Below are positions 1-64,000 of a stretch of DNA of 64,000 nucleotides, piece by piece. Where the stretch lies: NCBI GenBank assembly GCA_949282965.1, contig CASDQW010000003.1:1-64000 (forward strand). Reading direction: 5' to 3'. Made by a program: the position numbers and the translations under genes. The notes beneath the pieces are model-generated. The model was not told the DNA's origin and searched no databases. It was given only the letters and a program-made list of their open reading frames with translations. The first letter of the stretch is position 1. Each line of letters opens with the position of its first letter. This stretch comes from an uncultured Lentisphaeria bacterium. GTDB lineage: Bacteria; Verrucomicrobiota; Lentisphaeria; Victivallales; Victivallaceae.

Positions 1-399
1 CATCTGTTCCCGGACCTGATCCAGCGTCAAATTGACCAGCGCCAGCCATTCGGAAACCCGTTCGTCCAGGAGATCGATCATGCCGCCCGGCGCGGCGTCG
101 CTGGAAAGGAGCGCCAGCCCGGCGAGCGCCGGTTTCAGGGCTGTCTCATTCCGCATCACCGCCGCCACCTGTTCCGCCGGAATCAGGGCGTAGAGGGCCC
201 CGATGAAAGCGGAAATCGGCACCCATTCGGAAGTCGGCCCCGGTTCTGGAAGTTCGATCACCGCGCCGTCCACAATATCCAGGCGGGAGGTGGGCAGCGT
301 GCCGGTATAAAGAATCCACCCGGCATCCAGCATGGCGGTCCGCCCGAGGCTCGGGCCGTTCCATATTGCGATCGATCCATTTTCTTTTCTGATATACAT
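1..399 (-). CDS. Phage tail-region protein, 3' end outside window
   Basis: A leftward frame opens with ATG at 399 and stays open to the left edge, so 133 N-terminal residues are seen and the C-terminus is missing. The start lies five bases past the stop of the LamG-like gene and has a GGGGTG ribosome site. The protein begins MYIRKENGSIAIWNG, has a short beta-rich N-terminal part, and turns helical after about residue 65. I recognise no family. Its place as the last visible gene of the phage tail run suggests a fibre accessory or assembly protein, but that is only inferred from order. Confidence 0.6.
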   Translation of the reverse strand, partial: MYIRKENGSIAIWNGPSLGRTAMLDAGWILYTGTLPTSRLDIVDGAVIELPEPGPTSEWVPISAFIGALYALIPAEQVAAVMRNETALKPALAGLALLSSDAAPGGMIDLLDERVSEWLALVNLTLDQVREQM

Positions 400-403
400 G
401 TTT

Positions 404-1600
404 TCACCCCATCGTGTTTGAGATTGCGGCGATTTCCGGTTGGGTCAGGGCGCGGTCGAAGATCAGCGCGGCGGAAACGGAGGAGCCGCTGTTTACAGCA
501 TCTGAATTGCTGGTCGTTCCCAGCATGAATCCGGGAAGAGTCGGACCGTCTGCGGCAATGGCCACCAGCGGACGCACTTCCGCCGACGCCAGCAGTTCCC
601 CGTTTGCGTACAACCGCATGAAATCGCCGTCGATGTCGAAAACCAAAGCAAATACATATTTTTCCCCGGAAACGAATGGGAAATCCACCGTCATGGTTCT
701 GTAAACGGCTGATCCATCCGCGCGTGTTCCCAGAAGGGAGGCGTAGAGTTGATTTTCCGAACTGCGGCGCAAGAGGATGACGGAATCATTCGGGTTTGAC
801 GGCATTCCGAAACTGAAAACGGTTTCCGGGAAGTCGTTTACCGTTGTTTGTGCGATAATGGTTGCCGCAGTCAAGTTCCGCCAGCGCAACGGCGTCTTCA
901 CATTCCAGCGCGCTGTGGCGTCCGCCGCACGGAAGACGCCGCCTGAGGTGGCGACGTTGGCAAAGGTCAGCAGCCGGGTCCGCTCTTCCCAGGTGGGATA
1001 ACTCCAGACGATTTTCCCGGTGGTATCGTCTTGGATAAAACAATTGCCAATGTAACCGGTTTTGGTCGTTGGAGCAGCTAAATTCAAATCAACTTTGGGA
1101 GTTCTTTCATAATTTGAAGAAAAAGTCCGAATCAGTTCATTATCAATATAGAAAGACGTTGAATTTCCATTCACAACAATTTTTACGGTGTGATAAGACT
1201 CCCAAAAAATTGTGGCATTTTCTGTCGTTATAATGTAAGCCAGATATTTACCAGCGGATGCCGTTGGTTTGAAGAGAGTTGTAAATAATCCTATGGTATT
1301 GTCGCTATATTGATATACCCCGAACATTTGCCTTTGTGCATCTACATACAGAACAGGCGCTGAGTTATCGCGCGTATGCAGCATAAATGTGCATTCGAAC
1401 GTATAATCATGCGTCCAGTCTGCGGCAAGCTGCATGTTTTGAAAATCGTACCAGGTTTTAGTTTCTTCCGCGAAATCGCGCGGCACGGAAGACGGCTGGA
1501 CGCCGCCCGGCCTGATGCAGGACAGCCAGCGTCCCCCCTGCAGGGCGTCCACCGCCAGCAGACAGGATGGATCTTTCGCAATCTGTGAAAGCGCACTCAT
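404..1600 (-). CDS. LamG/concanavalin-like phage tail protein
   Basis: 398 residues. Two jelly-roll-like repeats are visible, about residues 65-190 and 225-395. Both have the LamG/glucanase-fold pattern: a hydrophobic strand, an 'F.Y.DNELI' or 'MRLYANGELLAS' hairpin, and in the second a closing 'AALIFDRALTQPEIAAI' segment typical of LamG-like domains. Such domains usually bind sugars, which fits a tail-fibre or receptor-binding role. The ATG immediately follows the upstream stop codon, and its GAGG ribosome site lies inside that gene. Bases about 1040-1330, which encode the end of the first repeat, are clearly AT-richer than the rest, suggesting a recently exchanged segment. No signal peptide is seen. 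Confidence 0.6.
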   Translation of the reverse strand: MSALSQIAKDPSCLLAVDALQGGRWLSCIRPGGVQPSSVPRDFAEETKTWYDFQNMQLAADWTHDYTFECTFMLHTRDNSAPVLYVDAQRQMFGVYQYSDNTIGLFTTLFKPTASAGKYLAYIITTENATIFWESYHTVKIVVNGNSTSFYIDNELIRTFSSNYERTPKVDLNLAAPTTKTGYIGNCFIQDDTTGKIVWSYPTWEERTRLLTFANVATSGGVFRAADATARWNVKTPLRWRNLTAATIIAQTTVNDFPETVFSFGMPSNPNDSVILLRRSSENQLYASLLGTRADGSAVYRTMTVDFPFVSGEKYVFALVFDIDGDFMRLYANGELLASAEVRPLVAIAADGPTLPGFMLGTTSNSDAVNSGSSVSAALIFDRALTQPEIAAISNTMG

Positions 1601-2602
1601 TTAGAAAACCTCAATCTGTAAATCGGTTCCGATGACGGCGGTCACGGGGTCCACGTCTTTGAGCGTATCGCGTTCGTCGCCGGTATCGCGGGTGATGCTG
1701 ATCATGCCGGTTGCCGGGGGATCGAATTCGATCACCTGCGGCGCGTCGGTCGCGGTAACGGGGATCACCATCGCGTCGCGCGGCACGCCGTTGACGGACG
1801 GGATCAAAACCACGTTGCCGGTTACGGAGTCCGAAGCGGACCGGATGTAACACTTCAGCGTGGAAACGTTGCGGACGAAGTCGGCGAGGCGCATTTCGGT
1901 GTACGTCCCGTCGAGATAATGACAGGGCACGCCGTCCAGTTCCACCAGCGGCACGGCGTAGGCGTAAACCCCGCCGGGTTCCCCCGTCGCGCCCTGCGGC
2001 CCCTGCTGTCCGGTGGCGCCGGGTTGCCCCTGATTCCCCTGCGGGCCCTGCGGTCCGTAGGGAATGTCGAACGGATCGGAAGAGATGCCGTCGGCCCCCC
2101 AGCGGACACGTTCCAGCGTGTCGCCCGGAAGCAATGCGTCGTGCCAGTCGGAACCGTCGGCGCTGAATTCGAAAAACAGCGCAGGAGTAACCGGTTCCGG
2201 CGGATTTTTCGGATCGTAGAGGCGCGGGACGGCCAGCGCCGTGTCGAACAGCAGCACGTCGCCGCCGTCGCCGTCCCGGTGGATCTGGACGCGGATTTTC
2301 ATGTTTTCGGACTGGACATACCGCACATATTCTGCGGTATAGGTGTCCACGTTGAAAACTAGCGTTTCCGCCCCCGGTTCCGGCGTACAGGTCGCGGCAA
2401 AAAGCGTTTGATTCCCGTAATACCCCAGCGCCCCGGAAAAGGTGTAAAGCGTCCCGGCTTCCGGAGAAACGGGGAGGCCGTCGGCGTCGAGCATCTGAAA
2501 TTCCAGAAGCGACTGGTGTTCGCAATCGATCCGCAGCGGCGCAAGATTCATCGAACCGTCAACCGCGCACAGCCGGCGCGAGGCAAGATCAAAATAGTTC
2601 AT
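1601..2602 (-). CDS. Phage fibre protein with collagen-like repeats
   Basis: 333 residues. Residues about 1-165 form a beta-rich domain of the kind found at the N-terminus of baseplate or fibre proteins. Residues about 183-209 are nine consecutive Gly-X-Y triplets (GPQ, GPQ, GNQ, GQP, GAT, GQQ, GPQ, GAT, GEP), a collagen-like trimeric stalk. The C-terminal 120 residues are again beta-rich. Collagen-like repeats are common in phage fibres, where they form trimeric rods. The gene is directly followed by the LamG-like gene, so the two probably make one adhesive structure. Base composition is GC-rich, unlike the next gene upstream. Confidence 0.65.
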   Translation of the reverse strand: MNYFDLASRRLCAVDGSMNLAPLRIDCEHQSLLEFQMLDADGLPVSPEAGTLYTFSGALGYYGNQTLFAATCTPEPGAETLVFNVDTYTAEYVRYVQSENMKIRVQIHRDGDGGDVLLFDTALAVPRLYDPKNPPEPVTPALFFEFSADGSDWHDALLPGDTLERVRWGADGISSDPFDIPYGPQGPQGNQGQPGATGQQGPQGATGEPGGVYAYAVPLVELDGVPCHYLDGTYTEMRLADFVRNVSTLKCYIRSASDSVTGNVVLIPSVNGVPRDAMVIPVTATDAPQVIEFDPPATGMISITRDTGDERDTLKDVDPVTAVIGTDLQIEVF

Positions 2603-2622
2603 ATAACATTGTTTCCTTTCCG

Positions 2623-3645
2623 TTACATCACCGGGTCATAGTATTTCAGGTATGGCGCGTAATTAAATTTTCTTACGCATCCTTCATAGGGAAGTATCAT
2701 AACTTTTTGTTGATCTTCATTTTTTTCAATACTTACCGGAGAAATGACAGGAATATTATCCGGAGGGGAGTCGATAAAATAAAAATTTTCCGGATTTTCT
2801 TCGTTGTAAGTAAATGACTTGATCAAGGTGTATTCGCCCAACGGTATACCATAACCAAAATCACTGTATTCATATCGTTGGTACACTTCAGTAGAATCTT
2901 TTTCATATTCACTCACCTGATCAAGACACCAAAGTCCGCTGCCGGCACGTTTATTTGCGCCAAACGCATAGACTTGCACGTCGCAACTTTTTCTGATATC
3001 AACGGCAAGATTCAAACTTCCAACATCCTGACGTAATACAAAAGATTCATATTTTGACGACCTTGACTCGGTAGTTATTCCATTATCTGCCCACCCTCCA
3101 TTGGAAAAAGGCATTGCCTGAATTTCTTCGATCATGCCGTCAGAACCGTCTTTATAAGACCGATATACTTGACGGAACCACATTTTTGCGTTTGCATAGG
3201 ATGGTAAACCGCATACTCTTTCGATAAGCAGATTCAGAATCCGGTAACGCTGGATGACCCACGGCAGATAAAGTTTTCGCAATAACCATGCTTTTCTGTC
3301 CGGCATGACCCGGATCAGGGGTTCCCCCAGCGCTTCTTCCAGATACTCAATAGTGATCGGCTGAATCGTGTAAGGGATCTTCTCCCCGGCCAGAATGTCG
3401 GCGGGGTCCGGCAGGTCCATAGTACCAGGAATGGAAAACTTCGAACTTACCCCGTCATCAAGATATTGACTCCCGAACAACCTTCCATCGAACAACTGAA
3501 ATTCATTAATGTGATACGGTTCAAGCGGGTCGGGGGGATACGGATTGCCGTCATCTTCCCGTTCCATCAGTGCCGCCCACAAATGATTAAACACTTCGCG
3601 CGGGTGGGTCATGTCCCACGAAAACCCCTGATCCGCCCAGCTCAT
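2623..3645 (-). CDS. Phage structural protein, AT-rich, function unknown
   Basis: 340 residues from the ATG at 3645, which overlaps the upstream stop as ATGA. A longer in-frame start upstream would overlap the previous gene needlessly. The N-terminal 110 residues are in normal GC-rich sequence, but bases about 2640-3260 are strongly AT-rich and use codons unlike the neighbours, a sign of mosaic exchange. The protein is soluble, rich in Tyr and Asp, and has no recognisable motif. Residues near 95-125 ('TIEYLEEALGEPLIRVMPD') resemble segments of phage baseplate wedge or P2 gpI-like proteins only loosely, so I leave the function open. Confidence 0.55.
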   Translation of the reverse strand: MSWADQGFSWDMTHPREVFNHLWAALMEREDDGNPYPPDPLEPYHINEFQLFDGRLFGSQYLDDGVSSKFSIPGTMDLPDPADILAGEKIPYTIQPITIEYLEEALGEPLIRVMPDRKAWLLRKLYLPWVIQRYRILNLLIERVCGLPSYANAKMWFRQVYRSYKDGSDGMIEEIQAMPFSNGGWADNGITTESRSSKYESFVLRQDVGSLNLAVDIRKSCDVQVYAFGANKRAGSGLWCLDQVSEYEKDSTEVYQRYEYSDFGYGIPLGEYTLIKSFTYNEENPENFYFIDSPPDNIPVISPVSIEKNEDQQKVMILPYEGCVRKFNYAPYLKYYDPVM

Positions 3646-4187
3646 ACGAAAAACCTTTCCCCGAAATAAATCGGCTCGTTGCGGCACCAGCGCTGAATAA
3701 TGGTGTTGTCGGTCAGAATGGTGGCAAGTTCATACGATACCTTTGGCATCTTCGCGGAAGTCGCGGCAATGCCGAAACTGACGGAAAAGCCATCCGTTTC
3801 GGAATAAGCTGCTTCTATGAATACGTGCCCCGCCTGAAGCGGCAGCACCGTCGCCGGAACCGGGTCGTCGCTCAAATCAGTATAACCGGCGATTCCAGCA
3901 TCCGGATTGGCGTTGTCGATGATCTGGATCTGCTTCGTTCCGTCCGCGGCGTCTTCCGCCGGAATCACCGCGAAATACCCCGTGTACCCCGGGGATGGCT
4001 GGACCACCGACGCTGTGGCAGGCAGACTCACTCGGAGTGTATCCGTCCCATCGGAAAAAATCGTCCGACCATCCGGCTGCGGATGCGTCATGGCGTATGC
4101 CACACAATCCAGCAGACGGCACAACCACTCCGCACTGAGTAAATCCGGATCGGCGGTCGGCCGGGTCGGCAAATCAGGTTTCGGCAT
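3642..4187 (-). CDS. Phage structural protein, function unknown
   Basis: 181 residues from ATG 4187, which has GGAG six bases upstream inside the preceding gene; a TTG at 4202 is a poorer start. The N-terminus is proline-rich (MPKPDLPTRPTADPD), followed by a helix and a beta-rich body. The stop overlaps the next start (ATGA), so translation is likely coupled. I do not recognise the family. The sequence has the look of a baseplate or fibre-attachment protein, and its neighbours are fibre genes. Confidence 0.5.
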   Translation of the reverse strand: MPKPDLPTRPTADPDLLSAEWLCRLLDCVAYAMTHPQPDGRTIFSDGTDTLRVSLPATASVVQPSPGYTGYFAVIPAEDAADGTKQIQIIDNANPDAGIAGYTDLSDDPVPATVLPLQAGHVFIEAAYSETDGFSVSFGIAATSAKMPKVSYELATILTDNTIIQRWCRNEPIYFGERFFV

Positions 4188-4971
4188 AAAGATCTCCGTC
4201 AATCATACGGTTATTGGTATAGGTAACGCGCTGAACCCAGTAACGTCCCTCCTTGCGCATGGAGGAGCCGCCACGCAGCCAGGATCCGGTGGCGCCGAAC
4301 GTTTCCGGAGGAGTGGCGATGTGGAAGTCGTCAGCGATTTTGCGGATCAGCTTGCTGCTGGAGGCCGAGCGGCAGGTATGCGTGACCACCGCGACACCGG
4401 TCAGAAAAGAAGTCGTTCCCGGTTTTTCCTCCGGCAGCAGTACCCGCCATTGATCGGGCACTGATTCCTCGGGGCGCGCCCAGCGCCATTGCCGGGCATC
4501 CGCTTCACTCATCCGGTCGTCCACCGCGGTGAGCCACCAGGACGGGGAAGCCACCACCCCTTCCGCCGCCAGCAGTTTGTGATCCCAGTTGTACCGGTAA
4601 TCCGGATGCTGGTTGAGCGGAGCGGAAAACTCCCGGGTCGTGTACTCCACCGATTCATATACCTGTGTATCGCCGAGCGGCGCCATCCCCGGCGGATAGG
4701 CGTAAACCAGAACAACTTCATAGGTTTTCCCTCCGGTCATGGCGCGAACCGTCCGGGACCGCAGGCGTAAACTTGAAAATGCATTGAAAAAGGAGTGGTC
4801 CGTATTGGAATACGTCGTCCCCGGCAGCGGAATCGCCGTAATCTCCGATGCCTCCACGATATAGCGTTCCGTAATGGTTTCATCCCCCTCCTCTCCGGAC
4901 AATTCCGGATAACCGGGCTGCATGACCCAGCCGATCCGGCCAATCAATCTGGCGGCCTCCCCGTTCATCAT
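4174..4971 (-). CDS. Phage structural protein, function unknown
   Basis: 265 residues from ATG 4971, with AAGGAG five bases upstream; the start overlaps the upstream stop as ATGA. The composition is that of a soluble beta-rich virion protein with many Trp and Tyr residues ('WWLTAVDDRMSEADARQWRW'). No catalytic motif or membrane segment is seen. It lies where a canonical siphophage would carry a tape-measure gene, but it is far too short and not helical enough for that role. The function is unknown. Confidence 0.55.
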   Translation of the reverse strand: MMNGEAARLIGRIGWVMQPGYPELSGEEGDETITERYIVEASEITAIPLPGTTYSNTDHSFFNAFSSLRLRSRTVRAMTGGKTYEVVLVYAYPPGMAPLGDTQVYESVEYTTREFSAPLNQHPDYRYNWDHKLLAAEGVVASPSWWLTAVDDRMSEADARQWRWARPEESVPDQWRVLLPEEKPGTTSFLTGVAVVTHTCRSASSSKLIRKIADDFHIATPPETFGATGSWLRGGSSMRKEGRYWVQRVTYTNNRMIDGDLYAET

Positions 4972-5330
4972 ACCAACTCCTTCTTCGGGTTCTGACTCTG
5001 AACCAGCACCGATTCAATCCGCGCCAGCAACCGGTTACGCTCCACATCCAGAGTGCTGTTTCCGATTGCAGGCTCGCTTCGTCCCTGTACCGCCTCGCCG
5101 GGCATCACTCCTTTCCAGCGCCATCCTGACGCTGCTGTCCCCATCCCTCCGCTCATTCTTCCGGATGGCGAAGTGCCTCCATCCATCCGGCTGATTTCGC
5201 GTAAAACTCCCGCCTCTTTCGCGGTCAGAGAACCGTTTTCACGGCGCAGTTCAATCATCAACTGAAGTTTTTCGACTTCGCCCGATGCGTTTCCCGTACC
5301 GTCCGTCTTCCGGTTTTCCGTACTGTTCAT
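4968..5330 (-). CDS. Small phage protein overlapping the preceding gene
   Basis: 120 residues. The first 80 bases overlap the end of the upstream 234-residue gene in a different frame (+1, equivalent to -2). The start has GGAG ten bases upstream. The protein is polar, with a helical N-terminal half and a Gly/Ser-rich middle, and has no recognised domain. Its place after the tail-tube-like gene and its long overlap recall the paired tail-assembly chaperone genes of many phages. No convincing slippery heptamer is seen, so independent initiation is the simpler reading. Confidence 0.45.
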   Translation of the reverse strand: MNSTENRKTDGTGNASGEVEKLQLMIELRRENGSLTAKEAGVLREISRMDGGTSPSGRMSGGMGTAASGWRWKGVMPGEAVQGRSEPAIGNSTLDVERNRLLARIESVLVQSQNPKKELV

Positions 5331-5955
5331 GCTGATTCATCTCCATGCGTTTCCGATATAACTCGCGCAACTCCCGCTCCTCCGGCAGTAAATTCCTCAC
5401 AGGCACCACACTACCGCCCCTGCGGCTGAGGATTTCCCGGGAATAAGCGGCCAAGCGAACCAGCGGCGTGGAAAAAATCTCCTGCTCGCTCCAGTGGTAT
5501 TCTCCGGCCATCAAATCCACAACCGCCGCCCACCATCCCGCTTCCAGCGGCGCCGCCTCACCCGAATGCAGATCTTCCAGCAGCACCGCCGCCACCGCCA
5601 CTGCGCCGGCATCACCGGCAAAACGCCGGGAGGCCGCCTCCTGTACCGCACCGGCATCCAGCGCCAGAGCACGAAACAACCGGTTGCGCACCTCCTCTGC
5701 CGAATGCAGCAGCACATACGCCCCCAGCACCAGCCCGGCCCGTCGAGTCCGCAGCAGTCCCATCCGCTCCATCTCCAGCAGAATCCACAAATGCGGCAGG
5801 GTCGGGCGATAAAAACAACCGGCACCGAACACGACATAATCATGCGCCAGATCCGCCTCCACCGCCGCCGCTTCCCGTGCCGCCGCCACCAGCCGCAGTT
5901 GCCGCTGAATCCGCCGATCCAGCCGGGCGGAGGAAATCGGACGGCTACATTTCAT
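5251..5955 (-). CDS. Putative tail assembly chaperone-like protein
   Basis: 234 residues, mostly alpha-helical. Residues about 145-185 contain a 'Y-W-S-x-x-E-I-x-x-x-P-L-x-R-L' pattern reminiscent of tail assembly chaperones. The start overlaps the upstream stop (ATGA). It follows a small tube-like gene and overlaps the next gene by 80 bases, as chaperone genes do. The assignment rests on position and this weak motif only. A plain helical structural protein is the alternative. Confidence 0.4.
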   Translation of the reverse strand: MKCSRPISSARLDRRIQRQLRLVAAAREAAAVEADLAHDYVVFGAGCFYRPTLPHLWILLEMERMGLLRTRRAGLVLGAYVLLHSAEEVRNRLFRALALDAGAVQEAASRRFAGDAGAVAVAAVLLEDLHSGEAAPLEAGWWAAVVDLMAGEYHWSEQEIFSTPLVRLAAYSREILSRRGGSVVPVRNLLPEERELRELYRKRMEMNQHEQYGKPEDGRYGKRIGRSRKTSVDD

Positions 5956-6332
5956 GCCTGCGCCTCTTCCACACCGGGATAGCGATAACCCTCTACCGCA
6001 AATTCAGGCAGTCCCCCTTTCCGGCTCCGCAATACGGCGTTGTCGATGCGGATCGTAATTTTGGTGCCTCCGGGGCGGGTGAATTCGAGCGCCTCCCCCA
6101 CCAGTTCCGATGCTTCGACCGGAGAATCGGAAGCACCGGCCAACGGGATGAAACTGCCTGTGAATTTTCGGCGCCCCACGTCCGTGTAAATCAACCCGAC
6201 GGTTTCCCCCCGGCCATCGGAAATCACCTGTTTGTCCGCCTCCTGGGACAATTCCTGAGACTCACAGATGCCCCAGACCTCGTCCGACGTGCCCGGATTC
6301 AGCACCGCCTTGCCGATCTGTTTGATTGCCAT
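5952..6332 (-). CDS. Small beta-rich tail protein, possibly tail tube
   Basis: 126 residues with alternating short beta strands and no long helix. Features include an N-terminal 'GICESQELSQEAD' loop and a C-terminal 'KITIRIDNAVLRSRKGG' strand pair. This architecture resembles small tail-tube or tube-initiator proteins. It follows the gp37-type completion gene, where a tube gene is expected, and overlaps the next start. Family membership is not certain. Confidence 0.45.
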   Translation of the reverse strand: MAIKQIGKAVLNPGTSDEVWGICESQELSQEADKQVISDGRGETVGLIYTDVGRRKFTGSFIPLAGASDSPVEASELVGEALEFTRPGGTKITIRIDNAVLRSRKGGLPEFAVEGYRYPGVEEAQA

Positions 6333-6365
6333 ACCGTTCTATCCTTCCTGTTCCTGTTTACCGCA

Positions 6366-6788
6366 TCAGCGGGAAAATTCGATCCCTTCCAGCGTGATGC
6401 CGTAACATTCAAAATGCCCTTCCCCATCTTCCAGCGGCGCCATGGATACCGGCAGGAACTCTATCCCCGCCACCGGCGCCGCCCCCGCCCGGAAGAGTTC
6501 CTGCACCGCCGTTGCCACCGTCCGGCCCTCCCCTGCCCGCCGATCGACGGAACGATGAAATCCCACGGAAACGCATATTTCCACACGCAGCGTCCGCTTC
6601 AGAGCGAAACGGTCATACTCCACCGTCCGGAACCCGATCACCGCGACAGGCGTTCCTCTCCGGCTTTCCAGCAGCTGTCGCAACTGCCGAATCTCCACAG
6701 GACCGACCGACAACACCTGTCGAAACCCGAGTTTCTCAAGACGGTCGTGCAGAGCGCAGCCTATGTCAAAAAGCGATTGAAACGCCAT
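6366..6788 (-). CDS. Mu gp37-like tail completion protein (DUF1834-type)
   Basis: 140 residues, matching the length and layout of the DUF1834/gp37-type proteins of Mu-like phages. It has an N-terminal helix (about residues 4-20), a central beta sheet with basic residues, and a C-terminal 'CYGITLEGIEF' strand. These proteins sit at the head-tail joint or terminate the tail tube. The assignment is supported by position directly after the gp36-like gene and before the tube-like gene. The sequence similarity is my judgement, not a database hit. Confidence 0.55.
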   Translation of the reverse strand: MAFQSLFDIGCALHDRLEKLGFRQVLSVGPVEIRQLRQLLESRRGTPVAVIGFRTVEYDRFALKRTLRVEICVSVGFHRSVDRRAGEGRTVATAVQELFRAGAAPVAGIEFLPVSMAPLEDGEGHFECYGITLEGIEFSR

Positions 6789-6824
6789 TCCTTCTCCTTT
6801 CTTCCGACATTGTCGCGCCCCGGT

Positions 6825-7253
6825 TCAGAAGCGTTCCATGCTGCCGCGCCGAAATACCGGCTCTTCCCCTTCGATCAGCAGCGCCCCGCCATCCGTGCCG
6901 GACGCCGCGGCGGCACCGGGCAGCACCATGGTGCCTTCCGCCGCCAGGTCGAGCATTCGCCGCACTTCCGCGGCCCGCAGCCGGACGTTTTCCGGCGTCT
7001 CGGATTTTCCGGAACGGCTCCACGCCAATTCCTCGGCCAAGGTCAGCGCCCAGTGTTTCAGCAACTCCCCGGAAGCAGTGGCGGAAACCGGAATTTCATA
7101 ACGCTTCCCGATGCGTCCGTCGATTTCCGCCGAAGCGGCGGCGATGTCCGCCGCCGCTTCGAGCAGCTGCAACCGGCCGTCAGAATCAGCGTACAGATCG
7201 CAATAAAGGCTTCCGAGACGCTGAATCAGCTCATTCGCAGTTGCATATGCCAT
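6825..7253 (-). CDS. Mu gp36-like protein (DUF1320)
   Basis: 142 residues from the ATG at 7253, one base after the capsid gene's stop; a longer frame upstream runs inside the capsid gene and is not used. It begins MAYATANELIQRLG and has helical N- and C-terminal parts with the 'EIDGRIGKRYEIPV' segment typical of DUF1320 (Mu gp36) connector proteins, which join portal and tail. Order (capsid, gp36, gp37) is as in Mu-like phages. Confidence 0.7.
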   Translation of the reverse strand: MAYATANELIQRLGSLYCDLYADSDGRLQLLEAAADIAAASAEIDGRIGKRYEIPVSATASGELLKHWALTLAEELAWSRSGKSETPENVRLRAAEVRRMLDLAAEGTMVLPGAAAASGTDGGALLIEGEEPVFRRGSMERF

Positions 7254-7254
7254 A

Positions 7255-8172
7255 TTACGCCGCTTTCGTACCGCCGCGATACAGCAGGTGCGGGAAGGCC
7301 GCCGCCGCGTTGCCGTAGGCGGTGGCCCCGAACAGCGCATTGCCGGACATGAACACCATCTCGTCGGTCGGCTGGTTGAACATGACCAGTTCCGCGGTCT
7401 TGCTCTTCTGCATCAAAACCGGTTTGATGACGCCACCGCAGGCGCCGAGGAACCAGTAGCCGGCATTGGCGCCGACCAGATCGAGCGAGCAGACCAGCCG
7501 AACCTTGCCGCGATGAGGGTTGTTGACCTCGGTATTGTCGGCGGTACGGATCTTCTCGCTTTCCAGAATTTCCTTGGCGACATCCAGCTGCGAGGGCCCG
7601 ACCAGCAAATGCGTGGGCTTCACCCGCAGCGGAATTCCCGCGCTGCCGGTATAGCCGCACATGGTCTGGTAGGCCGTCCCGAAAGTCGCGGCGCTGAGAG
7701 CCGCATCCGTGGTGTTGCAGATGGTACCGCCCTTCCGGTCTCCGTATTTGCGGTCGGCGGCGAAAAACGCCTTGCCGTCGATCCAGTTTCCGGGATTGGT
7801 AATCGCTTCGATGAACAGCGTATCCCAGAGCTGTTCCCCGCCGGCACCGAGAGCAGCGATGACTGCGCCCTTCTGTTTCCACGCGCCGGTTTCCAGATCG
7901 CGCTGGCCGATGGCGATGGTATCTTCCCAGGGCTTTTCGGTAATGCGCAGCACCTTTTCCGACAGGTTCTTCACCCTGCGGTCGCCGATCCATTCGCGCA
8001 TGAAGGCAAACTGTTCCAGAAACGGGATTTCAACGATCGGGAAATCGGCGTCCCCGACGTCCATGCAGAAATCCGGATGCACCGATTCCGCATGCGCCGC
8101 ATTCATCGCTTCCGTGAATTTGAGATTGAACGAGGTCTTGAGCGCCCGCAGCGCGTCAGTGGTAAGTTTCAT
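7255..8172 (-). CDS. Major capsid protein, Mu gpT-like
   Basis: 305 residues, the usual length for the Mu-like major head subunit family (gpT, PF10124). Diagnostic is the segment 'RVKNLSEKVLRITEKPWEDT' near residues 66-85, which matches the gpT pattern of a strand followed by 'E..TI'. The N-terminus MKLTTDALRALKTSFNLKF is the family's leading helix. A strong ribosome site (AAGGAG, seven bases before ATG) fits the need for many copies. The gene follows the decoration protein and precedes gp36. Confidence 0.85.
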   Translation of the reverse strand: MKLTTDALRALKTSFNLKFTEAMNAAHAESVHPDFCMDVGDADFPIVEIPFLEQFAFMREWIGDRRVKNLSEKVLRITEKPWEDTIAIGQRDLETGAWKQKGAVIAALGAGGEQLWDTLFIEAITNPGNWIDGKAFFAADRKYGDRKGGTICNTTDAALSAATFGTAYQTMCGYTGSAGIPLRVKPTHLLVGPSQLDVAKEILESEKIRTADNTEVNNPHRGKVRLVCSLDLVGANAGYWFLGACGGVIKPVLMQKSKTAELVMFNQPTDEMVFMSGNALFGATAYGNAAAAFPHLLYRGGTKAA

Positions 8173-8196
8173 AGGTTCGCTCCTTGTGCAAAAGGG

Positions 8197-8568
8197 TTAA
8201 TCACAGATGATCCAGACGCCGTCTTCGTCCACATCGAAGACGCGTCCCGCGACAATGCTGTTGGTCCCGCCGGACTTGGACACTGTCTGGTCGTCGGCGA
8301 CGTAGGCGGTCGCCCCCACATCGGCCCGGGTCATGTCGGTCCCGTCATAGGCGAAACATCCGGTCCGGACCAGAATGGTCGCATTTTCGGCGGCGCTGTG
8401 TTCCGCCCGGCCAACCACCTTCAAACCGGCGGTGTCGGAGGCGGGAACCGCTTCCCCGGCGGCATTGACGGCGACCAGCGCGCCGCTGTAGATGGTGGCA
8501 CCGGCGACAAACCGGCGGGCGGAAGGAACACGTTCGATCGTGTCACGGGGTTGAGTGAGTGCAGACAT
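8197..8568 (-). CDS. Capsid decoration/cement protein (DUF2190-like)
   Basis: 123 residues, small and beta-barrel-like. The N-terminal 'AGATIYSGALVAVNAAGEAVPASD' pattern and the later 'GRVFDVDEDGVWI' strand are typical of DUF2190 or gpD-like head stabilising proteins. It lies between the protease/scaffold gene and the major capsid gene, the standard place for this protein in Mu-like phages. An AAGGA ribosome site lies nine bases before the ATG. Confidence 0.65.
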   Translation of the reverse strand: MSALTQPRDTIERVPSARRFVAGATIYSGALVAVNAAGEAVPASDTAGLKVVGRAEHSAAENATILVRTGCFAYDGTDMTRADVGATAYVADDQTVSKSGGTNSIVAGRVFDVDEDGVWIICD

Positions 8569-8571
8569 GGG

Positions 8572-9114
8572 TCATTTTCCTTTCCTGGCTGTTTTGTAGG
8601 CTTCTTCCGTAAATCCGAAATAGCGAATCGCTTTCCGGTCATCCGACGAGAGGGGCGTCGCGTCATCCTGATGGACGGTAATGACTTCCGTTCCATCGAC
8701 GAACCGTTGGAGCGGCACCGCCACCGGCGCGTATTCCAGATACGCGGCCAGCGCGGCGGAGTCCTGTTTCCGCGCCCAGTTTTCCGCGCTGTCGCAGGTC
8801 AGTTTCCCTTCGGCCAGGCCCTGTTCGATCAAGGCGTCCCGGCGGGTGTTTTCCTGTTCGGCGCGAATGGCGTCCAACTCGGCTTTCAGTGCATCGTAGC
8901 CGCCCGCTTTTTCCAATGCGTCGCGCAGGGCGGCGGCGATTTCCGCATCGGTTACCGTTTCATCCAAACCGAGCGCGTTACGGATGTCCGCTATCAGACG
9001 ACTCTTTTCGCCGATCCGTTCGGCCAGTTTTCCGGCACTATCGCCGTCCGCCCCCAGCGCGAGTTCATCCATTCCCAGCAGCTCGGCCAATGCCCCCGCA
9101 ATGGCAGGATCCAT
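8572..9114 (-). CDS. Nested capsid scaffold protein (Mu gpZ-like)
   Basis: Within the protease gene, AAAGGAGG (complement of 9119-9126) stands four bases before an in-frame ATG at 9114. Starting there gives a 180-residue protein, MDPAIAGALAELLG onward, consisting only of the helical scaffold region. In phage Mu the scaffold gpZ is made by the same kind of internal start within protease gene I. The ribosome site is among the strongest in the window and has no other purpose here. Confidence 0.7.
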   Translation of the reverse strand: MDPAIAGALAELLGMDELALGADGDSAGKLAERIGEKSRLIADIRNALGLDETVTDAEIAAALRDALEKAGGYDALKAELDAIRAEQENTRRDALIEQGLAEGKLTCDSAENWARKQDSAALAAYLEYAPVAVPLQRFVDGTEVITVHQDDATPLSSDDRKAIRYFGFTEEAYKTARKGK

Positions 9115-9690
9115 GAATCCTCCTTTCTGTTGTTCCCGACTTTCCGCCGCGGCGGCGAGACTGTCGAGATGGTTGATGCCCGGTTCGTTCTCCAACGCGA
9201 CGCTGGTCAGACGCAGCGGCGGCGCCGCCAGTCCCCGCAACACCGGAGAATAGTATTTGAAAATCCCCTCCTTCAGCAATTCATAGGCGGTGGGATTCCA
9301 CTTTTCGACCCGGATCCACAAGGCCGGACCGCGCCGTTCCAATCGGGCGAACCCCATTGCCGCGACCCGTTCCGGCAGCAGTCGGGCGACTTCCGCCTCC
9401 TCCAGGTGCCGCGCCGCAGCCAGCCGATGCAGATAATGACGGGAATCGATCGGAATCAATTCACCCTTGGCCTGAAAATAGGCCATGATGGCATCGAGGT
9501 CTTCTGCCTCCAGCACCAAATCCCCGGACATGCCGTTGCGCACCAGAGGATTCTTTCCCTGCGTCAAAATTCTCCACGCCGTTGGAACACCGCATTCGTC
9601 GCGTTCCACCGTTGCCGGTTCCTGAGTGCTCCAGTCGGTCCCGTCGGACCGCCATGGGCCCGAAGCGGGTTTGGTTCCATTCCACAGCAT
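8572..9690 (-). CDS. Mu I-type head maturation protease with scaffold tail
   Basis: 372 residues from ATG 9690; TTG at 9693 has slightly better spacing to its AAGGAG and may be used instead. Residues about 1-180 are the Mu-like protease domain (PF10123 type), with the His of 'DSRHYLH' near residue 84 as a likely catalytic residue. After about residue 192 the protein becomes helical and charged, as scaffold domains are, including a predicted coiled coil near residues 245-290. A very strong internal ribosome site and ATG begin exactly at this boundary (see nested feature), as in Mu, where the scaffold is made from within gene I. Confidence 0.75.
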   Translation of the reverse strand: MLWNGTKPASGPWRSDGTDWSTQEPATVERDECGVPTAWRILTQGKNPLVRNGMSGDLVLEAEDLDAIMAYFQAKGELIPIDSRHYLHRLAAARHLEEAEVARLLPERVAAMGFARLERRGPALWIRVEKWNPTAYELLKEGIFKYYSPVLRGLAAPPLRLTSVALENEPGINHLDSLAAAAESREQQKGGFMDPAIAGALAELLGMDELALGADGDSAGKLAERIGEKSRLIADIRNALGLDETVTDAEIAAALRDALEKAGGYDALKAELDAIRAEQENTRRDALIEQGLAEGKLTCDSAENWARKQDSAALAAYLEYAPVAVPLQRFVDGTEVITVHQDDATPLSSDDRKAIRYFGFTEEAYKTARKGK

Positions 9691-9712
9691 CAAATCTTTT
9701 CTCCTTGTTTGA

Positions 9713-10936
9713 TCATGACACCTGTTCCCGGCGGCGCAGCGTCAGACCGCACCGTGCGCCGACCTCTTCCGGATCAGCGGCGAATCCCGCCCGATAAAGC
9801 GTTTCGACCATTTCCGCATAAGCGCGCGCATCCTCCGCCGGTTCCGTCCGAATAACCAGCCGGGGCGCCATCCGGAGATTTCCGGCATGCCACAGCGTCC
9901 ATGGTCGGATCAACTGGGTATTGACGGTATCTTCCAGCGCCCGCGCGTCCGCTTCAAGGATGTCCTGCCGCACCCGGCTCTGCGCGTCGCCGCCGGACAG
10001 TCCGCCGGACTCGGCGCTGGAGGCCAATTGCCCCAGCAGCACTTTGACAATGGCGTTTCCGGTATATTCGAGCAGCCGGAAATAGACTTCGCCGGTATTG
10101 TTCGACGCCTGGAGCAGTTCGATTTCCACGCCTTTGGAGAAAACACCGCCGCCGGCCGAACCGAAGTTGCGGATCAGCCGCCGGATCAGCTCCCGATCCC
10201 GTTCCCAGGCGGATTCACCCAGTTTGCCGATCACGAACGGCATACCGTAGCGTTCGACGAACCCGAGCAGGTCCTTGATCGGATAATTCTGGAACACATG
10301 CAGCCAGGCCAATGTCCGGATCTTGCCGTCCGCCAGCGGATCGACGGTATTGCCGAGGCGGTGAATCAGAAATTTGTGTTCCGCCAGCGGCACGCCTTCC
10401 GGGTGGTCCGACGTCACCAGCCGCAAACCCGTTCCCTGCCGCGCCGTAAAATGCCGGCCGTCCAGCGGCACGAAACCCGCCAGACGCCCCCCTTCCCCCC
10501 AGATGATCTCCGCTGCGGCAAAAGGCGCGATCACCGCCCCGGTCAGTGCCCGCACGGTTCTGGCAAAGGACTCGCCTTCTCCCGTGCCGCCGGCGTCATC
10601 CAGTTCCCGCCGGAATCGATCGGCCAGAGTCACGGCGGCGGAACCGCCTTCTTCCGCCGGCAGGATGTCCCAGGAGCAACCGCAAAGCGCGTTGCGCCGG
10701 ACATCCATGGCATGCTGGATGTCCCAGTTTTCCGCCTCGATTTCCGGCGCGGCGCGCATGAGTTCCTCGATATCGCCGATGTCGGCCGCGTCGATGATGT
10801 CGCCCAGCCGCTCCGGCGTCATAGCGCCGATCCGTCCGCAGCCATAGCGGTCGACCGGTTCCGGATGCGCCGCGCGTCCCGGCAGCGGCGGCCGGAATTT
10901 ACCGCCAACGGCGGACAGGATGTTTTTCCAAAGCAT
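9713..10936 (-). CDS. Portal protein, DUF935 (Mu gp29-like)
   Basis: 407 residues from ATG 10936, which has AAGGAGGT six bases upstream; the frame stays open further upstream inside the terminase gene, but that part is not coding in this frame. The protein shows the DUF935 portal layout: an N-terminal 'IEELMRAAPEIEAENWDIQHAMDVRR' helix, 'FVPLDGRHF', then 'KFLIHRLGN' and a 'VERYGMPFVIGK' segment, all characteristic of Mu gp29-type portals. It overlaps the terminase end by 38 bases. The portal forms the DNA channel of the head. Confidence 0.85.
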   Translation of the reverse strand: MLWKNILSAVGGKFRPPLPGRAAHPEPVDRYGCGRIGAMTPERLGDIIDAADIGDIEELMRAAPEIEAENWDIQHAMDVRRNALCGCSWDILPAEEGGSAAVTLADRFRRELDDAGGTGEGESFARTVRALTGAVIAPFAAAEIIWGEGGRLAGFVPLDGRHFTARQGTGLRLVTSDHPEGVPLAEHKFLIHRLGNTVDPLADGKIRTLAWLHVFQNYPIKDLLGFVERYGMPFVIGKLGESAWERDRELIRRLIRNFGSAGGGVFSKGVEIELLQASNNTGEVYFRLLEYTGNAIVKVLLGQLASSAESGGLSGGDAQSRVRQDILEADARALEDTVNTQLIRPWTLWHAGNLRMAPRLVIRTEPAEDARAYAEMVETLYRAGFAADPEEVGARCGLTLRRREQVS

Positions 10937-12437
10937 CGTTATACCTCCTTGATTCGTTGAATCCGCGTCCTCTTTCCGCCGCCGGAACCGCCCGCGCCGT
11001 TCCGGCCGCATCCAATGTTTCACCGGCATACAGCGCCAGTGCACAACTCCAGGCCATATCGCAATGTGAATCGGGAAACAGCTCATTGCCGCTTTCCGAA
11101 AAAACCAGCCGGCCGTTTCCGGCGGCGGTTTTCCGTATCCCGGCCAGATCCGCCAGAATCTCGGGACAGGCATTCGGAAGCCGTTGCCGGTGCTGCTCGA
11201 AAACCGCCTGCAGCATCGTGCCGAGCTGGATCTTGGAAGCGGCAAAATTCACTCCCGTGAAACGCCCCGGATAACGATTTTCCAACGCTTCGCAGACCGC
11301 CATGCCCAATCCGGTCTTGTCGCCGCATCCGACCAGCCGGTCCACGGCGTCGAACATGGCCCGTACCAGCTGCTGCTGCGCCTCAAACCGGCAATTTTTC
11401 AATGTTACCAGCGCGGCCAGGCGCCAGCACCGGGTTTCCGACTCCGCCGCGTTGATCCAGATGCCGGACAAATCCCCGCTGCGCGCAATGTCGAAGCCCA
11501 GTGTCAATGCCCGGTCGTCCGGAAGAGAATCCCGCCAGAACGCCTTTTCCAGCCATTCCGAATGCGCATCCAATTCCGCCTGAGAGGAACAGTGAATCCG
11601 CACAATTTCCAGACCGGTGACAGCGGAGGCCAGATCTTCGGAAGTGATCAGCTGCGCCCCGGACGCCTGATTCGGCACGCACCCGTACTGGCTGTCAAAA
11701 GCCGCCCGGGAACGACATCCCGACCGCAGCGCCGCCAGAAATTCTTCGCGCGTCTGCGGCGGCATGCCGCGGGCGATTCGGGTTTCATTGATCGTCTCCA
11801 CCAGTCCGGCTTCGATCGCATCGTAAATGGTCGTACGATGAAAACTGACATTCGGGCGCAACCCGTTCCGGCAGTCCCGGCACATCCGGGCAAATTCGGT
11901 ATGCTCCGAACCATCCGGATCAAACGCGGAAACCAGCTCCAGCTGCCCCCCCCAGGTAATGCAGGGATAGGCCATGTCGTAAATCGCCGCCTGATCGGGG
12001 TGCAGATCCCATTCGTCGATCAGCACGTCTCCCCCTTTTCCGGCAAACGCCAGCGGGTTGCTGGACAAACTGTAAATGCGCGCTCCGTTCCGGAAAATCA
12101 CCACCCGGGCCGTTATGCCGTGCTGCTCATCGACCACCGCCAGATTCTCCCCGTCCAGGCCGAGCGCCTCCTCCCAGCCCGTGCTCATCCCCCGGGCGAT
12201 CCGGTTGGCCATTCGGGCCCAGTGCGCCACATAATCGGTAATAAATTCCCGGGCGGTGATCTCATCACGGCTGGATACCCATTGCACGAAATGAGAATCC
12301 CGGCGCGCACTGCGCAAACATTTCCGGCAGGCGCGGTAACTGGTGGCGTAGGTGATACCGGTCCGGCGGCTCTTCTGATACAACTTGAGCGGCGATTCGT
12401 CCTGAATCCACCGCCACTGATACGGCAGAAATTTCAC
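10899..12437 (-). CDS. Terminase large subunit (Mu gp28-like)
   Basis: 512 residues from GTG 12437, with GGAGG seven bases upstream and overlap with the preceding stop. The ATPase domain has a P-loop variant 'QKSRRTGIT' (about residues 21-29) and a Walker B 'GGDVLIDEWD' (about 135-144). The nuclease domain has the RNase H-fold motif 'GFDIARSGD' near residue 324. This is the motor that packages DNA into proheads. Mu-type packaging is headful with host flanks, but whether that holds here is unknown. Confidence 0.85.
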   Translation of the reverse strand: MKFLPYQWRWIQDESPLKLYQKSRRTGITYATSYRACRKCLRSARRDSHFVQWVSSRDEITAREFITDYVAHWARMANRIARGMSTGWEEALGLDGENLAVVDEQHGITARVVIFRNGARIYSLSSNPLAFAGKGGDVLIDEWDLHPDQAAIYDMAYPCITWGGQLELVSAFDPDGSEHTEFARMCRDCRNGLRPNVSFHRTTIYDAIEAGLVETINETRIARGMPPQTREEFLAALRSGCRSRAAFDSQYGCVPNQASGAQLITSEDLASAVTGLEIVRIHCSSQAELDAHSEWLEKAFWRDSLPDDRALTLGFDIARSGDLSGIWINAAESETRCWRLAALVTLKNCRFEAQQQLVRAMFDAVDRLVGCGDKTGLGMAVCEALENRYPGRFTGVNFAASKIQLGTMLQAVFEQHRQRLPNACPEILADLAGIRKTAAGNGRLVFSESGNELFPDSHCDMAWSCALALYAGETLDAAGTARAVPAAERGRGFNESRRYNDALEKHPVRRWR

Positions 12438-13036
12438 AATCCCACCTCCCGGTCCATCGCCTCGGCCACAGCGGCGCCGTCCACGTCTCCGGCCAGGGCG
12501 CGCAATTGTTCATTGCGACGGCGTAAGATTTCAAGCCGTCGGTTCAACTCGGCAATCTGGGCCTGCAACGTTTTTTCACGCAGCGCGGCGGATTGCCGGA
12601 ATTCAGTCCGGACGGCGGCCAGTCGGTTCCGTTCGTAAGCCGCCAGCGCTCCGGAAATGGCCGATAATTCCCGGATGTCCAGTTCTTCAGCCGTTTCCAG
12701 TTTGGCCAGCACCGCGCGCAGCAGTTCATAACCGGCGATCCGGGCAAGATCGTCGCTGCCTCCGGATTGCGACACAAAAAAAGCGGCCATCCGCCGCCGC
12801 CGCAACTCCTCCGCGTACTTCAGACGGGATCGTCGCGCTTCGTCGAATTCTTCGCTTTCACGGAAAGCGGCGAAACTGCCGTCATGCAGGCGCAGTCCCC
12901 GTTCCCGGCACGCGGCGGCCACCGCCTCGTCCGCGCGCACCTCTTCGTAAGTTGCTCCGTCCAGCAGCAGCTCCGCGATGCGGTCGCGAATGTTCAGCGG
13001 CAGCCGGGCAATGTTATGGCGGGGACGGCTGTTCAT
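12434..13036 (-). CDS. Terminase small subunit-like (DUF3486, Mu gp27)
   Basis: 200 residues from ATG 13036, which overlaps the preceding stop as ATGA; a longer upstream frame is overlap only. The N-terminus 'NIARLPLNIRDRIAELLLDGATYEEV' matches the helix-turn-helix start of DUF3486 proteins. The middle and C-terminus are helical with a clear coiled coil (about residues 130-185). The gene lies directly upstream of the large terminase subunit, as gp27 does in Mu-like phages. Confidence 0.7.
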   Translation of the reverse strand: MNSRPRHNIARLPLNIRDRIAELLLDGATYEEVRADEAVAAACRERGLRLHDGSFAAFRESEEFDEARRSRLKYAEELRRRRMAAFFVSQSGGSDDLARIAGYELLRAVLAKLETAEELDIRELSAISGALAAYERNRLAAVRTEFRQSAALREKTLQAQIAELNRRLEILRRRNEQLRALAGDVDGAAVAEAMDREVGL

Positions 13037-13320
13037 CGCGCCGCTCCGGGACCGTGGATGAAAGGATCCTGCGGAAAATCCGGGAGCAGCTGCTGTCTGC
13101 CTTTCGGCGCCAGGCGGCAGTACCTGCCGCCGAATCCGGGAACGGCTTCGATGTAGCCGAACGCGCAAAGTTCCGACCACTCTTTTTCCACTGCGGCAAA
13201 CTCGCTGTGCCGCAAAGCCGGCTCCTCGGAAATCTCCGTCAATTCCCGGCAGGTGATCGGCGCTCCGGTCAGACAGCGCAGATCCCGCAAAATCGCCAGC
13301 CGGATCGCATGTTCACGCAT
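13033..13320 (-). CDS. Small winged-helix-like phage protein
   Basis: 95 residues from ATG 13320, chosen because GGAGA lies about eight bases upstream; an ATG at 13335 in the same frame has no such site. The pattern of three helices followed by a beta hairpin ('GYIEAVPGFGGRYCRLAPKG') suggests a winged-helix fold. It overlaps both neighbours, so it belongs to the terminase operon. It may correspond to the Mu gp26 position. No function is recognised. Confidence 0.55.
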   Translation of the reverse strand: MREHAIRLAILRDLRCLTGAPITCRELTEISEEPALRHSEFAAVEKEWSELCAFGYIEAVPGFGGRYCRLAPKGRQQLLPDFPQDPFIHGPGAAR

Positions 13321-13666
13321 GATAATGTTCTCCATTTTTATGCCGTTCCAGCGAACGGTCCAGATTTTCAACGTAGGCGCGGTTGGCCTCGATCTGAGCC
13401 GCCTGACGGGCGGTCTCTTCCGCCATGCGGTCCAGTTTGGCATCCATTTTGGAAATGTCCCCGGACAACCGTTCGAGTACCGCGCAGATGTGCTGAGAAC
13501 GATCCGCGGCGAGATGATGCTCCAGCTGCCGTGCAATGCCGTTGACTTTTTCCGTTTCCAGCAGTCGCAGGTCCCGTTTCAGCTGGGCGATGAACCCCCA
13601 GAGAAAGGAAAGCACGGTGGCGGCCGACGCCAGCCCGGACAACAAACCCGTCAATAAATCCCCCAT
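13313..13666 (-). CDS. Small membrane coiled-coil protein (DUF2730/gp25-like)
   Basis: 117 residues. An N-terminal membrane segment (about residues 5-27) is followed by a long helix with heptads ('ERLSGDISKMDAKLDRMAEE'). This layout matches the DUF2730 or gp25-type proteins found before the terminase genes in Mu-like phages. Its ribosome site is GAGGTG two bases before the ATG. It could take part in lysis or membrane tethering, but that is not shown. Confidence 0.55.
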   Translation of the reverse strand: MGDLLTGLLSGLASAATVLSFLWGFIAQLKRDLRLLETEKVNGIARQLEHHLAADRSQHICAVLERLSGDISKMDAKLDRMAEETARQAAQIEANRAYVENLDRSLERHKNGEHYHA

Positions 13667-14069
13667 GACACCTCATTCCATCCTGTTCCGGAAACATTTG
13701 AAGAAACGTTTCCATTGCTTATCCGGCCACAGGGACATGCGTCATTCACATTCATCCCGTTTGCAAGAAAAAATTCCTCCGGCGCCCTCCTCCGGCAGCA
13801 TTCCGACAACGGCCTCCTCCGGCACCGTTTCCCTCCATAATATGAGAAAAAACGACCTTTTTTGCATCATGAACGGGATCCCAAAACACAACCAGCTGAC
13901 GAACAGCCATTTGTGTCCGCACCCATCCGACTGTTCCGCAGCACCGGACAGAATCGGCATTTTCCGGGAGCGGTGTTCCGGCGCGTTCAATCCGGGCGTG
14001 CAAAGCATGCCGGGGCCCCGGGAATTGTCCCGGTCCCGGTCATTCGAGAAGCATGGTTCAGAGCAGAAA
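13667..14069 (-). other. 403-base gap with only doubtful small frames
   Basis: No confident gene. A leftward frame from GTG 14098 to 13742 could encode up to 118 residues with one hydrophobic stretch (WLFVSWLCFGIPFMM). A second overlapping frame ends at 13752, and a 21-codon frame (13738-13673, MSLWPDKQWKRFFKCF...) ends just before the next start. None has a good ribosome site. The leftward strand carries three copies of GCCGGAGGA within about 50 bases near 13775-13825. A lysis gene would be expected about here. Confidence 0.35.
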
Positions 14070-14366
14070 TCAGCGTTCCCGGAGCCCCTCACGGCCACCG
14101 CAACGTCTGCAGTCCCGTCCTTCGGGATGATTGGTGTAATATCCCCGGGTTTTGCCGAAATAAATACAGGTACGATTGTGGATGACGCCGGTACTCCGCG
14201 TCACATAGAACTCAGCCTGAGCCGGCCGCCAGTAGTAAAGAACGCATAAGGTAGCGCAGAGCAGCAGTGCGGCTATGATAATGGCTGCCGCCAGAAGTTT
14301 GAAGTGAACGTGCTGGACGATGACGCCGTGCTGGTCGCCGTTGATCTTGATTGTGTTGAAATCCAT
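14070..14366 (-). CDS. Small membrane protein with a Cys/His motif domain
   Basis: 98 residues from ATG 14366, with GGAGG about eight bases upstream. The first 18 residues are soluble, residues about 20-44 are a membrane helix, and the C-terminal part has a 'H-N-x-x-C-x-Y-F-G-K' motif followed by 'D-C-R-R-C-G-G'. This small Cys-containing domain occurs at the ends of many short bacterial and phage proteins and may bind metal. It lies between the repressor-like gene and the late operon. A surface or exclusion role is possible but unsupported. Confidence 0.55.
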   Translation of the reverse strand: MDFNTIKINGDQHGVIVQHVHFKLLAAAIIIAALLLCATLCVLYYWRPAQAEFYVTRSTGVIHNRTCIYFGKTRGYYTNHPEGRDCRRCGGREGLRER

Positions 14367-14419
14367 TTCTGTTTCCTCCGGTGTTGCAAGCCGAATAAAA
14401 ACAGAAAAGGGCAAAAAAG

Positions 14420-14836
14420 CTACAATTCTTCGTCAAGAAAATCCAGAATTTTCAACCGCTCCTCAGGAGAAAAGCGATCGCTCCGGCGCACTTTGCGCGC
14501 CAGCGTACGGAGATCTATCGATTCACCGCCGCCGGAAGAATGAAGTTCCCGGATTCTGCCGTTCTGAACCACGATCCCGGAAAGGTCGCCGCCGACCTCC
14601 ACCGCGTCGCGCCGACTGTTCCGCTCCGGGTAATCTTCCTGGAAAAAGAAGATCTTCAGCTCCGGGAACAACCGGAAAAAAGTGGACAGATCCAATTTGG
14701 CAAAGCTGGTCTTCCCACTGCGCAGGCGGTTCACGATGGAATAAGACACCCCGACCCGTTCCGAATACCGGCTCAGGTTCTCTTCCCGGTTGATCGCCCG
14801 TAAAAATGCTTCCCTGGTACGCTCCAGCCAATCCAT
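14420..14836 (-). CDS. Phage repressor-like HTH protein
   Basis: 138 residues from ATG 14836, preceded by AGGGA; a longer frame upstream runs through the AT-rich promoter region and is rejected. Residues about 12-60 form a cI/Cro-like helix-turn-helix ('YSERVGVSYSIVNRLRSGKT', with a conserved turn at VGVS). The C-terminal 75 residues are charged and helical. It faces the rightward gene at 15015 across a region with repeated TATGCT half-sites, the usual arrangement of a lysogeny switch. Confidence 0.6.
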   Translation of the reverse strand: MDWLERTREAFLRAINREENLSRYSERVGVSYSIVNRLRSGKTSFAKLDLSTFFRLFPELKIFFFQEDYPERNSRRDAVEVGGDLSGIVVQNGRIRELHSSGGGESIDLRTLARKVRRSDRFSPEERLKILDFLDEEL

Positions 14837-15014
14837 GGTACCGTCCCTGCCTGATGTTTTCTGAAAAAATACGCTCCGGCATAAAAAAATCAATTTTTTT
14901 TGGAAAAACCCCTTGTATTTTATGCTAGAAAGCATATAATTATATAAAGAAACACGTATCATTATTTTTTTTGGCATATTTTATGCTATACAACACAAAG
15001 GGGATTGGCCATTC
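14837..15014. promoter_or_regulatory. AT-rich divergent promoter/operator region
   Basis: The 12-mer TATTTTATGCTA occurs twice, at 14916-14927 and 14977-14988 (61 bases apart). The first copy continues into a perfect inverted repeat TATGCT-AGAA-AGCATA (14921-14936), followed by a second palindrome ATATAATTATAT (14934-14945). TATAAT-like elements lie on both strands. The likely ligand is the HTH protein at 14836. Confidence 0.6.
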
Positions 15015-15383
15015 ATGTCAAACCATTCCCGCACACCGTCGGATCGTTCCCTCCCCCGGACCGGAGTCAGAAACATGCGGCGCCGCCCGACGGTCCATGC
15101 GACCGGACTCAACCAATTCGAGCTGCTGGACGCGCTCAATCGGGAAAGTTCCAACTGGCGGAACATCCGGAACTTTCCGGATACGATCACCTGCCGCCGC
15201 ATGCTGCGTCTTGCCAATTTCGCCGCCGCCAATCCGCGCCGCTGGACCGCCACGTATTACTGGCATATCCTGGAACTGGACGCGGAAACCATCGCCGCCC
15301 GGCTCAATGTCAGTCTGCGCACCGTATACAACGACCTGCGTCCCATCCGGCTGGACGAGGAAGACTGTCCTCCGGAATGCTGA
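15015..15383 (+). CDS. HTH protein divergent from the repressor
   Basis: 122 residues. The N-terminal 35 residues are basic and probably disordered. Residues about 90-115 form a helix-turn-helix ('AETIAARLNVSLRTVYNDL') like those of sigma-70 region 4 or TrfB/resolvase-type proteins. The ribosome site AAAGGGG is rather distant (about 12 bases). It may be an early phage regulator. It ends only four bases before the stop of the convergent DUF1638 gene, leaving almost no room for a phage end between them. Confidence 0.5.
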   Translation: MSNHSRTPSDRSLPRTGVRNMRRRPTVHATGLNQFELLDALNRESSNWRNIRNFPDTITCRRMLRLANFAAANPRRWTATYYWHILELDAETIAARLNVSLRTVYNDLRPIRLDEEDCPPEC

Positions 15384-15387
15384 ACGA

Positions 15388-16110
15388 TTACTCCACCCGG
15401 ATGATCTCCCGCCAGTCGCCGACCTGCCGGATCTTTCCCCCCAGGGGCACTACCAGAAATTCATCCGCCGGCCATTCTCCGTTGACCAGCATGCGTAACA
15501 GCCGCAAACTGCCGGTCAGTTTCCGTACCGGCCGACCTTCCTGCTCCGCCCGTTCCCGGCATTGCCGCAGCGCCGCCTCCGCCGGAATCTCCGGAATCTC
15601 AATGAAGACCACCTCCGGCAGAACTCCGTCCAGACGCGGGTGCATGGCCTCGTAGATGTATCGGGCATTGTCTTCACCGTATTGCTCCACCAGCGCCTCA
15701 TATCCGTCTCCGAACAGCATTTCCCCGTCGGAAAAATAGTAGCGTCCATGTTCCACAAACCCCACCGAGCTGAATGGAGTGCTGGGCATGTCCGCGAACT
15801 CCTCCTCGAACCGCAATCGGCTGCCGAGCAGCACCCCGCAGCAATCATGACTGCGCGGCAGCACCAGCGGCACGCCCGTCGCCGTCAGCCCATCCGTCGC
15901 CCGTCCGCACAATCCGTAGCCCAGCAGTACCGCATCGAAACCAGCCTCTCCGGCGGCCCGGATGCCGGCCTGAAGTTTCTCCCGCAGCCGTCCCGGTGTA
16001 GCATGTTCTCCCAGCTCCAGAAACTCCGCCTCCACCTGATGGGGAGATTCCCCCAGCACCTGCCGGAGCTCCCGGAGAAACACGTTACAGGCAATCAATT
16101 TGTATTTCAT
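15388..16110 (-). CDS. DUF1638 protein of the corrinoid operon
   Basis: 240 residues matching the DUF1638 family: N-terminal 'KYKLIACNVFLREL', a central 'LGYGLCGRATDGL' and 'LPRSHDCCGVLLGSR' with conserved Cys and His. The family typically lies beside corrinoid methyltransferases, and the role is not established. The start overlaps the end of the reactivase gene, so it is the last gene of a four-gene operon. The Cys and His residues could bind a metal or cobalamin, which is speculation. Confidence 0.75.
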   Translation of the reverse strand: MKYKLIACNVFLRELRQVLGESPHQVEAEFLELGEHATPGRLREKLQAGIRAAGEAGFDAVLLGYGLCGRATDGLTATGVPLVLPRSHDCCGVLLGSRLRFEEEFADMPSTPFSSVGFVEHGRYYFSDGEMLFGDGYEALVEQYGEDNARYIYEAMHPRLDGVLPEVVFIEIPEIPAEAALRQCRERAEQEGRPVRKLTGSLRLLRMLVNGEWPADEFLVVPLGGKIRQVGDWREIIRVE

Positions 16111-17540
16111 GGCAACAACAATGCGTCGATGAAGTTGTCTTCGAAGCCTTCCAGCACGTTCAGCGGCAGGTCAATGGGCTTATCGCTCAAAAGCTCCAGT
16201 TCCGGCAGTCTTTCCGGTTCCACCGCCAGCCGCAGTGCGCCGGCCAGACTGGTATTGCCGACCACATGAAACTCACAATCCGGCAGCATTCCGATCGCCA
16301 CCGCGTTCTCCAGCGCCAGGTAACGGGCAAAGCCTCCCGCCAGATGAATCCGGGTAACCTTCATGCCGCAATGACTGGAAAGCGTCCGAATACCGGCAAA
16401 CACGGCCGCCTTGGCCTTCAGGAGCTGTTCCACATCGCGCTCCGTCAACCATATCCCGGGAGCCGGCTCGACCCTTGCCGCGGCAGGCTGAAAACGGCCG
16501 AACTCATTCAGCCGCTCATTCCGCCGTTCCACCGCCAGAAAATCCACCATGGCCGATCCGCAAATCCCCTTCGGCGCACCGTCGCCGAGCACGGAATAAC
16601 GCCCGATGCCGTAATACCGGTCCATCGCCCCCGGAACCGCCCGGCTGCCGCAGGCAATGCCCGCTCCTTCAAACGCCGGTCCCGCCGCCGCCGCCGTGCA
16701 GTACAACGCATCGCCGGTCCGGAAAATCATTTCGCAGTTGGTCCCGATGTCCACCAGCATTTCACCGGGTTGCAGTGCCACCTCCGCCAGCCCCGCGGTC
16801 AGATCCCCTCCCACAAAACCGGAAATCGCCGGCACCGTCCATGCCAGAACATCCGCCCTCAGCGGCAATCCCGCCGCCGCCGCGGACACCACCGGAAACT
16901 TCCGGACCAACGGTTCAAAAGGCATGACGCCGATCGGCGTCGGATCGATCCCGTGAAAGAGTGAACACATCACCGTGTTCCCCGCCACCGCGATCCGCTC
17001 CGCGTCTCCAGCCCCCAGCGCTGCCAGCACTTCGCCGATGGATTCCAGCACCGCCCGACGCAGTTCCTCCAGATTTCCGGCGGAACCGGACGCATGGTTG
17101 ATCCTGGCAATCACATTGTCGCCGAAGCGACTCTGCCGGTTGAAGGTGGATGCCCGGCCGATCACCTCGCCGTTGCGGATTTTGGCGCCGGCAATCGTGG
17201 TGGTACCGATATCCACCGCCACCACCGTTTCCGGCCGCTTCGCATAGCCCGCCCCCTCCCAGTCGGCCAGAACCCGCCCGTTCCGAACAGCACGGGCGGC
17301 CTCCGGGACCGAAACCATTCCCTGTTTGCTGAGCAAACGGGTTTCGCAGGCGCGGGCCCAGACCGGCGCCTCCTGCACTTCAATCGTCTCAGTCCCGGTT
17401 TGAAACACTCCGGACAGCAGCTGCACCCGGCAACGGTTGCAGCTGCCGTGACCGCCACAGCGCAGATCCAGCGGCTGACCCGCCGCCTCCAGCAATGCCG
17501 CCAGAGTCCGGCCGTCGCCGCCGCTTAACCGAATATCCAT
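16107..17540 (-). CDS. Corrinoid activation protein (2Fe-2S plus ASKHA)
   Basis: 477 residues. Residues about 25-40 hold the start of a plant-type ferredoxin cluster motif (C-G-G-H-G-S-C-N-R-C), although a fourth Cys lies further on ('ARACETRLLSKQG'). From about residue 105, 'VVAVDIGTTTIAGAKI' begins the ASKHA ATPase domain (DUF4445), which continues with 'GGDLTAGLAEVALQ' and 'MLVDIGTNCEM'. Such proteins reduce inactive cob(II)amide to the active cob(I) state with ATP. The gene directly follows the corrinoid protein gene (10-base gap), its probable substrate. Confidence 0.85.
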   Translation of the reverse strand: MDIRLSGGDGRTLAALLEAAGQPLDLRCGGHGSCNRCRVQLLSGVFQTGTETIEVQEAPVWARACETRLLSKQGMVSVPEAARAVRNGRVLADWEGAGYAKRPETVVAVDIGTTTIAGAKIRNGEVIGRASTFNRQSRFGDNVIARINHASGSAGNLEELRRAVLESIGEVLAALGAGDAERIAVAGNTVMCSLFHGIDPTPIGVMPFEPLVRKFPVVSAAAAGLPLRADVLAWTVPAISGFVGGDLTAGLAEVALQPGEMLVDIGTNCEMIFRTGDALYCTAAAAGPAFEGAGIACGSRAVPGAMDRYYGIGRYSVLGDGAPKGICGSAMVDFLAVERRNERLNEFGRFQPAAARVEPAPGIWLTERDVEQLLKAKAAVFAGIRTLSSHCGMKVTRIHLAGGFARYLALENAVAIGMLPDCEFHVVGNTSLAGALRLAVEPERLPELELLSDKPIDLPLNVLEGFEDNFIDALLLP

Positions 17541-17550
17541 AAGTCGGAAA

Positions 17551-18177
17551 TCAGCAGGCGCGCTTCAGCAGCGCATCCACCAGCTTGACCGCGCCGTTCG
17601 CATCCTCGCTGTACCCATCGGCGCCGATTTCGTCGGCATAAGCCTGTGTCACCGGCGCACCGCCGATGATGACTTTCACGCCCTTGTCCTTGAAGAACGC
17701 GACCACTTCCTTCATGTACGGCATGGTCGTCGTCAGCAGAGAACTGCAGGCGACGATCTGCGCACCGTCCCGAACCGCCTGTTCATATTTGGTCACGTCG
17801 CAGTTTACGCCAAGATCGATGACCTCATATCCGGCCCCCTTCAGCATGATGGCGACCAGATTCTTGCCGATGTCGTGCAAGTCGCCCTTAACCGTGCCGA
17901 TGGCGATCTTGCCGAACGGTTCCCGCCCGGACGAGGCGATCAACGGTTCGATCAGCGCCAGTCCGGCCTGCATGGCCCGGGCGGCAATCAGCAATTCCGG
18001 CACATACGCTTCATTCCGGGAAAAGCGATCCCCGATTTCCCGCATCGCGGGAATCATGCCCTGATCCAGCAGGGTGTTGACATCCTCCCCGGCATTGATC
18101 GCGGCCTGAACGATCGCCGTCACATCATTGCGTTTCCCCTTGATGACCGCGGTACGCAAAGCATCAAAATCAGTCAT
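17551..18177 (-). CDS. Methyltransferase cognate corrinoid protein
   Basis: 208 residues from ATG 18177, with an AGGA ribosome site about five bases upstream. An N-terminal helical cap (residues about 1-85) is followed by a B12-binding Rossmann domain. The cobalt-ligand motif D-L-H-D-I-G (near residue 100) is intact, as are 'VIDLGVN' and 'CSSLLTTTMPYM', typical of MtaC/MtbC-like proteins. It would carry a methyl group between the methyltransferases. It is the second gene of the operon. Confidence 0.9.
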   Translation of the reverse strand: MTDFDALRTAVIKGKRNDVTAIVQAAINAGEDVNTLLDQGMIPAMREIGDRFSRNEAYVPELLIAARAMQAGLALIEPLIASSGREPFGKIAIGTVKGDLHDIGKNLVAIMLKGAGYEVIDLGVNCDVTKYEQAVRDGAQIVACSSLLTTTMPYMKEVVAFFKDKGVKVIIGGAPVTQAYADEIGADGYSEDANGAVKLVDALLKRAC

Positions 18178-18250
18178 GTTGTTCCTGCTCCTGTTTTCCG
18201 GCAAAAACTGCCTTTATGGGTTTGTTTTTTCCGTACCTTTTTCCAACTTG

Positions 18251-19282
18251 TCATCCACACCGGTTCGTGCCGTGCACGCTCCGGTTATAATCCTCCAGCG
18301 CCCGGAAGAAAGCCCGGATGTTCTCCCGGCTCACGCCCGGCGGCACGTCGCATCCGGTGGAAAGCACATAGTTCGGATAATCCGCCATCTCCCGCAGCAG
18401 CGACGCCGTCCGGTCATACACCAGTTCCGGCGTTCCTTCCTTCAATGTACCGACCGGATCGACATTGCCCATCAACAGCACCTCCCGGGGAATCTGCGCC
18501 CCCGCCTTCGCCAGATCCGTGGCATTGCCCAGGTGCAGTGCCGCCGCCCCGGCGGAAAGCAGTTCGGGAATCTGTGCGCCGGCGGCATTGCCGCAATTGT
18601 GCAGCACCACCATGAATTCATCATCCTGCACCGCCGCCACGATCCGCTGAAGATAAGCGGCGGAGAACTGCGCACACATCTCCGGCGACAACAATCCCGC
18701 CGCCGGTTCCGCAATCAACAAACCGTTGACTCCCGCCTCCCGCAATGCCAGAGCGTATTTCGCCAGAAAATCAGACGTTTTCTCCAGCAGCGCCAGAGCA
18801 GTTTCCGGCTCCGCCGCCGCCAGAATCATCATCTCCGTCATATCCGCCAGACGCCCCGCCAGCGAAAACGGCCCAATCATGCCGCCCAGCACCGGGCGAT
18901 CCAGATGCCGTCCACACTGTTCCGCACAGTGCAACACCTCCCCGGTCCGTCCCGCACCGACTTCGGGCACTGCCAGTGCCGCAACCTCTTCCGCGCTGGA
19001 GACGATTTTTCCGGCAATCGTCGGATTCTCATAGTCCGAGTAACAGACCGGGGCGCCGAACGCCTCCGCCTCCACCGAAAGATCCATGAACGTCACCAGC
19101 ATATCGGAAGGCGTCTCCGCCGCCAGTGCCTCAATGCAGCGAAACTGCAATGCCCCGTCCTGAAACACCTCCCGCGGTTTCGCACCGATCCATTCGATCC
19201 CCGGGCTGGTCAGTACCGGTACCGCCCGGCGGCGGGGAGAATCGATGATCTCCCGCGCCATTTGTTTCATATTGCGCCGCAT
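18251..19282 (-). CDS. UroD-like corrinoid methyltransferase (MtaA/MtbA type)
   Basis: 343 residues, from an ATG with GGGAG seven bases upstream. It has the uroporphyrinogen decarboxylase fold used by cobamide methyltransferases. Zinc ligands can be placed at the His and Cys of 'VLHNCGN' (near residue 228) and the Cys of 'LSTGCDVPPG' (near 307), the H-x-C...C set of MtaA/MtbA. 'GPFSLAGRL' (near 138) is also conserved in this family. It is the first gene of the operon and is divergent from an AraC-type regulator. No MtaB- or MttB-type substrate enzyme is present nearby. Confidence 0.85.
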   Translation of the reverse strand: MRRNMKQMAREIIDSPRRRAVPVLTSPGIEWIGAKPREVFQDGALQFRCIEALAAETPSDMLVTFMDLSVEAEAFGAPVCYSDYENPTIAGKIVSSAEEVAALAVPEVGAGRTGEVLHCAEQCGRHLDRPVLGGMIGPFSLAGRLADMTEMMILAAAEPETALALLEKTSDFLAKYALALREAGVNGLLIAEPAAGLLSPEMCAQFSAAYLQRIVAAVQDDEFMVVLHNCGNAAGAQIPELLSAGAAALHLGNATDLAKAGAQIPREVLLMGNVDPVGTLKEGTPELVYDRTASLLREMADYPNYVLSTGCDVPPGVSRENIRAFFRALEDYNRSVHGTNRCG

Positions 19283-19391
19283 GCATCCACTCCCAATTCG
19301 ATGGTCATTCCATAAACATCAATATATTTTACTTGGATTTTCTGCGGACGTCTTCTTTTATTTTGCCAAGTTTTGCTGTATATTAACCTAT
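19283..19391. promoter_or_regulatory. Divergent promoter region of methyltransferase operon and araC gene
   Basis: This is a 109-base AT-rich spacer. An inverted pair ACTTGG (19331-19336) and CCAAGT (19366-19371), each flanked by T- or A-rich sequence, is a candidate regulator site. TATATT at 19379-19384 could be the -10 of the rightward gene, but it would put the start very near the ATG. Confidence 0.35.
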
Positions 19392-20321
19392 ATGGACACC
19401 ATCACACTCGAACTGGACAATTTCATCAGTCCCGCCATCGGCGCGGCGGTCTCGTTTCACTCCATCAGCTGGAATGCCGGCGAAAAGCAATCCTCCATTC
19501 CCTCCGGCGGCAACCTGCATTACCATTCCCTCCCTTCCGGCGGTACGGTGGAGCACACCCATGAATTCGGGGAACTCATTCTGATGCTGACCGGCGCCAT
19601 CATCCACCGCGTCAACGGCGAAAGACAACTACTGCATGCCAATGACGTCGTTTTCGTCCGTCCCAGCGACCGGCACGGCTTTCTACCCGCCCCGGGCTGC
19701 CCGAGCTGCGAACTGCTGCTGCTCTCCTTTCACCTCGAATTTTTCGTCACCATCAGTCAGTACCTGGAAAACGACGAATTTCTCCATCGTTACACCGAGG
19801 GCGTGCTGCCCGCGGTTTTTCATCTGTCCGAACAGCAGATGAATGAACTCTCGCTGGCGCTGCTCGAATTGAATGAGCGCCGCTACTCCCCGGTGCAATT
19901 GAAAATACGGTTCAAAGTGCTGCTGGTCAATTTATTCACCCGCTGTTTCCTGCAGGCTGCCGAAGGAGCTCCCGCGGAGGCGCTGCCGGACTGGCTGCGG
20001 CAATTGTGCGACCGGATGCGCAAACCGGAAAACTTCATTCCCGGTCTGAAACGCATGCAGCAACTCTCCGGATATACCCCCGAACATTTATGCAAAATGT
20101 TCCGCAGACACCTGGGCAAATCCCCCACCGAATACATCAATGAGCTGCGCATCAACCACGCCGCCCGGCTGCTGGCCGACGGCAATCAGGCCATCGCGGA
20201 AATCGCGTATGAACTCAATATCCAGAGTCTCAGCCGGTTTTACCATCTGTTCCGCGCCCAGTACGCCTGCACTCCGGTGGAATACCGGCGGCGGGCACAG
20301 GCCGCCCGCCGCCTCCTGTAA
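19392..20321 (+). CDS. AraC-family transcription regulator
   Basis: 309 residues from ATG 19392; an in-frame extension upstream covers the promoter and is rejected. The N-terminal half is a cupin-like sensor domain ('TVEHTHEFGELILMLTGAIIHRVNGE'), and residues about 215-305 are two helix-turn-helix motifs, ending with 'YELNIQSLSRFYHLFRAQYACTPVEYRR', the AraC signature. It is transcribed away from the corrinoid methyltransferase operon and likely controls it in response to a methylated substrate. The ligand is unknown. Confidence 0.85.
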   Translation: MDTITLELDNFISPAIGAAVSFHSISWNAGEKQSSIPSGGNLHYHSLPSGGTVEHTHEFGELILMLTGAIIHRVNGERQLLHANDVVFVRPSDRHGFLPAPGCPSCELLLLSFHLEFFVTISQYLENDEFLHRYTEGVLPAVFHLSEQQMNELSLALLELNERRYSPVQLKIRFKVLLVNLFTRCFLQAAEGAPAEALPDWLRQLCDRMRKPENFIPGLKRMQQLSGYTPEHLCKMFRRHLGKSPTEYINELRINHAARLLADGNQAIAEIAYELNIQSLSRFYHLFRAQYACTPVEYRRRAQAARRLL

Positions 20322-20352
20322 GCCGGAACCGCGTCTGGCCGCGGCGACAGCG

Positions 20353-21567
20353 TCAGCGGCTCAGCGGCCGCAGCGAATTCCGATAGATTTCCGCCACGGC
20401 AGCCCGGTCGGCATGCGTCGGCGCAAGCGCCAGCAATCCGCTGAGCGAAGGCGTCTCAAATGCCAGGTCGGTCAACCGCTCGACATCGCTTTCGGAAAAA
20501 CCTTCGTCCGTTAGTTTTTCGGGTACGCCGCAGGCAAACAGCCACTTTTCCACGCCGACGGCGGCCTGCTGGGCCTCTTCCGGACGCCCGGTCAAGCCAG
20601 GCGCCACCGGCGCCAGCAGTTCGGCCAGCACTTCCGGCACTTTGGGATAGATGTTTTTGACCACGGCGGGCAGCAGCATGGCCAGACCGAGTCCATGCGC
20701 CAGATCCGGCTTGACCGCGCTCAACGGATGTTCCAGCGCATGGGTATAATGCAGCAGCCCGTTATCGAAGGAGACGCCCGCGATCATGGACGCGTACAGC
20801 AGGAAATACCGGGCGGTCAGATCCTTCGGCTCCTTCAGAGCCACCGGCAGGTAACGCGCCACCAGCGCGATCGTTTCCTTGCCCAACATAATGGAATAGG
20901 GATTGGCTGCCAGCGAGGTCGCCGCTTCGACCACATGATTGACCGCGTCAATGCTGACGAAACGGGTCTGCTTGTCGCTCAGGCCGGTCATCAGACCCGG
21001 GTCGTCGATCGACCAGGTCGGATAAATACAGTCATAGGCAATCGCCGGTTTGTATTCCTTGTCCGGAATCGTCGCCACGGCGAAACGGTCCGCCTCGGTC
21101 CCGGTTCCATGCGTCAGATTAACGGCCACCAGCGGCGCCGCCTTGTCCGGCGTAAACCGGAATTCGTAAAGATCAGACGCGGTGAACTGCGGATATTCCA
21201 GCAGAATCGCGACGCTTTTCCCGGCGTCGATGGCACTCCCTCCACCGATGGCGATCACCGCCCGGGCCCCGGCGGCGCGCCCTTCCGCGGCCGCTTCATC
21301 CACCTGAACCGTCGTGGGATTGGGGGTAACGCGGTCAAACAACGTGTACGCGATCTTTTCCGCATTCAACGCGGCGACGACATGGTCCCATGCGCCGGTT
21401 TTTTTATACGCGCCGCGGCCGGTCACCACCAGCACCTGCCGGATGCCGCGCGCCGTCAGTTCGCCGGCAATCTCCTTGATCCGGGCGATGGCGCCCACCC
21501 CGAAATAGATATTGCAACGGGTGCGAATCTCTTTGACTTCATGAATATTCACGCTTTTTTCCCACAT
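20353..21567 (-). CDS. Iron-containing alcohol dehydrogenase
   Basis: 404 residues from ATG 21567, which has a CAGGAGGTGT ribosome site. The nucleotide motif 'GGGSAIDAGK' (near residue 105) and the metal ligands of group III Fe-ADHs are visible: Asp and His in 'SIDAVNHVVEA', then His in 'YTHALEHPLS' and 'DLAHGLGLAMLLP'. It reduces or oxidises an alcohol/aldehyde pair with NAD(P). It is convergent with the araC gene, 31 bases apart, so it is probably a separate unit. The substrate cannot be told from sequence. Confidence 0.85.
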   Translation of the reverse strand: MWEKSVNIHEVKEIRTRCNIYFGVGAIARIKEIAGELTARGIRQVLVVTGRGAYKKTGAWDHVVAALNAEKIAYTLFDRVTPNPTTVQVDEAAAEGRAAGARAVIAIGGGSAIDAGKSVAILLEYPQFTASDLYEFRFTPDKAAPLVAVNLTHGTGTEADRFAVATIPDKEYKPAIAYDCIYPTWSIDDPGLMTGLSDKQTRFVSIDAVNHVVEAATSLAANPYSIMLGKETIALVARYLPVALKEPKDLTARYFLLYASMIAGVSFDNGLLHYTHALEHPLSAVKPDLAHGLGLAMLLPAVVKNIYPKVPEVLAELLAPVAPGLTGRPEEAQQAAVGVEKWLFACGVPEKLTDEGFSESDVERLTDLAFETPSLSGLLALAPTHADRAAVAEIYRNSLRPLSR

Positions 21568-21639
21568 CTGACACCTCCTGTTTGTGGCTGGTTCTGTTCT
21601 CAACATAACCCGCGGATGGGAAAATTACAAAAAAAAATC

Positions 21640-21663
21640 CCGGCGGTTTGTCGTTTCCGCCGG
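21640..21663 (-). terminator. Rho-independent terminator after mlaD
   Basis: CCGGCGG / CCGCCGG, a 7-bp stem with a 10-base loop, is followed on the minus strand by a run of nine T. It lies 40 bases past the mlaD stop. On the plus strand a T-rich tract also follows, so it may act both ways. Confidence 0.75.
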
Positions 21664-21702
21664 AATTTTCATTTTTTTCAACCTGCGGCGCCTCCGCCGC
21701 CC

Positions 21703-22713
21703 TCAGTGCTGCTGCTCCAACGCCGGCTGCCGTCTCCCCCGCACCAGTGCGCTGGGATCCTGATTGAGCGTATCGGTCAACTCCCGCAGAGCATCCAGCG
21801 TACGCCCGAGCTTTTCCATGGTAACAGCCAGGTCCTGCCGCCGGGAAGCAATCGCTTCCGCCGCCTCCCGGATCACGGCAGCAGCATCGCGAAACGCCGC
21901 GGCACAGGCCGGCAGATCAGCCCGCTCGGTGTCGGCGTGAATCCGGTCGGATAACGTTTTCACCGCCTGCAGTGACTGTTCCGTTTGTTCCGCAATCTGC
22001 TGCAAACGCTCCTCGGTCACCACCCGGTTGATGGAACCGGTTGTGCGGTCAAGATTGATGGACATGCTCTTCAGGTGGAGCAGCGTGTCCTTGATTTCCG
22101 GAGCCGCCAGCAAACGGTTGATATCAGACAGGCTGTTGACCAGATTGTCGGAGATCTCCTCAAAACGAATTCTGGAAATCCGTTCCAGCGACGTATTGAG
22201 CGATTTGGCAATGTCCTTGAAAGCCGACGGACTGGAAGGAATGAACAAGGTCGAAGGATCATTGAGCTCCGCCGCCTTTTCCTCCGGCGGTCCCGGAGGC
22301 GCATAATAGTCAAAGTCAACATAACGCAGACCGGTAATCCCCGCATACTCCAGCCGGCAGCGCAGACCTTCGAGTATCTCTTTTTCCAGGAAGCGATCAA
22401 ACTCCGCCTGGTTGCGGAAAAGCGAACCGGTGGACTGCGATTTGCGGAAGGTGTTCAATTCCACACTCATGTTCACCCGGATCCGCTTATCATCCACCTG
22501 AATCACGATGTCGTCCACCGTCCCGACAGCCACCCCTTTGTACTTGACCGCAGACCCTACCGCCAACCCCTGGACGGACTCCCCGAACAGCGTCGCCAGG
22601 TGCGCCTTGTGTACAAACAGATCGGACATTCCCAGAAAAAACAGCATGGCCACCAGCAGCGCAATTGCGCCGATCATGAACAGCCCCACACGGAACTTGT
22701 TGACTCCGCTCAT
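21703..22713 (-). CDS. mlaD: MCE-domain lipid-transport protein (MlaD-like)
   Basis: 336 residues. A single N-terminal membrane helix (about residues 7-28) is followed by an MCE domain ('FGESVQGLAVGSAVKYKGVAVGTV', about 42-66), then a long helical region with heptads to about residue 325. In E. coli, MlaD forms a hexamer in the inner-membrane MlaFEDB complex that moves phospholipids between the membranes. The order mlaE, mlaF, mlaD on this strand supports that role. The helical tail is longer than in E. coli MlaD and resembles PqiB/YebT-type or plant TGD2-like forms. Confidence 0.85.
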   Translation of the reverse strand: MSGVNKFRVGLFMIGAIALLVAMLFFLGMSDLFVHKAHLATLFGESVQGLAVGSAVKYKGVAVGTVDDIVIQVDDKRIRVNMSVELNTFRKSQSTGSLFRNQAEFDRFLEKEILEGLRCRLEYAGITGLRYVDFDYYAPPGPPEEKAAELNDPSTLFIPSSPSAFKDIAKSLNTSLERISRIRFEEISDNLVNSLSDINRLLAAPEIKDTLLHLKSMSINLDRTTGSINRVVTEERLQQIAEQTEQSLQAVKTLSDRIHADTERADLPACAAAFRDAAAVIREAAEAIASRRQDLAVTMEKLGRTLDALRELTDTLNQDPSALVRGRRQPALEQQH

Positions 22714-22719
22714 GATGTC

Positions 22720-23535
22720 TCACCCTTTCCGTCGTTCTGCCGCCACCCGGTTCCGGCAGGTACCATCCGGGCAATCCCCGCGTTTGTATCCGTCCCGCGT
22801 CAGAAATTCCCGAACCCAGAGATTTTCACAATGATCCCGAAGCTCCGTCGGCGCGCCCTCCGCCACTATGGTTTTGGTCTCCTTGTCCAGCATGATCACC
22901 CGGTCGGCAATGGTAAAGACGCTGTCCAGCTCGTGCGTCACCACCACAATGGTCGTCCCCAGCTCATCTCGCAACCGCAGAATCAGCCGGTCCAGCTCCG
23001 CCGAGGTGATCGGATCCAGCCCCGCGGAGGGTTCGTCAAAAAACAGCAGACTCGGCTCCAGCGCCAGCGCCCGCGCCAATCCCGCCCGTTTGCGCATCCC
23101 GCCGGAAAGAGCGGCCGGCATATAGTCCTCGAATCCGGCAAGATCCACCTGTCGGAGTTTTTCATGCACCACCGCGGCGATTTCCTCCGGGGTCTTGTCG
23201 GTATACTCCTCCAGCGGCATCGCCACATTTTCCGCCAGCGTCATGGAACCGAACAACGCTCCCCCCTGGTACGTGACGCCGAACCGCCGCATCAAAGCCC
23301 GGCGCGACTCCTCATCGGCATGGACCATGCTGCATCCGAACAACCGGATGTCCCCCTGTTTCGGCGGATACAGTCCGATCATATGTTTGAGCAAGGTGCT
23401 TTTGCCGCAGCCGGATCCGCCCATGATGCAGAACACTTCACCGGTCCGCACGGTAAAATTGAGATCTCGGAGCACCACATTGTCGCCGTAACCGATGGTC
23501 AGCTGCTCCACTTCAATGATCGTGTCCCCGTTCAT
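22720..23535 (-). CDS. mlaF: ABC transporter ATPase of Mla system (MlaF-like)
   Basis: 271 residues from ATG 23535 with GAGGA nearby; TTG 23547 is a less likely start. Walker A 'GGSGCGKST', signature 'LSGGMRKRAGLARAL' (the LSGGM variant typical of MlaF), Walker B 'LLFFDEPSAGLD' and the switch His in 'VVTHEL' are all present. The C-terminus has an extra Cys-containing tail ('RGDCPDGTCRN'). It energises lipid transport through MlaE. The start is coupled to the end of mlaE. Confidence 0.9.
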   Translation of the reverse strand: MNGDTIIEVEQLTIGYGDNVVLRDLNFTVRTGEVFCIMGGSGCGKSTLLKHMIGLYPPKQGDIRLFGCSMVHADEESRRALMRRFGVTYQGGALFGSMTLAENVAMPLEEYTDKTPEEIAAVVHEKLRQVDLAGFEDYMPAALSGGMRKRAGLARALALEPSLLFFDEPSAGLDPITSAELDRLILRLRDELGTTIVVVTHELDSVFTIADRVIMLDKETKTIVAEGAPTELRDHCENLWVREFLTRDGYKRGDCPDGTCRNRVAAERRKG

Positions 23536-23543
23536 GCTATTCC

Positions 23544-24329
23544 TCAATATCCGAAAATTGAATAAAACATGGTAAGAATCACATCCGCCACCACGATCAG
23601 CAGAATCGAATCCACCACCGCTCCCGTGGCGCTCCGTCCCACGCCCTGCGCATCGGCGTCGGACTCGAAGCCGCGCCAGCAGCCGGACAACGTGATCAGC
23701 AACGCGAAAACAAAACTCTTCGCCACTCCGAGAAGAAACGTCATCGGCGTGAGTTCCTCCATCGTCCGGCTCCAGTACGCGGCAACGGGGATTTCCAACC
23801 AGCCCACCCCCACCAGCATGCCGCCCAGCAAGCCGGCCACATCACCGAACACGGTCAGCAAAGGCAATGCCACCAGCATCGCCACCAGCTTGGGCACCAC
23901 CAAAAACCGTTCCGGACTCATCCCCATAGTGGAGAGGGCGCTGATTTCCTCATTCACCTTCATCGTCCCGATTTCCGCCGCGAACGCCGATCCTGCGCGT
24001 CCGGTGGCGATCATCGCCACCATCAGCGGTCCCAGCTCCTTAAGCAAAGAAAAACCGACCAGGTCCGCCACATAAAGTTCCGTTCCGAACTGGCGCATCT
24101 GAATGGCCGCCTGAAGCCCGAGGATCATTCCCATCAGTCCGCAAATCAGCAGGACGATCGGCAGCGACTGCCGGCCGCAGAGATCCAGGTAATACCAGCA
24201 TTCACGCCGCCGGAATTTTTTCCAATGGCACAGCTCATGCCACAATTCCAGGCTGATAGCGCCAATGAATTCGACCAGACGCCGTCCCCGGCGGAGATCC
24301 CGCCCGATTTCCTGCAACAGTTCATTCAT
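23544..24329 (-). CDS. mlaE: ABC permease MlaE
   Basis: 261 residues with five to six membrane helices and the conserved MlaE segments 'LGLQAAIQMRQFGTELYVADLVGFSLLKELGP', here split as strand and helix (about residues 68-100), and 'AAEIGTMKVNEEISAL' (about 119-134). These are hallmarks of the permease family. It is the first gene of the mla cluster, which lacks an MlaB (STAS) and an MlaC gene here. Confidence 0.9.
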   Translation of the reverse strand: MNELLQEIGRDLRRGRRLVEFIGAISLELWHELCHWKKFRRRECWYYLDLCGRQSLPIVLLICGLMGMILGLQAAIQMRQFGTELYVADLVGFSLLKELGPLMVAMIATGRAGSAFAAEIGTMKVNEEISALSTMGMSPERFLVVPKLVAMLVALPLLTVFGDVAGLLGGMLVGVGWLEIPVAAYWSRTMEELTPMTFLLGVAKSFVFALLITLSGCWRGFESDADAQGVGRSATGAVVDSILLIVVADVILTMFYSIFGY

Positions 24330-24401
24330 GGTCCGATGACTCCCCGTTGAGGCGACTCCGCACCGATCAACCGCAAACAGATCGGAATGCCATGCCGTTC
24401 G

Positions 24402-25199
24402 CTAATAAGGCCGCTGCTGGACCCGTTGCGGTTTGACTTTGGGTTCTTCCAGGTAGAGGGAATACCAGAGATCGCCCAGGCCCGCATTGGAAAAGTGTTT
24501 GACCTTGCCGTTGGCCAGCCGCTCCCAGTTTTCCAGCACGACCGGATTGTCGGTGCGTTTTTTGGCTTCGACCAAAGTTTTCAACGCCCCGTCGGTATCT
24601 CCGCGCCGCACCTGGATATAGGCATAAAGACTCCAGACCAGTGCGCAGTCCTCACCTTTCAGTCGCCGGGCCTTCTTCTGGAAGAAGCGGTCCAGACCGG
24701 GATCGTTCTTCTTATACATCCGCGCCAGCTTGAACGCCATGGAACGCGCATCGAAAAACACGCAGTCCGGCATCAGCCGATCCACTTCGGCAAAGTCCTT
24801 GATCTGATAATAAAGCAGCATTCGCATCGTGGAAATCTGTTTTTTCAGCATGAAATTCCACTTGTAATAAGGCCGGGCCGCATCCGTCGCCGCGATGGCC
24901 TCCCGGACGGCGGCGGCCTGCTCCTGCTCCAACTGCTGCTGCATCGCCCGGAGATTGCCGCCGGGGCGCTGCTGAAACATCTGAATCTTCCGGTTGATCT
25001 TCGCCTGGGCGGTTTCCATGATTTTCTGGATGGCTCCGTTGATCCGGTTGATCCGGCGGCGGATCGCCAGCCCGATCAGCAGCTGTACGAGCATCACCAT
25101 GAAAAGGCCGCAAACCACTCCCCACGCCGAACCGAGATCGCGGGACGTGATCATCATCACTCCCGTTCCGACCGCCACGGCAATCAGCAAACTGAGCAT
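24402..25199 (-). CDS. Membrane-anchored helical protein, unknown
   Basis: 265 residues. Two membrane helices (about residues 2-20 and 25-45) are followed by a coiled-coil segment rich in Gln (about 60-105) and a helical repeat-like domain (about 110-235), where 'DCALVWSLYAYIQVRRGDTDGALKTL' resembles a TPR unit. It lies between mlaE and ffh on the same strand. Membrane anchoring plus a TPR-like domain suggests a protein-assembly or scaffold role, which is inference. I do not recognise the family. Confidence 0.6.
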   Translation of the reverse strand: MLSLLIAVAVGTGVMMITSRDLGSAWGVVCGLFMVMLVQLLIGLAIRRRINRINGAIQKIMETAQAKINRKIQMFQQRPGGNLRAMQQQLEQEQAAAVREAIAATDAARPYYKWNFMLKKQISTMRMLLYYQIKDFAEVDRLMPDCVFFDARSMAFKLARMYKKNDPGLDRFFQKKARRLKGEDCALVWSLYAYIQVRRGDTDGALKTLVEAKKRTDNPVVLENWERLANGKVKHFSNAGLGDLWYSLYLEEPKVKPQRVQQRPY

Positions 25200-25218
25200 A
25201 TCGGTAATCCCCTCCTGT

Positions 25219-26676
25219 TCAACGTTTCTTGCGCCGCTGCTTCTGGCGTTCCTTCTTCTGAAGTTTGGCCAGACGTTTTTTCCGATCCTGCTCCTTGCGG
25301 CTGAGCGGCGGAGGCGCGCTCAGCCACGATCCCAGCGAGCTCGAGGAAGATGAATCCGGCAACTGCCCTCCGGCCATCAGCCGCCCGAGAACGCCGTTGT
25401 GTTTCATCATTTTACGCATGGCATCGAACTGTTTGACCAGCGCGCTGACCTGTTCCACCGGCACCCCGCTCCCGCGCGCAATCCGTTTCTTGCGGGAGAA
25501 ATCGAGCAGATCCGGATTGGCCCGTTCCTCTTTGGTCATGGACAGCACGATCGCCTCCATCCGGGCGAAATGCTTCGGATCCACACCGCTCATCGCTTCG
25601 CTGATCTGCCGTCCGCCGGGCAGAAACTTCAATACCGACTCCAGTCCGCCCAGCCGGGACAACTGCCGCAGCTGCACCAGAAAATCGTTGAAATCAAACT
25701 GGGACTTGCGCAGCTTTTCCTGCAGCGCCCGCGCCTCTTCCTCGTCAATCGTCGCGGCGGCCTTCTCCACCAGGGACACCACGTCGCCCATACCGAGAAT
25801 CCGACTCGCCATCCGTTCGGGATGAAAGACTTCCAGAGCTTCTAGTTTTTCCCCGGTCCCGACGAATTTCACCGGACAGCCCGTCACCTTGCGGATCGAC
25901 AGCGCGGCCCCGCCGCGGGCATCCCCGTCCAGCTTGGTCAAAATGAAACCGGTCAGCCCCAGCGCTTCGTGGAAGTGGCTCGCCACCGAAACCGCCTCCT
26001 GCCCCAGCGCCGCATCGGCAACCAGCAAGACTTCGTCCGCCTGCACCGCCTGCCGGATGCGTACCAGTTCCTGCACCATGGTCTCGTCGATCTGCAGTCG
26101 CCCGGCGGTGTCGATAATGACCACGTCGGTCTGTTTCGCCGTCGCGTCGGCGATCGCGTCGGCGGCGATGGCGGGCACATTGATGCTGGTCCGTTCCACA
26201 TGCACCGGCACATTCAGTTCGCGTCCGAGGAACTCCAGCTGATCGATGGCGGCGGGCCGATACACGTCTCCGGCCACCAGCAGCACGCTCTTATGTGCTT
26301 CCCGGGTCAGGTACCGGGCCAGTTTCCCGGCGGTGGTGGTCTTGCCGCTGCCGTGGAGCCCGACGAGCATGATGACCGCGGGTTTCCGGTCAAGTTTCAA
26401 TTCGGCGGCGCCGCCGCCGAGCAGTTCGATCAACTTGTCGTTGACGATCTTAACCACCTGCTGCCCGGGGGTGACGCTGCGGATCACCTCCTGTCCGGCG
26501 CAGTCGGAACGGACCGCCTCGATAAATTCGTTCACCACCTGCAAATTGACGTCGGCCTCCAGCAGCGCCAGGCGGATCTCCCGCATGGCATCGGCGATGT
26601 TGCTCTCCGTCAACGTGCTCTGTCCGCGCAATTTGCGGAAAACGTCGTGCAGCTTGTCGCTCAGTGATTCAAACAT
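25219..26676 (-). CDS. ffh: Signal recognition particle protein Ffh
   Basis: 485 residues. The N domain (about 1-85), GTPase domain with G1 'GLHGSGKTTTAGKLA' (about 107-121), 'DTAGR' (G3) and 'TKLDGDARGG' (G4 region), then a methionine-rich M domain from about residue 300 (with 'GLESVLKFLPGGRQ' and 'RIARGSGVPVEQVSALVKQF', the RNA-binding helix-turn-helix). The C-terminal 30 residues are very basic. It targets membrane proteins with the SRP RNA, whose gene lies 3 kb to the right. Confidence 0.95.
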   Translation of the reverse strand: MFESLSDKLHDVFRKLRGQSTLTESNIADAMREIRLALLEADVNLQVVNEFIEAVRSDCAGQEVIRSVTPGQQVVKIVNDKLIELLGGGAAELKLDRKPAVIMLVGLHGSGKTTTAGKLARYLTREAHKSVLLVAGDVYRPAAIDQLEFLGRELNVPVHVERTSINVPAIAADAIADATAKQTDVVIIDTAGRLQIDETMVQELVRIRQAVQADEVLLVADAALGQEAVSVASHFHEALGLTGFILTKLDGDARGGAALSIRKVTGCPVKFVGTGEKLEALEVFHPERMASRILGMGDVVSLVEKAAATIDEEEARALQEKLRKSQFDFNDFLVQLRQLSRLGGLESVLKFLPGGRQISEAMSGVDPKHFARMEAIVLSMTKEERANPDLLDFSRKKRIARGSGVPVEQVSALVKQFDAMRKMMKHNGVLGRLMAGGQLPDSSSSSSLGSWLSAPPPLSRKEQDRKKRLAKLQKKERQKQRRKKR

Positions 26677-26778
26677 GGTGTTTCCTGATCTTATAAATGA
26701 TTTATTATCTCATTTCCTAATATAACTTCCGGCGGTCGATACTTCAAGCTGAATCGCGTTTTTTCTTCGGCCCCGCAG

Positions 26779-26806
26779 TTGCTTTTAAAGCGGCATCGGG
26801 TAAATT
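26779..26806 (+). promoter_or_regulatory. Candidate ilvD promoter
   Basis: TTGCTT, 16 bases, TAAATT. It lies 61 bases before the ilvD start, in the AT-rich spacer shared with the leftward ffh gene. It is assigned by consensus similarity alone. Confidence 0.4.
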
Positions 26807-26866
26807 ATAAGGAAGATGTTTCATTTTGACACGCTGACGGATTCAAACGAAGGAAGGTCATTCAGT

Positions 26867-28549
26867 ATGAGAAGCGACATCATGAAATCCGGTCCCGAAC
26901 GGGCGCCGCACCGCGGCCTGATGCGGGCCACCGGCATTAAAAGCGAGGAAATCAACCGGCCGTTCATCGGCGTCTGCAATTCCTACACCAACATCGTCCC
27001 CGGTCACTGCCACCTGCAGCGGGTCGGACAGATCATCTGCGAGGCCATCCGGGAGGCCGGCGGCGTGCCTTACGAATTCAACACCATCGCCGTCTGCGAC
27101 GGCATCGCCATGGGGCACAAGGGAATGAAATACTCCCTCGCCAGCCGCGAAATCATCGCCGACAGCGTCGAAACCATGGGCTCAGCCCATCCGTTCGACG
27201 CGATGATCTGCATTCCGAACTGCGACAAAGTGGTGCCGGGCATGCTGATGGGGGCCATGCGGCTGAACATCCCGACCATCTTCGCCTCCGGCGGCCCGAT
27301 GCGGGCCGGGAAACCGCAGACCGAAGGGGGACCCGATACCGACCTCATTTCCATTTTCGAAGGCGTCGCGGCGAACCGGATCGGCAAACTCAGCGACGAA
27401 GGCCTGGAGGAGCTGGAATGCACCGCCTGCCCCGGCCCCGGTTCCTGTTCCGGCATGTTCACCGCCAACAGTATGAACTGTCTGTGCGAAGCACTCGGCA
27501 TCGCGCTCCCCGGCAACGGCACCATCGCGGCCGATTCGCCGGAACGGATCGAATTCTGGAAACGCGCCGCGCGCCGCGCCGTCGAACTGGCGAAAATGGA
27601 AAATCCGCCGACGGCCCGCGATTTCGCCACGCCGACCGCCTTCCAGAATGCGCTGGTGCTTGACATGGCGATGGGCGGCTCGTCCAATACGGTTCTGCAC
27701 ACACTCGCCATCGCGAACGAAGCGGGAACCAAGCTTGACCTGCGCAAGCTCGATGAAATCTCCGCACGCACTCCCAATATCTGCAAACTTGCGCCGTCGG
27801 TGCAGTATCACATCGTCGAAGATTGCGGCCGGGTCGGCGGCATCATGGCCATTTTGAAGGAAATCAGCAAGGTTCCCGGACTGCTGGACGGCAGCGCCCC
27901 GACGGTTTCCGGAAAAACGCTCGCGGAAGAATACGCCGCCGCTCCCGATCCGGACGGCACCATCATCCGGTCGCTGGCCAATCCCTACAGCGAAAAAGGC
28001 GGCCTGGCCATCCTCTTCGGCAACCTCGCCGAAAAAGGCTGTGTGGTCAAGGCGGCAGGTGTCGCTCCGGCCATGCTGACCCACAAAGGCCCGGCGGTGA
28101 TTTTCGACAGCGAAGAAGAGGCCGGCGAAGGCATCCTCGCAGGCAAGGTCAAGGCGGGCGATGTGGTGGTAATCCGCTACGAAGGCCCGAAAGGCGGCCC
28201 GGGCATGCAGGAAATGCTCGCTCCGACCAGTTACATCATGGGCCGCGGGCTCGGCGAAAGCGTCGCACTGGTGACGGACGGCCGTTTCTCCGGCGGCACG
28301 CGCGGCGCCTGCATCGGCCACGTCAGCCCGGAAGCCGCCGCGGGCGGTCTGATCGGACTGGTCGAACCGGGGGACATCATCGAAATCGATATCCCGAACC
28401 GGAGCATCCGGCTCGACGTTCCGGAAGAAGTGATCGCTGAACGGCGGAAACACTGGAAGCCGCGCGAACCGAAGATCCGTACCGGCTATCTGGCGAAATA
28501 CGCCGCGCTGGCCACCAGCGCCGACAGCGGCGGCATCCTGAAAATCTGA
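26867..28549 (+). CDS. ilvD: Dihydroxy-acid dehydratase
   Basis: 560 residues from ATG 26867 ([18 protein letters not shown]), the canonical family start; the ATG at 26816 would add 17 unrelated residues. Cluster-binding cysteines are present in '[11 protein letters not shown]', '[10 protein letters not shown]' and '[17 protein letters not shown]'. 'GRFSGGTRG' near the C-terminus is also conserved. It makes the 2-keto acids for valine and isoleucine. It is monocistronic and ends with a strong hairpin. Confidence 0.95.
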
Positions 28550-28568
28550 CCGGCTTCCGGAGGAGAAA

Positions 28569-28607
28569 AATCCGGCGGGGATCGCATTCCGGGTGCCCCG
28601 CCGGATT
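28569..28607. terminator. Strong inverted repeat after ilvD
   Basis: AATCCGGCGGGG and CCCCGCCGGATT form a perfect 12-bp stem with a 15-base loop, 20 bases past the ilvD stop. There is no long T-run on the plus strand, while the minus strand has a T-run of five, so bidirectional action is possible. Confidence 0.65.
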
Positions 28608-28735
28608 GAAAATCGCAAAGATGGTGCTATATTAGCGAAACGGTTTCCGGCATGACGTCGAGCATCCGGCAAAGACCGGCAGCATTCGAATGATCCGGAG
28701 GCACGCTCCAGAAGAACAGAAGCCAGGGAGCGACC

Positions 28736-29617
28736 ATGGAAATAATGGAGTTGAGACCTATGTCATTGTTCAGCAGCGGCAAATATTCCACACTGCGCAT
28801 TCCCGTGCCCGGGACCGAGCGGCGGATGGTGATTCCCGACGGATCCTGGATCAAGTGCCGCAACTGCGGACAGACGCTTTATTTCGACCGGCTGGAGGAT
28901 AATCTGCTGGTCTGCTGGTACTGCAACTGTCATCTGCCCATGAATGCCGGCGATCGGATCCGTTCGCTGACCGACGCCGACAGTTTCGAGGAACGCGACG
29001 CCGCCATGAGCTCCACCGACCCGTTGCATTTTACCGACTTGAAAAGCTATAGTTCCCGCCTAAACGACAGCATCCGGAAGACGTCGCTGCGCGATGCCAT
29101 CGTCTGCGGCACGGCCACGCTGAACGGACATCGGTACTCGCTCGGCGTCATGGACTTCCGTTTCATGGGAGCGAGCATGGGTTCCGTGGTCGGCGAAAAA
29201 ATTGTCCGGCTGGTCGAGCAGGCGACGGAAGAGAAACTCCCGGTGGTGCTGGTCACGGCCTCCGGCGGTGCCCGGATGCAGGAAGGCATTCTGAGTCTGA
29301 TGCAGATGGCCAAGACCTGCGGTGCGCTGGAGCGCCATGCGGAGGCGAATCTGCCGTATTTCGCCATTCTGACCAATCCGACCTACGGCGGTGTCACTGC
29401 GAGTTTTGCTACGGTGGCCGACGTCATTCTGGCGGAACCGGGGGCGATGATCGGGTTTGCGGGACCGCGGGTGATTCAGGAAACCACCAACTCAAAACTG
29501 CCGGAAGGGTTTCAGACTGCGGAGTTTCTGCTGGAAAAAGGACTGATTGACCGGGTGGTCGAACGGAAAAATCTTCGCCGGGAACTCGGTTTATTGCTTG
29601 AATATTTCGGGAAATAG
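28736..29617 (+). CDS. accD: Acetyl-CoA carboxylase carboxyltransferase beta subunit
   Basis: 293 residues from ATG 28736, with GGAG five bases upstream; ATG 28760 is an alternative. Residues about 38-60 form the AccD zinc finger (C-x-x-C ... C-x-x-C: CRNC and CWYC). The crotonase-fold carboxyltransferase core has 'VVLVTASGGARMQEGILSL' (biotin/CoA site) and 'GGVTASFATVADVILAEPGA'. It transfers CO2 from carboxybiotin to acetyl-CoA. The partner accA is not in the window. Confidence 0.93.
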   Translation: MEIMELRPMSLFSSGKYSTLRIPVPGTERRMVIPDGSWIKCRNCGQTLYFDRLEDNLLVCWYCNCHLPMNAGDRIRSLTDADSFEERDAAMSSTDPLHFTDLKSYSSRLNDSIRKTSLRDAIVCGTATLNGHRYSLGVMDFRFMGASMGSVVGEKIVRLVEQATEEKLPVVLVTASGGARMQEGILSLMQMAKTCGALERHAEANLPYFAILTNPTYGGVTASFATVADVILAEPGAMIGFAGPRVIQETTNSKLPEGFQTAEFLLEKGLIDRVVERKNLRRELGLLLEYFGK

Positions 29618-29625
29618 TGTATTGT
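29598..29625 (+). promoter_or_regulatory. Candidate promoter upstream of the SRP RNA
   Basis: TTGAAT, 16 bases, TATTGT, overlapping the end of accD. A near-perfect hairpin (ATCGTTTCC / GGAAAACGAT) follows at about 29632-29657. The promoter would place transcription start about 50 bases before the folded SRP RNA, so a 5' leader would have to be removed, or a nearer promoter is used. Confidence 0.3.
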
Positions 29626-29684
29626 AGCATCGTTTCCCGAAGCCGGAAAACGATTTCGGCGGGTTGAACACAAAATACGGTTTT

Positions 29685-29788
29685 GCCGGGTCGGACCCCG
29701 TGCGTTGTCGTTATGCCAATCGAGTCAGGTGGGGAACCAAGCAGCTCTACGCAGATTACGGCAGGCGCCGCGGGTGCTCTGGTCCGGC
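29685..29788 (+). ncRNA. ffs: Signal recognition particle RNA, small bacterial type
   Basis: The ends pair as GCCGGGTCGGA with TCTGGTCCGGC (11 bp including G-U pairs), closing a rod of about 104 bases. The apex carries the universal domain IV core: GTCAGGT, a TGG-GGAA-CCA tetraloop hairpin, then AAGCAGC, with the symmetric and asymmetric loop bases conserved. The hairpin stem below the GGAA loop differs from E. coli (TCC/GGA) by compensating changes. Seven T follow directly, acting as terminator. It lies upstream of rph and dnaX, and in Bacillus subtilis the SRP RNA gene also precedes dnaX. Confidence 0.88.
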
Positions 29789-29887
29789 TCTTTTTTTCAA
29801 CGGCCGGCACAAACAGGAAAGCCGTCAGGTTCAACGGCATGAGACCTGCCGTGTTCTGAAACAGTCTCTCAGGTGGAGGAAGACTTT

Positions 29888-30697
29888 ATGAAGCGAATCG
29901 ACGGACGCGCGGCCGATGAGATGCGACCGCTCAAAATCACCGGGAATTTTCTTTCACACCCGCTGGCTTCCGTGCTGATCGAGTGTGGCGGTACGCGGGT
30001 GGTCTGCGCCGCCAGCGTGGAAAACAAAGTCCCCCCGTGGATGAAAGCCCAGAAGGTGCCCGGCGGCTGGATCACCTGTGAATACGGCATGCTGCCCGCG
30101 TCCACCCACGAACGCATGAAGCGGGAATCCTCCGCCGGCAAACAGGGTGGCCGCACCATGGAAATCCAGCGTCAGATCGGCCGTTCCCTGCGCTCCGTCA
30201 CCGTTCTGGAAAATCTGGGCGAAAACACCGTCTATCTTGACTGCGACGTACTCGACGCCGACGGCGGCACCCGCTGTGCCGGTATCAGCGGCGCGGCGAC
30301 GGCGCTGCGGCTGGCGCTGCTGAGCCGGACCGGCCGGAAACTTTTCAAACCGCTGGCGATGCGCGAAAGCGTCGCGGCGGTCAGCGTCGGCATCGTCGAC
30401 GGCGTCCCGCTGCTGGATCTTTGTTACGAGGAGGATTTCCGGGCGGAGGTGGATATGAATGTAGTCATGACCGAGTCGGGGCGTTTCGTGGAAATTCAAG
30501 GGACTGCCGAGAAACAGCCGTTCGACCGGAAACAGCTTCAGACGCTGCTGGATCTGGCGGAACACGGCCTGAAACAGATTTTTGCGGAACAGCAGCGGGT
30601 AATTCTGGCCCAGGCCGAAGCCGGCAAAACGGAGCGCCTCAAACGCGGCGATGATCTGGCCGGACTGGGCGACGCGCTGACCAGACTGGGGGTGTAA
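29888..30697 (+). CDS. rph: Ribonuclease PH
   Basis: 269 residues from ATG 29888, with GGAGGA seven bases upstream. The start MKRIDGRAADEMRPLKI, 'GWITCEYGMLPASTHER', the arginine motif 'GGRTMEIQRQIGRSLR' and 'DCDVLDADGGTRCAGISGA' are all diagnostic. It trims tRNA 3' ends by phosphorolysis. The C-terminus is about 20-30 residues longer than usual and helical. Only three bases separate it from dnaX, so they are probably cotranscribed. Confidence 0.93.
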   Translation: MKRIDGRAADEMRPLKITGNFLSHPLASVLIECGGTRVVCAASVENKVPPWMKAQKVPGGWITCEYGMLPASTHERMKRESSAGKQGGRTMEIQRQIGRSLRSVTVLENLGENTVYLDCDVLDADGGTRCAGISGAATALRLALLSRTGRKLFKPLAMRESVAAVSVGIVDGVPLLDLCYEEDFRAEVDMNVVMTESGRFVEIQGTAEKQPFDRKQLQTLLDLAEHGLKQIFAEQQRVILAQAEAGKTERLKRGDDLAGLGDALTRLGV

Positions 30698-30700
30698 AAA

Positions 30701-32680
30701 ATGGCGGAATACCAGGTTATCGCCCGGAAATGGCGGCCGCAGCGTTTTGCCGACGTCGTCGGCCAGGAGCACGTGGTCCGGACCTTGAAAAACGCCATCC
30801 GCCAGAACCGTACGGCGCATGCGTATTTATTCGTCGGCCCGCGCGGCGTGGGCAAAACCACCCTGGCCCGAATCTTCGCCAAAGCCATGAATTGCGAACA
30901 TCCCCGCGACGGCGAGCCCTGCTGTGAATGTCGCTCCTGCCTGGCCGTCGCCGCTGACAACAACCTGGACGTCATCGAAATCGACGCCGCAAGCCACAAT
31001 TCCGCCGCGGAAATGCGCGAACTCGCCGAAGAAGTCATGCACGCACCGGTCGCAGGCCGGTACAAGATCTATATCATCGACGAAGTGCACATGCTGACCA
31101 AGCAGGCGTGGAACGCGCTGCTTAAAACCGTTGAAGAACCGCCGGCGCATGTCAAGTTCATTTTCGCCACCACGGAAGTCCATCAGGTGCTGCCGACCAT
31201 CATTTCCCGTTGCCAGCGCTTCGACCTGCTGCCGATTCCCACCCGGCTGATTGCCGGGCGGCTGCAATTGATCGCCGATACCGAAAAGGTCAAAATCGAA
31301 CCGGCCGCCATCAACGCCATCGCCCGCGCCGCCGAAGGCGGGATGCGCGACGCCCAGTCCCTGCTGGACCAGATGATCGCGTTTTTCGCCGCGGATGACG
31401 GACAACCGATTACGGGGGAACAGGTACTGGCACTTTTCGGCCTGACCGATCGGACCGATCTGGATGCGATCCTGTCCGCCCTGCTGGAAAACCGCCCCGG
31501 CGACGTGGTCGCTCTGATCCACCGGCTGGCACGCAAAGGGAAGAATCTGGAAACCCTGTTCGACGATATCCTCGCCGCGCTGCGCGGCATTCGTATTGCA
31601 CTGGTGCTGCAGAATCCCGGCGACATTCTGGATGAGGATCCGGAAACCGTGGAAACCTACCGGCGCTTCGCCGCCGCCGCGCCCGGAGACATCGTGCCGG
31701 TACTGCTGGAAAATCTCGCTCCGGTCGGCCGAGTGCTGCACGATGCCTTGAATAAGCAGGTTTATCTGGAAACCATCCTGCTCAAAGCCATGCGCGAAGC
31801 CCATGCCGTGCGGATCAACGACATTCTGGCCCGGTTGAACCAGCTGCGGAAAGCCGGAGAACTGCAATTCCTCGACCGCCTTCCCACGGAAAAACCGGTA
31901 CCGGTACCGGCTTCCCTCCCTGCGACGGAAAAAAAAACGGCTGACGCGGGCCATTCCCTCCCCGCCGCGGCCCCTTCCGTCCCGCAATTGACGGGAACCG
32001 GCCCCCTGACCACTTCCGAAGAGTCCATTTTAACGGCGGGCCCCGCGATGCAGGAGACACCGGACGCTCTCCAGAAATGGTTTGACCGGCTGGCGGAAGC
32101 CGCCGCCGGACTCGCAAGCGCCCATTATTTCCGCATGGGCACGCCGGAAAGCATGCACGAATCGGTACTGGCCGTGGGATTCGGGCTCAACGTTTCCGCG
32201 AAAGATTATGAACAGCTCCATGCGGAATTGCCGTCGTACCAGAAGCTGTTTCAGGAACTGACCGGCGACTGGGCCAGCAATGTGATATTCCGGCGTTTCA
32301 CCGAACCCGAACCGGTTCCGACCGACACGCCACCTGCCATTGAACCGCTGGTTCCGGCTCCAGCGCCCAATCCACCGGCGGACGAGTCGGTCTACACCCC
32401 GGAACCGGTCGATCCGATCGAGGCATTGGACGAAGAAACCGGAGATCCGGATGCGATCCCGGAAGCGGCGGAGATGCCGCCGGCGCTTTCCGCCGTCAGG
32501 CCGGAGTCCGAACCCGCTCCGGAGGCGCCCACCGTCGCGCCGCCCGAACTTTCCGGGCACCGTCACAGCATCATCAATGACGATCCCCGCGCCATCGAAC
32601 GGGCCGGGAAGCGTCCGGTCATCCATGACATTCTCGACCTTTTCGGCGGCAAAGTAGTGGATATTCACGCAAAAAACTGA
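30701..32680 (+). CDS. dnaX: DNA polymerase III gamma/tau subunit
   Basis: 659 residues. The clamp-loader ATPase has Walker A 'GPRGVGKTTLARI' (about 45-57), a four-Cys zinc module ('CEHPRDGEPCCECRSC', about 66-81), Walker B with 'IIDEVHML', and SRC sensor motif 'ISRCQRFD'. Domain III ends near residue 380, and the remaining part is Pro/Ala/Glu-rich tau linker plus a C-terminal domain. A run of nine A at codons 410-413 permits a -1 shift to an immediate stop, giving a 414-residue gamma form (separate entry). It is followed by ybaB, as in many bacteria. Confidence 0.93.
   Translation: MAEYQVIARKWRPQRFADVVGQEHVVRTLKNAIRQNRTAHAYLFVGPRGVGKTTLARIFAKAMNCEHPRDGEPCCECRSCLAVAADNNLDVIEIDAASHNSAAEMRELAEEVMHAPVAGRYKIYIIDEVHMLTKQAWNALLKTVEEPPAHVKFIFATTEVHQVLPTIISRCQRFDLLPIPTRLIAGRLQLIADTEKVKIEPAAINAIARAAEGGMRDAQSLLDQMIAFFAADDGQPITGEQVLALFGLTDRTDLDAILSALLENRPGDVVALIHRLARKGKNLETLFDDILAALRGIRIALVLQNPGDILDEDPETVETYRRFAAAAPGDIVPVLLENLAPVGRVLHDALNKQVYLETILLKAMREAHAVRINDILARLNQLRKAGELQFLDRLPTEKPVPVPASLPATEKKTADAGHSLPAAAPSVPQLTGTGPLTTSEESILTAGPAMQETPDALQKWFDRLAEAAAGLASAHYFRMGTPESMHESVLAVGFGLNVSAKDYEQLHAELPSYQKLFQELTGDWASNVIFRRFTEPEPVPTDTPPAIEPLVPAPAPNPPADESVYTPEPVDPIEALDEETGDPDAIPEAAEMPPALSAVRPESEPAPEAPTVAPPELSGHRHSIINDDPRAIERAGKRPVIHDILDLFGGKVVDIHAKN
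31929..31937 (+). other. Predicted dnaX frameshift/transcription slippage site (A9)
   Basis: Nine consecutive A are read as GAA AAA AAA ACG. A one-base backward slip on AAA AAA gives AAC GGC TGA, a stop at 31942-31944, yielding a gamma protein of 414 residues beside the 659-residue tau. E. coli dnaX makes gamma by -1 ribosomal shift at A-AAA-AAG, and Thermus dnaX uses slippage on an A9 run. No Shine-Dalgarno-like stimulator is seen upstream, and a weak downstream hairpin (GGGCC / GGCCC, about 31949-31976) is possible. Confidence 0.65.
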
Positions 32681-32712
32681 TTGTATTCTGGAACTTACAC
32701 GAAGGAGTCCCC

Positions 32713-33030
32713 ATGTTCAGTAATCTCGGAGAAATGGCAAAACTCATGCAGAAGGCCAAGGAAATGAAAAACAACGTCGCCCGGCTGAAAGAGGAACTGG
32801 CCAATTCCGAATATTCCGCCGCCGCTCCCGGCGGCCAGGTCGTGGCCGTCGCCACCGGAGATTTCCGCTTGAAACGCATCACCGTACTGCCGGCGGCGAC
32901 CGTGGATCAGGAACTCCTCGAGGAACAGATTCTCGCCGCGGTCAACAATGCCATGGACGCCGCCAAAAAGGCGGCTCAGAGCAAAATGTCCGAATTGACC
33001 GGCGGGTTGAATCTGCCCGGACTGTTCTAA
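32713..33030 (+). CDS. Nucleoid-associated protein YbaB/EbfC
   Basis: 105 residues. It has the YbaB/EbfC pattern: N-terminal 'MFSNLGEMAKLMQKAKEMKNN' helix, 'VAVATGDFRLKRITV' strand pair and C-terminal helix with 'NAMDAAKKAAQSKMSELTGGL'. These small dimeric proteins bind DNA and are commonly encoded after dnaX and before recR. Here recR is absent and an acetyltransferase follows. It is preceded by an AAGGAG ribosome site. Confidence 0.9.
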   Translation: MFSNLGEMAKLMQKAKEMKNNVARLKEELANSEYSAAAPGGQVVAVATGDFRLKRITVLPAATVDQELLEEQILAAVNNAMDAAKKAAQSKMSELTGGLNLPGLF

Positions 33031-33032
33031 TC

Positions 33033-33518
33033 GTGTCCGAAGCGGAGAAGATGCCGGCTCCCCAGGACGACAACGTGTTGATCCGCACGGCGGAAGAACG
33101 GGATCTGCCCACGTTGAGCCGATTGCTGACTTTGCTCTTCGACCTGGAACAGGATTTTCATCCAGATCCGGAGCGCCAGCTTGCCGGACTCCGGCTGATG
33201 CTGCATTCACCCCGGGCGGTGGTGCTGGTCGCAGAGCGCGACGGACAGATCGCAGGGCTCTGCGGAGTGCAATGCATCATCTCCACCGCGCAGGGCACCG
33301 AGGCAGCCGTTATCGAAGATCTGGTCCTGTTTCCGGAATTCCGCGGCCGGGGACTGGGCACGCGGCTGCTGGCAGAAGCGGAACGCTGGGCCGGAGCACG
33401 CGGCATCCGCCGTCTGCAGCTTCATTGCGACAACCTCAATCTGCCCGCATTGGCATTTTATCGGAAAAATCACTGGCAGGAAACCCATCTGATTCCCTTT
33501 TTCAAGTTTCTGCAGTGA
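33033..33518 (+). CDS. GNAT-family N-acetyltransferase
   Basis: 161 residues from GTG 33033, two bases after the ybaB stop. The acetyl-CoA motif A is clear at 'DLVLFPEFRGRGLGTRLLAEAERWA' (R/Q-x-x-G-x-G/A as RGRGLG), and the last motif, 'LPALAFYRKNHW', is also typical. The substrate is unknown. It takes the place recR usually holds after ybaB. Confidence 0.85.
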   Translation: MSEAEKMPAPQDDNVLIRTAEERDLPTLSRLLTLLFDLEQDFHPDPERQLAGLRLMLHSPRAVVLVAERDGQIAGLCGVQCIISTAQGTEAAVIEDLVLFPEFRGRGLGTRLLAEAERWAGARGIRRLQLHCDNLNLPALAFYRKNHWQETHLIPFFKFLQ

Positions 33519-33528
33519 TGTTCGGCAC

Positions 33529-33557
33529 TTGCATCTCTTCCGCTTCTGGAGTATATT
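33529..33557 (+). promoter_or_regulatory. Candidate promoter of the META lipoprotein pair
   Basis: TTGCAT, 17 bases, TATATT. It lies 35 bases before the first lipoprotein's ATG and follows the acetyltransferase stop, with an optimal spacer. Confidence 0.55.
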
Positions 33558-33591
33558 CCGATGGGTGTTTATAAAAAAACGAGGAATTTTC

Positions 33592-34062
33592 ATGAAAAGA
33601 ACCGCTGTTTTCATTGCTGCCGCCCTGTTATCCGGAATCACCGCTGCTACGTTCTCATGCGGCTGCAACGGCAAAATCGTCGATTCCGCACCGTCAGCGC
33701 ATCCGGCGGACTTGCCGGGAAACCCCTCCCCGATCGGCATCAAATGGCATCCGATACGAGTCGCCGGCACTTCGGAAAAAACCCCGGATCAGGTAATGCT
33801 GCTGCTTTCCGACGACGGCAGAGCGACCGGTTTTGCCGGCGTCAACTGCTTTTTCGGCATTTTCGAGCGGTCCGGCAAAGACGGGTTGAAACTCAGCGAA
33901 CTGTCCACCACCAGAATGGCCGGGCCGGATCTGCCGTATGAACAAAATCTGCTCAAACAGCTGGAAAGAGTCAACCGTTTTGAGCTGAGCGACGGGGAAT
34001 TGCACCTCTTCTCCGGTACCGAGGAAGTAGCCGTATTCACCACCGCACATGAGGAGAAATAA
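33592..34062 (+). CDS. META-domain lipoprotein (HslJ-like)
   Basis: 156 residues from ATG 33592, with GAGGA upstream. A signal peptide (MKRTAVFIAAALLSGITAATFSC) ends in a lipobox-like 'TFSC', so Cys23 is the likely lipidation site. The rest is one META/HslJ-like domain: 'KWHPIRVAG' (first strand), 'GRATGFAGVNCFFGIFE' and 'LKLSELSTTRMAGPDL' (the T-x-M-A motif) near residues 80-125. META domains occur in outer-membrane or heat-shock proteins. The next gene is a paralogue, three bases on. Confidence 0.75.
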   Translation: MKRTAVFIAAALLSGITAATFSCGCNGKIVDSAPSAHPADLPGNPSPIGIKWHPIRVAGTSEKTPDQVMLLLSDDGRATGFAGVNCFFGIFERSGKDGLKLSELSTTRMAGPDLPYEQNLLKQLERVNRFELSDGELHLFSGTEEVAVFTTAHEEK

Positions 34063-34064
34063 CC

Positions 34065-34538
34065 ATGAGCCGTTCTTCCTGGTACCCCGCGCTGTTGACC
34101 GGATGTCTGCTCGCCGCCGCCGGCTGCGCCTGGCTGGATCCCGCAGAGATCGCCGCCGAATCCGATGAACACCGCCTGGAAGCAACCTTCAAGGAATCGG
34201 CGCAGGCGCTTCCCGGCACCTGGAAACTGCGACTCCTCGGCGACCGCTCCAGTGCCCGGGAACCGGAGCTGGCGAAACTGACGCTTCATTTTGCCGGCGA
34301 CCAGGTCAACGGCACCGCCGGAATCAACCGCTTTTTCGGCGCTTATCGCCTCAGCGGCGACACCATCAAGCTCGGACCGCTGGGCATGACCATGATGGCC
34401 GGTCCGGAAGAGGCCATGCAGCTGGAGCGGGAATTTACCACGGCGTTGAACACCGCCGACCGCTGGAAAATCGAGGCGGGGAAACTATTCCTTTTCCAGG
34501 GGGAACGGCAACTCGCGGTTTTTGACCGGGCACAGTAA
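34065..34538 (+). CDS. META-domain lipoprotein, paralogue of upstream gene
   Basis: 157 residues, ATG at 34065 with GGAG about seven bases before. The signal peptide ends in the lipobox LAAAGC (Cys21). The META core is clear: 'LPGTWKLRLLG', 'DQVNGTAGINRFFGAYR' and 'LGPLGMTMMAGPEEAMQLEREF', all diagnostic of HslJ-type domains. The two tandem copies differ mainly in the linker after the lipidated Cys. The pair probably arose by duplication. Confidence 0.8.
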   Translation: MSRSSWYPALLTGCLLAAAGCAWLDPAEIAAESDEHRLEATFKESAQALPGTWKLRLLGDRSSAREPELAKLTLHFAGDQVNGTAGINRFFGAYRLSGDTIKLGPLGMTMMAGPEEAMQLEREFTTALNTADRWKIEAGKLFLFQGERQLAVFDRAQ

Positions 34539-34560
34539 CGCACGTTTTCGCAGCGTGATT

Positions 34561-35274
34561 TCAGAGTTCCCGCCATGACCGGAAACGCCGCTCTTCCTCC
34601 CGGATGAGCTTGCGCCGGATCTGATAGTCGGGACAGAGACGGGCCACCTCGCGCCAGAACAAAGCGGAATGGTTCATCTGTCGCCGATGAGCCAGTTCAT
34701 GCGCCACGACGTATTCCAGAAGCGGCTCCGGACACATGACCAGCTTCCAGGAAAAATTCAAGTTGCCGGAAGCCGAACACGAGCCCCAGCGTCCGGAGGC
34801 GGAATTGATTTTTACTGTCCCATAAGTGATCCCATGCCGGGCGGCCAGATCCTCCACCCGGTCGCTGATCACGTCAGCAGCCAGCTGCCGGTAGATCAGC
34901 AGAACCTGACGCCGGACACCGACCGGATCCGACGCGGTCACCCGGAAACACCCCCCGTCAAACCGCGGACGCCGGCCGGGCGTTGTCTCCGGACAAATTT
35001 CGTATTCCTCCCCCAGCAGCCGCAGGTGACCGCCGATCCGGAAATCCGGCGGCGTCTCCATGGCACGCAACTGCCGATCCTGTTGCAGCAGTCGCTGAAT
35101 GACCTTGCGATGCTCTGCCAGCAGCGTCGCCGCCTCCTGCAGGGAATACCCCTGCGGCAGCAGCAGCTGTACCACCTGCTGCTCCACACCGATGCCTATC
35201 CGGCGGCGGCGCGCAGAAAAGCGCACCTGCACCGGCATACCATCAAAAGAAAGCTGACTGCGGGGATCGTCCAT
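34561..35274 (-). CDS. YgjP-type zinc metallopeptidase-like protein (DUF45)
   Basis: 237 residues from ATG 35274; a longer start at 35331 lies inside the promoter of frr. The zinc motif is H-E-L-A-H near residue 191, followed by 'RRQMNHSALFWREV' with the downstream His, the hallmark of the YgjP/SprT-like M48-related family. An N-terminal domain with 'VRFSARRRRIGIGVE' is typical of this group. A perfect inverted repeat ATATCC-AATA-GGATAT spans the start codon (35273-35288). Substrate unknown. Confidence 0.8.
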   Translation of the reverse strand: MDDPRSQLSFDGMPVQVRFSARRRRIGIGVEQQVVQLLLPQGYSLQEAATLLAEHRKVIQRLLQQDRQLRAMETPPDFRIGGHLRLLGEEYEICPETTPGRRPRFDGGCFRVTASDPVGVRRQVLLIYRQLAADVISDRVEDLAARHGITYGTVKINSASGRWGSCSASGNLNFSWKLVMCPEPLLEYVVAHELAHRRQMNHSALFWREVARLCPDYQIRRKLIREEERRFRSWREL

Positions 35275-35341
35275 ATCCAATAGGATATCTCGATTTGTCC
35301 GGAAGTCAACCATTTCCCGGAACATTTGCAATACGGATCAC

Positions 35342-35369
35342 TTGAAAATGACGCGGAGTGCGTTACATT
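35342..35369 (+). promoter_or_regulatory. Candidate frr promoter
   Basis: TTGAAA, 16 bases, TACATT, 78 bases before the frr start. The purO promoter candidate in this window has the same TACATT box. Confidence 0.45.
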
Positions 35370-35447
35370 GAGTGCGAAAGGCCGCATTTTCGGCCACGGA
35401 ATCAATCAAACGGATTTCCCGGAAAATCCGAGGAGAAGGAGAAACGC

Positions 35448-36011
35448 ATGAGCAACATCGCCGATCTGTTGGACAATCTGGAAGAACATATGATGAAAAC
35501 CGAAGAGGCGCTGCAGCACCAGTTCGCCGCCATCCGGACCGGCAAAGCCTCCCCGGCCCTGGTGGAAAACGTCATGGTGGAATATTACGGCACCCCTACC
35601 CGGCTCAAAGAACTGGCAGGAATCACCGCTCCCGAGCCGCGTCTTCTGGTCATCCAGCCCTGGGATACCAGCGCGGTATCCGCCGTGGAAAAAGCACTGC
35701 TGGCCTCCAATATCGGCATTACGCCGATGAGTGACGGGCGCACGCTCAAACTGCCGATTCCGGAACTCAGCACCGAACGTCGCGCCGCCCTGAGCAAACA
35801 GGCGAAAGCCCTGACCGAAGAAGCCAAGGTCGCCCTCCGCAATATCCGGCGCGACGGCAACGATACGGTCAAAAAAGCCCAGAAAGACGGTGATTTGACC
35901 GAAGATGAACAAAAGAAAATGCTGGATGACATTCAGAAACTGACCGATCGCTACATCGCCGAGCTGGAAAAGAAACTCGCGGCCAAGGAAAAAGAATTGA
36001 TGACCGTCTGA
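35448..36011 (+). CDS. frr: Ribosome recycling factor
   Basis: 187 residues from ATG 35448, behind a GGAG-rich ribosome site; a longer frame at 35358 is not used. All RRF regions are seen: 'MMKTEEALQHQFAAIRTGKASPALVENV', 'RLLVIQPWDTSAVSAVEKAL', 'LKLPIPELSTERR' and the C-terminal helix 'VALRNIRRDGNDTVKK'. It splits spent ribosomes after termination with EF-G. pyrH, often adjacent, is not present here. Confidence 0.95.
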   Translation: MSNIADLLDNLEEHMMKTEEALQHQFAAIRTGKASPALVENVMVEYYGTPTRLKELAGITAPEPRLLVIQPWDTSAVSAVEKALLASNIGITPMSDGRTLKLPIPELSTERRAALSKQAKALTEEAKVALRNIRRDGNDTVKKAQKDGDLTEDEQKKMLDDIQKLTDRYIAELEKKLAAKEKELMTV

Positions 36012-36034
36012 CCACCTCGAAAGCCGCAGTTCCC

Positions 36035-37891
36035 ATGCGCGCCGGTATCAAGAAATCACGCACCGTCCCGCCGTCCCGGCCGGGACGGTCGCATTTTCTG
36101 CGCAACCTCGGCTGGATCACGCTGGGAGCACTGGCGCTGCGCCTGATCGTCTCCTTCGAACTGGCCGCGGCCAACCACGGCATCAACAGCGTGCTGCGCC
36201 CTTCGAAATTGACTGACCTTGCCACCTATCTGCGCTTATCCGAGGAAATTTCGCGTGGCATTTTTCCGGAAGAATTTTACTATCAGCCTTTTTATTATGC
36301 GGTGTTCCTGCCGCTTCTCCGGCTTTTTTCAGGCGGCAATCCCGCCTGGATCATCCTGATTGCCCAATCTCTGCTCGGCGCCGGAACCGTCTGGCTCTGC
36401 GGCCTGATCGGAGCCCGGTTGTGGAGCCGGCGGGCCGGGTTGCTGGCCGCGGGAATGACGGCGATTTCCACGCCGCTGCTGCTTTACACGCCGTTCGCCC
36501 AGAACGAAACGCTGCAGGCGTTTCTGCTGACTTTGCTGTTTTACCTCTGCCTTCGGGCTATGCGAACCGGGAAATGGCGCGACTGGTGCGGCGTCGGCGT
36601 GACGGCGGGAGCAGCCATTCTGACCCGGGGCAATGCCCTGCTGTTCCTGCCGGTCATCGTCGTCGTACAGATATGGAACTGCCGCCGTCATGCCGGTAGT
36701 TTCCGCGCCGCCGGCAAACCACTGGCGCTTTCTCTGGCAGTACTGCTGATCGGCTGCTGGGCGATTCAGCTGCCCTTCATCGTCTACAACAGTCATGCCA
36801 GGGGAACATTGACCGGTCCCTCCACCGCCGCCGATGCGGTTCTGGCTCTGGGCAACACCCCGGAGGCACCGCCGGGAGGACGCAATCCGGGACTGCCGGC
36901 GGGACCGATGGAATATCCGGAAACCTATGCGGATTTCATGGCCCGCGCCGCAAACCGTTCCGTGGCGCTGCAGATGTGGGATTTCCTCTGCCGGGAACCG
37001 GGCGCCTTCCTCGAACTGCAAGGGCGCAAGCTGCTGCTCTTCTGGGATTCCCGGGAAATTCCCAACAATGTGTCTTTGTACGGGGAAGGCAATCAAAGCA
37101 TGCTCCTGCGTCTGCTGCTGCCCGGCCGCAGCGCCGTGCTGCTGCCGCTGATCCTGGCCGGCATGCTCTGGCTGCCTGCCGCCGCCGTACGCAGAAGGAG
37201 GATCACCTGGTGGCTGCTCTACGGCTTTGTAATCATCTACTGGGGAGCGACGGCCTTGTTTTATATCCTGTCGCGTTTCCGGGCACCGATTCTGCCGCTC
37301 GGCCTGATTTTCGCCGGAATCTTTCTGGACCGCGCGCTGCGCCGATACCGCGCTGGTGGGAGACAGGCGCTCTACCGGGGGGCGGTGCCGGCGCTGCTGG
37401 CGGGGATTTTCATTGCGGTACCGGCCTATGACCTGTACCGCACCTCCGCCGAAAGCACGGTTCACCGCCTGGTCCGGCCGGATGGAATTGTCGCGTCGCT
37501 GCTTTCCGGAAAAACCCTCCGCCTGGACCATGGGCCCTTCACCTTCGGCGACTGGAACACATACGCCTTGCACCCCGGAGCTGTGCTGATCAAAAAATTC
37601 TCCGCCATGCCGGACCAGTGCGAAGCGGAACTGGAAATCAGTTTTCTCATCCCGGAAACGCCCGCCGCGGTCACCGGCCGGATCAACGGCGTCCCGCTGT
37701 ATCACGTTTTCCGCAATCCGGGCATCGAAAAAGTCCGACTTCGCCTGCCGGTATCCCATGGCGAAATCCGCTTTTCCGTTGACTCGGTCCAGGGCACTCC
37801 GGCGCTGCTTTACGACCGGCAGCGCTGCTATGGCCGCTCCGGCGCACCAGACGCCATGAACGGCGAATGGATCATGCGGCTGTACTATTGA
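36035..37891 (+). CDS. GT-C type membrane glycosyltransferase
   Basis: 618 residues with about eleven membrane helices in the first 440 and a C-terminal periplasmic domain. The first extracytoplasmic loop has 'LTDLATYLRLSEEI' with the Asp expected of the PMT/ArnT (GT39/83) family, and 'FYYQPFYYAVFLPLL' follows. Such enzymes transfer sugars from polyprenyl phosphate to proteins or lipids on the outer face of the inner membrane. It lies 23 bases after frr but is unlikely to be functionally linked to it. The acceptor is unknown. Confidence 0.75.
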   Translation: MRAGIKKSRTVPPSRPGRSHFLRNLGWITLGALALRLIVSFELAAANHGINSVLRPSKLTDLATYLRLSEEISRGIFPEEFYYQPFYYAVFLPLLRLFSGGNPAWIILIAQSLLGAGTVWLCGLIGARLWSRRAGLLAAGMTAISTPLLLYTPFAQNETLQAFLLTLLFYLCLRAMRTGKWRDWCGVGVTAGAAILTRGNALLFLPVIVVVQIWNCRRHAGSFRAAGKPLALSLAVLLIGCWAIQLPFIVYNSHARGTLTGPSTAADAVLALGNTPEAPPGGRNPGLPAGPMEYPETYADFMARAANRSVALQMWDFLCREPGAFLELQGRKLLLFWDSREIPNNVSLYGEGNQSMLLRLLLPGRSAVLLPLILAGMLWLPAAAVRRRRITWWLLYGFVIIYWGATALFYILSRFRAPILPLGLIFAGIFLDRALRRYRAGGRQALYRGAVPALLAGIFIAVPAYDLYRTSAESTVHRLVRPDGIVASLLSGKTLRLDHGPFTFGDWNTYALHPGAVLIKKFSAMPDQCEAELEISFLIPETPAAVTGRINGVPLYHVFRNPGIEKVRLRLPVSHGEIRFSVDSVQGTPALLYDRQRCYGRSGAPDAMNGEWIMRLYY

Positions 37892-37951
37892 AATGCCTTA
37901 TCCCGCAGTGCCGTGCCGCTGCTGCCTCTGCCCTTCCCGGCGCAACAGCAG

Positions 37952-39052
37952 TCACTCCACGCCCGGGGCCAACTTCCCCTCCCGCCGCACCGGATAATGA
38001 TTGCGAAGCTCTTCGAATGCTTCCGGACGTTCGCGCAGCGCCGCATCGTCCCGGCCGATGTCGTAGGATCCGTTACGCAAAAAAAACTCGCGCAAATCCG
38101 GACGCGCCGCAAACGGCTCCGCCGAATCCGGATTCGGCTCCGGCAGACTCTGCGGATACCAGCGCAGCAGCTCACGGATCCCAAAAAAATCCGCCAGCTT
38201 CCGCACACAATACGCCGTCCCGTTCGCCTTGCCGTCAGCGGAATATCCGGCAATGTGCGACGTCCCGATCGCCACCTTCGCCAGCAACTCACGGCTGATC
38301 TCCGGTTCGTGTTCCCACACATCCAGCACCGCTCCGGCCAACGATCTCCGCTTCAGGGCGGTCAACAAGGCCTCGTTATCACAAACTTCTCCGCGTGAAG
38401 TATTCAAAAGAAACGCGGACGATCGCATTTTCCCCAGGAATTTGCCATCCACCAGGTGCCGGGTCCGCCACGGCCCCTTGTCCGTCAACGGAACGTGCAG
38501 CGAAAGAAAGTCCGTCTCTTTCCAGATCTCCTTCAGCGAAACGAATTGCTCATTGCCTTCCCGCTCCGCCCGCGGCGGATCGTTCAGGAGCACCTTCATG
38601 CCCAGCGCCCGCCCCGCCGCCGCAATCAGTGTCCCGACATGCCCGACACCGACCACCCCCAGCACCTTTCCGGAAAGGCTGAAATCATACCGGAGCGCCA
38701 GCCGCAGCAGCGCGGATACCACATACTGCCGCACCGAACCGGCGTTGCATCCGGGCGCATTGCTCCAGAAGATATCGGCCTTCTCCAGATAAGCCAGATC
38801 CAGATGATCGAACCCGATGGTCGCGGTCAGCACCAGCTGTATCGGCGTGCCGTCCAGCAACGCGGCATCACACCGCGTCCGGGTCCGGGTAAGCAGCACC
38901 GCCGCGTCACTCAGCGCGGATCGGGTAATCTCGCCGCCGGGCAGATAAACCACTTCACGGAAATAGGGTTCCAGCACTCCCCGCAAAAAGGGGATCCGAT
39001 CGTCAGCAACAATCTTGTACGGTAAAGGATTCTGCACCAAAAACGCCTCCAT
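37952..39052 (-). CDS. pdxB: Erythronate-4-phosphate dehydrogenase
   Basis: 366 residues. It has the 2-hydroxyacid dehydrogenase layout with the PdxB signatures 'CNAGSVRQYVVSALL', NAD motif 'VVGVGHVGTLIA' (G-x-G-x-x-G near residue 121), catalytic Arg in 'NTSRGEVCDN', Glu in 'WEHEPEI', and His in 'TSHIAGYSADGKANGT'. That last PdxB-specific sequence separates it from SerA-type enzymes. It acts in the DXP-independent part of pyridoxal phosphate synthesis. It starts two bases past a zinc-ribbon gene. Confidence 0.88.
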   Translation of the reverse strand: MEAFLVQNPLPYKIVADDRIPFLRGVLEPYFREVVYLPGGEITRSALSDAAVLLTRTRTRCDAALLDGTPIQLVLTATIGFDHLDLAYLEKADIFWSNAPGCNAGSVRQYVVSALLRLALRYDFSLSGKVLGVVGVGHVGTLIAAAGRALGMKVLLNDPPRAEREGNEQFVSLKEIWKETDFLSLHVPLTDKGPWRTRHLVDGKFLGKMRSSAFLLNTSRGEVCDNEALLTALKRRSLAGAVLDVWEHEPEISRELLAKVAIGTSHIAGYSADGKANGTAYCVRKLADFFGIRELLRWYPQSLPEPNPDSAEPFAARPDLREFFLRNGSYDIGRDDAALRERPEAFEELRNHYPVRREGKLAPGVE

Positions 39053-39053
39053 T

Positions 39054-39257
39054 TCAATGAGTGAAAAGCGACTGATTTTTCCCGATCCAGTGCCGGATCA
39101 CCGGCTCCAGAATAAAATCCTCCAACCGGTTGTCCCGGGGCAATGCCTGATTACAGAAAGGGCAATACGGAAAAACCTCCACATCCGCGGCCTGCAATTC
39201 CTCCCCGCAGGCGGGACAGTGCATCTCCAGTTTCCCGGAGAAATCACGCCGATACAT
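39054..39257 (-). CDS. Small zinc-ribbon protein
   Basis: 67 residues from ATG 39257. Cysteines occur as C-P-A-C and C-P-F-C (about residues 14-17 and 32-35), a zinc ribbon. The C-terminal half is a helix ('LEDFILEPVIRHWIGKNQS'). It ends one base before the pdxB start, so the two are cotranscribed. No specific function is recognised. Confidence 0.6.
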   Translation of the reverse strand: MYRRDFSGKLEMHCPACGEELQAADVEVFPYCPFCNQALPRDNRLEDFILEPVIRHWIGKNQSLFTH

Positions 39258-39303
39258 TGATTGAGACCTCAACACCATTTTTTCTCTTCATCCTTCCGCT
39301 GTT

Positions 39304-41253
39304 TCAGACCCCCGCAGCACAAAATTCATCACAGGCATGCGGCTCGCCGATCAACATAATCCGATCCTCCGGCCGCAGAACAAAGTCACGATCCGGAAAG
39401 GCCGTAAATTTCCCACTTCGCGCCACCCCCAACACCAGCAGGCCGAATTCCTCCCGGAATCCACTTGTCGCAATCGGACATCCGTCCCAGCGACTTCCCG
39501 CCGACACCGTCAGTTCGGCCGTACCGAAAAACTGCGCCAGAAACGGCACCCCGTGCCGATCGCGCATATTGGCACTGTTGCCGACGACCTCAGAACTCGC
39601 CTTTTGCAGATGGCGGAAAATCTCCGACATGCTCCAGCCCAGCGCCAGCAGCGTCATCCGCACCGTTTCCACCCCGGCGGCCCGGTCCACTTCCACCACG
39701 GTTACGCCGGGATCGCCCTCCCATAGCGCGGGTGTAGTCCCGTTCTCCAGCTGCAGAATCACCGCAAGATCCGGGTTCATCTGCCGGGCGACCTGCACCA
39801 CCCCTCGGGTTTCCGGCGACGACGAAGACACCACCACCAGCGCCCGGGCCGACCGGATTCCGGCCGCCTCCAGAATCATTTCCTGAGCCGGATCTCCGAA
39901 AATCGCCGGGAACCCCCGCTTTTTATGCTGCACAAAATTCTTGTACTGCGGCTCCACCAGCACAAATGACCGTCCCAGTTGCTGCAACATACCCGCCAGG
40001 TTCGCCACGGCCGGATCGCCGGTCAGGATCACCTCCCGCGGCGCATCGCCGTCCTCGAAATTCACCCGGCGCGGCAAAGCGTGTTTCTCCGGGTGAAAAC
40101 GCCGCATCAGCTTGAAACACGGCGTCGTCAACCGCGACAACGGCGGTCCGATCAACATCGACAACACTGTGACATTCAGCAGCAGCGAGTACAAATAATG
40201 ATCAATCGCCTGCAGTTCGATTCCCTGCCGGATCAGCACAAACGCGATTTCCGACACCGGCAGCATTCCGAAAAACGCTGCAAACGGAATCACCCGCCGG
40301 TACCCGAACGCATACGTCACTCCGAACAGCAACACCCCCCGGGTCAGCGTCGCCGCCAGCAGCACTCCCAGCACCGTGCCGCAATTCTCCCACAAAAATA
40401 CCGGGTCGCACAGCATCCCCACCGACACAAAGAAAATCAATACGAACAAATCCCGGAGCGGCCCAAGTTCACTCTGCGCCTTCAAACTGTAATCCGACTC
40501 GCTCAGCACCATCCCCGCCACAAACGCTCCAAACGCCAGGGACAATCCGAACCGGCTGGTCAGATAGCCGATCCCCAGTGCCAGCGCCGTCACCACCAGC
40601 AAAAACAATTCCCGGGAATGCAGCTTCGCCACGAACTGCAGCAGCCACGGCATCAGTTTCGAACCGAGCACCGCCATCAGCAGCACGAACAACCCCGCAT
40701 AACCCAGCGGCAGTAGAAATTCCCACACACCGCCCGAGGCCCGGCTGTAGTTCGTCAGCAGAATCATGACCGGAATCACCGTCAGATCCTGCACGATCGA
40801 CATGCCCAGCATGATCCGTCCGGACAGCGCCCCCGCATACCCCTGATTGGCCAGCGTCTTTAAAATCACCGCGGTACTGCTGCTCAGAAACGCCGCGGCA
40901 AACCACATCGAGGGCGCCGTCTCCAACCCCAGCTGCCGCCCCAGAAACCAGCAGAACAGAAAGGTCAGCGCCACCTGTATCGCCGAACCGAAAAAAGCCA
41001 CATTGCGAATCTGCTTCAAACTCTTCAGCGGAAACTCCAGCCCCAGCGAAAACAGCAGCAGCGCCGCCCCGATGTCCGCCAGTTTCCCCACGGCGTCCAG
41101 GTCCGTCACCCGCGGTCCCATCGTATGCGGCCCCACCAGCAATCCGGCCAGCAGATATCCGATCAGCAGCGGCATCCGGAGAAAACTGGCCAGCACCCCC
41201 CCCAGCAGTCCGGCCAGCACAATCAAAAGAATGTCCGTTGAAATATCGCCCAT
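39304..41253 (-). CDS. KefB/KefC-type monovalent cation:proton antiporter
   Basis: 649 residues from ATG 41253, with GAAGGAGGA just upstream; a frame running further upstream is overlap with pyrK. The first ~390 residues are a CPA2 antiporter domain with about twelve helices ('LLGGVLASFLRMPLLIGYLLAG', 'GAALLLFSLGLEF' and the conserved Asp/Glu patterns). From about residue 425 a TrkA-N (RCK) NAD-binding domain follows, then a TrkA-C-like end ('EDRIMLIGEPHACDEF'). This is the layout of glutathione-gated or nucleotide-gated K+ efflux systems. The TrkA-N glycine motif is degenerate (TGDPAVANLAG). Confidence 0.82.
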   Translation of the reverse strand: MGDISTDILLIVLAGLLGGVLASFLRMPLLIGYLLAGLLVGPHTMGPRVTDLDAVGKLADIGAALLLFSLGLEFPLKSLKQIRNVAFFGSAIQVALTFLFCWFLGRQLGLETAPSMWFAAAFLSSSTAVILKTLANQGYAGALSGRIMLGMSIVQDLTVIPVMILLTNYSRASGGVWEFLLPLGYAGLFVLLMAVLGSKLMPWLLQFVAKLHSRELFLLVVTALALGIGYLTSRFGLSLAFGAFVAGMVLSESDYSLKAQSELGPLRDLFVLIFFVSVGMLCDPVFLWENCGTVLGVLLAATLTRGVLLFGVTYAFGYRRVIPFAAFFGMLPVSEIAFVLIRQGIELQAIDHYLYSLLLNVTVLSMLIGPPLSRLTTPCFKLMRRFHPEKHALPRRVNFEDGDAPREVILTGDPAVANLAGMLQQLGRSFVLVEPQYKNFVQHKKRGFPAIFGDPAQEMILEAAGIRSARALVVVSSSSPETRGVVQVARQMNPDLAVILQLENGTTPALWEGDPGVTVVEVDRAAGVETVRMTLLALGWSMSEIFRHLQKASSEVVGNSANMRDRHGVPFLAQFFGTAELTVSAGSRWDGCPIATSGFREEFGLLVLGVARSGKFTAFPDRDFVLRPEDRIMLIGEPHACDEFCAAGV

Positions 41254-41342
41254 GTTTCCTCCTTCACTTCCCGGATCGCGACATCGTTTTCGCCCAACGG
41301 CGCCGCGCCGGTTCTCCTCTCTTCGCAAACCTCCCCCGAAGG

Positions 41343-42122
41343 CTATTCCACATACACCCGCTCCGCCGGGAAAACCGGTCCGTCGGAGCAGGTGCGCGCG
41401 TACGTCCAGCCCTCCGGCGTATCCGCCTTGACCTTGACCACACAGGCAAAACAGGCCCCGACTCCGCAGCACATCAGATGATCCAGACTGAGTTCCCCCG
41501 GAATCCCGGAGTGCTGCAACATTTTCGCCAGCGCCATCAGCATCGGGTGCGGGCCGCAGCCGTAAATCTTCACTTTTTTGCCACGCAATTCCTCCAGCAG
41601 CGGCCCCAGCAGTTCCGTCACCAGCCCGCGCTGCCCGACGGAACCGTCGTTGGTGCTCACCCGGACCTCAAACCCGACTTCCCGGTACCGGTCGGTCAGC
41701 AGCACATCGGCGGCGCCGCGCGCCCCGAGCAGCACATAGCCCGGCGTCATCGCCCGCTGCGCCAGCATGAACGTCGCCGCGGCACCGTAGCCCCCCACCA
41801 TCAGCACCGGCACCACCCCTTCCTCCGGGGGCGTGAACGGCGTCCCCAGCGGCCCGAGCAGATCGCAGACCGCCCCCGGTTTCAGTCCGGCCAGCCGCGC
41901 CGTGCCGGCGCCGACCACCTTGTACACCACGCGCAGAATTCCGTCTCCCCCCGCTTCATGGATACTGAACGGGCGGCGCAGGATCTGCTGCGCGCCTTCT
42001 TCGATGCGCACATGCACGAACTGCCCGGCGCAAGCCGTCCGGCAGATCTCCGGCGCATGAAATCCGACCATATGATAACCGGGCTGCATTTCCCGATTGA
42101 CGACGATTTCTCCGACTTTCAT
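41343..42122 (-). CDS. pyrK: Dihydroorotate dehydrogenase electron-transfer subunit
   Basis: 259 residues. FAD-binding 'RRPFSIHEAGGDG' (R-P-x-S motif), NAD-binding 'VLMVGGYGAAATFMLAQ' and a C-terminal [2Fe-2S] site 'CCGVGACFACVVK...TCSDGPVF' are all present, the set specific to PyrK. It passes electrons from PyrD flavin to NAD+. pyrD is not adjacent. It begins 36 bases after the ftsZ stop, possibly on the same transcript. Confidence 0.9.
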   Translation of the reverse strand: MKVGEIVVNREMQPGYHMVGFHAPEICRTACAGQFVHVRIEEGAQQILRRPFSIHEAGGDGILRVVYKVVGAGTARLAGLKPGAVCDLLGPLGTPFTPPEEGVVPVLMVGGYGAAATFMLAQRAMTPGYVLLGARGAADVLLTDRYREVGFEVRVSTNDGSVGQRGLVTELLGPLLEELRGKKVKIYGCGPHPMLMALAKMLQHSGIPGELSLDHLMCCGVGACFACVVKVKADTPEGWTYARTCSDGPVFPAERVYVE

Positions 42123-42158
42123 CTCTGAATCTGACGCTCCCCCGGAGGCCGGACGGCC

Positions 42159-43385
42159 TCATGCTTGTTTCTTCAACTCCGACGCGGGCACGGTTTTTCC
42201 GGTATCGATCATGACGTTCCGGCGCTGGAACGTCGGGAAGTCCAGATCTTCACCGTTCCAGATCACCGGCGTGGTCTTATCCATCATCCCCTTGGACAAC
42301 GTATCCAGCGCGAACTTCAACTGCTCCACCTCCACCGCGGGTTCCACCGCCGTCTTGCGCGCCGCGCGACCTTTCCGCGCCGAACCGCCGGCCAGGGGAC
42401 GCCCCACCTCTTCCGCGGCATCGAACTTGATGGTCAATGCACACAGCTGCACCCGCTCGCCGAACGCCGCCTCGGTCGAAGCCCCCGCAAACAATTTCGC
42501 TTCCGGCCGGACAAAAGTCCCCGCCTGTTCCAGTACCTGCCGGGTTTCGCCAAGCGCCAGCGAATCGCCGCCGATCAACGAAAAAATCACGGCATCCGCA
42601 CCCGTCAGCTTGTCCACGCCTCCCAGCAACGGCGATTGCAGCATCCTTTCCAACGCCAGTTGACAGCGTCCGGTACCGTCCGCCGCCTCGCCGTCCGCGG
42701 CAATCCCCACACCGATGCTGCAGAAGCTTTTCCGCCGCCGCAACGTCGCCACCAGATCAGTAAAGTTCACCGCCAGCAAATTCCCCTGCCGCAGCACCGC
42801 GGTCAGCGCCAGCGCCGTCCCGGCAATCTCGCGATCCGCCAGCGCAAAAGCCTCCGCCAGCGGCGTCGTCCCCGGCAACACGGAAAACAACAGATCGTTC
42901 GGCAACGTCAATACCGCATCCGCCATTTCCAGGAGTTCGTTGCGCAGCGTCTCCTCCGCCACCCGCCGTTTGCTGTGTCCTTCCAGGGTAAACGGCAGCG
43001 TCAGTAGAAACAAGGCCGGCAAATCCAGTTTCCGACAGACGCTCAGCACAATTCCCGCTCCGCCGGAAGCCGTCCCTCCCCCCAGGCCGCCCACCACCAG
43101 CAGCAGCGGCGTTCCCGTCAGCAGCGCTTCCAGCGCCGACCGTTCCCGGGCCAGTGCCCGCTGCCCGTCCAACACATTGCCGCCGCAACCGCGTCCCCCG
43201 CGCCAGTCGGCGGCAGCCAGCAGACGATTCTCTGCCGGAATCGGACAGCTCTCCAGGGCCGATCGATCGGTATCCACCGCCAGCAGACGCAAACGTCCCG
43301 GCGCCAGTTTTTCCAGTGCACCGACCGCCCGACAACCTGCGCCGCCCAGTCCCAATACTGTAATCGGAGCCTGTTCCATGGTCAT
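42159..43385 (-). CDS. ftsZ: Divergent cell-division GTPase FtsZ
   Basis: 408 residues. The overall FtsZ order is clear: T1 'LGLGGAGCRA' (11-20), T4 'GGLGGGTASGGA' (99-110) with the GGGT core kept, 'LPNDLLFSVL' (161-170), then a GTPase-activating domain up to about residue 330. The C-terminal peptide 'LDFPTFQRRN' (about 381-390) matches the FtsA/ZipA-binding motif, followed by an 18-residue extra tail. T7 reads LAVNFTDL: aligned to E. coli NVDFADV, Asn207 is Ala and the catalytic Asp209 is Asn, with Asp212 retained. T3 (GCGGNVLDGQRA) is also unusual. It follows ftsA by 21 bases. Confidence 0.85.
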   Translation of the reverse strand: MTMEQAPITVLGLGGAGCRAVGALEKLAPGRLRLLAVDTDRSALESCPIPAENRLLAAADWRGGRGCGGNVLDGQRALARERSALEALLTGTPLLLVVGGLGGGTASGGAGIVLSVCRKLDLPALFLLTLPFTLEGHSKRRVAEETLRNELLEMADAVLTLPNDLLFSVLPGTTPLAEAFALADREIAGTALALTAVLRQGNLLAVNFTDLVATLRRRKSFCSIGVGIAADGEAADGTGRCQLALERMLQSPLLGGVDKLTGADAVIFSLIGGDSLALGETRQVLEQAGTFVRPEAKLFAGASTEAAFGERVQLCALTIKFDAAEEVGRPLAGGSARKGRAARKTAVEPAVEVEQLKFALDTLSKGMMDKTTPVIWNGEDLDFPTFQRRNVMIDTGKTVPASELKKQA

Positions 43386-43406
43386 AGCCGCTCAGCCTTT
43401 CTCCCT

Positions 43407-44678
43407 TCAAATACGAAACGATCCACGGAATTCCCCCACCGCCCGACGCATCCGGCTCATCACGCCGTCCACACCGTCGAGCAGCCGTCGGAATGGATTC
43501 CCGGCCCCTTCGCCACCGAGCCGCTGATAATAATCCGCAATCTTCAGCGCCCCCCAGATCGTACTATAGCGGGGATTTTCCAATCCGGTGGCCGCCCCGC
43601 CCACATCCAGCGGCTGTCCGACCCGGACCGACATATCAAAAATTTCCCGGCAGATTCGGCTCGCCGGTTCAAACAACGCGCCGCCTCCGGTCAAAACCAC
43701 CCCACCGTTCAAACCGGACGGCGCCAACCGGTCCCCAATGCGGGAACGGATGATTTCAAACAATTCCCGCAACCGGTGTTCCATAATCGTTTCAAAAGAA
43801 GTCAACGGAATCCGTCTCACCTTGCCGGTCGCACTTGGAAAATCCACATAATCGCGCCGTTCCCGCATCAGACGCACCAGGGTACCGTCCTCCAGCAGTT
43901 TCCGGCAGCTTTCCAGCGGCAATTCCAATCCGATCGCCAGATCGTTCAGCACATGGTTGAACCCCACCTGAAGCATCCCGCTGGCGAGAATCCCGGTATT
44001 GAACTCAATCACGTATTCCGTAACCCCCGCGCCGAAATCGATCAGCAGCACCCCGCCTTCACGCTCCTCCTCGGAAAGAATCCCGACGCCTGACGCCAGC
44101 GGCGAAAACACCATCTCCACATTGTCTTCATACCCGGATTCCCGCACCGCCGTCCGGAAGTTTTCCAGCCGGTTGGTGATTCCGTGCACGATATGCACAT
44201 AGGCATCCAGTTTGTAGGCGGTCTGATTGATCGGATTGCGCAACCGCAGCCGGTCGTCGATCATAAAGTACGATTCCGAACTGTTGAGAATCGTCCGCCC
44301 GGTTTCCAGAGGATGCACCCGGGCGTTCTGGTGCGCCTCGGCCCGTTCCGACTCGGTGATGCGCTGATCCTCATTCTTCACAAACACCGTCCCCACCCCC
44401 TGATAGGAACCGATCCCGCAGCCGGTTACCGGAATCACAATCATCCGGCTGTTGTTCAATTCCCCGCCGGAGGAGGAATCCGCCTCCTCCAGCGCCACGG
44501 ACAACTGGTCGAAAACGGCTTCCATATTGGCGATCTCGCCTTTTACCACGCCTTCCGAAGCCACCTCGCCGCGCCCGATGACGTCCACCCGGCCGTCTTC
44601 ACGCGACTCACCGACCAGCACGCAGATTTTGCTGCTGCCGAACTCAATGGCGCTGACGATGTCCCTGGTTTGAAACAT
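43407..44678 (-). CDS. ftsA: Cell division protein FtsA
   Basis: 423 residues from ATG 44678; a long in-frame extension upstream is noncoding. Actin-like ATP-binding motifs are seen: phosphate 1 'VSAIEFGSSKICVLVGE', phosphate 2 'VLLIDFGAGVTEYVIE' and adenosine 'GGVVLTGGGALFEPA'. The SHS2/1C region lies at about residues 85-165. A C-terminal amphipathic helix, 'FRRLLDGVDGVMSRMRRAVG', is present as in FtsA proteins that bind the membrane. It anchors FtsZ filaments. The 5' leader holds a 6-bp hairpin (CGGCGG/CCGCCG, 44690-44709) that could affect translation. Confidence 0.9.
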   Translation of the reverse strand: MFQTRDIVSAIEFGSSKICVLVGESREDGRVDVIGRGEVASEGVVKGEIANMEAVFDQLSVALEEADSSSGGELNNSRMIVIPVTGCGIGSYQGVGTVFVKNEDQRITESERAEAHQNARVHPLETGRTILNSSESYFMIDDRLRLRNPINQTAYKLDAYVHIVHGITNRLENFRTAVRESGYEDNVEMVFSPLASGVGILSEEEREGGVLLIDFGAGVTEYVIEFNTGILASGMLQVGFNHVLNDLAIGLELPLESCRKLLEDGTLVRLMRERRDYVDFPSATGKVRRIPLTSFETIMEHRLRELFEIIRSRIGDRLAPSGLNGGVVLTGGGALFEPASRICREIFDMSVRVGQPLDVGGAATGLENPRYSTIWGALKIADYYQRLGGEGAGNPFRRLLDGVDGVMSRMRRAVGEFRGSFRI

Positions 44679-44791
44679 GCCTCTCTCCCCGGCGGAAAAC
44701 CAACCGCCGTTCCCGGTCTTGAATATATTTTGCACAATATACTGCGAAAGCGCGCCAATTGCCAGTTTTCCGTCCGGTTTTTCCCGAAACC

Positions 44792-45292
44792 TCAGCGGGT
44801 ATCGTAGGCCCAGTGCAGCAGCGCCTGGCGTTGACGCGGACGGCAGGTCCCATCTCCCGACGCACAATGGCGCCGCAACTGCGCCAGATGTCGGGCCATC
44901 GCCTTCCAGCGCTGAATCTGGCGCCGGTCGTCCTCGCTGCGTCGGCCGAGATAATACCGGCAGTACCATTGAAACCAGCCGCGCGGATCATCGGGATGGA
45001 TCCAGCCCCGCTCCCGCCAGAGGGACAGCGGTTGCGAAGCATTGACGCCGAAATAGTTCAATTCCGGCAGATGCGCCTCATGACACAGCCGGGCGTGTCG
45101 GAACCAGGACGCGGGAAACTCCTCCCGGCAATCCGTCATGTATCGACCGCCGAAAACCCCCAGCGCCAGCATTTCGGCGGGAGTCAGTTCCGGGCGAAAA
45201 TCCGGCGCGAAGTCACTCCCCGGAGCCGCCGTCAGACGATAGCGGTAATTCTGCTGCATCAAATCGCAGACGACGATTTCCCGACCGCTCAT
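44792..45292 (-). CDS. Conserved hypothetical protein beside lipocalin
   Basis: 166 residues, soluble and aromatic-rich. Motifs such as 'LTPAEMLALGVFGGRYMTDC', 'FPASWFRHARL', 'NYFGVNASQPLSLWRERGWIHPDDPRGWFQWYCRYYLGRR', here only partly quoted, are strongly patterned with Trp and Asp. It resembles a family of bacterial and plant proteins of unknown function. Its start overlaps the lipocalin stop (ATGA), so the two are translationally coupled. Confidence 0.6.
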   Translation of the reverse strand: MSGREIVVCDLMQQNYRYRLTAAPGSDFAPDFRPELTPAEMLALGVFGGRYMTDCREEFPASWFRHARLCHEAHLPELNYFGVNASQPLSLWRERGWIHPDDPRGWFQWYCRYYLGRRSEDDRRQIQRWKAMARHLAQLRRHCASGDGTCRPRQRQALLHWAYDTR

Positions 45293-45843
45293 GATTCCGG
45301 CTCCGCAGGCTCCGGAAATTCCAGCCGGTCCACGTCAAAGCCCCATTCCCGGCAGCGTTTCAGCAGCGCGGAGAGCTCCTCTTCCGGCAGCGTCGGCGTC
45401 CGGGACAGAATCCACAAATAGTCCCGGGTCCCCGACGTTACTACCGACCAGCGATAGTCCGGCGCGAGCGCGATGATCCGATAGTCCCCGTAGAATGGAC
45501 GGAAAAACGACACCCGCAATTCTCCACGGTATGGCGGCTGTTCATCTTTCAAAAAGGCGATTCCCCGTACTTCCCGCGGTTCCGTGCCCCGCATGCCGCG
45601 ATTATGCACATCGATGCGACCGTCCTCCCGCAACCGGTATTCCGCCCGAACCCGCTGCAACCCCCGTTCAAACGAATGCGGCAGCCGGGCGATCTCGTGC
45701 CATTGCCCCATGTAACGGGCCGGTTCCAATCCTGACACTGCCGGAATCGACGCCGTCGATTCTCCGCTCCGGCATCCTCCGCCGGCCAGCACGGCCCAGA
45801 GCAACGCCAGCATCCCCATCCCACGTCTGCAATTTCCTGCCAT
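45289..45843 (-). CDS. Outer-membrane lipocalin (Blc-like)
   Basis: 184 residues. A signal peptide with a lipobox (LAGGGC, Cys near residue 24) suggests a lipoprotein. The lipocalin G-x-W motif appears as 'YMGQWHEIARLPHSFERG' (about 44-61), followed by the fold's strands: 'VRAEYRLREDGRIDVHNRG' and 'RGELRVSFFRPFYGDYRIIAL', ending in 'DYLWILSRTPTLPEEELSALL'. These match bacterial Blc, which binds lipids in the envelope. It begins the two-gene unit. Confidence 0.88.
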   Translation of the reverse strand: MAGNCRRGMGMLALLWAVLAGGGCRSGESTASIPAVSGLEPARYMGQWHEIARLPHSFERGLQRVRAEYRLREDGRIDVHNRGMRGTEPREVRGIAFLKDEQPPYRGELRVSFFRPFYGDYRIIALAPDYRWSVVTSGTRDYLWILSRTPTLPEEELSALLKRCREWGFDVDRLEFPEPAEPES

Positions 45844-45864
45844 ACGCCCCCCTTGATTTCCGGG

Positions 45865-47169
45865 TCAGAGTTCACGCAACGGCCGGTTGGCCGCGTCGGC
45901 GACGGCGGCGGCCTCCAGGCGTTCTTCCACATTGTTCAGACTGGACAGCATGACGGCGGTGGCCGGTTCCGGCTGATCTTCTCCCTGTACCTCCAGCATT
46001 TTCCAGACCTGCATTACCGTCAGCGCCGCCGTCGGCACGGCCGGCACGAAGGATTCCGCGCCGGCGACGTCCACCACCCGCAGCAGAATCCCCGCATCCT
46101 GCAGTTGCGCCAGATACTCCCGCACCTGAAACGGCGTAATTTGCAGATTGTCCCCCACTTCCGCCTCCGACAAGCCGCCGCGTCCCGAATCATAATGCCG
46201 GATCACCAGCCGCGCCACCGCAAACAAATACAGTCGCCGCAGCCGCGCGCTGAGCACCGCATCCGAATGCTCAAACCGGCCGGTGTTGATATTCTGATGT
46301 ACGAAAGCGAATTCCGCGCCGAACAGAATGATTTTCCACGACCATTGCAGAAACAGCAGCAGCAGCGGCACCGCCGCAAAACTTCCGTAGATCGTGTTGT
46401 AACGCGACAATGCCACCTGCAAATAAATCAGGGAACTCTGGAGCCCCTGGAACAATGTCCCCGCCACCAGCGCCGCCGCCAGCGCCGAACTGAACCGCAC
46501 CCGGGTGTTCGGCACGAAAAAGTAGATTGCCGCAAACAACAACCACGCCATGATCAGCGGTACCAGCTCGGACCCCGCCACCAGCAGCGGCAGCCCTTCC
46601 CGGAACAGAACAGGACTTCGCCGCGCCAGATCGCTGAGCAGGGCCCGGGTCACCACCGTGGTGCTCCCGGCAATGATGATCAGAATCGGTGTCACCACCA
46701 GAATCGCCAGATAGTCGCTCACCTTGCGCAGAAGATTCCGCCGTCGCGGCAGGTGCCAGAGAGTGTTGAATGTGTCCTCAATGCCCGAAGCCAGCATGAT
46801 CACCGTTCCGAAAAGAAAGATCACCCCCACCCCGGCCACCACGCCACCGCGCGCCTCCTGCAGCGTGGTCTCGGCAAAACGGTAAATCCACGCCAAGGTC
46901 TCCCGGTGTTGCGCAAACCGTGTATTGAGGAACAGCATCAGACGGCCTTCCAGCGCAAACCCCTTGGCGATTCCGAAAAACAACGCCGCCAGCGGTACCA
47001 GTGAAAACAGTGTGTAATACGTCAGCGCCGTCGCCTGCCGCCCGTATTCCCCGTGGCTGAACAGTTTGGCACTGAGCACCAGCACCCGCGAGAATTTTCC
47101 GGAACAACTCAACCGGGCATATGGAGTAATGCCGTCATACAGATAGTTCTTCCATTTTTTCCACATCAT
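45865..47169 (-). CDS. YihY/BrkB-family membrane protein with wHTH tail
   Basis: 434 residues. Six membrane helices occupy about residues 40-310, with the YihY/UPF0761 motifs 'ALTYYTLFSLVPLAALFFGIAKGF' and 'YNTIYGSFAAVPLLLLFLQWSW'. The C-terminal ~115 residues are a soluble winged-helix-like domain ('LSEAEVGDNLQITPFQVREYLAQLQDAGILL'). The family was once called RNase BN wrongly, and its real role is unclear. The gene is followed by an AT-rich promoter region for the regulator at 47373. Confidence 0.8.
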   Translation of the reverse strand: MMWKKWKNYLYDGITPYARLSCSGKFSRVLVLSAKLFSHGEYGRQATALTYYTLFSLVPLAALFFGIAKGFALEGRLMLFLNTRFAQHRETLAWIYRFAETTLQEARGGVVAGVGVIFLFGTVIMLASGIEDTFNTLWHLPRRRNLLRKVSDYLAILVVTPILIIIAGSTTVVTRALLSDLARRSPVLFREGLPLLVAGSELVPLIMAWLLFAAIYFFVPNTRVRFSSALAAALVAGTLFQGLQSSLIYLQVALSRYNTIYGSFAAVPLLLLFLQWSWKIILFGAEFAFVHQNINTGRFEHSDAVLSARLRRLYLFAVARLVIRHYDSGRGGLSEAEVGDNLQITPFQVREYLAQLQDAGILLRVVDVAGAESFVPAVPTAALTVMQVWKMLEVQGEDQPEPATAVMLSSLNNVEERLEAAAVADAANRPLREL

Positions 47170-47293
47170 CGTGTTTTTCCTCCGCGGGCTCCTGACGCGA
47201 AACTATAGTCCCATCCCATCGCCTTTGCAAAAAAACACCACCCCGTTTTCCGCTTTTTTAGAAAAAAATTTTTCAAAAAAATGAAATCCGCCA

Positions 47294-47322
47294 TTGACAT
47301 CCTTTGACAAATGTCCTATAAT
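47294..47322 (+). promoter_or_regulatory. Perfect-consensus promoter with operator-like repeats
   Basis: TTGACA (47294-47299), 17 bases, TATAAT (47317-47322): both hexamers and spacing are exact sigma-70 consensus. Direct repeats of TTGACA lie 10 bases apart (47294, 47304), GGACA repeats 10 bases apart (47337, 47347), and GACAT/ATGTC arms flank the spacer (47296-47315). This arrangement suggests tight repression by the downstream GntR-type protein. Confidence 0.85.
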
Positions 47323-47372
47323 TAATGCAAAAAAATGGACACTTTGGGACAATTATAATTAACTGGATTCTC

Positions 47373-48497
47373 ATGAAAAGCAAACCCGGCAACCGATTTC
47401 AACCGCTGACCGATCATATCGAAGCCATGATCGCCGGTGGTCAATATTCCGCCGGCTCCCGGATTCCTCCACTGCGGGAATTGTGCGAGCGGTTCAAACT
47501 TTCCCGGGGAACCGCCGCGCGAGGGCTGGAATTCCTGCAGGCGCAGGGCATTCTGGAACTGCGTCGCGGTTCCGGCGCCTATGTGCGAAAAGTCAACAGC
47601 GTCGATGCCGGACTTCTCGGACGCCGGATCGCCGTCTTCTCCGAACACATCGACATCAAGGAAAGCTACTGCGCCCATATCATTCTCGGGCTTCAACGGC
47701 AGGCCGCCGCGACAGGAGCCGCCATCAATCTGCATCTGCGCAAATACGGCATGACCACCTATGAGGTCCTGGACCAGGCGGCGCGAGCCGCGGACGCGTT
47801 GCTGCTGGTGGGACATTACGATATTGTTCTGGACCGGTTGCCGCGCATCCGCCCCGGCGTGGGGATCGATATGCTCAATTCCTATGGGTTCGCTTCGCTG
47901 ATCGGCCTGGATCCGCTGCATTGCGCGGAGCTGGCGGAGGAATTTTTCCTGTCCCGCCAAATGAAACGGGTGAAGATCATCAGCTTTCCGATCCCGCTCT
48001 ATGCCTATCGCGCGGAAATTTTCGCCCGGCGCTGGAGTGCCCGGGGACAGTCGGAAACCTACCTGCCGCTCTCGGAACTCCATGCCAATTTTGAACGTCC
48101 GGAACTCTATGACCGCATCATCCGGGAAATGCAGGATCCCGACTGCGGCTATCTCTTCGTCAGCGGCACTGAATGCAACCGCACCCAGATGGAATACCAG
48201 CGCCAGACCGGACGCCTCCTGTCCCGGGATCGCTGCGTACTGTCGATTGACGGCAAATCGCTGCTGATTCCGGAATATCTGCCGGTCAACACCATCACGC
48301 CGGATTATACCGAAATCGGCGAACTGGCCCTCTCCGAGTGCCTGCGGCGCATTGAAAATCCCGGTGCGCGTCCCCGGCGCATTCTCGTCAGCGGTTCCCT
48401 CGTGGAAATGGAACCGGAACCCGCGCCGAAACGCAGCGCCAAATCCACTTCGCTTTCCAATCCCATTTTACCCATAATACAGGAGAACGCCTTATGA
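47373..48497 (+). CDS. GntR-type regulator with LacI-like ligand domain
   Basis: 374 residues from ATG 47373; earlier in-frame starts overlap the promoter. Residues about 1-75 are a GntR winged helix ('PPLRELCERFKLSRGTAARGLEFLQAQGILELRRGSG'). From about residue 85, 'GRRIAVFSEHIDIKESYCAHIILGLQRQA' starts a periplasmic-binding-protein-like sugar-sensing domain, as in AraR-type repressors. It overlaps the pseudopilin start (ATGA), so the three genes of this unit are probably one operon that it controls. Confidence 0.85.
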   Translation: MKSKPGNRFQPLTDHIEAMIAGGQYSAGSRIPPLRELCERFKLSRGTAARGLEFLQAQGILELRRGSGAYVRKVNSVDAGLLGRRIAVFSEHIDIKESYCAHIILGLQRQAAATGAAINLHLRKYGMTTYEVLDQAARAADALLLVGHYDIVLDRLPRIRPGVGIDMLNSYGFASLIGLDPLHCAELAEEFFLSRQMKRVKIISFPIPLYAYRAEIFARRWSARGQSETYLPLSELHANFERPELYDRIIREMQDPDCGYLFVSGTECNRTQMEYQRQTGRLLSRDRCVLSIDGKSLLIPEYLPVNTITPDYTEIGELALSECLRRIENPGARPRRILVSGSLVEMEPEPAPKRSAKSTSLSNPILPIIQENAL

Positions 48498-49219
48498 ACA
48501 AGAGAGTCTTCACCCTGATCGAGCTGCTGGTCGTGATCGCGATCATCGCTATTCTCGCCTCCATGCTGCTCCCCAGCCTCAACAAAGCACGCGCCACCGC
48601 CTGGAAAGCGGCCTGCATCAACATTTCCAAACAGATCGGCGTCTGCGACATGCTGTACGCCAACGATTACAACGATTATCTGACGGCCGCGATCATGGAA
48701 GACGGCGCCCCGTGGTACAAGCTGATGAAGCCGTATGCCAATGACCTTTTCTACCGGAAAGGATATCATGACAAATCCAAGGAAGCCGTCCCGATGTGTC
48801 CTGCCTCCGAACGCGAACAGGGAAAAATCATCACCAGCCACGGCGGCTCCATTTCTCCCTGGACGCCGCTGGATTTGAACTGGACCTACACCTTCCAGTG
48901 CGGCGGCTACATGCGCAGCTATATGCTCGGCTGCAAAGGCTGGACGGAATATTATCCTTACGTCAAGCGCAACCAGGTCCGGCAGCCGTCGAAAAAGATC
49001 ACCAACATGGACGGCTATTATTTCTACTGCATGTTCAACGGCCAGACCGGCTGGGAAGATCAGGTCAGCGGTTCCGTCGCCTGGAGCCGGCATGACAACC
49101 GCGGCACCTATGTGAATGCTCAGTTCGTCGACGGCCATGTCGCCAACTTCGCGTTCCAGCCCCGTACCGCGGATATGTACAGTACATATTTCAAACCGAT
49201 GGAAACTGGTACTCTTTAA
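48494..49219 (+). CDS. Pseudopilin-like protein with H..DG C-terminus
   Basis: 241 residues. The N-terminus M-N-K-R-V-F-T-L-I-E-L-L is a type IV prepilin signal with Glu at +5 and a hydrophobic helix to about residue 28, but the residue before the expected Phe is Val, not Gly. The body is globular, with several Cys. The C-terminal 'SRHDNRGTYVNAQFVDGHV' is the H..DG motif of the large pseudopilin families of Lentisphaerae and Planctomycetes. AGGAG stands eight bases before ATG. It could be surface-anchored or secreted by a type II-like system. Confidence 0.85.
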   Translation: MNKRVFTLIELLVVIAIIAILASMLLPSLNKARATAWKAACINISKQIGVCDMLYANDYNDYLTAAIMEDGAPWYKLMKPYANDLFYRKGYHDKSKEAVPMCPASEREQGKIITSHGGSISPWTPLDLNWTYTFQCGGYMRSYMLGCKGWTEYYPYVKRNQVRQPSKKITNMDGYYFYCMFNGQTGWEDQVSGSVAWSRHDNRGTYVNAQFVDGHVANFAFQPRTADMYSTYFKPMETGTL

Positions 49220-49234
49220 CCCCCTTTGTTGACG

Positions 49235-52200
49235 ATGATGAAAAAATTGACCGCATTGTTGGCCATCCTGCTGGCCGGGGCGCTTTCCGCCCCGGCGGCA
49301 CCGGATGTTATGTTCACCGACGATTTCTCGGAATTTGCCGACGGCCTACCCAAAGGCTGGAGCAAGTATGACACCGGCAGCGCCGGTACCATCACTCAGA
49401 CGCTTCTGCCTTCCGGACGCCGCGCCACAGCCCTGACGGTAACCGATCCCAAGCAGGGTCTGGGACTGAGTCGGAAATTTCCCGCCACGCCGGGCGTCTG
49501 GTACCGTGCCACGCTCGACAGCGCGCCGATGCCGGGCAAAAGCCAGGAGGGGGCCTATTTGCAGTTGCGGTTTTACCCCTATCCGCTGCGCACCTTCCGC
49601 AATTCCGAATATCTGTATCAGGTGCCGCTGAACAATTTTGACGAAAATTCCAACCTGACCAGCGTCACGCTGCGCGCTCCGACGGGCGTCAATGCTGTAG
49701 CGGTCTACATTGTCACCGCGGGTGCGGCTCCCGCGGTCCGGCTGCAGGACTTCAAACTGGAATCCTCGGCGACGGAATTCGCCCCCATCCCCGCCGATCC
49801 GCAGCGGGTGCCGGGCGTGTTGAAAATCACACCGCGCAACCTGTATCTCAATACCGATCTGGTCAAGGATAAGGTCCCCTATACGGCCATCGTCATTCCC
49901 GAAACTCCGGAATACCGGCAGCTGGCCGACAAAATCAACGCCGTCGTCCTGGCGAAAACCGGTGTCCGGCTCCCCGTCCTCAGTGACAAAACCTTCGCCG
50001 ACACGGAGACGCTCAAACACAACCTCATCACCATCGGCAGCCGCGACCGCAACCAGACCGTGGAAAACCTCTACAACCGTTATTATACGTTGCTGGATTC
50101 CCGTTACCCCGGCAAGGGCGGTTCGCTGGTGCGCAGTCTGCACAATCCCTTCGGCGACGGCTGCAATGTCCTCACCGTCGGCGGCAGCGATCCGGCAGGC
50201 GACCGACAGGCCGTCGACCGGTTTGTGAACCTTCTGAACGCATGCCCCGCCGGCAACGACCTCCGGCTCGGTTATCTGGCCGATATCGTTCTGGGACAGG
50301 GCAAACAGCCGCCGGAAAACGCCAAGGACGCGGTCTCCTGGGACCAGTCCCCGGACGGCGGCAGCCCCAACGAATTTGGTTGGAATCTGGTCAGCAAGAA
50401 CATGGCACTCTTCTACATGACCGGCGACACCCGTTACGCCCGTGAATTCATGCGGCTGGCGTTTCCTGACGAACGCGCCTCGGAGGATCTCAACCGGCTG
50501 GACGGCGAATTCGTCTATTCCAATTTGAAGGATCCGCTGGGGGAACCGTACCATTACAATGCCCATATGCTTATTCTGTACTGGGACCTCATCGAGGAGG
50601 ATCCCTTCTTCTCGGATGAAGACCGGGTCCGGATCACGGAAAAATTCTACGAACAGCTCAACAACCGGCGGAAGAACGGCGACAAAGGCATCTATAAGAT
50701 CTACAACCTCAAGGAAACCCCGCTGAAGCTGCGGGATCGCCATTATCTGTCGGAAGCGGTTACCGTCTACTGCACCGCACGTTATTTCCGGAAATACTAT
50801 CCCTCCCGCGACGGCCGGGACGGCGAGAAAGTTGCGCGCCGACTCTTCACCACGCTTGATCAGTATCCGGCGATCGTGGCGGGGAGCCTCTTCTGGTACA
50901 ATACCTTCATCCGCCCGGCGATCCGTTTCGCCCTGCTGGACGGCGGCCGGAAGTACGTCGGCAACCCGGTCATCAGCAGCTATGTGGAAGCCCTGGTCAT
51001 GCTCTCCGAACGGCGGCCGGGGGACTGGGCGCACGACTATTCCAGCCCTGAACTGCTCTATCAGATGGCCTATCTGACCGAAGATCAGGCTCCGGTGGAA
51101 ATCGCCAACCTGAGTAAGAACTTCGACCCCGACCAGTTCCGGGTGGGGCAGTCCTATTATCCGGCGCATCCGTATGAGCATGACTTCTTCGCCGACACCG
51201 ACGGCAAATGGCGGATTGCCAGATTTGACGCCCGGGGCATGGATGAATGGAATCCGCCCTTTGACAAAAACAAGGTCGTCGAATGGATGAGTTACCGCCG
51301 CCACGGCGATGCGGGCGAGGATTTCGCGCTGCTCGACGCCAAATACGAATCGGGCCGAAATCCCTTCCATAATTTCGCCCTGATCAGTTTGTATCTGCGC
51401 GGTGTGCCGCTGCTGCGCGGCTATCACAACCAGCTGCACATCTACCGGGACGGTCTCGGCGACCCGAAAATCAGCCAGTACACCGAACCGCTCCGCTACG
51501 GCCGCGTCGGCAAAACCGCCTTCATGCAGGGGAAACTCGCCGCCTTCAACGGCCATGACTGGATTCGAACCTTCGTCATCCGGGAAAACGGGTTCCTGCT
51601 GACATTTGACGAAGTGACGCCGCTTGCGGACTACCGCACTTCGCAAATCATCGTCAACTGGGAAACGCCCCACGGCACGAAGATGACGCCGACGGCAAAA
51701 CACGAATTCGAACTTGCCAGCGGTGACACCCGCTGGACCGTCGCCTGCTCCGCTCCGGGAGAAACCAGCCAGAAACGCGTCGCCGGCGGCACCTATCTGA
51801 AAACCACCGGCGTCGATTCCCAGCTCACCATCCTCGGCGAAGGCAAAGCGGGACAGCCGATCCGCTTCGCATCGATTCTGCGCCCCGGCGCTCCCGAAAA
51901 AACCCCGTCTGCGGCAGAACAAAACGGCGTCATCGCCCTGCGTTTGCCGCAACCGGCCATTCTGACGGCCCGGGATGCCGGATTCCTCCTGACCGAAAAA
52001 GATCATCTGTTCGGTTTTCAGGTCCGCGAACTGCCGGGCGTGCTGACCGCCTCCGCTCCGGTATCTGCTGATTTTGACCGGAAAACCGGACAACTCTCCT
52101 TGACCGCCGACCGCGCCACCGAAGTCATCCTCAACGCCGACGACAAAAGAGTCACGGTGCCCGCCGGCAAGGAACTGGTGTTGAACGTCGCCGCGGCTCC

Positions 52201-53461
52201 GGAATGGTCCGATCCGGCAGCAACGGCGGAAACCATTCTCGCCGCCAAGCCGGCTCCGGTGGCGGCGGTCCCGGCCACGCTGCCCGAGTTACAGACGGTC
52301 TGGTCGAAAAAGCCCGGGGATTTCATCAGCGAACACATCACCTTTGAACTGGACGGCAAAGAAGTTCTGGCGGTGGCGATCGGCAACCGCGCCGTCTTGA
52401 TGAATGCCGACGGCAGTGTCATCCGGGAATTTCCGATGGATTCCACGGTCGGTGCGCTGTGCTGGCGCCCAAGCAGGAAGGAGCTGCTGGTCGGCTCGAT
52501 CGATGAAAAACTCCGGGCCTTCACGCTGGACGGGAAAACCGCCTGGGAATTCACCTCGCGCATGCCGGACGGCATCAAACATGAACGCATGTGGTGGGCC
52601 AAGGGCGAAATGCCCGGCGTCTGCAAAATCGGGGTATTCGAACTGGAACCGGGCAAGGAACGGATTTTCGTCGGCGGCGCCGGCACACTGGAAATCCTCG
52701 ATGAAAACGGCAAACTGCTCAAACGCCAGTTCCAGGAATGGGGCACCTTCGAAGGCATGACCGAGCTGCCCGCCCACGGAAAAACCCCGAAAAGCGTTCT
52801 GAGCTGGGGCTTCATGGTGGGACATCCGTCGGTCTACCAGTATGAAAAAAACCTCAAACGCGGATACATTTCTCTGGACAAATCCAAGGACGGCACCTTC
52901 ATGGGGCATTTCGGTTTCGGCTATATCGGTCGCAACCATCTGAAAACCGCCCAACTGGAACCCGGTGGTCCGCTCCGGCTGGTCGGGGACTTCAACGGGA
53001 CAGTCAACCGGGTGATGATCTGGGATCTGGACGGCAACGTCCTGCATGAAGCCGACCTCGGATTCGGCATCCGGGCCTTCGGCGGCATCCCCTATGCCAA
53101 AGTCATGACCCGGAACACCAATGTTCGCGGTCTGGAAACCCCGGATTTTGACGGCAACGGCAAACGTTCGATCGCGGTGGCATTTGAGCGTCGCTTCGTC
53201 AGCGCCTTCGACAGTGAATTGAATACCCGCTTCTTCTGCCCGCTTCCCGACAACCCGATGCTGCTGACCACCATCCGCCGCCCCGGCGGCGACCTGCTGG
53301 CCACGGCCTGTTACAACGGTGATGTCTATCTCATCGACGGCAGCGGCAAGCTGACGGCACGGGGCCGGGTGGAAGGGCGTCCGACGCTGCTGACCACGGT
53401 CGGCGACCAGCTGGTCGTCGGCACGGACAAAGGCAATCTGACCGCTTTTGCGTGTCAGTAA
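49235..53461 (+). CDS. Giant secreted multidomain protein, carbohydrate-active type
   Basis: 1408 residues from ATG 49235 (49238 also possible), with no Shine-Dalgarno sequence visible and only 15 bases after the pseudopilin stop. Residues 1-23 are a signal peptide. Next come a carbohydrate-binding-like beta sandwich (about 25-185) and an alpha/beta domain like the GH20/GH67 N-terminal unit (about 210-345). An alpha-helical toroid-like region follows (about 375-720), then a beta-sandwich (about 740-1000). A 390-residue beta-propeller follows (about 1018-1408), with PQQ/WD-like repeats such as 'VLMNADGSVIREF' and 'AFTLDGKTAWEF'. The toroid plus sandwich is the plan of polysaccharide lyases (heparinase or PL8/PL12/PL15-like). 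No catalytic residues can be named with confidence. Confidence 0.75.
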   Translation: MMKKLTALLAILLAGALSAPAAPDVMFTDDFSEFADGLPKGWSKYDTGSAGTITQTLLPSGRRATALTVTDPKQGLGLSRKFPATPGVWYRATLDSAPMPGKSQEGAYLQLRFYPYPLRTFRNSEYLYQVPLNNFDENSNLTSVTLRAPTGVNAVAVYIVTAGAAPAVRLQDFKLESSATEFAPIPADPQRVPGVLKITPRNLYLNTDLVKDKVPYTAIVIPETPEYRQLADKINAVVLAKTGVRLPVLSDKTFADTETLKHNLITIGSRDRNQTVENLYNRYYTLLDSRYPGKGGSLVRSLHNPFGDGCNVLTVGGSDPAGDRQAVDRFVNLLNACPAGNDLRLGYLADIVLGQGKQPPENAKDAVSWDQSPDGGSPNEFGWNLVSKNMALFYMTGDTRYAREFMRLAFPDERASEDLNRLDGEFVYSNLKDPLGEPYHYNAHMLILYWDLIEEDPFFSDEDRVRITEKFYEQLNNRRKNGDKGIYKIYNLKETPLKLRDRHYLSEAVTVYCTARYFRKYYPSRDGRDGEKVARRLFTTLDQYPAIVAGSLFWYNTFIRPAIRFALLDGGRKYVGNPVISSYVEALVMLSERRPGDWAHDYSSPELLYQMAYLTEDQAPVEIANLSKNFDPDQFRVGQSYYPAHPYEHDFFADTDGKWRIARFDARGMDEWNPPFDKNKVVEWMSYRRHGDAGEDFALLDAKYESGRNPFHNFALISLYLRGVPLLRGYHNQLHIYRDGLGDPKISQYTEPLRYGRVGKTAFMQGKLAAFNGHDWIRTFVIRENGFLLTFDEVTPLADYRTSQIIVNWETPHGTKMTPTAKHEFELASGDTRWTVACSAPGETSQKRVAGGTYLKTTGVDSQLTILGEGKAGQPIRFASILRPGAPEKTPSAAEQNGVIALRLPQPAILTARDAGFLLTEKDHLFGFQVRELPGVLTASAPVSADFDRKTGQLSLTADRATEVILNADDKRVTVPAGKELVLNVAAAPEWSDPAATAETILAAKPAPVAAVPATLPELQTVWSKKPGDFISEHITFELDGKEVLAVAIGNRAVLMNADGSVIREFPMDSTVGALCWRPSRKELLVGSIDEKLRAFTLDGKTAWEFTSRMPDGIKHERMWWAKGEMPGVCKIGVFELEPGKERIFVGGAGTLEILDENGKLLKRQFQEWGTFEGMTELPAHGKTPKSVLSWGFMVGHPSVYQYEKNLKRGYISLDKSKDGTFMGHFGFGYIGRNHLKTAQLEPGGPLRLVGDFNGTVNRVMIWDLDGNVLHEADLGFGIRAFGGIPYAKVMTRNTNVRGLETPDFDGNGKRSIAVAFERRFVSAFDSELNTRFFCPLPDNPMLLTTIRRPGGDLLATACYNGDVYLIDGSGKLTARGRVEGRPTLLTTVGDQLVVGTDKGNLTAFACQ

Positions 53462-53471
53462 CCTACACGGC

Positions 53472-53497
53472 GGGAAACACCGGGAACGGTGTTTCCC
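53472..53497 (+). terminator. Hairpin just past the secreted-protein gene
   Basis: GGGAAACACC / GGTGTTTCCC, a perfect 10-bp stem with a 6-base loop, starts 11 bases past the stop and lacks a T-run. It may protect the mRNA 3' end ahead of the stronger terminator. Confidence 0.5.
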
Positions 53498-53506
53498 TGC
53501 CCCCCA

Positions 53507-53559
53507 AAAAAGCGGCCTTTTCAGGGAAGACGGCAAATCCCCTGAAAAGGCCGCTTTTT
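53507..53559. terminator. Very strong bidirectional terminator
   Basis: A 20-bp perfect stem (AAAAAGCGGCCTTTTCAGGG with its complement) has a 13-base loop and T-runs at both ends. It separates the rightward regulator/pseudopilin operon from the leftward ATP-grasp gene, whose stop is 31 bases further on. Confidence 0.9.
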
Positions 53560-53589
53560 CGTATATCCTGTCAAAAACGTTCTACCGCC

Positions 53590-54759
53590 TCATCCGGAGT
53601 CGCGTGATTTCCGCTCCGTGGTCGGCAACTCCCGCCGCCGGTCGGAGGCATAAATCAAATACCCCGTCCGGTCCGCACTGGAACCGAGTTCCGCACTATC
53701 CGGCTCCCGTAATAATTTTGCCTCAACCATCCAGTCTTCCCGGCAGTCGCCCGTCAGATATTGCCGCACTGCCGGAGTGGCGGAACTCAGGAACCAGACC
53801 CCCGCACAGCGTCTGGCTGGCGGCGCTTCCTCCGGCAGAGTGCATTCGCCCAGCGCACATTCTACAATTCCGCGCAGATAGTCGTAGCCGCAGGAAAACG
53901 GCACCAGATGCGATCCGATAAAATCCCCCCCCATCCGCGCCCCGGTTTCCGTCAACGTCAACGCGCCATCGTCGCCCACCAGCCATTCGGTATGGGCCGC
54001 ACCGGAAACCAGTCCCAGCGCCGTCAACGCCGCCGCCGTTCCCCGCCGCAATTCCCCCAGCCATGGTTCGGGCAGCTGCGACGGTTGATGGTGCGCCAGT
54101 TCCACGAAATGCGGTGCCCCGGACGTCACCTTGTCCGTCACCGCCAGAATGCAATGCTTGCCCTCCCGGGAAATGCTCTCCACGCTCACTTCCCGACCGC
54201 GGACGAACTCCTCGGCAATCGCCTCGCCGCTGAATGCCGCTTTCCGCGCCGCCGCCGCCGCTTCCAGCAATTCCTCTTGCGTCTCCACCCGTTTCACCCC
54301 CAGACTGCCGGAGCGGTCGCAAGGCTTGACGATCATCGGAAAAGACAAGACCGCGGCGGCGCGCAGGTCATCCGCAGCATCACGCAGCAGCAGGAAACGG
54401 GGACAGGGCAGTCCGGCGGCAGCCAACACCTGGCGCATCCGGAATTTGTGCGTCCATTGCCGAACCGTCGCCGGATCCGGACCGGGCAACCCCATCCCCG
54501 CCGCCACATGCGCCACGGTCGGCACGGCGGCGTCCGAAGCCGCCGTCAGTACTCCGGAAATCCGCTGTTCCCGGCAGATCCGCAGAATCTCCTCTTTTTC
54601 CAGAATGGAAACCGGGAAGAAAGCATCCGCCTCAGCCGCCGCCACCGCGCCGTCCCGCCAGGCAAAACAGAGCGGAGAATAACCCATTTCCCGGATTTTC
54701 CGGACCAGAGGCAATTGCAGATAACCGGCACCGATGACAGCGATTTTCTTTTTTCCCAT
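53590..54759 (-). CDS. ATP-grasp carboxylate-amine ligase-like protein
   Basis: 389 residues. An N-terminal Rossmann-like pre-ATP domain ('KKIAVIGAGYLQLPLVRKIREMGY') precedes an ATP-grasp fold: 'FPMIVKPCDRSGSLGVKRV' (ATP-binding loop), 'EEFVRGREVSVES' and 'TLTETGARMGGDFI', where E and N/R positions bind magnesium. This is the plan of PurK/CarB-like ligases. It follows the WecA-like gene by 34 bases. It might make an amide or peptide bond in a surface-polymer precursor, which is inference from context only. Confidence 0.8.
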   Translation of the reverse strand: MGKKKIAVIGAGYLQLPLVRKIREMGYSPLCFAWRDGAVAAAEADAFFPVSILEKEEILRICREQRISGVLTAASDAAVPTVAHVAAGMGLPGPDPATVRQWTHKFRMRQVLAAAGLPCPRFLLLRDAADDLRAAAVLSFPMIVKPCDRSGSLGVKRVETQEELLEAAAAARKAAFSGEAIAEEFVRGREVSVESISREGKHCILAVTDKVTSGAPHFVELAHHQPSQLPEPWLGELRRGTAAALTALGLVSGAAHTEWLVGDDGALTLTETGARMGGDFIGSHLVPFSCGYDYLRGIVECALGECTLPEEAPPARRCAGVWFLSSATPAVRQYLTGDCREDWMVEAKLLREPDSAELGSSADRTGYLIYASDRRRELPTTERKSRDSG

Positions 54760-54793
54760 GGTGGCACAGCTCCGGTCAGACGCAATCGGCTTA

Positions 54794-56716
54794 TCAGGAA
54801 TTGCAGGTGCCCCCGTCGGATCCCGACATCTCGGATCCGCTTACCGGAAACTGCGGCAAGGTGGTTTCACACACCCGGAAGACTGAAAAACGAATGTCGT
54901 GCGCCCGGCAGAAGAACTCCAGCCGATGCAGGGAGTCCGCCGGAGCGTTGCCGGCGGTCACCACCAGCTTGGCAAAGGGATGCCGGCGATAAATCTCCTC
55001 AATATCCTCCGATCCGCCCAGAACTTTGAAGCCGTATACCCGCAGTCCGTGCAGGGCACTGTCATCATCAATGATGCCGACGATCTTTTCCCGGCATTCG
55101 CTCCGGGTGAAGCAATACAGGGAATTGATGAAAAGCCGGCAATTCAGCCCGCCGCCGAAAATGGCGGTGCGCTGCAATTTCTCCGGTGCCTGGTACTGCA
55201 GCGACAACTTCCGAAACCAGAACCCTTCCGCATAATGCAGCAGAAACCGTTCCAACGAAATCAGCGTCGTCGCCAACAGCGAAAACAACAGCGACCCGGC
55301 AAACAGACGCTGCATCGCATCCGGTGTCATCTGATCCATCGACGGGAAACAGAACAACATGATCAGCGAATTGGAAATCAACGTTCCCAGCAGCACCATT
55401 GATGCCAGATGCCAGTAGTTGTTCAGCCCCGCCCGCAACCAGTATACCCGGTAAACCCCGGAAAAACAGAGCAGCAGCACCGGCGGCGCAAACGCCAGTA
55501 CAAAGAGATTGAAATAATGGAAACTTCCCAGAGCCAGCGAAGAAGCCACCATATAGGAGACGGCGATCAAGGCGAAATCAATGAACGGATGCACCATGTT
55601 AACCAGAACCCCGCGCCTCGGCTTGGCCAGCCCGTTGCGGATCAGCCGGGCGGAGTCGAACAACTCCACCACCGCCAGCTGCCGCAATGCGATCAGCACT
55701 GCCAGCAGCAGAATGATGTAAGCCACCGCCGGCGCCGAATCCCGCACCAGAATCACCAGCAGTGCCACCACCGCGAAAAAGGAGGCCAGCAGGTACATGC
55801 GCCAGGCGGTAGTAGTCTGCTTCTTGGTCGCCCGCAGCATCCGATGGTGCAGATGATCCTGGTCACCGTCCATGATCCCGCCGGCATTCGGATCCAGCAA
55901 TTTGCGCGTACTCCGGCGCCAAATCGCCAGCACCACGTCGAAAACCGGCACTCCGATGGCCAATACCGGCAGCAGCAGACTGGTGATCGTCACCGCCCGA
56001 TCAATCGCCGACAAACCGATAATCGCGAAAATCAGACCGAGAAACGTGCTTCCCGTATCCCCGAGAAAAATCTTCGCCGGATAAAAATTGTAACGAAGAA
56101 ACCCGAGGCACCCTCCCGCCAGGATCATCATGGCCACCGCTTCCGGCACATGGCCCCCCACCATCAGAAACCAGATCACCATGCAGCCGGACGACACCAC
56201 CGCCAGACCGGACGCCAATCCGTCCAGACCGTCGATCAGATTGAATGCGTTGATGATGATAATCACCCATCCCGCCGTCAGCGGCAATGAAACGTACCAG
56301 GACAGCTCGTAACCGAAAAACACATAATCTTCCGGCCCGGTCCACCAGACTACCAGCACCACCCCCAGCTGCACCAGCAATTTGATCCAGGACTTCAACT
56401 CCCAGCGATCGTCGATCAACCCGAGCACGCCCAGCGGCACGGCCGGAAGCAGCAAGCGCCAGAACAACAACGCCCCCCCCTCTCCGCTTCTGCTGTCGAG
56501 CACATAAAAAGCCAAAGATAGAAAAAACGCCAGAATAATGGCGATCCCGCCACCGCGGGGAACCAGCCGCTTGTGAATATGCCGTCCGCCCGGCTTATCC
56601 AGATAGCCGAGCCGAGGCAACAATCGAATGCAGAGAAACGTGAAAAATGCCGAAAGAACTACGGCTACGGTAGGATAAATAAAAAGCCCGATATATTTTT
56701 GAATAAAAACCAGCAT
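54794..56716 (-). CDS. WecA-type sugar-phosphate transferase fused to CapD-like NAD domain
   Basis: 640 residues from ATG 56716. The first ~330 residues are a polyprenyl-phosphate HexNAc-1-P transferase with about eleven helices. They show 'DKPGGRHIHKRLVPRGGG' (about 36-53), 'GLIDDRWELKSW', 'NAFNLIDGLDGLASG' (DGLDG active-site loop) and 'FLGDTGSTFLG'. The rest (about 395-640) has four helices then a Rossmann segment ('AIFGGGLNCRLFINSL', 'VVTAGNAPADSLHRLEFFCRAHDI'), like the N-terminal part of CapD/FlaA1/PglF. The catalytic epimerase half of CapD is missing. It would initiate a surface glycan on undecaprenyl phosphate. Confidence 0.82.
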   Translation of the reverse strand: MLVFIQKYIGLFIYPTVAVVLSAFFTFLCIRLLPRLGYLDKPGGRHIHKRLVPRGGGIAIILAFFLSLAFYVLDSRSGEGGALLFWRLLLPAVPLGVLGLIDDRWELKSWIKLLVQLGVVLVVWWTGPEDYVFFGYELSWYVSLPLTAGWVIIIINAFNLIDGLDGLASGLAVVSSGCMVIWFLMVGGHVPEAVAMMILAGGCLGFLRYNFYPAKIFLGDTGSTFLGLIFAIIGLSAIDRAVTITSLLLPVLAIGVPVFDVVLAIWRRSTRKLLDPNAGGIMDGDQDHLHHRMLRATKKQTTTAWRMYLLASFFAVVALLVILVRDSAPAVAYIILLLAVLIALRQLAVVELFDSARLIRNGLAKPRRGVLVNMVHPFIDFALIAVSYMVASSLALGSFHYFNLFVLAFAPPVLLLCFSGVYRVYWLRAGLNNYWHLASMVLLGTLISNSLIMLFCFPSMDQMTPDAMQRLFAGSLLFSLLATTLISLERFLLHYAEGFWFRKLSLQYQAPEKLQRTAIFGGGLNCRLFINSLYCFTRSECREKIVGIIDDDSALHGLRVYGFKVLGGSEDIEEIYRRHPFAKLVVTAGNAPADSLHRLEFFCRAHDIRFSVFRVCETTLPQFPVSGSEMSGSDGGTCNS

Positions 56717-57158
56717 GACGCCGTCTTCGCACTCCATCTGTGTGCCGGTCCTCGATCGCGTTTCAGCAAACAGCCCCTCCGACCGGAAACGTTCCGAACG
56801 ACTTCCCCATTTGCCGGCCATTCCTGAAGTCCAGAAAATGGATATTGTCTATTATACTATGGATCCGTATAAAAAGCAAGTATTTCCGGTCTTTTTTTCC
56901 GGCAAATTCAAGTTGAAAATCAAAAAGTACGGCAGTATCTTATACATTTCACAGGAAGACGGAACGGTGCATTCTCTTCTTTCATGCCGGACGAGGCCGC
57001 AGTCATCATCTAAGGAAAAGAACGGTCCCCACAAAAAGTCATGCCGGAAAAACAGTAAAACAAGAGGTTGCTCCCGATCGGGTTGATTCTGAAATCTACA
57101 ATCATATGCTTGCCGGCCACAAAGTTTGCGCCGGCGGTTAAGGAACAAGCAGTACAGT
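56717..57158. other. 442-base AT-rich spacer; a doubtful 82-residue frame
   Basis: This spacer separates divergent genes. A rightward frame from 56838 to 57086 (MDIVYYTMDPYKKQVFPVFF... with a Lys-rich, Cys-containing end) could encode 82 residues. It has no good ribosome site and unusual codons. It is the only candidate I see for a small peptide next to the ABC exporter and peptidase. A TATACT sequence near 56855 may be part of a promoter. Confidence 0.35.
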
Positions 57159-58892
57159 ATGCATCAGCCCTCACATATATCTCCCCCCTTCTCTTCTGAA
57201 GATCCTTTCGGCGGAGCACCTCCTCCACGACTGCGCGCAACCATCGCGTTTTTGTATCCTTTTCTGAAACCATCCCGCATGTGGCTGATTGCAGGGGCCA
57301 TCGCCATCCTCCCGGCCACGCTGGCAAGCTGGAGTCTGCCACTGGTGCAGAGTGCATTCATCAACGCGCTCGCGGAGCGACGGGAGCCGGACCTCTGGCA
57401 GACCCTGCTGCTGTTCGCTGGATTGGCGGTCCTGACCAGCATGCTGACTCGTGCCGCAGTTTTCTGTGAAGGACGGGCGGCATGTCGTATCGGAGCGGAT
57501 TTGAAAAAACACCTGACCTCCCGATTGCTGGCGTTGCCGCTCCCGGTTTTCACCCGCTGCGGGGAACATTATCTGGCCGGGCGTCTGGTCGCGGATTCGG
57601 AAACACTGCAAATGCTGTTTTCCGGAACCGGCGTCCGTTTCCTTGCCGACGTGCTGAAACTGATGGGGGGACTGCTGTTCCTGACCTGGTTCGACTGGAG
57701 ACTCGGCGCGATTGCGGTGCTGCTGCTGCCGCTTTATGCCGCCCTCCTGCACCGGATGATACGCCGCGCCTACGAACTCAGCGCGGCTTCCGGAGAAGCC
57801 AGAGCCCGGAATTTCGGTGACCTGCATGCGCTGACCTCCCGCATCGGCATGCTGAAAGCCGGTGTCGCGGAGCAACGGACCCGCGCCCAACTGGACCGGC
57901 AGTTTGATCAGATTGCCGCCATCCGTCTCCGCCGCCTCACCTGGCATTATGGCTTTCACAGCGTTCTGACGATGCTGCCGTGGATCTGCCGCGGAGGATT
58001 GCTGATCTGGAGTATTTTTCTGCTGCTGCGCGGCGAATGGACGCTGGGGAGAATCTGGGCGGCGCAATGCTATGCCGGATATGTTTTCACGCCGCAACGA
58101 CAATTGCTGAGCAGCTGGGAGGAATTTCAGAACGTGCGCGCCGCTCTGGCCCGAATCATGCGGTTCTGCTCGCTTTCTTTGGAGGAAGAGGCCGGAGAAG
58201 CGGGCCTTGCGCCGCAACGACTGTCCGGCAAAGTGGAATTCCGCAAGGTCGTTTTTTCCCACCTGCCGGAAGTACCGGTCCTCCGTAATGTTTCCTTTAC
58301 CGTGCACCCCGGAGAAAAAATTCTTCTGACCGGTTCCAGCGGCAGCGGCAAAACCACCCTTCTGGCTCTGATCGACCGGCTGTTGCTGCCGGAATCCGGC
58401 GAAATCCTCTTCGACGACCGGCCGGCGGAGCAATACCGGACGGGAGCGTTGCGGCAACGAATCGGCTACCTCGACCAACATCCGGAACTGTATGGAAAAA
58501 CGCTGGCGGAAAATCTTCAACCCTCCTACGGCCCCCCGTATCCGGATGCGCAGCTGCTGGAGGCGTTGTGCGAGGCAGGAGGCGAAGACATCCTGCGCAA
58601 ACTCCCCGGCGGACTGCACGCCCCCCTGCCCAACGACGGCAAAAACTTCTCCGCCGGAGAGAAACTGCGCATCGCTGCCGCCCGGGAAATTCTCCGCGAC
58701 ACCGATATCGTACTGCTCGACGAACCGACCGCCGCGCTGGATGCGGACCACGAGGAAATATTGCTGGCGATTTTCCATTCCCGGCTGCGCCACCGTACCC
58801 TCTTTCTGGTCAGCCACCATCCGGAAACGCTGCCGTTCCCCGTACGGGTTTTCCACCTGGCGGGGGGTGAACTCACGGAGGCACCGGCATGA
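57159..58892 (+). CDS. ABC-type exporter, fused membrane and ATPase domains
   Basis: 577 residues. Membrane domain about 20-330 (six helices), then an ATPase with 'LTGSSGSGKTTLLALIDRL' (Walker A), the degenerate signature 'NFSAGEKLRIAAAREIL', Walker B 'IVLLDEPTAALD' and switch 'LVSHH'. There is no peptidase C39 domain. The start overlaps nothing upstream, and the ribosome site is poor. It is translationally coupled to the next gene, a signal-peptidase-like protein, which suggests exported peptide or small-molecule substrates. Confidence 0.88.
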   Translation: MHQPSHISPPFSSEDPFGGAPPPRLRATIAFLYPFLKPSRMWLIAGAIAILPATLASWSLPLVQSAFINALAERREPDLWQTLLLFAGLAVLTSMLTRAAVFCEGRAACRIGADLKKHLTSRLLALPLPVFTRCGEHYLAGRLVADSETLQMLFSGTGVRFLADVLKLMGGLLFLTWFDWRLGAIAVLLLPLYAALLHRMIRRAYELSAASGEARARNFGDLHALTSRIGMLKAGVAEQRTRAQLDRQFDQIAAIRLRRLTWHYGFHSVLTMLPWICRGGLLIWSIFLLLRGEWTLGRIWAAQCYAGYVFTPQRQLLSSWEEFQNVRAALARIMRFCSLSLEEEAGEAGLAPQRLSGKVEFRKVVFSHLPEVPVLRNVSFTVHPGEKILLTGSSGSGKTTLLALIDRLLLPESGEILFDDRPAEQYRTGALRQRIGYLDQHPELYGKTLAENLQPSYGPPYPDAQLLEALCEAGGEDILRKLPGGLHAPLPNDGKNFSAGEKLRIAAAREILRDTDIVLLDEPTAALDADHEEILLAIFHSRLRHRTLFLVSHHPETLPFPVRVFHLAGGELTEAPA

Positions 58893-59476
58893 AATTCTTC
58901 TACTGCGGCGACAGTATGAAAAGAGTCTTTCGAAACGGCGACCGCCTGGTCGGAATACCATGTCCGTTCACACGGCTGCGTCCCGGTGATATAGTCCGAT
59001 TCCGACGCGTGGACGGCACCATGGCCGTGCACCGGATCATCGGCCGGTGCGATGGCGGCTTCCGAACCTGCGGCGACAACAATCCGGAAGCCGACCGGCG
59101 TCTGCTGCTTCCGGAACATTACCTCGATCGAATTGCCGGAATGGAGCGCGGCGGACGTTTCCGGTGGATTGCCGGAGGCCGGGCGGGCATGTTCTCTTTC
59201 TATTGTCACCGTCTCCGGCGGCGGATCCGGGCCGGTGTGGCCGGATTGCTGTTGCCGCCGCCGGGAACGGCGCCGCTGGCCGTTCTGAATGGCCTGCTCG
59301 GCCGCCCGGAAAAGACCGTCTTCCGCAACCGGGAAGAAACCGTCATGCTGAAACACCGCATCATTGCCCGCCGTTCCGCCGACCGTTGCTGGACCATTAC
59401 CGGCCCATGGCGCTGGTTCTGGACTCCGGAACAACTGGAACGAGCCTGTCGTCGTTCGCCGGAGGATCCGTCATGA
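58889..59476 (+). CDS. Soluble S26/S24 (SipW-like) peptidase
   Basis: 195 residues, ATG overlapping the exporter stop. The catalytic region is seen: Ser9 in 'GDSM', His48 in 'TMAVHRIIGR' and Asp63 in 'TCGDNNPEAD', the Ser-His-Asp set of ER/SipW-type signal peptidases rather than Ser-Lys. No membrane anchor is present, only a weakly hydrophobic segment near residues 105-125. The C-terminal third (about 120-195) is basic and of unknown fold. Peptidases of this type beside an ABC exporter often process a small secreted precursor. Confidence 0.78.
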   Translation: MKFFYCGDSMKRVFRNGDRLVGIPCPFTRLRPGDIVRFRRVDGTMAVHRIIGRCDGGFRTCGDNNPEADRRLLLPEHYLDRIAGMERGGRFRWIAGGRAGMFSFYCHRLRRRIRAGVAGLLLPPPGTAPLAVLNGLLGRPEKTVFRNREETVMLKHRIIARRSADRCWTITGPWRWFWTPEQLERACRRSPEDPS

Positions 59477-60411
59477 CTGCTGCGACGCCATTGCTCTGTA
59501 TCACCGGACCGACGGCCTCCGGCAAAAGCGCCCTGGCCCTGCGCCTGGCCCGGGAATTGAACGGCGAGATCGTCTCCGCCGATTCCATGCAGCTGTACCG
59601 CGGGTTGGAAATCGGCACGGCACAGCCGACGGCGGAGGAACAGGCGCTGGTGCCGCATCACCTGATCGGCTGCTTTGATTGGTCCGAGCGGATCGACGTC
59701 ACCCGCTTCGTGCGTCTGGCCGACGCGGCCATTGCGGACATCCGTGCCCGCGGCCGGGTACCGATCATTGCCGGTGGTACCGGCTTTTACGTCAAAGCGC
59801 TGCTCTACGGCCTGGATGACCTGCCCGCCGATCCGGAGCTGCGCCGGAAACTGGACCAAACCTACGACCGGGATGATCGCTTCGAAGCCCTGCGGGCGCG
59901 GATGCGCGAACTCGACCCCGCGGCGGAAATCCGCTGGCATGCCTGTCGTCGGAAATTGATCCGTGCACTGGAGGTCCGGCTGCTGACCGGCCATTCGCTG
60001 CTGGAACTGCAGCACGGTGCACGCCCCCTGCGATACCGGACCTTTGCCCGTACTCTGCAATGGCCGCCGGACCTCCTGCGCCATCGCATTGCCGAACGCA
60101 CCCGGACCATGCTCCGGAACGGCTGGATCGAAGAAGCCGCCGCCGCTCTGGCCGCCGGCTTGGCGGAGACACCAACCGCCCATCAGGTACTCGGGTATGC
60201 CGTCATCGCCGAATACCTCGCCGGCAGATTGACGCTGGAAGAGACTGCCGAACGCATCATTACCCGTACCTGTCAGCTGGCCCGCCGGCAGCGGACCTGG
60301 TTCCGCCATCAGCACCCGGAAGCGTTGCCGATACCGCTGCCGGGTGAGCCGCTGCCGACGCTGCTGCGCGAATGGCGGGAGTTCATCCAACAGGATCAGG
60401 GGTACCCGTAA
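59473..60411 (+). CDS. miaA: tRNA dimethylallyltransferase
   Basis: 312 residues from ATG 59473, overlapping the peptidase stop, with GGAGGA upstream. The P-loop 'GPTASGKSALALRLA', 'EIVSADSMQLYRGLEIGTAQP', 'PIIAGGTGFYVKALLYGL' and 'TRTCQLARRQRTWFR' are diagnostic. It adds an isopentenyl group to A37 of tRNAs reading UNN codons. Its tight coupling behind an exporter and peptidase is unusual, and longer in-frame starts upstream lie inside the peptidase gene. Confidence 0.93.
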   Translation: MTAATPLLCITGPTASGKSALALRLARELNGEIVSADSMQLYRGLEIGTAQPTAEEQALVPHHLIGCFDWSERIDVTRFVRLADAAIADIRARGRVPIIAGGTGFYVKALLYGLDDLPADPELRRKLDQTYDRDDRFEALRARMRELDPAAEIRWHACRRKLIRALEVRLLTGHSLLELQHGARPLRYRTFARTLQWPPDLLRHRIAERTRTMLRNGWIEEAAAALAAGLAETPTAHQVLGYAVIAEYLAGRLTLEETAERIITRTCQLARRQRTWFRHQHPEALPIPLPGEPLPTLLREWREFIQQDQGYP

Positions 60412-60427
60412 CCATGGCGCCGGGCGA

Positions 60428-60455
60428 TTGATTTTATCGGAATCCGGTGTACATT
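60428..60455 (+). promoter_or_regulatory. Candidate promoter of purO
   Basis: TTGATT, 16 bases, TACATT, 53 bases before the purO start and 17 bases past the miaA stop. Confidence 0.45.
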
Positions 60456-60508
60456 ACGGGACATGTGAAAACCATCCGAAACAACGACCAGGAAAGGCGG
60501 TTTACATT

Positions 60509-61144
60509 ATGTATTTAGGACGAATCGTGGCCATCGGCCGCACACCGGCCGGTGTCAATGCGGCCATGTACCGGGTATCCTCGCGCTCCTTCCCGAACCG
60601 GGAAGCGGTGTTGCGCGACCGGCAGGTTTCCATCATGCCCCGCAGCGGATTCGAGTCGGATCTGCAGAAAAATCCCTACATCACCTACCACTGCGTCCGG
60701 CTTGCCGGAGCTTATGCCGTGGTCAGCAACGGTTCTCACACCGACCCGATCGCGGAAAAGATCGCCATGAACATGCCGGTCCGCGACGCCATGGCACTCG
60801 GCCTGCTCGCCATGGATTACGAAAAGGATGAGCTTGACACGCCGCGCATTGTCGCCGCGGTGCATCTGACCGATCCGGTCGGCTGTCTCGGCATCATCCG
60901 CAAGGACGCACTGCTGGTCCGGGAACTGCCTCTGGAGCCGGGCAAGGCGTTTTATCTGTCGACCTATGGCCACAATACACCCGACCCGCGGTTTCAGGAT
61001 TCCGCCTTCGATGTCTCCGACGCGGCGGCGGCGGCCCGGTATGTGGTCGACGGCGGAGTCTTCGCCGAATTTGAACATCCGGTCACGGCGGCGGCGGCAC
61101 TGGCGGGCAATGGACAATTTGAGCTGGCGTCGCTGGTGATATGA
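60509..61144 (+). CDS. purO: Archaeal-type IMP cyclohydrolase PurO
   Basis: 211 residues, close to the ~200 residues of archaeal PurO. The N-terminus 'MYLGRIVAIGRTPAGVNAAMYRVSSRSFPNREAV' is the family hallmark, here starting at ATG 60509 with AAAGGCGG upstream. It closes the purine ring of FAICAR to IMP, the last step of purine synthesis. Most bacteria use the bifunctional PurH instead. The helicase gene starts inside its last codons (ATGA). Confidence 0.85.
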   Translation: MYLGRIVAIGRTPAGVNAAMYRVSSRSFPNREAVLRDRQVSIMPRSGFESDLQKNPYITYHCVRLAGAYAVVSNGSHTDPIAEKIAMNMPVRDAMALGLLAMDYEKDELDTPRIVAAVHLTDPVGCLGIIRKDALLVRELPLEPGKAFYLSTYGHNTPDPRFQDSAFDVSDAAAAARYVVDGGVFAEFEHPVTAAAALAGNGQFELASLVI

Positions 61145-63174
61145 CGCTGGAGGAAATTCTGGGCCGCCTCAACCCCGAGCAACGGGAGGCGGCGGCCACC
61201 CATCAGGGTCCGGTACTGGTCCTCGCCGGCGCCGGCACCGGCAAAACCCGGGTGATCACCTACCGGATCGCGGGCATGCTGGCTTCGGGTATCCCGGCCG
61301 AACAGATTCTCGGGCTGACCTTCACCAACAAGGCGGCCCGGGAAATGCGCGAACGGCTGGCGCAGCTGGTGACTCCGGAGGCGGCACGCAATGTCACGCT
61401 CGGGACGTTTCACGCGTTCTGCGTCCGGCTGCTGCGCCGGGAAATCGTCCGGATCGGCTATCTGCCGGGCTTCACCATTGCCGACGAATCCGATCAACAG
61501 GGGCTGCTGAAACAGGCGGCGGCGGCGCAGGGTTTGAGCCGGGAAGGCTTTCCTCTGGCGGAAGCGGGCACCATGATCAGCCGCTGGAAAAACCGGCTGC
61601 TGACTCCCCGCGAGGCCCGGAACGCCGCGGAGTTTGAATTTGAACTCACCGTCGGCCAGCTGTACGAAGAATATCAGTCGATGCTGGAAATGCAGAACAT
61701 GATCGATTTCGACGACATGCTGCTGCTGGTGTACCGGCTGTTTTCAGAATTTCCGGAGGTGCTGGAGCAGTACCAGGATCAATACCGCTATTTGCTGGTG
61801 GATGAATACCAGGACACCAACGATGCCCAGTTCACACTGGTCAAAATGCTGGCCGGAGAACGCCGTAATCTCTGCGTGGTCGGCGACGATGACCAGAGCA
61901 TTTATTCATGGCGGGGGGCGAACATCAGCAACATTCTGGATTTTCCACAGCACTTTCCCGGCGCAAAGGTCATCAAACTGGAGCAGAACTACCGCTCCAC
62001 CACCCGGATTCTCGCCGCCGCCAACGCCGTCATCGGCAGCAATGTTCGCCGCCATGCCAAAGCCCTCTGGTCCCAGCTGGGCGAAGGCGATCCGGTAACC
62101 GTCGTTCCCACCGAGAGCGGCGAGGCGGAAGCGGAGTTCATCGGCAACTACATCCAGCAGGAGATGTCCGGTACGAAGAACCGGCATTACCGGGATTTTG
62201 CCGTGCTGTACCGTTCGAACCATCTGTCCCGACAGCTGGAGCAGACGTTCCGCCGCCAGGGGATTCCCTACCGACTGGTCGGCGGGCAGGAATTTTACAA
62301 GCGCAAGGAGATTAAAGACGCCGTCGCCTACCTGAAGCTGCTGGTCAATCCGCATGAGGATCAAAGTCTGCTGCGGATCCTCGCCACGCCGCCGCGCGGT
62401 CTGGCGCAGAAAGCGGTCGACGGACTCAAGCGGCTCCACGCTTCCACCCGGAAGCCGATGGTGGAAATCCTCGGAATGCCGGAATTCACCGCCGGTCTGG
62501 GCGGCAAAGGAGCGGCCGCGGCCCGGGAACTTCACGCTGTCTTTCAGCAATACCGGGCAACTTTCGCCGAACCCGGTGCCCTCGCCCGGAAGATCGGCGA
62601 ATTTCTCCGGGCGGTCGGCTATCTCGACGGTCTGCAGCGCATGTACAAGGATTATGACGACGCGGTGAAACGCCGGGAAAACGTCGACGAATTCATCAAT
62701 GCGGTGGCGCAATACGAACAGCGCGCGGAAAAAGCGGCGACGCTGAGCGAATACCTGGAGAGCTTCGCTCTGCTGGAGGAAAACGACCGTACCGCCGAAC
62801 AGGATGAGAACGCCGACGCCATCACCCTTACCACGGTACATGCCGCCAAGGGGCTGGAATTTCCGGTGGTATTCGTCGTGGCCATGGAAAACGGGCTATT
62901 TCCCCACGAGCGCGCGGTGGAAGAAGGCTCGCTGGAAGAAGAGCTGCGGCTGTTCTACGTCGCCATCACCCGGGCACGGGAAACATTGTTCCTGACCCGG
63001 GCCGGGACCCGGATGCAGCGTGGGCTGTCCCGGGTTCAGCTGCCCTCCCCGTTTCTGGCGCTGCTGCCTGAGGCGGAGACGCGCACGGCGCAGCCGGAAG
63101 AGCTGGTTCAGCCGCTGAGCGCGGATGAAATGCGGCGCGCCTTTGCGGAAATCTTCAAGATTCTGGAACGCTGA
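61141..63174 (+). CDS. pcrA: UvrD/PcrA-type DNA helicase
   Basis: 677 residues. Superfamily 1A motifs are present in order: Q motif 'LNPEQREAA', I 'VLAGAGTGKTRVITYRIA', Ia 'TFTNKAAREMRERL', II 'VDEYQDTN', III 'VVGDDDQSIYSWRGA', IV 'QNYRSTTRIL', V 'LTTVHAAKGLEF' and VI 'FYVAITRARETLFL'. It unwinds DNA in repair and in replication restart. Overlap with purO (ATGA) implies coupled translation. Confidence 0.94.
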   Translation: MTLEEILGRLNPEQREAAATHQGPVLVLAGAGTGKTRVITYRIAGMLASGIPAEQILGLTFTNKAAREMRERLAQLVTPEAARNVTLGTFHAFCVRLLRREIVRIGYLPGFTIADESDQQGLLKQAAAAQGLSREGFPLAEAGTMISRWKNRLLTPREARNAAEFEFELTVGQLYEEYQSMLEMQNMIDFDDMLLLVYRLFSEFPEVLEQYQDQYRYLLVDEYQDTNDAQFTLVKMLAGERRNLCVVGDDDQSIYSWRGANISNILDFPQHFPGAKVIKLEQNYRSTTRILAAANAVIGSNVRRHAKALWSQLGEGDPVTVVPTESGEAEAEFIGNYIQQEMSGTKNRHYRDFAVLYRSNHLSRQLEQTFRRQGIPYRLVGGQEFYKRKEIKDAVAYLKLLVNPHEDQSLLRILATPPRGLAQKAVDGLKRLHASTRKPMVEILGMPEFTAGLGGKGAAAARELHAVFQQYRATFAEPGALARKIGEFLRAVGYLDGLQRMYKDYDDAVKRRENVDEFINAVAQYEQRAEKAATLSEYLESFALLEENDRTAEQDENADAITLTTVHAAKGLEFPVVFVVAMENGLFPHERAVEEGSLEEELRLFYVAITRARETLFLTRAGTRMQRGLSRVQLPSPFLALLPEAETRTAQPEELVQPLSADEMRRAFAEIFKILER

Positions 63175-63181
63175 AAAACGA

Positions 63182-63207
63182 GCCGGCAGGGATTGCCCCC
63201 TGCCGGC
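63182..63207 (+). terminator. Hairpin after the helicase gene
   Basis: GCCGGCAGGG / CCCTGCCGGC, a perfect 10-bp stem with a 6-base loop, lies seven bases past the stop. No T-run follows, so it may be Rho-assisted or a weak intrinsic terminator. Confidence 0.55.
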
Positions 63208-63500
63208 ATCGCTTCCGCATGACCCTCAGCAAGATTATGCAATATATTTCTGCATAAAAAAGATAAGCAGATCCTCACTTTGGCTCTTTTTAAGAACCAG
63301 TCATTATTCGTTTTTTTTATGAACCTGTAAACTTTATAATAGAAAAAACAGTTTGATTCCTGGCAAAAGAAGTTGTATTGACAATAAAGAAGAAATATAT
63401 TACATAAATCAACGGCCAATGGATGGGAAGCATTTTTCCGCCGTTTTCCATCGAAGTGGATGCTGTTGAGAGTGCGAAATACCATTTCCGAGGGAGACAT
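63208..63500. other. 293-base AT-rich spacer before an HTH gene
   Basis: No gene is seen. The stretch is strongly AT-rich from about 63230 to 63415 and contains a near-consensus promoter at 63378-63406 (separate entry). A leader of roughly 90 bases would precede the HTH gene's ATG. Confidence 0.6.
63378..63406 (+). promoter_or_regulatory. Candidate promoter of the tandem-HTH gene
   Basis: TTGACA, 17 bases, TACATA: an exact -35 box with a -10 of moderate match. The ATG is 95 bases downstream. Confidence 0.6.
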
Positions 63501-64000
63501 ATGGCAGTTACACCGCTTAGGATGAAGCTCGGAGAGAAAATCAGGAAATATCTGCTCGGCAGTCAACTGCGGCAGCGGGATCTGGCCGCGGCGCTTGATA
63601 TTTCCTGTTCGGCCGTATCCCAGATGCTCAGCGGAAAAATCGTTCCGCAGCAGGATCAGCTGGAGGTCATCTGCGACAAACTGGCTTTGACCCGGGACCA
63701 GATGCTGGAACTGACGTCCATGCTGACCTGCATCCGAAACGGCCAGAAGACGTTACGTTCCAAATTCAATCAGCTGTTCGCCGCCGCGCGCAGAGAGCGG
63801 GGGGTGGATGCCCAGCAACTGGCCAATTTGACCGGCGTATCCTGCTCCCGTCTCCAGCTGCTGGAAAACTGTTTTGACGCAACCCCGACGCTGGAGGAAA
63901 TCAATCGTCTGGCACCGGTTCTTTCCTGTTCCCCGGAGGATATGCTGCTTGCTGCCGGCATGGCCCGCCCCGTGGTACAGGGCGACAACGTCCAATTGGG
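63501..64000 (+). CDS. Tandem HTH (XRE-type) regulator, C-terminus outside window
   Basis: Frame from ATG 63501 (AGGGAG four bases upstream) is open to the right edge; 166 residues are seen. Two XRE-type helix-turn-helix domains are visible. The first covers about residues 10-65 ('LGSQLRQRDLAAALDISCSAVSQMLSGKI'). The second covers about 85-150 ('AARRERGVDAQQLANLTGVSCSRLQLLENC', then 'PTLEEINRLAPVLSCSPEDML'). Paired XRE domains occur in some repressors and SOS or phage-type regulators. The C-terminal domain needed to identify the class is not in the window. Confidence 0.75.
   Translation, partial: MAVTPLRMKLGEKIRKYLLGSQLRQRDLAAALDISCSAVSQMLSGKIVPQQDQLEVICDKLALTRDQMLELTSMLTCIRNGQKTLRSKFNQLFAAARRERGVDAQQLANLTGVSCSRLQLLENCFDATPTLEEINRLAPVLSCSPEDMLLAAGMARPVVQGDNVQL

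Follow-up and report, generated by a model that had tools for sequence, protein, structure and literature searches.

The window, a stretch of 64,000 nucleotides from an uncultured Lentisphaeria bacterium of the Victivallaceae, carries an ftsA-ftsZ pair on the minus strand. FtsW/RodA and transpeptidase genes are also present. The ftsZ reading frame starts with an ATG at position 43385 and ends at 42159, the stop codon included. The ftsA gene is located upstream of ftsZ in 47 of the 54 loci of the family to which the window belongs. The genes and the elements of ftsZ that are discussed below are as follows:

42159..43385, minus strand: ftsZ, 408 aa, with no other tubulin-family gene detected in the genome
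43407..44678, minus strand: ftsA, 423 aa, 21 bp upstream of ftsZ (PF14450, 55 bits; PF02491, 38 bits)
43335..43352, minus strand: T1 loop, GLGGAG
43260..43274, minus strand: T2 loop and start of helix H2, DTDRS (residues 38-42), with Asp38 in place of E. coli N43, Asp40 corresponding to D45, which is kept, and Ser42 in place of Q47
43059..43091, minus strand: T4 glycine-rich nucleotide-binding loop, GGLGGGTASGG
42969..42971, minus strand: codon of Lys139 (R142 in E. coli, R143 in S. aureus)
42756..42773, minus strand: T7 (synergy) loop, AVNFTD (residues 205-210), corresponding to E. coli NVDFAD (207-212)
42765..42767, minus strand: codon of Asn207 (D209 in E. coli, D210 in S. aureus, the swinging catalytic aspartate)
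42756..42758, minus strand: codon of Asp210 (D212 in E. coli), the one T7 aspartate left
42219..42254, minus strand: C-terminal conserved peptide GEDLDFPTFQRR, putative FtsA-binding

Both domains expected of an FtsZ were detected above the curated Pfam cut-offs, the tubulin GTPase domain (PF00091) at 65.3 bits against 33 and FtsZ_C at 38.6 bits against 27. Among proteins of known structure, its best matches in sequence are FtsZs without exception, and so are the top matches (E 4e-33, TM 0.86 over the target) in a Foldseek search with an AlphaFold2 model of the protein, whose mean pLDDT is 83 with most of the core above 90. The NCBIfam equivalog model of FtsZ, TIGR00065, gave 146.6 bits, about half of its cut-off of 295.2. 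Since this cut-off is passed by none of the 198 genomes of the class and by 34 of the 388 genomes of the phylum, the failure reflects divergence of the group and not a different protein. The C-terminal peptide contains EDLDFPTFQRR, in which D380, D382, P384, T385 and R388 are invariant in 20 relatives. We conclude that the window protein is an FtsZ by descent, as is evident from homology, fold, pairing with ftsA and the C-terminal peptide. The first-pass annotation, made from the sequence alone, had named the protein FtsZ and had reported GGGT in T4 and an FtsA-binding C-terminal peptide, all of which stands. It had also described T1, T3 and the C-tail as unusual, which is true in comparison with E. 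coli only: the GCGG of T3 and the tail pattern ...SKGIF.NT..GEDLDIPTFQRR...ID.G are usual in the order and the class.

The T7 loop has been described as the half of the FtsZ active site that does not vary. The window sequence GNLLAVNFTDL aligns without gaps with E. coli PGLMNVDFADV, placing A205, N207 and D210 opposite N207, D209 and D212. One of the three canonical catalytic residues, D212, is thus kept, and the other two are replaced (N207A and D209N), exactly as had been read from the loop LAVNFTDL at the outset. No other aspartate falls into the 209 column, so the alternative alignment named at the outset as a refutation does not apply. In the same frame, close relatives have an aspartate in this column (APDFGD, AADFGN), which, together with the ungapped alignment, rules out a misalignment. 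Three species of the genus (those of the window, G004 and G005) share LAVNFTDL, encoded with different synonymous codons, and the presence of the same loop in three separate assemblies rules out a sequencing or assembly error. Between the three congeners, the dN/dS of ftsZ is 0.054-0.065 at a dS of 0.45-0.71, which indicates strong purifying selection on the gene. This value of ca. 0.055, the intact frame and the conserved C-tail rule out a pseudogene. Since D209 is lacking in none of 55 FtsZs from outside PVC, the D209N substitution of the window is beyond chance.

The roles of individual interface residues are taken from published S. aureus filament structures, on which the argument about the interface rests. 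In these filaments, the catalytic water is positioned by D210 (D209 of E. coli), which swings. The site is shaped by D213 (D212) together with R143 (R142). K+ is held across the interface by N208 (N207) and Q48 (Q47), and the waters of Mg2+ by N44 (N43) and D46 (D45) (PMC8936486). Assembly of S. aureus FtsZ is stopped by each of the D210N, N208L, D213N, D46A and R143Q substitutions, and R143K lowers the GTPase activity (PMC8936486). In the window protein, the interface changes are N43D, Q47S (helix H2), R142K (H5), N207A and D209N, while D45 and D212 are the only listed residues that are unchanged. The K+ site formed by N207 and Q47 is therefore absent, as is R142, these positions being occupied by A205, S42 and K139. 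The inventory of the site in the first-pass annotation was correct for T7 and missed the partner changes N43D, Q47S and R142K. Judging from the aligned residues, these three changes together remodel the subunit interface. N43D is found in all 54 proteins of the family, in 34 of 37 from the rest of the order, in all 27 from other orders of the class and in none of 55 from outside PVC. Of 54 family members, 2 still have Q47, versus 53 of 55 proteins outside PVC. Tubulin also has an aspartate at the N43 position of T2.

The distribution of T7 residues was followed in a 200-sequence alignment of E. coli FtsZ with those of the class and phylum, to which 80 more were added from a search with patterns that excluded T7; the sample consists mostly of metagenome assemblies and covers the phylum unevenly. 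Outside PVC, N207 is kept in 54 of 55 proteins, and D209 and D212 both in all 55. Among 70 Verrucomicrobiota FtsZs from outside the class, 13 have both aspartates, 42 only D209, 15 only D212 and none lacks both. The corresponding numbers for the 54 proteins of the window family are 20, 16, 17 and 1. N207 persists in 8 of 54 family members, in 3 of 37 proteins from the rest of the order and in none of 27 from other orders of the class (family f21 apart). Apart from a few isolated occurrences, D209N is seen in genus g11 and the window genus only. On an FtsZ tree built without the T7 columns, the state of D209 changed at least 21 times and that of D212 at least 25 times; the numbers for a second tree, which had been thinned, were 19 and 26. 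In most FtsZs of the phylum, one of the two catalytic aspartates is lost, and loss of N207 is common to nearly the whole class. The T7 change had initially been presented as a peculiarity of the window protein. Of its parts, D209N alone is local, and the loss of N207 and of one aspartate are class- and phylum-wide, respectively.

Several tests for coupled change were run on the trees; tests of this kind readily give false positives through single large clades. Losses of the K+ ligands Q47 and N207 were coupled on a 278-tip tree (LR 14.7, p 0.005) and on a second tree (p 0.015); outside Lentisphaeria alone, the coupling was not significant (p 0.35). Coupling of N43D to the loss of N207 was unsupported (p 0.086 and 0.45 on the two trees). 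A rule that at least one of D209 and D212 must be present could not be taken as proven (p 0.037 and 0.081 on the two trees, independent pairs not significant); the pattern is suggestive, and marginal once kinship is allowed for.

The survey also revealed a number of other T7 variants. The loop reads NLDFSQ, NLDFAT, NLDFST or NVDFTA in Opitutaceae, where D212 is lost. Proteins of Opitutaceae and relatives (L092-L121, L232-L236, L260 and L274) are often without D212 and keep N207 and D209; these mostly pass the canonical FtsZ cut-off nonetheless. In L110, L119 and L184 (RIGFDD or RLGFDD) and L220 (RLGLDD), D209 is replaced by glycine and the neighboring A211 by aspartate, so that the carboxylate may have shifted locally inside the loop. 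The sequence L239, titled Akkermansia muciniphila, is probably a misnamed MAG, since its T7 and T2 are the same as those of the Pedosphaera MAG L241.

In family f21 (L064, L065, L068-L070, L072, L074 and L075), the ftsA-adjacent FtsZ is without T7 or without all catalytic residues, and several f21 genomes that are more than 90% complete have no match to the FtsZ model and retain a second tubulin-like protein. FtsZ replacement may be in progress there. This second protein of the tubulin/FtsZ superfamily, ca. 365 aa long, occurs once in each of about 59 Lentisphaeria genomes (families f2, f6, f11 and f13-f24; loci L091:718-1812 on the minus strand, L087, L089, L073 and others) and is missing from the window family. 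Mean column identity in its own alignment is 65%. It reaches no curated Pfam or NCBIfam cut-off, its best PDB profile match being TubZ/RepX (4ei7, E 2e-5), and may represent an undescribed family.

Compared with the canonical FtsZs of E. coli, B. subtilis and S. aureus, the window protein shares the fold, T1 and T4, FtsZ_C, the ftsA-ftsZ pair and the C-terminal peptide, and differs in T7 (AVNFTD versus NVDFAD), at N43D, Q47S and R142K and in its TIGR00065 score (146.6 versus 295.2 bits). S. aureus D210N (PDB 7oja) is a laboratory version of exactly the substitution that the window carries naturally, and E. coli D209A affects the same residue. These mutants, canonical in all other respects, do not assemble or form aggregates, whereas in the window the substitution is accompanied by other changes at the interface and is maintained by selection. 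E. coli D212A and D212G (ftsZ2) share with the window protein the loss of one T7 aspartate, in the reverse arrangement: they keep D209 and lose D212, as many Verrucomicrobiota do naturally (e.g., NLDFAT and NVDFTA of Opitutaceae). Both have slow GTPase activity, ca. 7% in the case of D212A (PMC8142252). D212G was reported to be functional in division, and D212A together with FtsA completes extra septa (PMC4383033); vortices of D212G form in vitro and are static (PMC7320174).

Within the same phylum, the FtsZ of V. spinosum is essential by TraDIS in an organism that divides by binary fission (PMC12283558). It was called divergent in 2007 and is 673 aa long, with T7 unmentioned in the text of that report (PMC1845146); it differs from the window protein in its long C-terminal extension. 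FtsZs of family f41 (e.g., L190), which are about as long, read RMGLAD in T7. Another natural FtsZ without NVDFAD, that of N. maritimus, has no recognizable T7, has also lost its GTP-binding motifs and does not polymerize in yeast; it comes from an organism that has the Cdv system as well (PMC3684127). In contrast, the window protein keeps its T4 motif, and no substitute is known. The accessible literature, with few subscription journals among it, contained no report of the loss of T7 catalytic residues across Verrucomicrobiota, nor any on the GTPase activity, assembly or in vivo behavior of an FtsZ of the class.

The reading that we favor, with a probability of roughly 0.6, is that the window encodes a functional FtsZ, the sole one detected for division, with a rebuilt intersubunit GTPase site that would hydrolyze GTP slowly, independently of K+ and with one aspartate. 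Filaments would still assemble on GTP by way of T1-T6 in the lower subunit. The attacking water would be held by Asp210 (D212) in place of the missing D209, and the T2 aspartate (N43D) would reach into the Mg2+ shell with its carboxylate from the opposite side of the interface, replacing the contact made by K+, Asn and Gln. The resulting slow GTPase and slow filament turnover would be enough to place septal wall synthesis. That function is kept is indicated by the dN/dS, the preservation of T7 through synonymous changes, the adjacent ftsA and the FtsW/RodA and transpeptidase genes. The class-wide changes at N43, Q47 and N207, set against near invariance outside PVC, indicate that the site was remodeled as a unit, as do the coupled losses of the two K+ ligands. 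The near-constant presence of one aspartate agrees with this reading, and the behavior of the E. coli D212 mutants indicates that slow hydrolysis can support division. Since D210N, N208L, D213N and R143Q stop assembly in S. aureus, the window protein may be worse than slow unless compensated. Compensation for D209N appears likely by analogy with these mutants. N43D, a candidate for it, is class-wide and predates the genus-level D209N.

The first-pass annotation held that either slow hydrolysis or compensation elsewhere must be invoked. We agree, as no second FtsZ was found that could rescue the function. Such a gene would exist if the window protein were a paralogue and the canonical FtsZ were encoded at another locus. 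A PF00091 search of the window genome, which is 86.6% complete and so leaves this reading some room, found no second Tubulin/FtsZ gene. The 97% complete genome of the congener G004 has one such gene only, and each genome in the rest of the family has one FtsZ or fragments of one. A distant tubulin-family protein does exist in other families of the class, but it is absent from the window genus, and the window copy is the one adjacent to ftsA. We therefore consider a paralogue very unlikely. Even less credible is a decaying gene or a sequence error: a deleted T7 and an undetectable FtsZ in part of f21 make decay possible in the class, but the dN/dS, the intact frame, the same T7 in three separate assemblies and the conserved C-tail speak against it here.

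The two other alternatives concern the rate of hydrolysis. Other changes could have fully compensated for the different T7, restoring hydrolysis and treadmilling at a normal rate. The concerted changes at T2, H2, H5 and T7, the strong purifying selection and the essential FtsZ of V. spinosum, which divides by binary fission (PMC12283558), would fit this, yet among the residues gained by the window genus alone, none accounts for the missing D209, and each such mutation singly abolishes assembly of S. aureus FtsZ (PMC8936486); on balance, full compensation seems rather unlikely. An arginine or lysine at E. coli position 68 (T3) was considered as a substitute charge and rejected, because arginine is present there in 18 of 55 canonical FtsZs. 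Conversely, the protein may bind GTP and assemble as a scaffold with no useful hydrolysis, turnover being due to exchange or to other proteins. Two missing T7 residues in combination with R142K would agree with this, as would the static vortices of D212G (PMC7320174) and the functional extra septa made by D212A expressed with FtsA (PMC4383033). However, D212 is kept, and at least one aspartate is present in nearly all relatives, pointing to a need for some catalysis, and treadmilling is required for ring condensation in B. subtilis (PMC8079713). We regard such a scaffold as improbable.

Given that similar erosion of the site is found throughout the phylum, either the chemistry of FtsZ can be rebuilt or fast splitting of GTP is less essential for division than thought. 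How far hydrolysis-driven treadmilling is needed by dividing cells is still debated on the basis of point mutations in model species. Repeated loss of an aspartate in the phylum, under purifying selection where this was measured, constitutes a natural experiment on that need. The phylum also presents a graded series: a canonical T7, one aspartate, no T7 and no detectable FtsZ. Planctomycetes and Chlamydiae, other branches of the same superphylum, divide with no FtsZ at all. Tentatively, and with more doubt than confidence, we suggest that Verrucomicrobiota may not need the catalytic dyad and may use a one-aspartate, often K+-free interface. In Lentisphaeria, a carboxylate once contributed by T7 in the upper subunit would now come from T2 in the lower one (N43D), with filaments that are slow or independent of hydrolysis, and such an FtsZ could be a surviving intermediate toward the FtsZ-free division of Planctomycetes and Chlamydiae.
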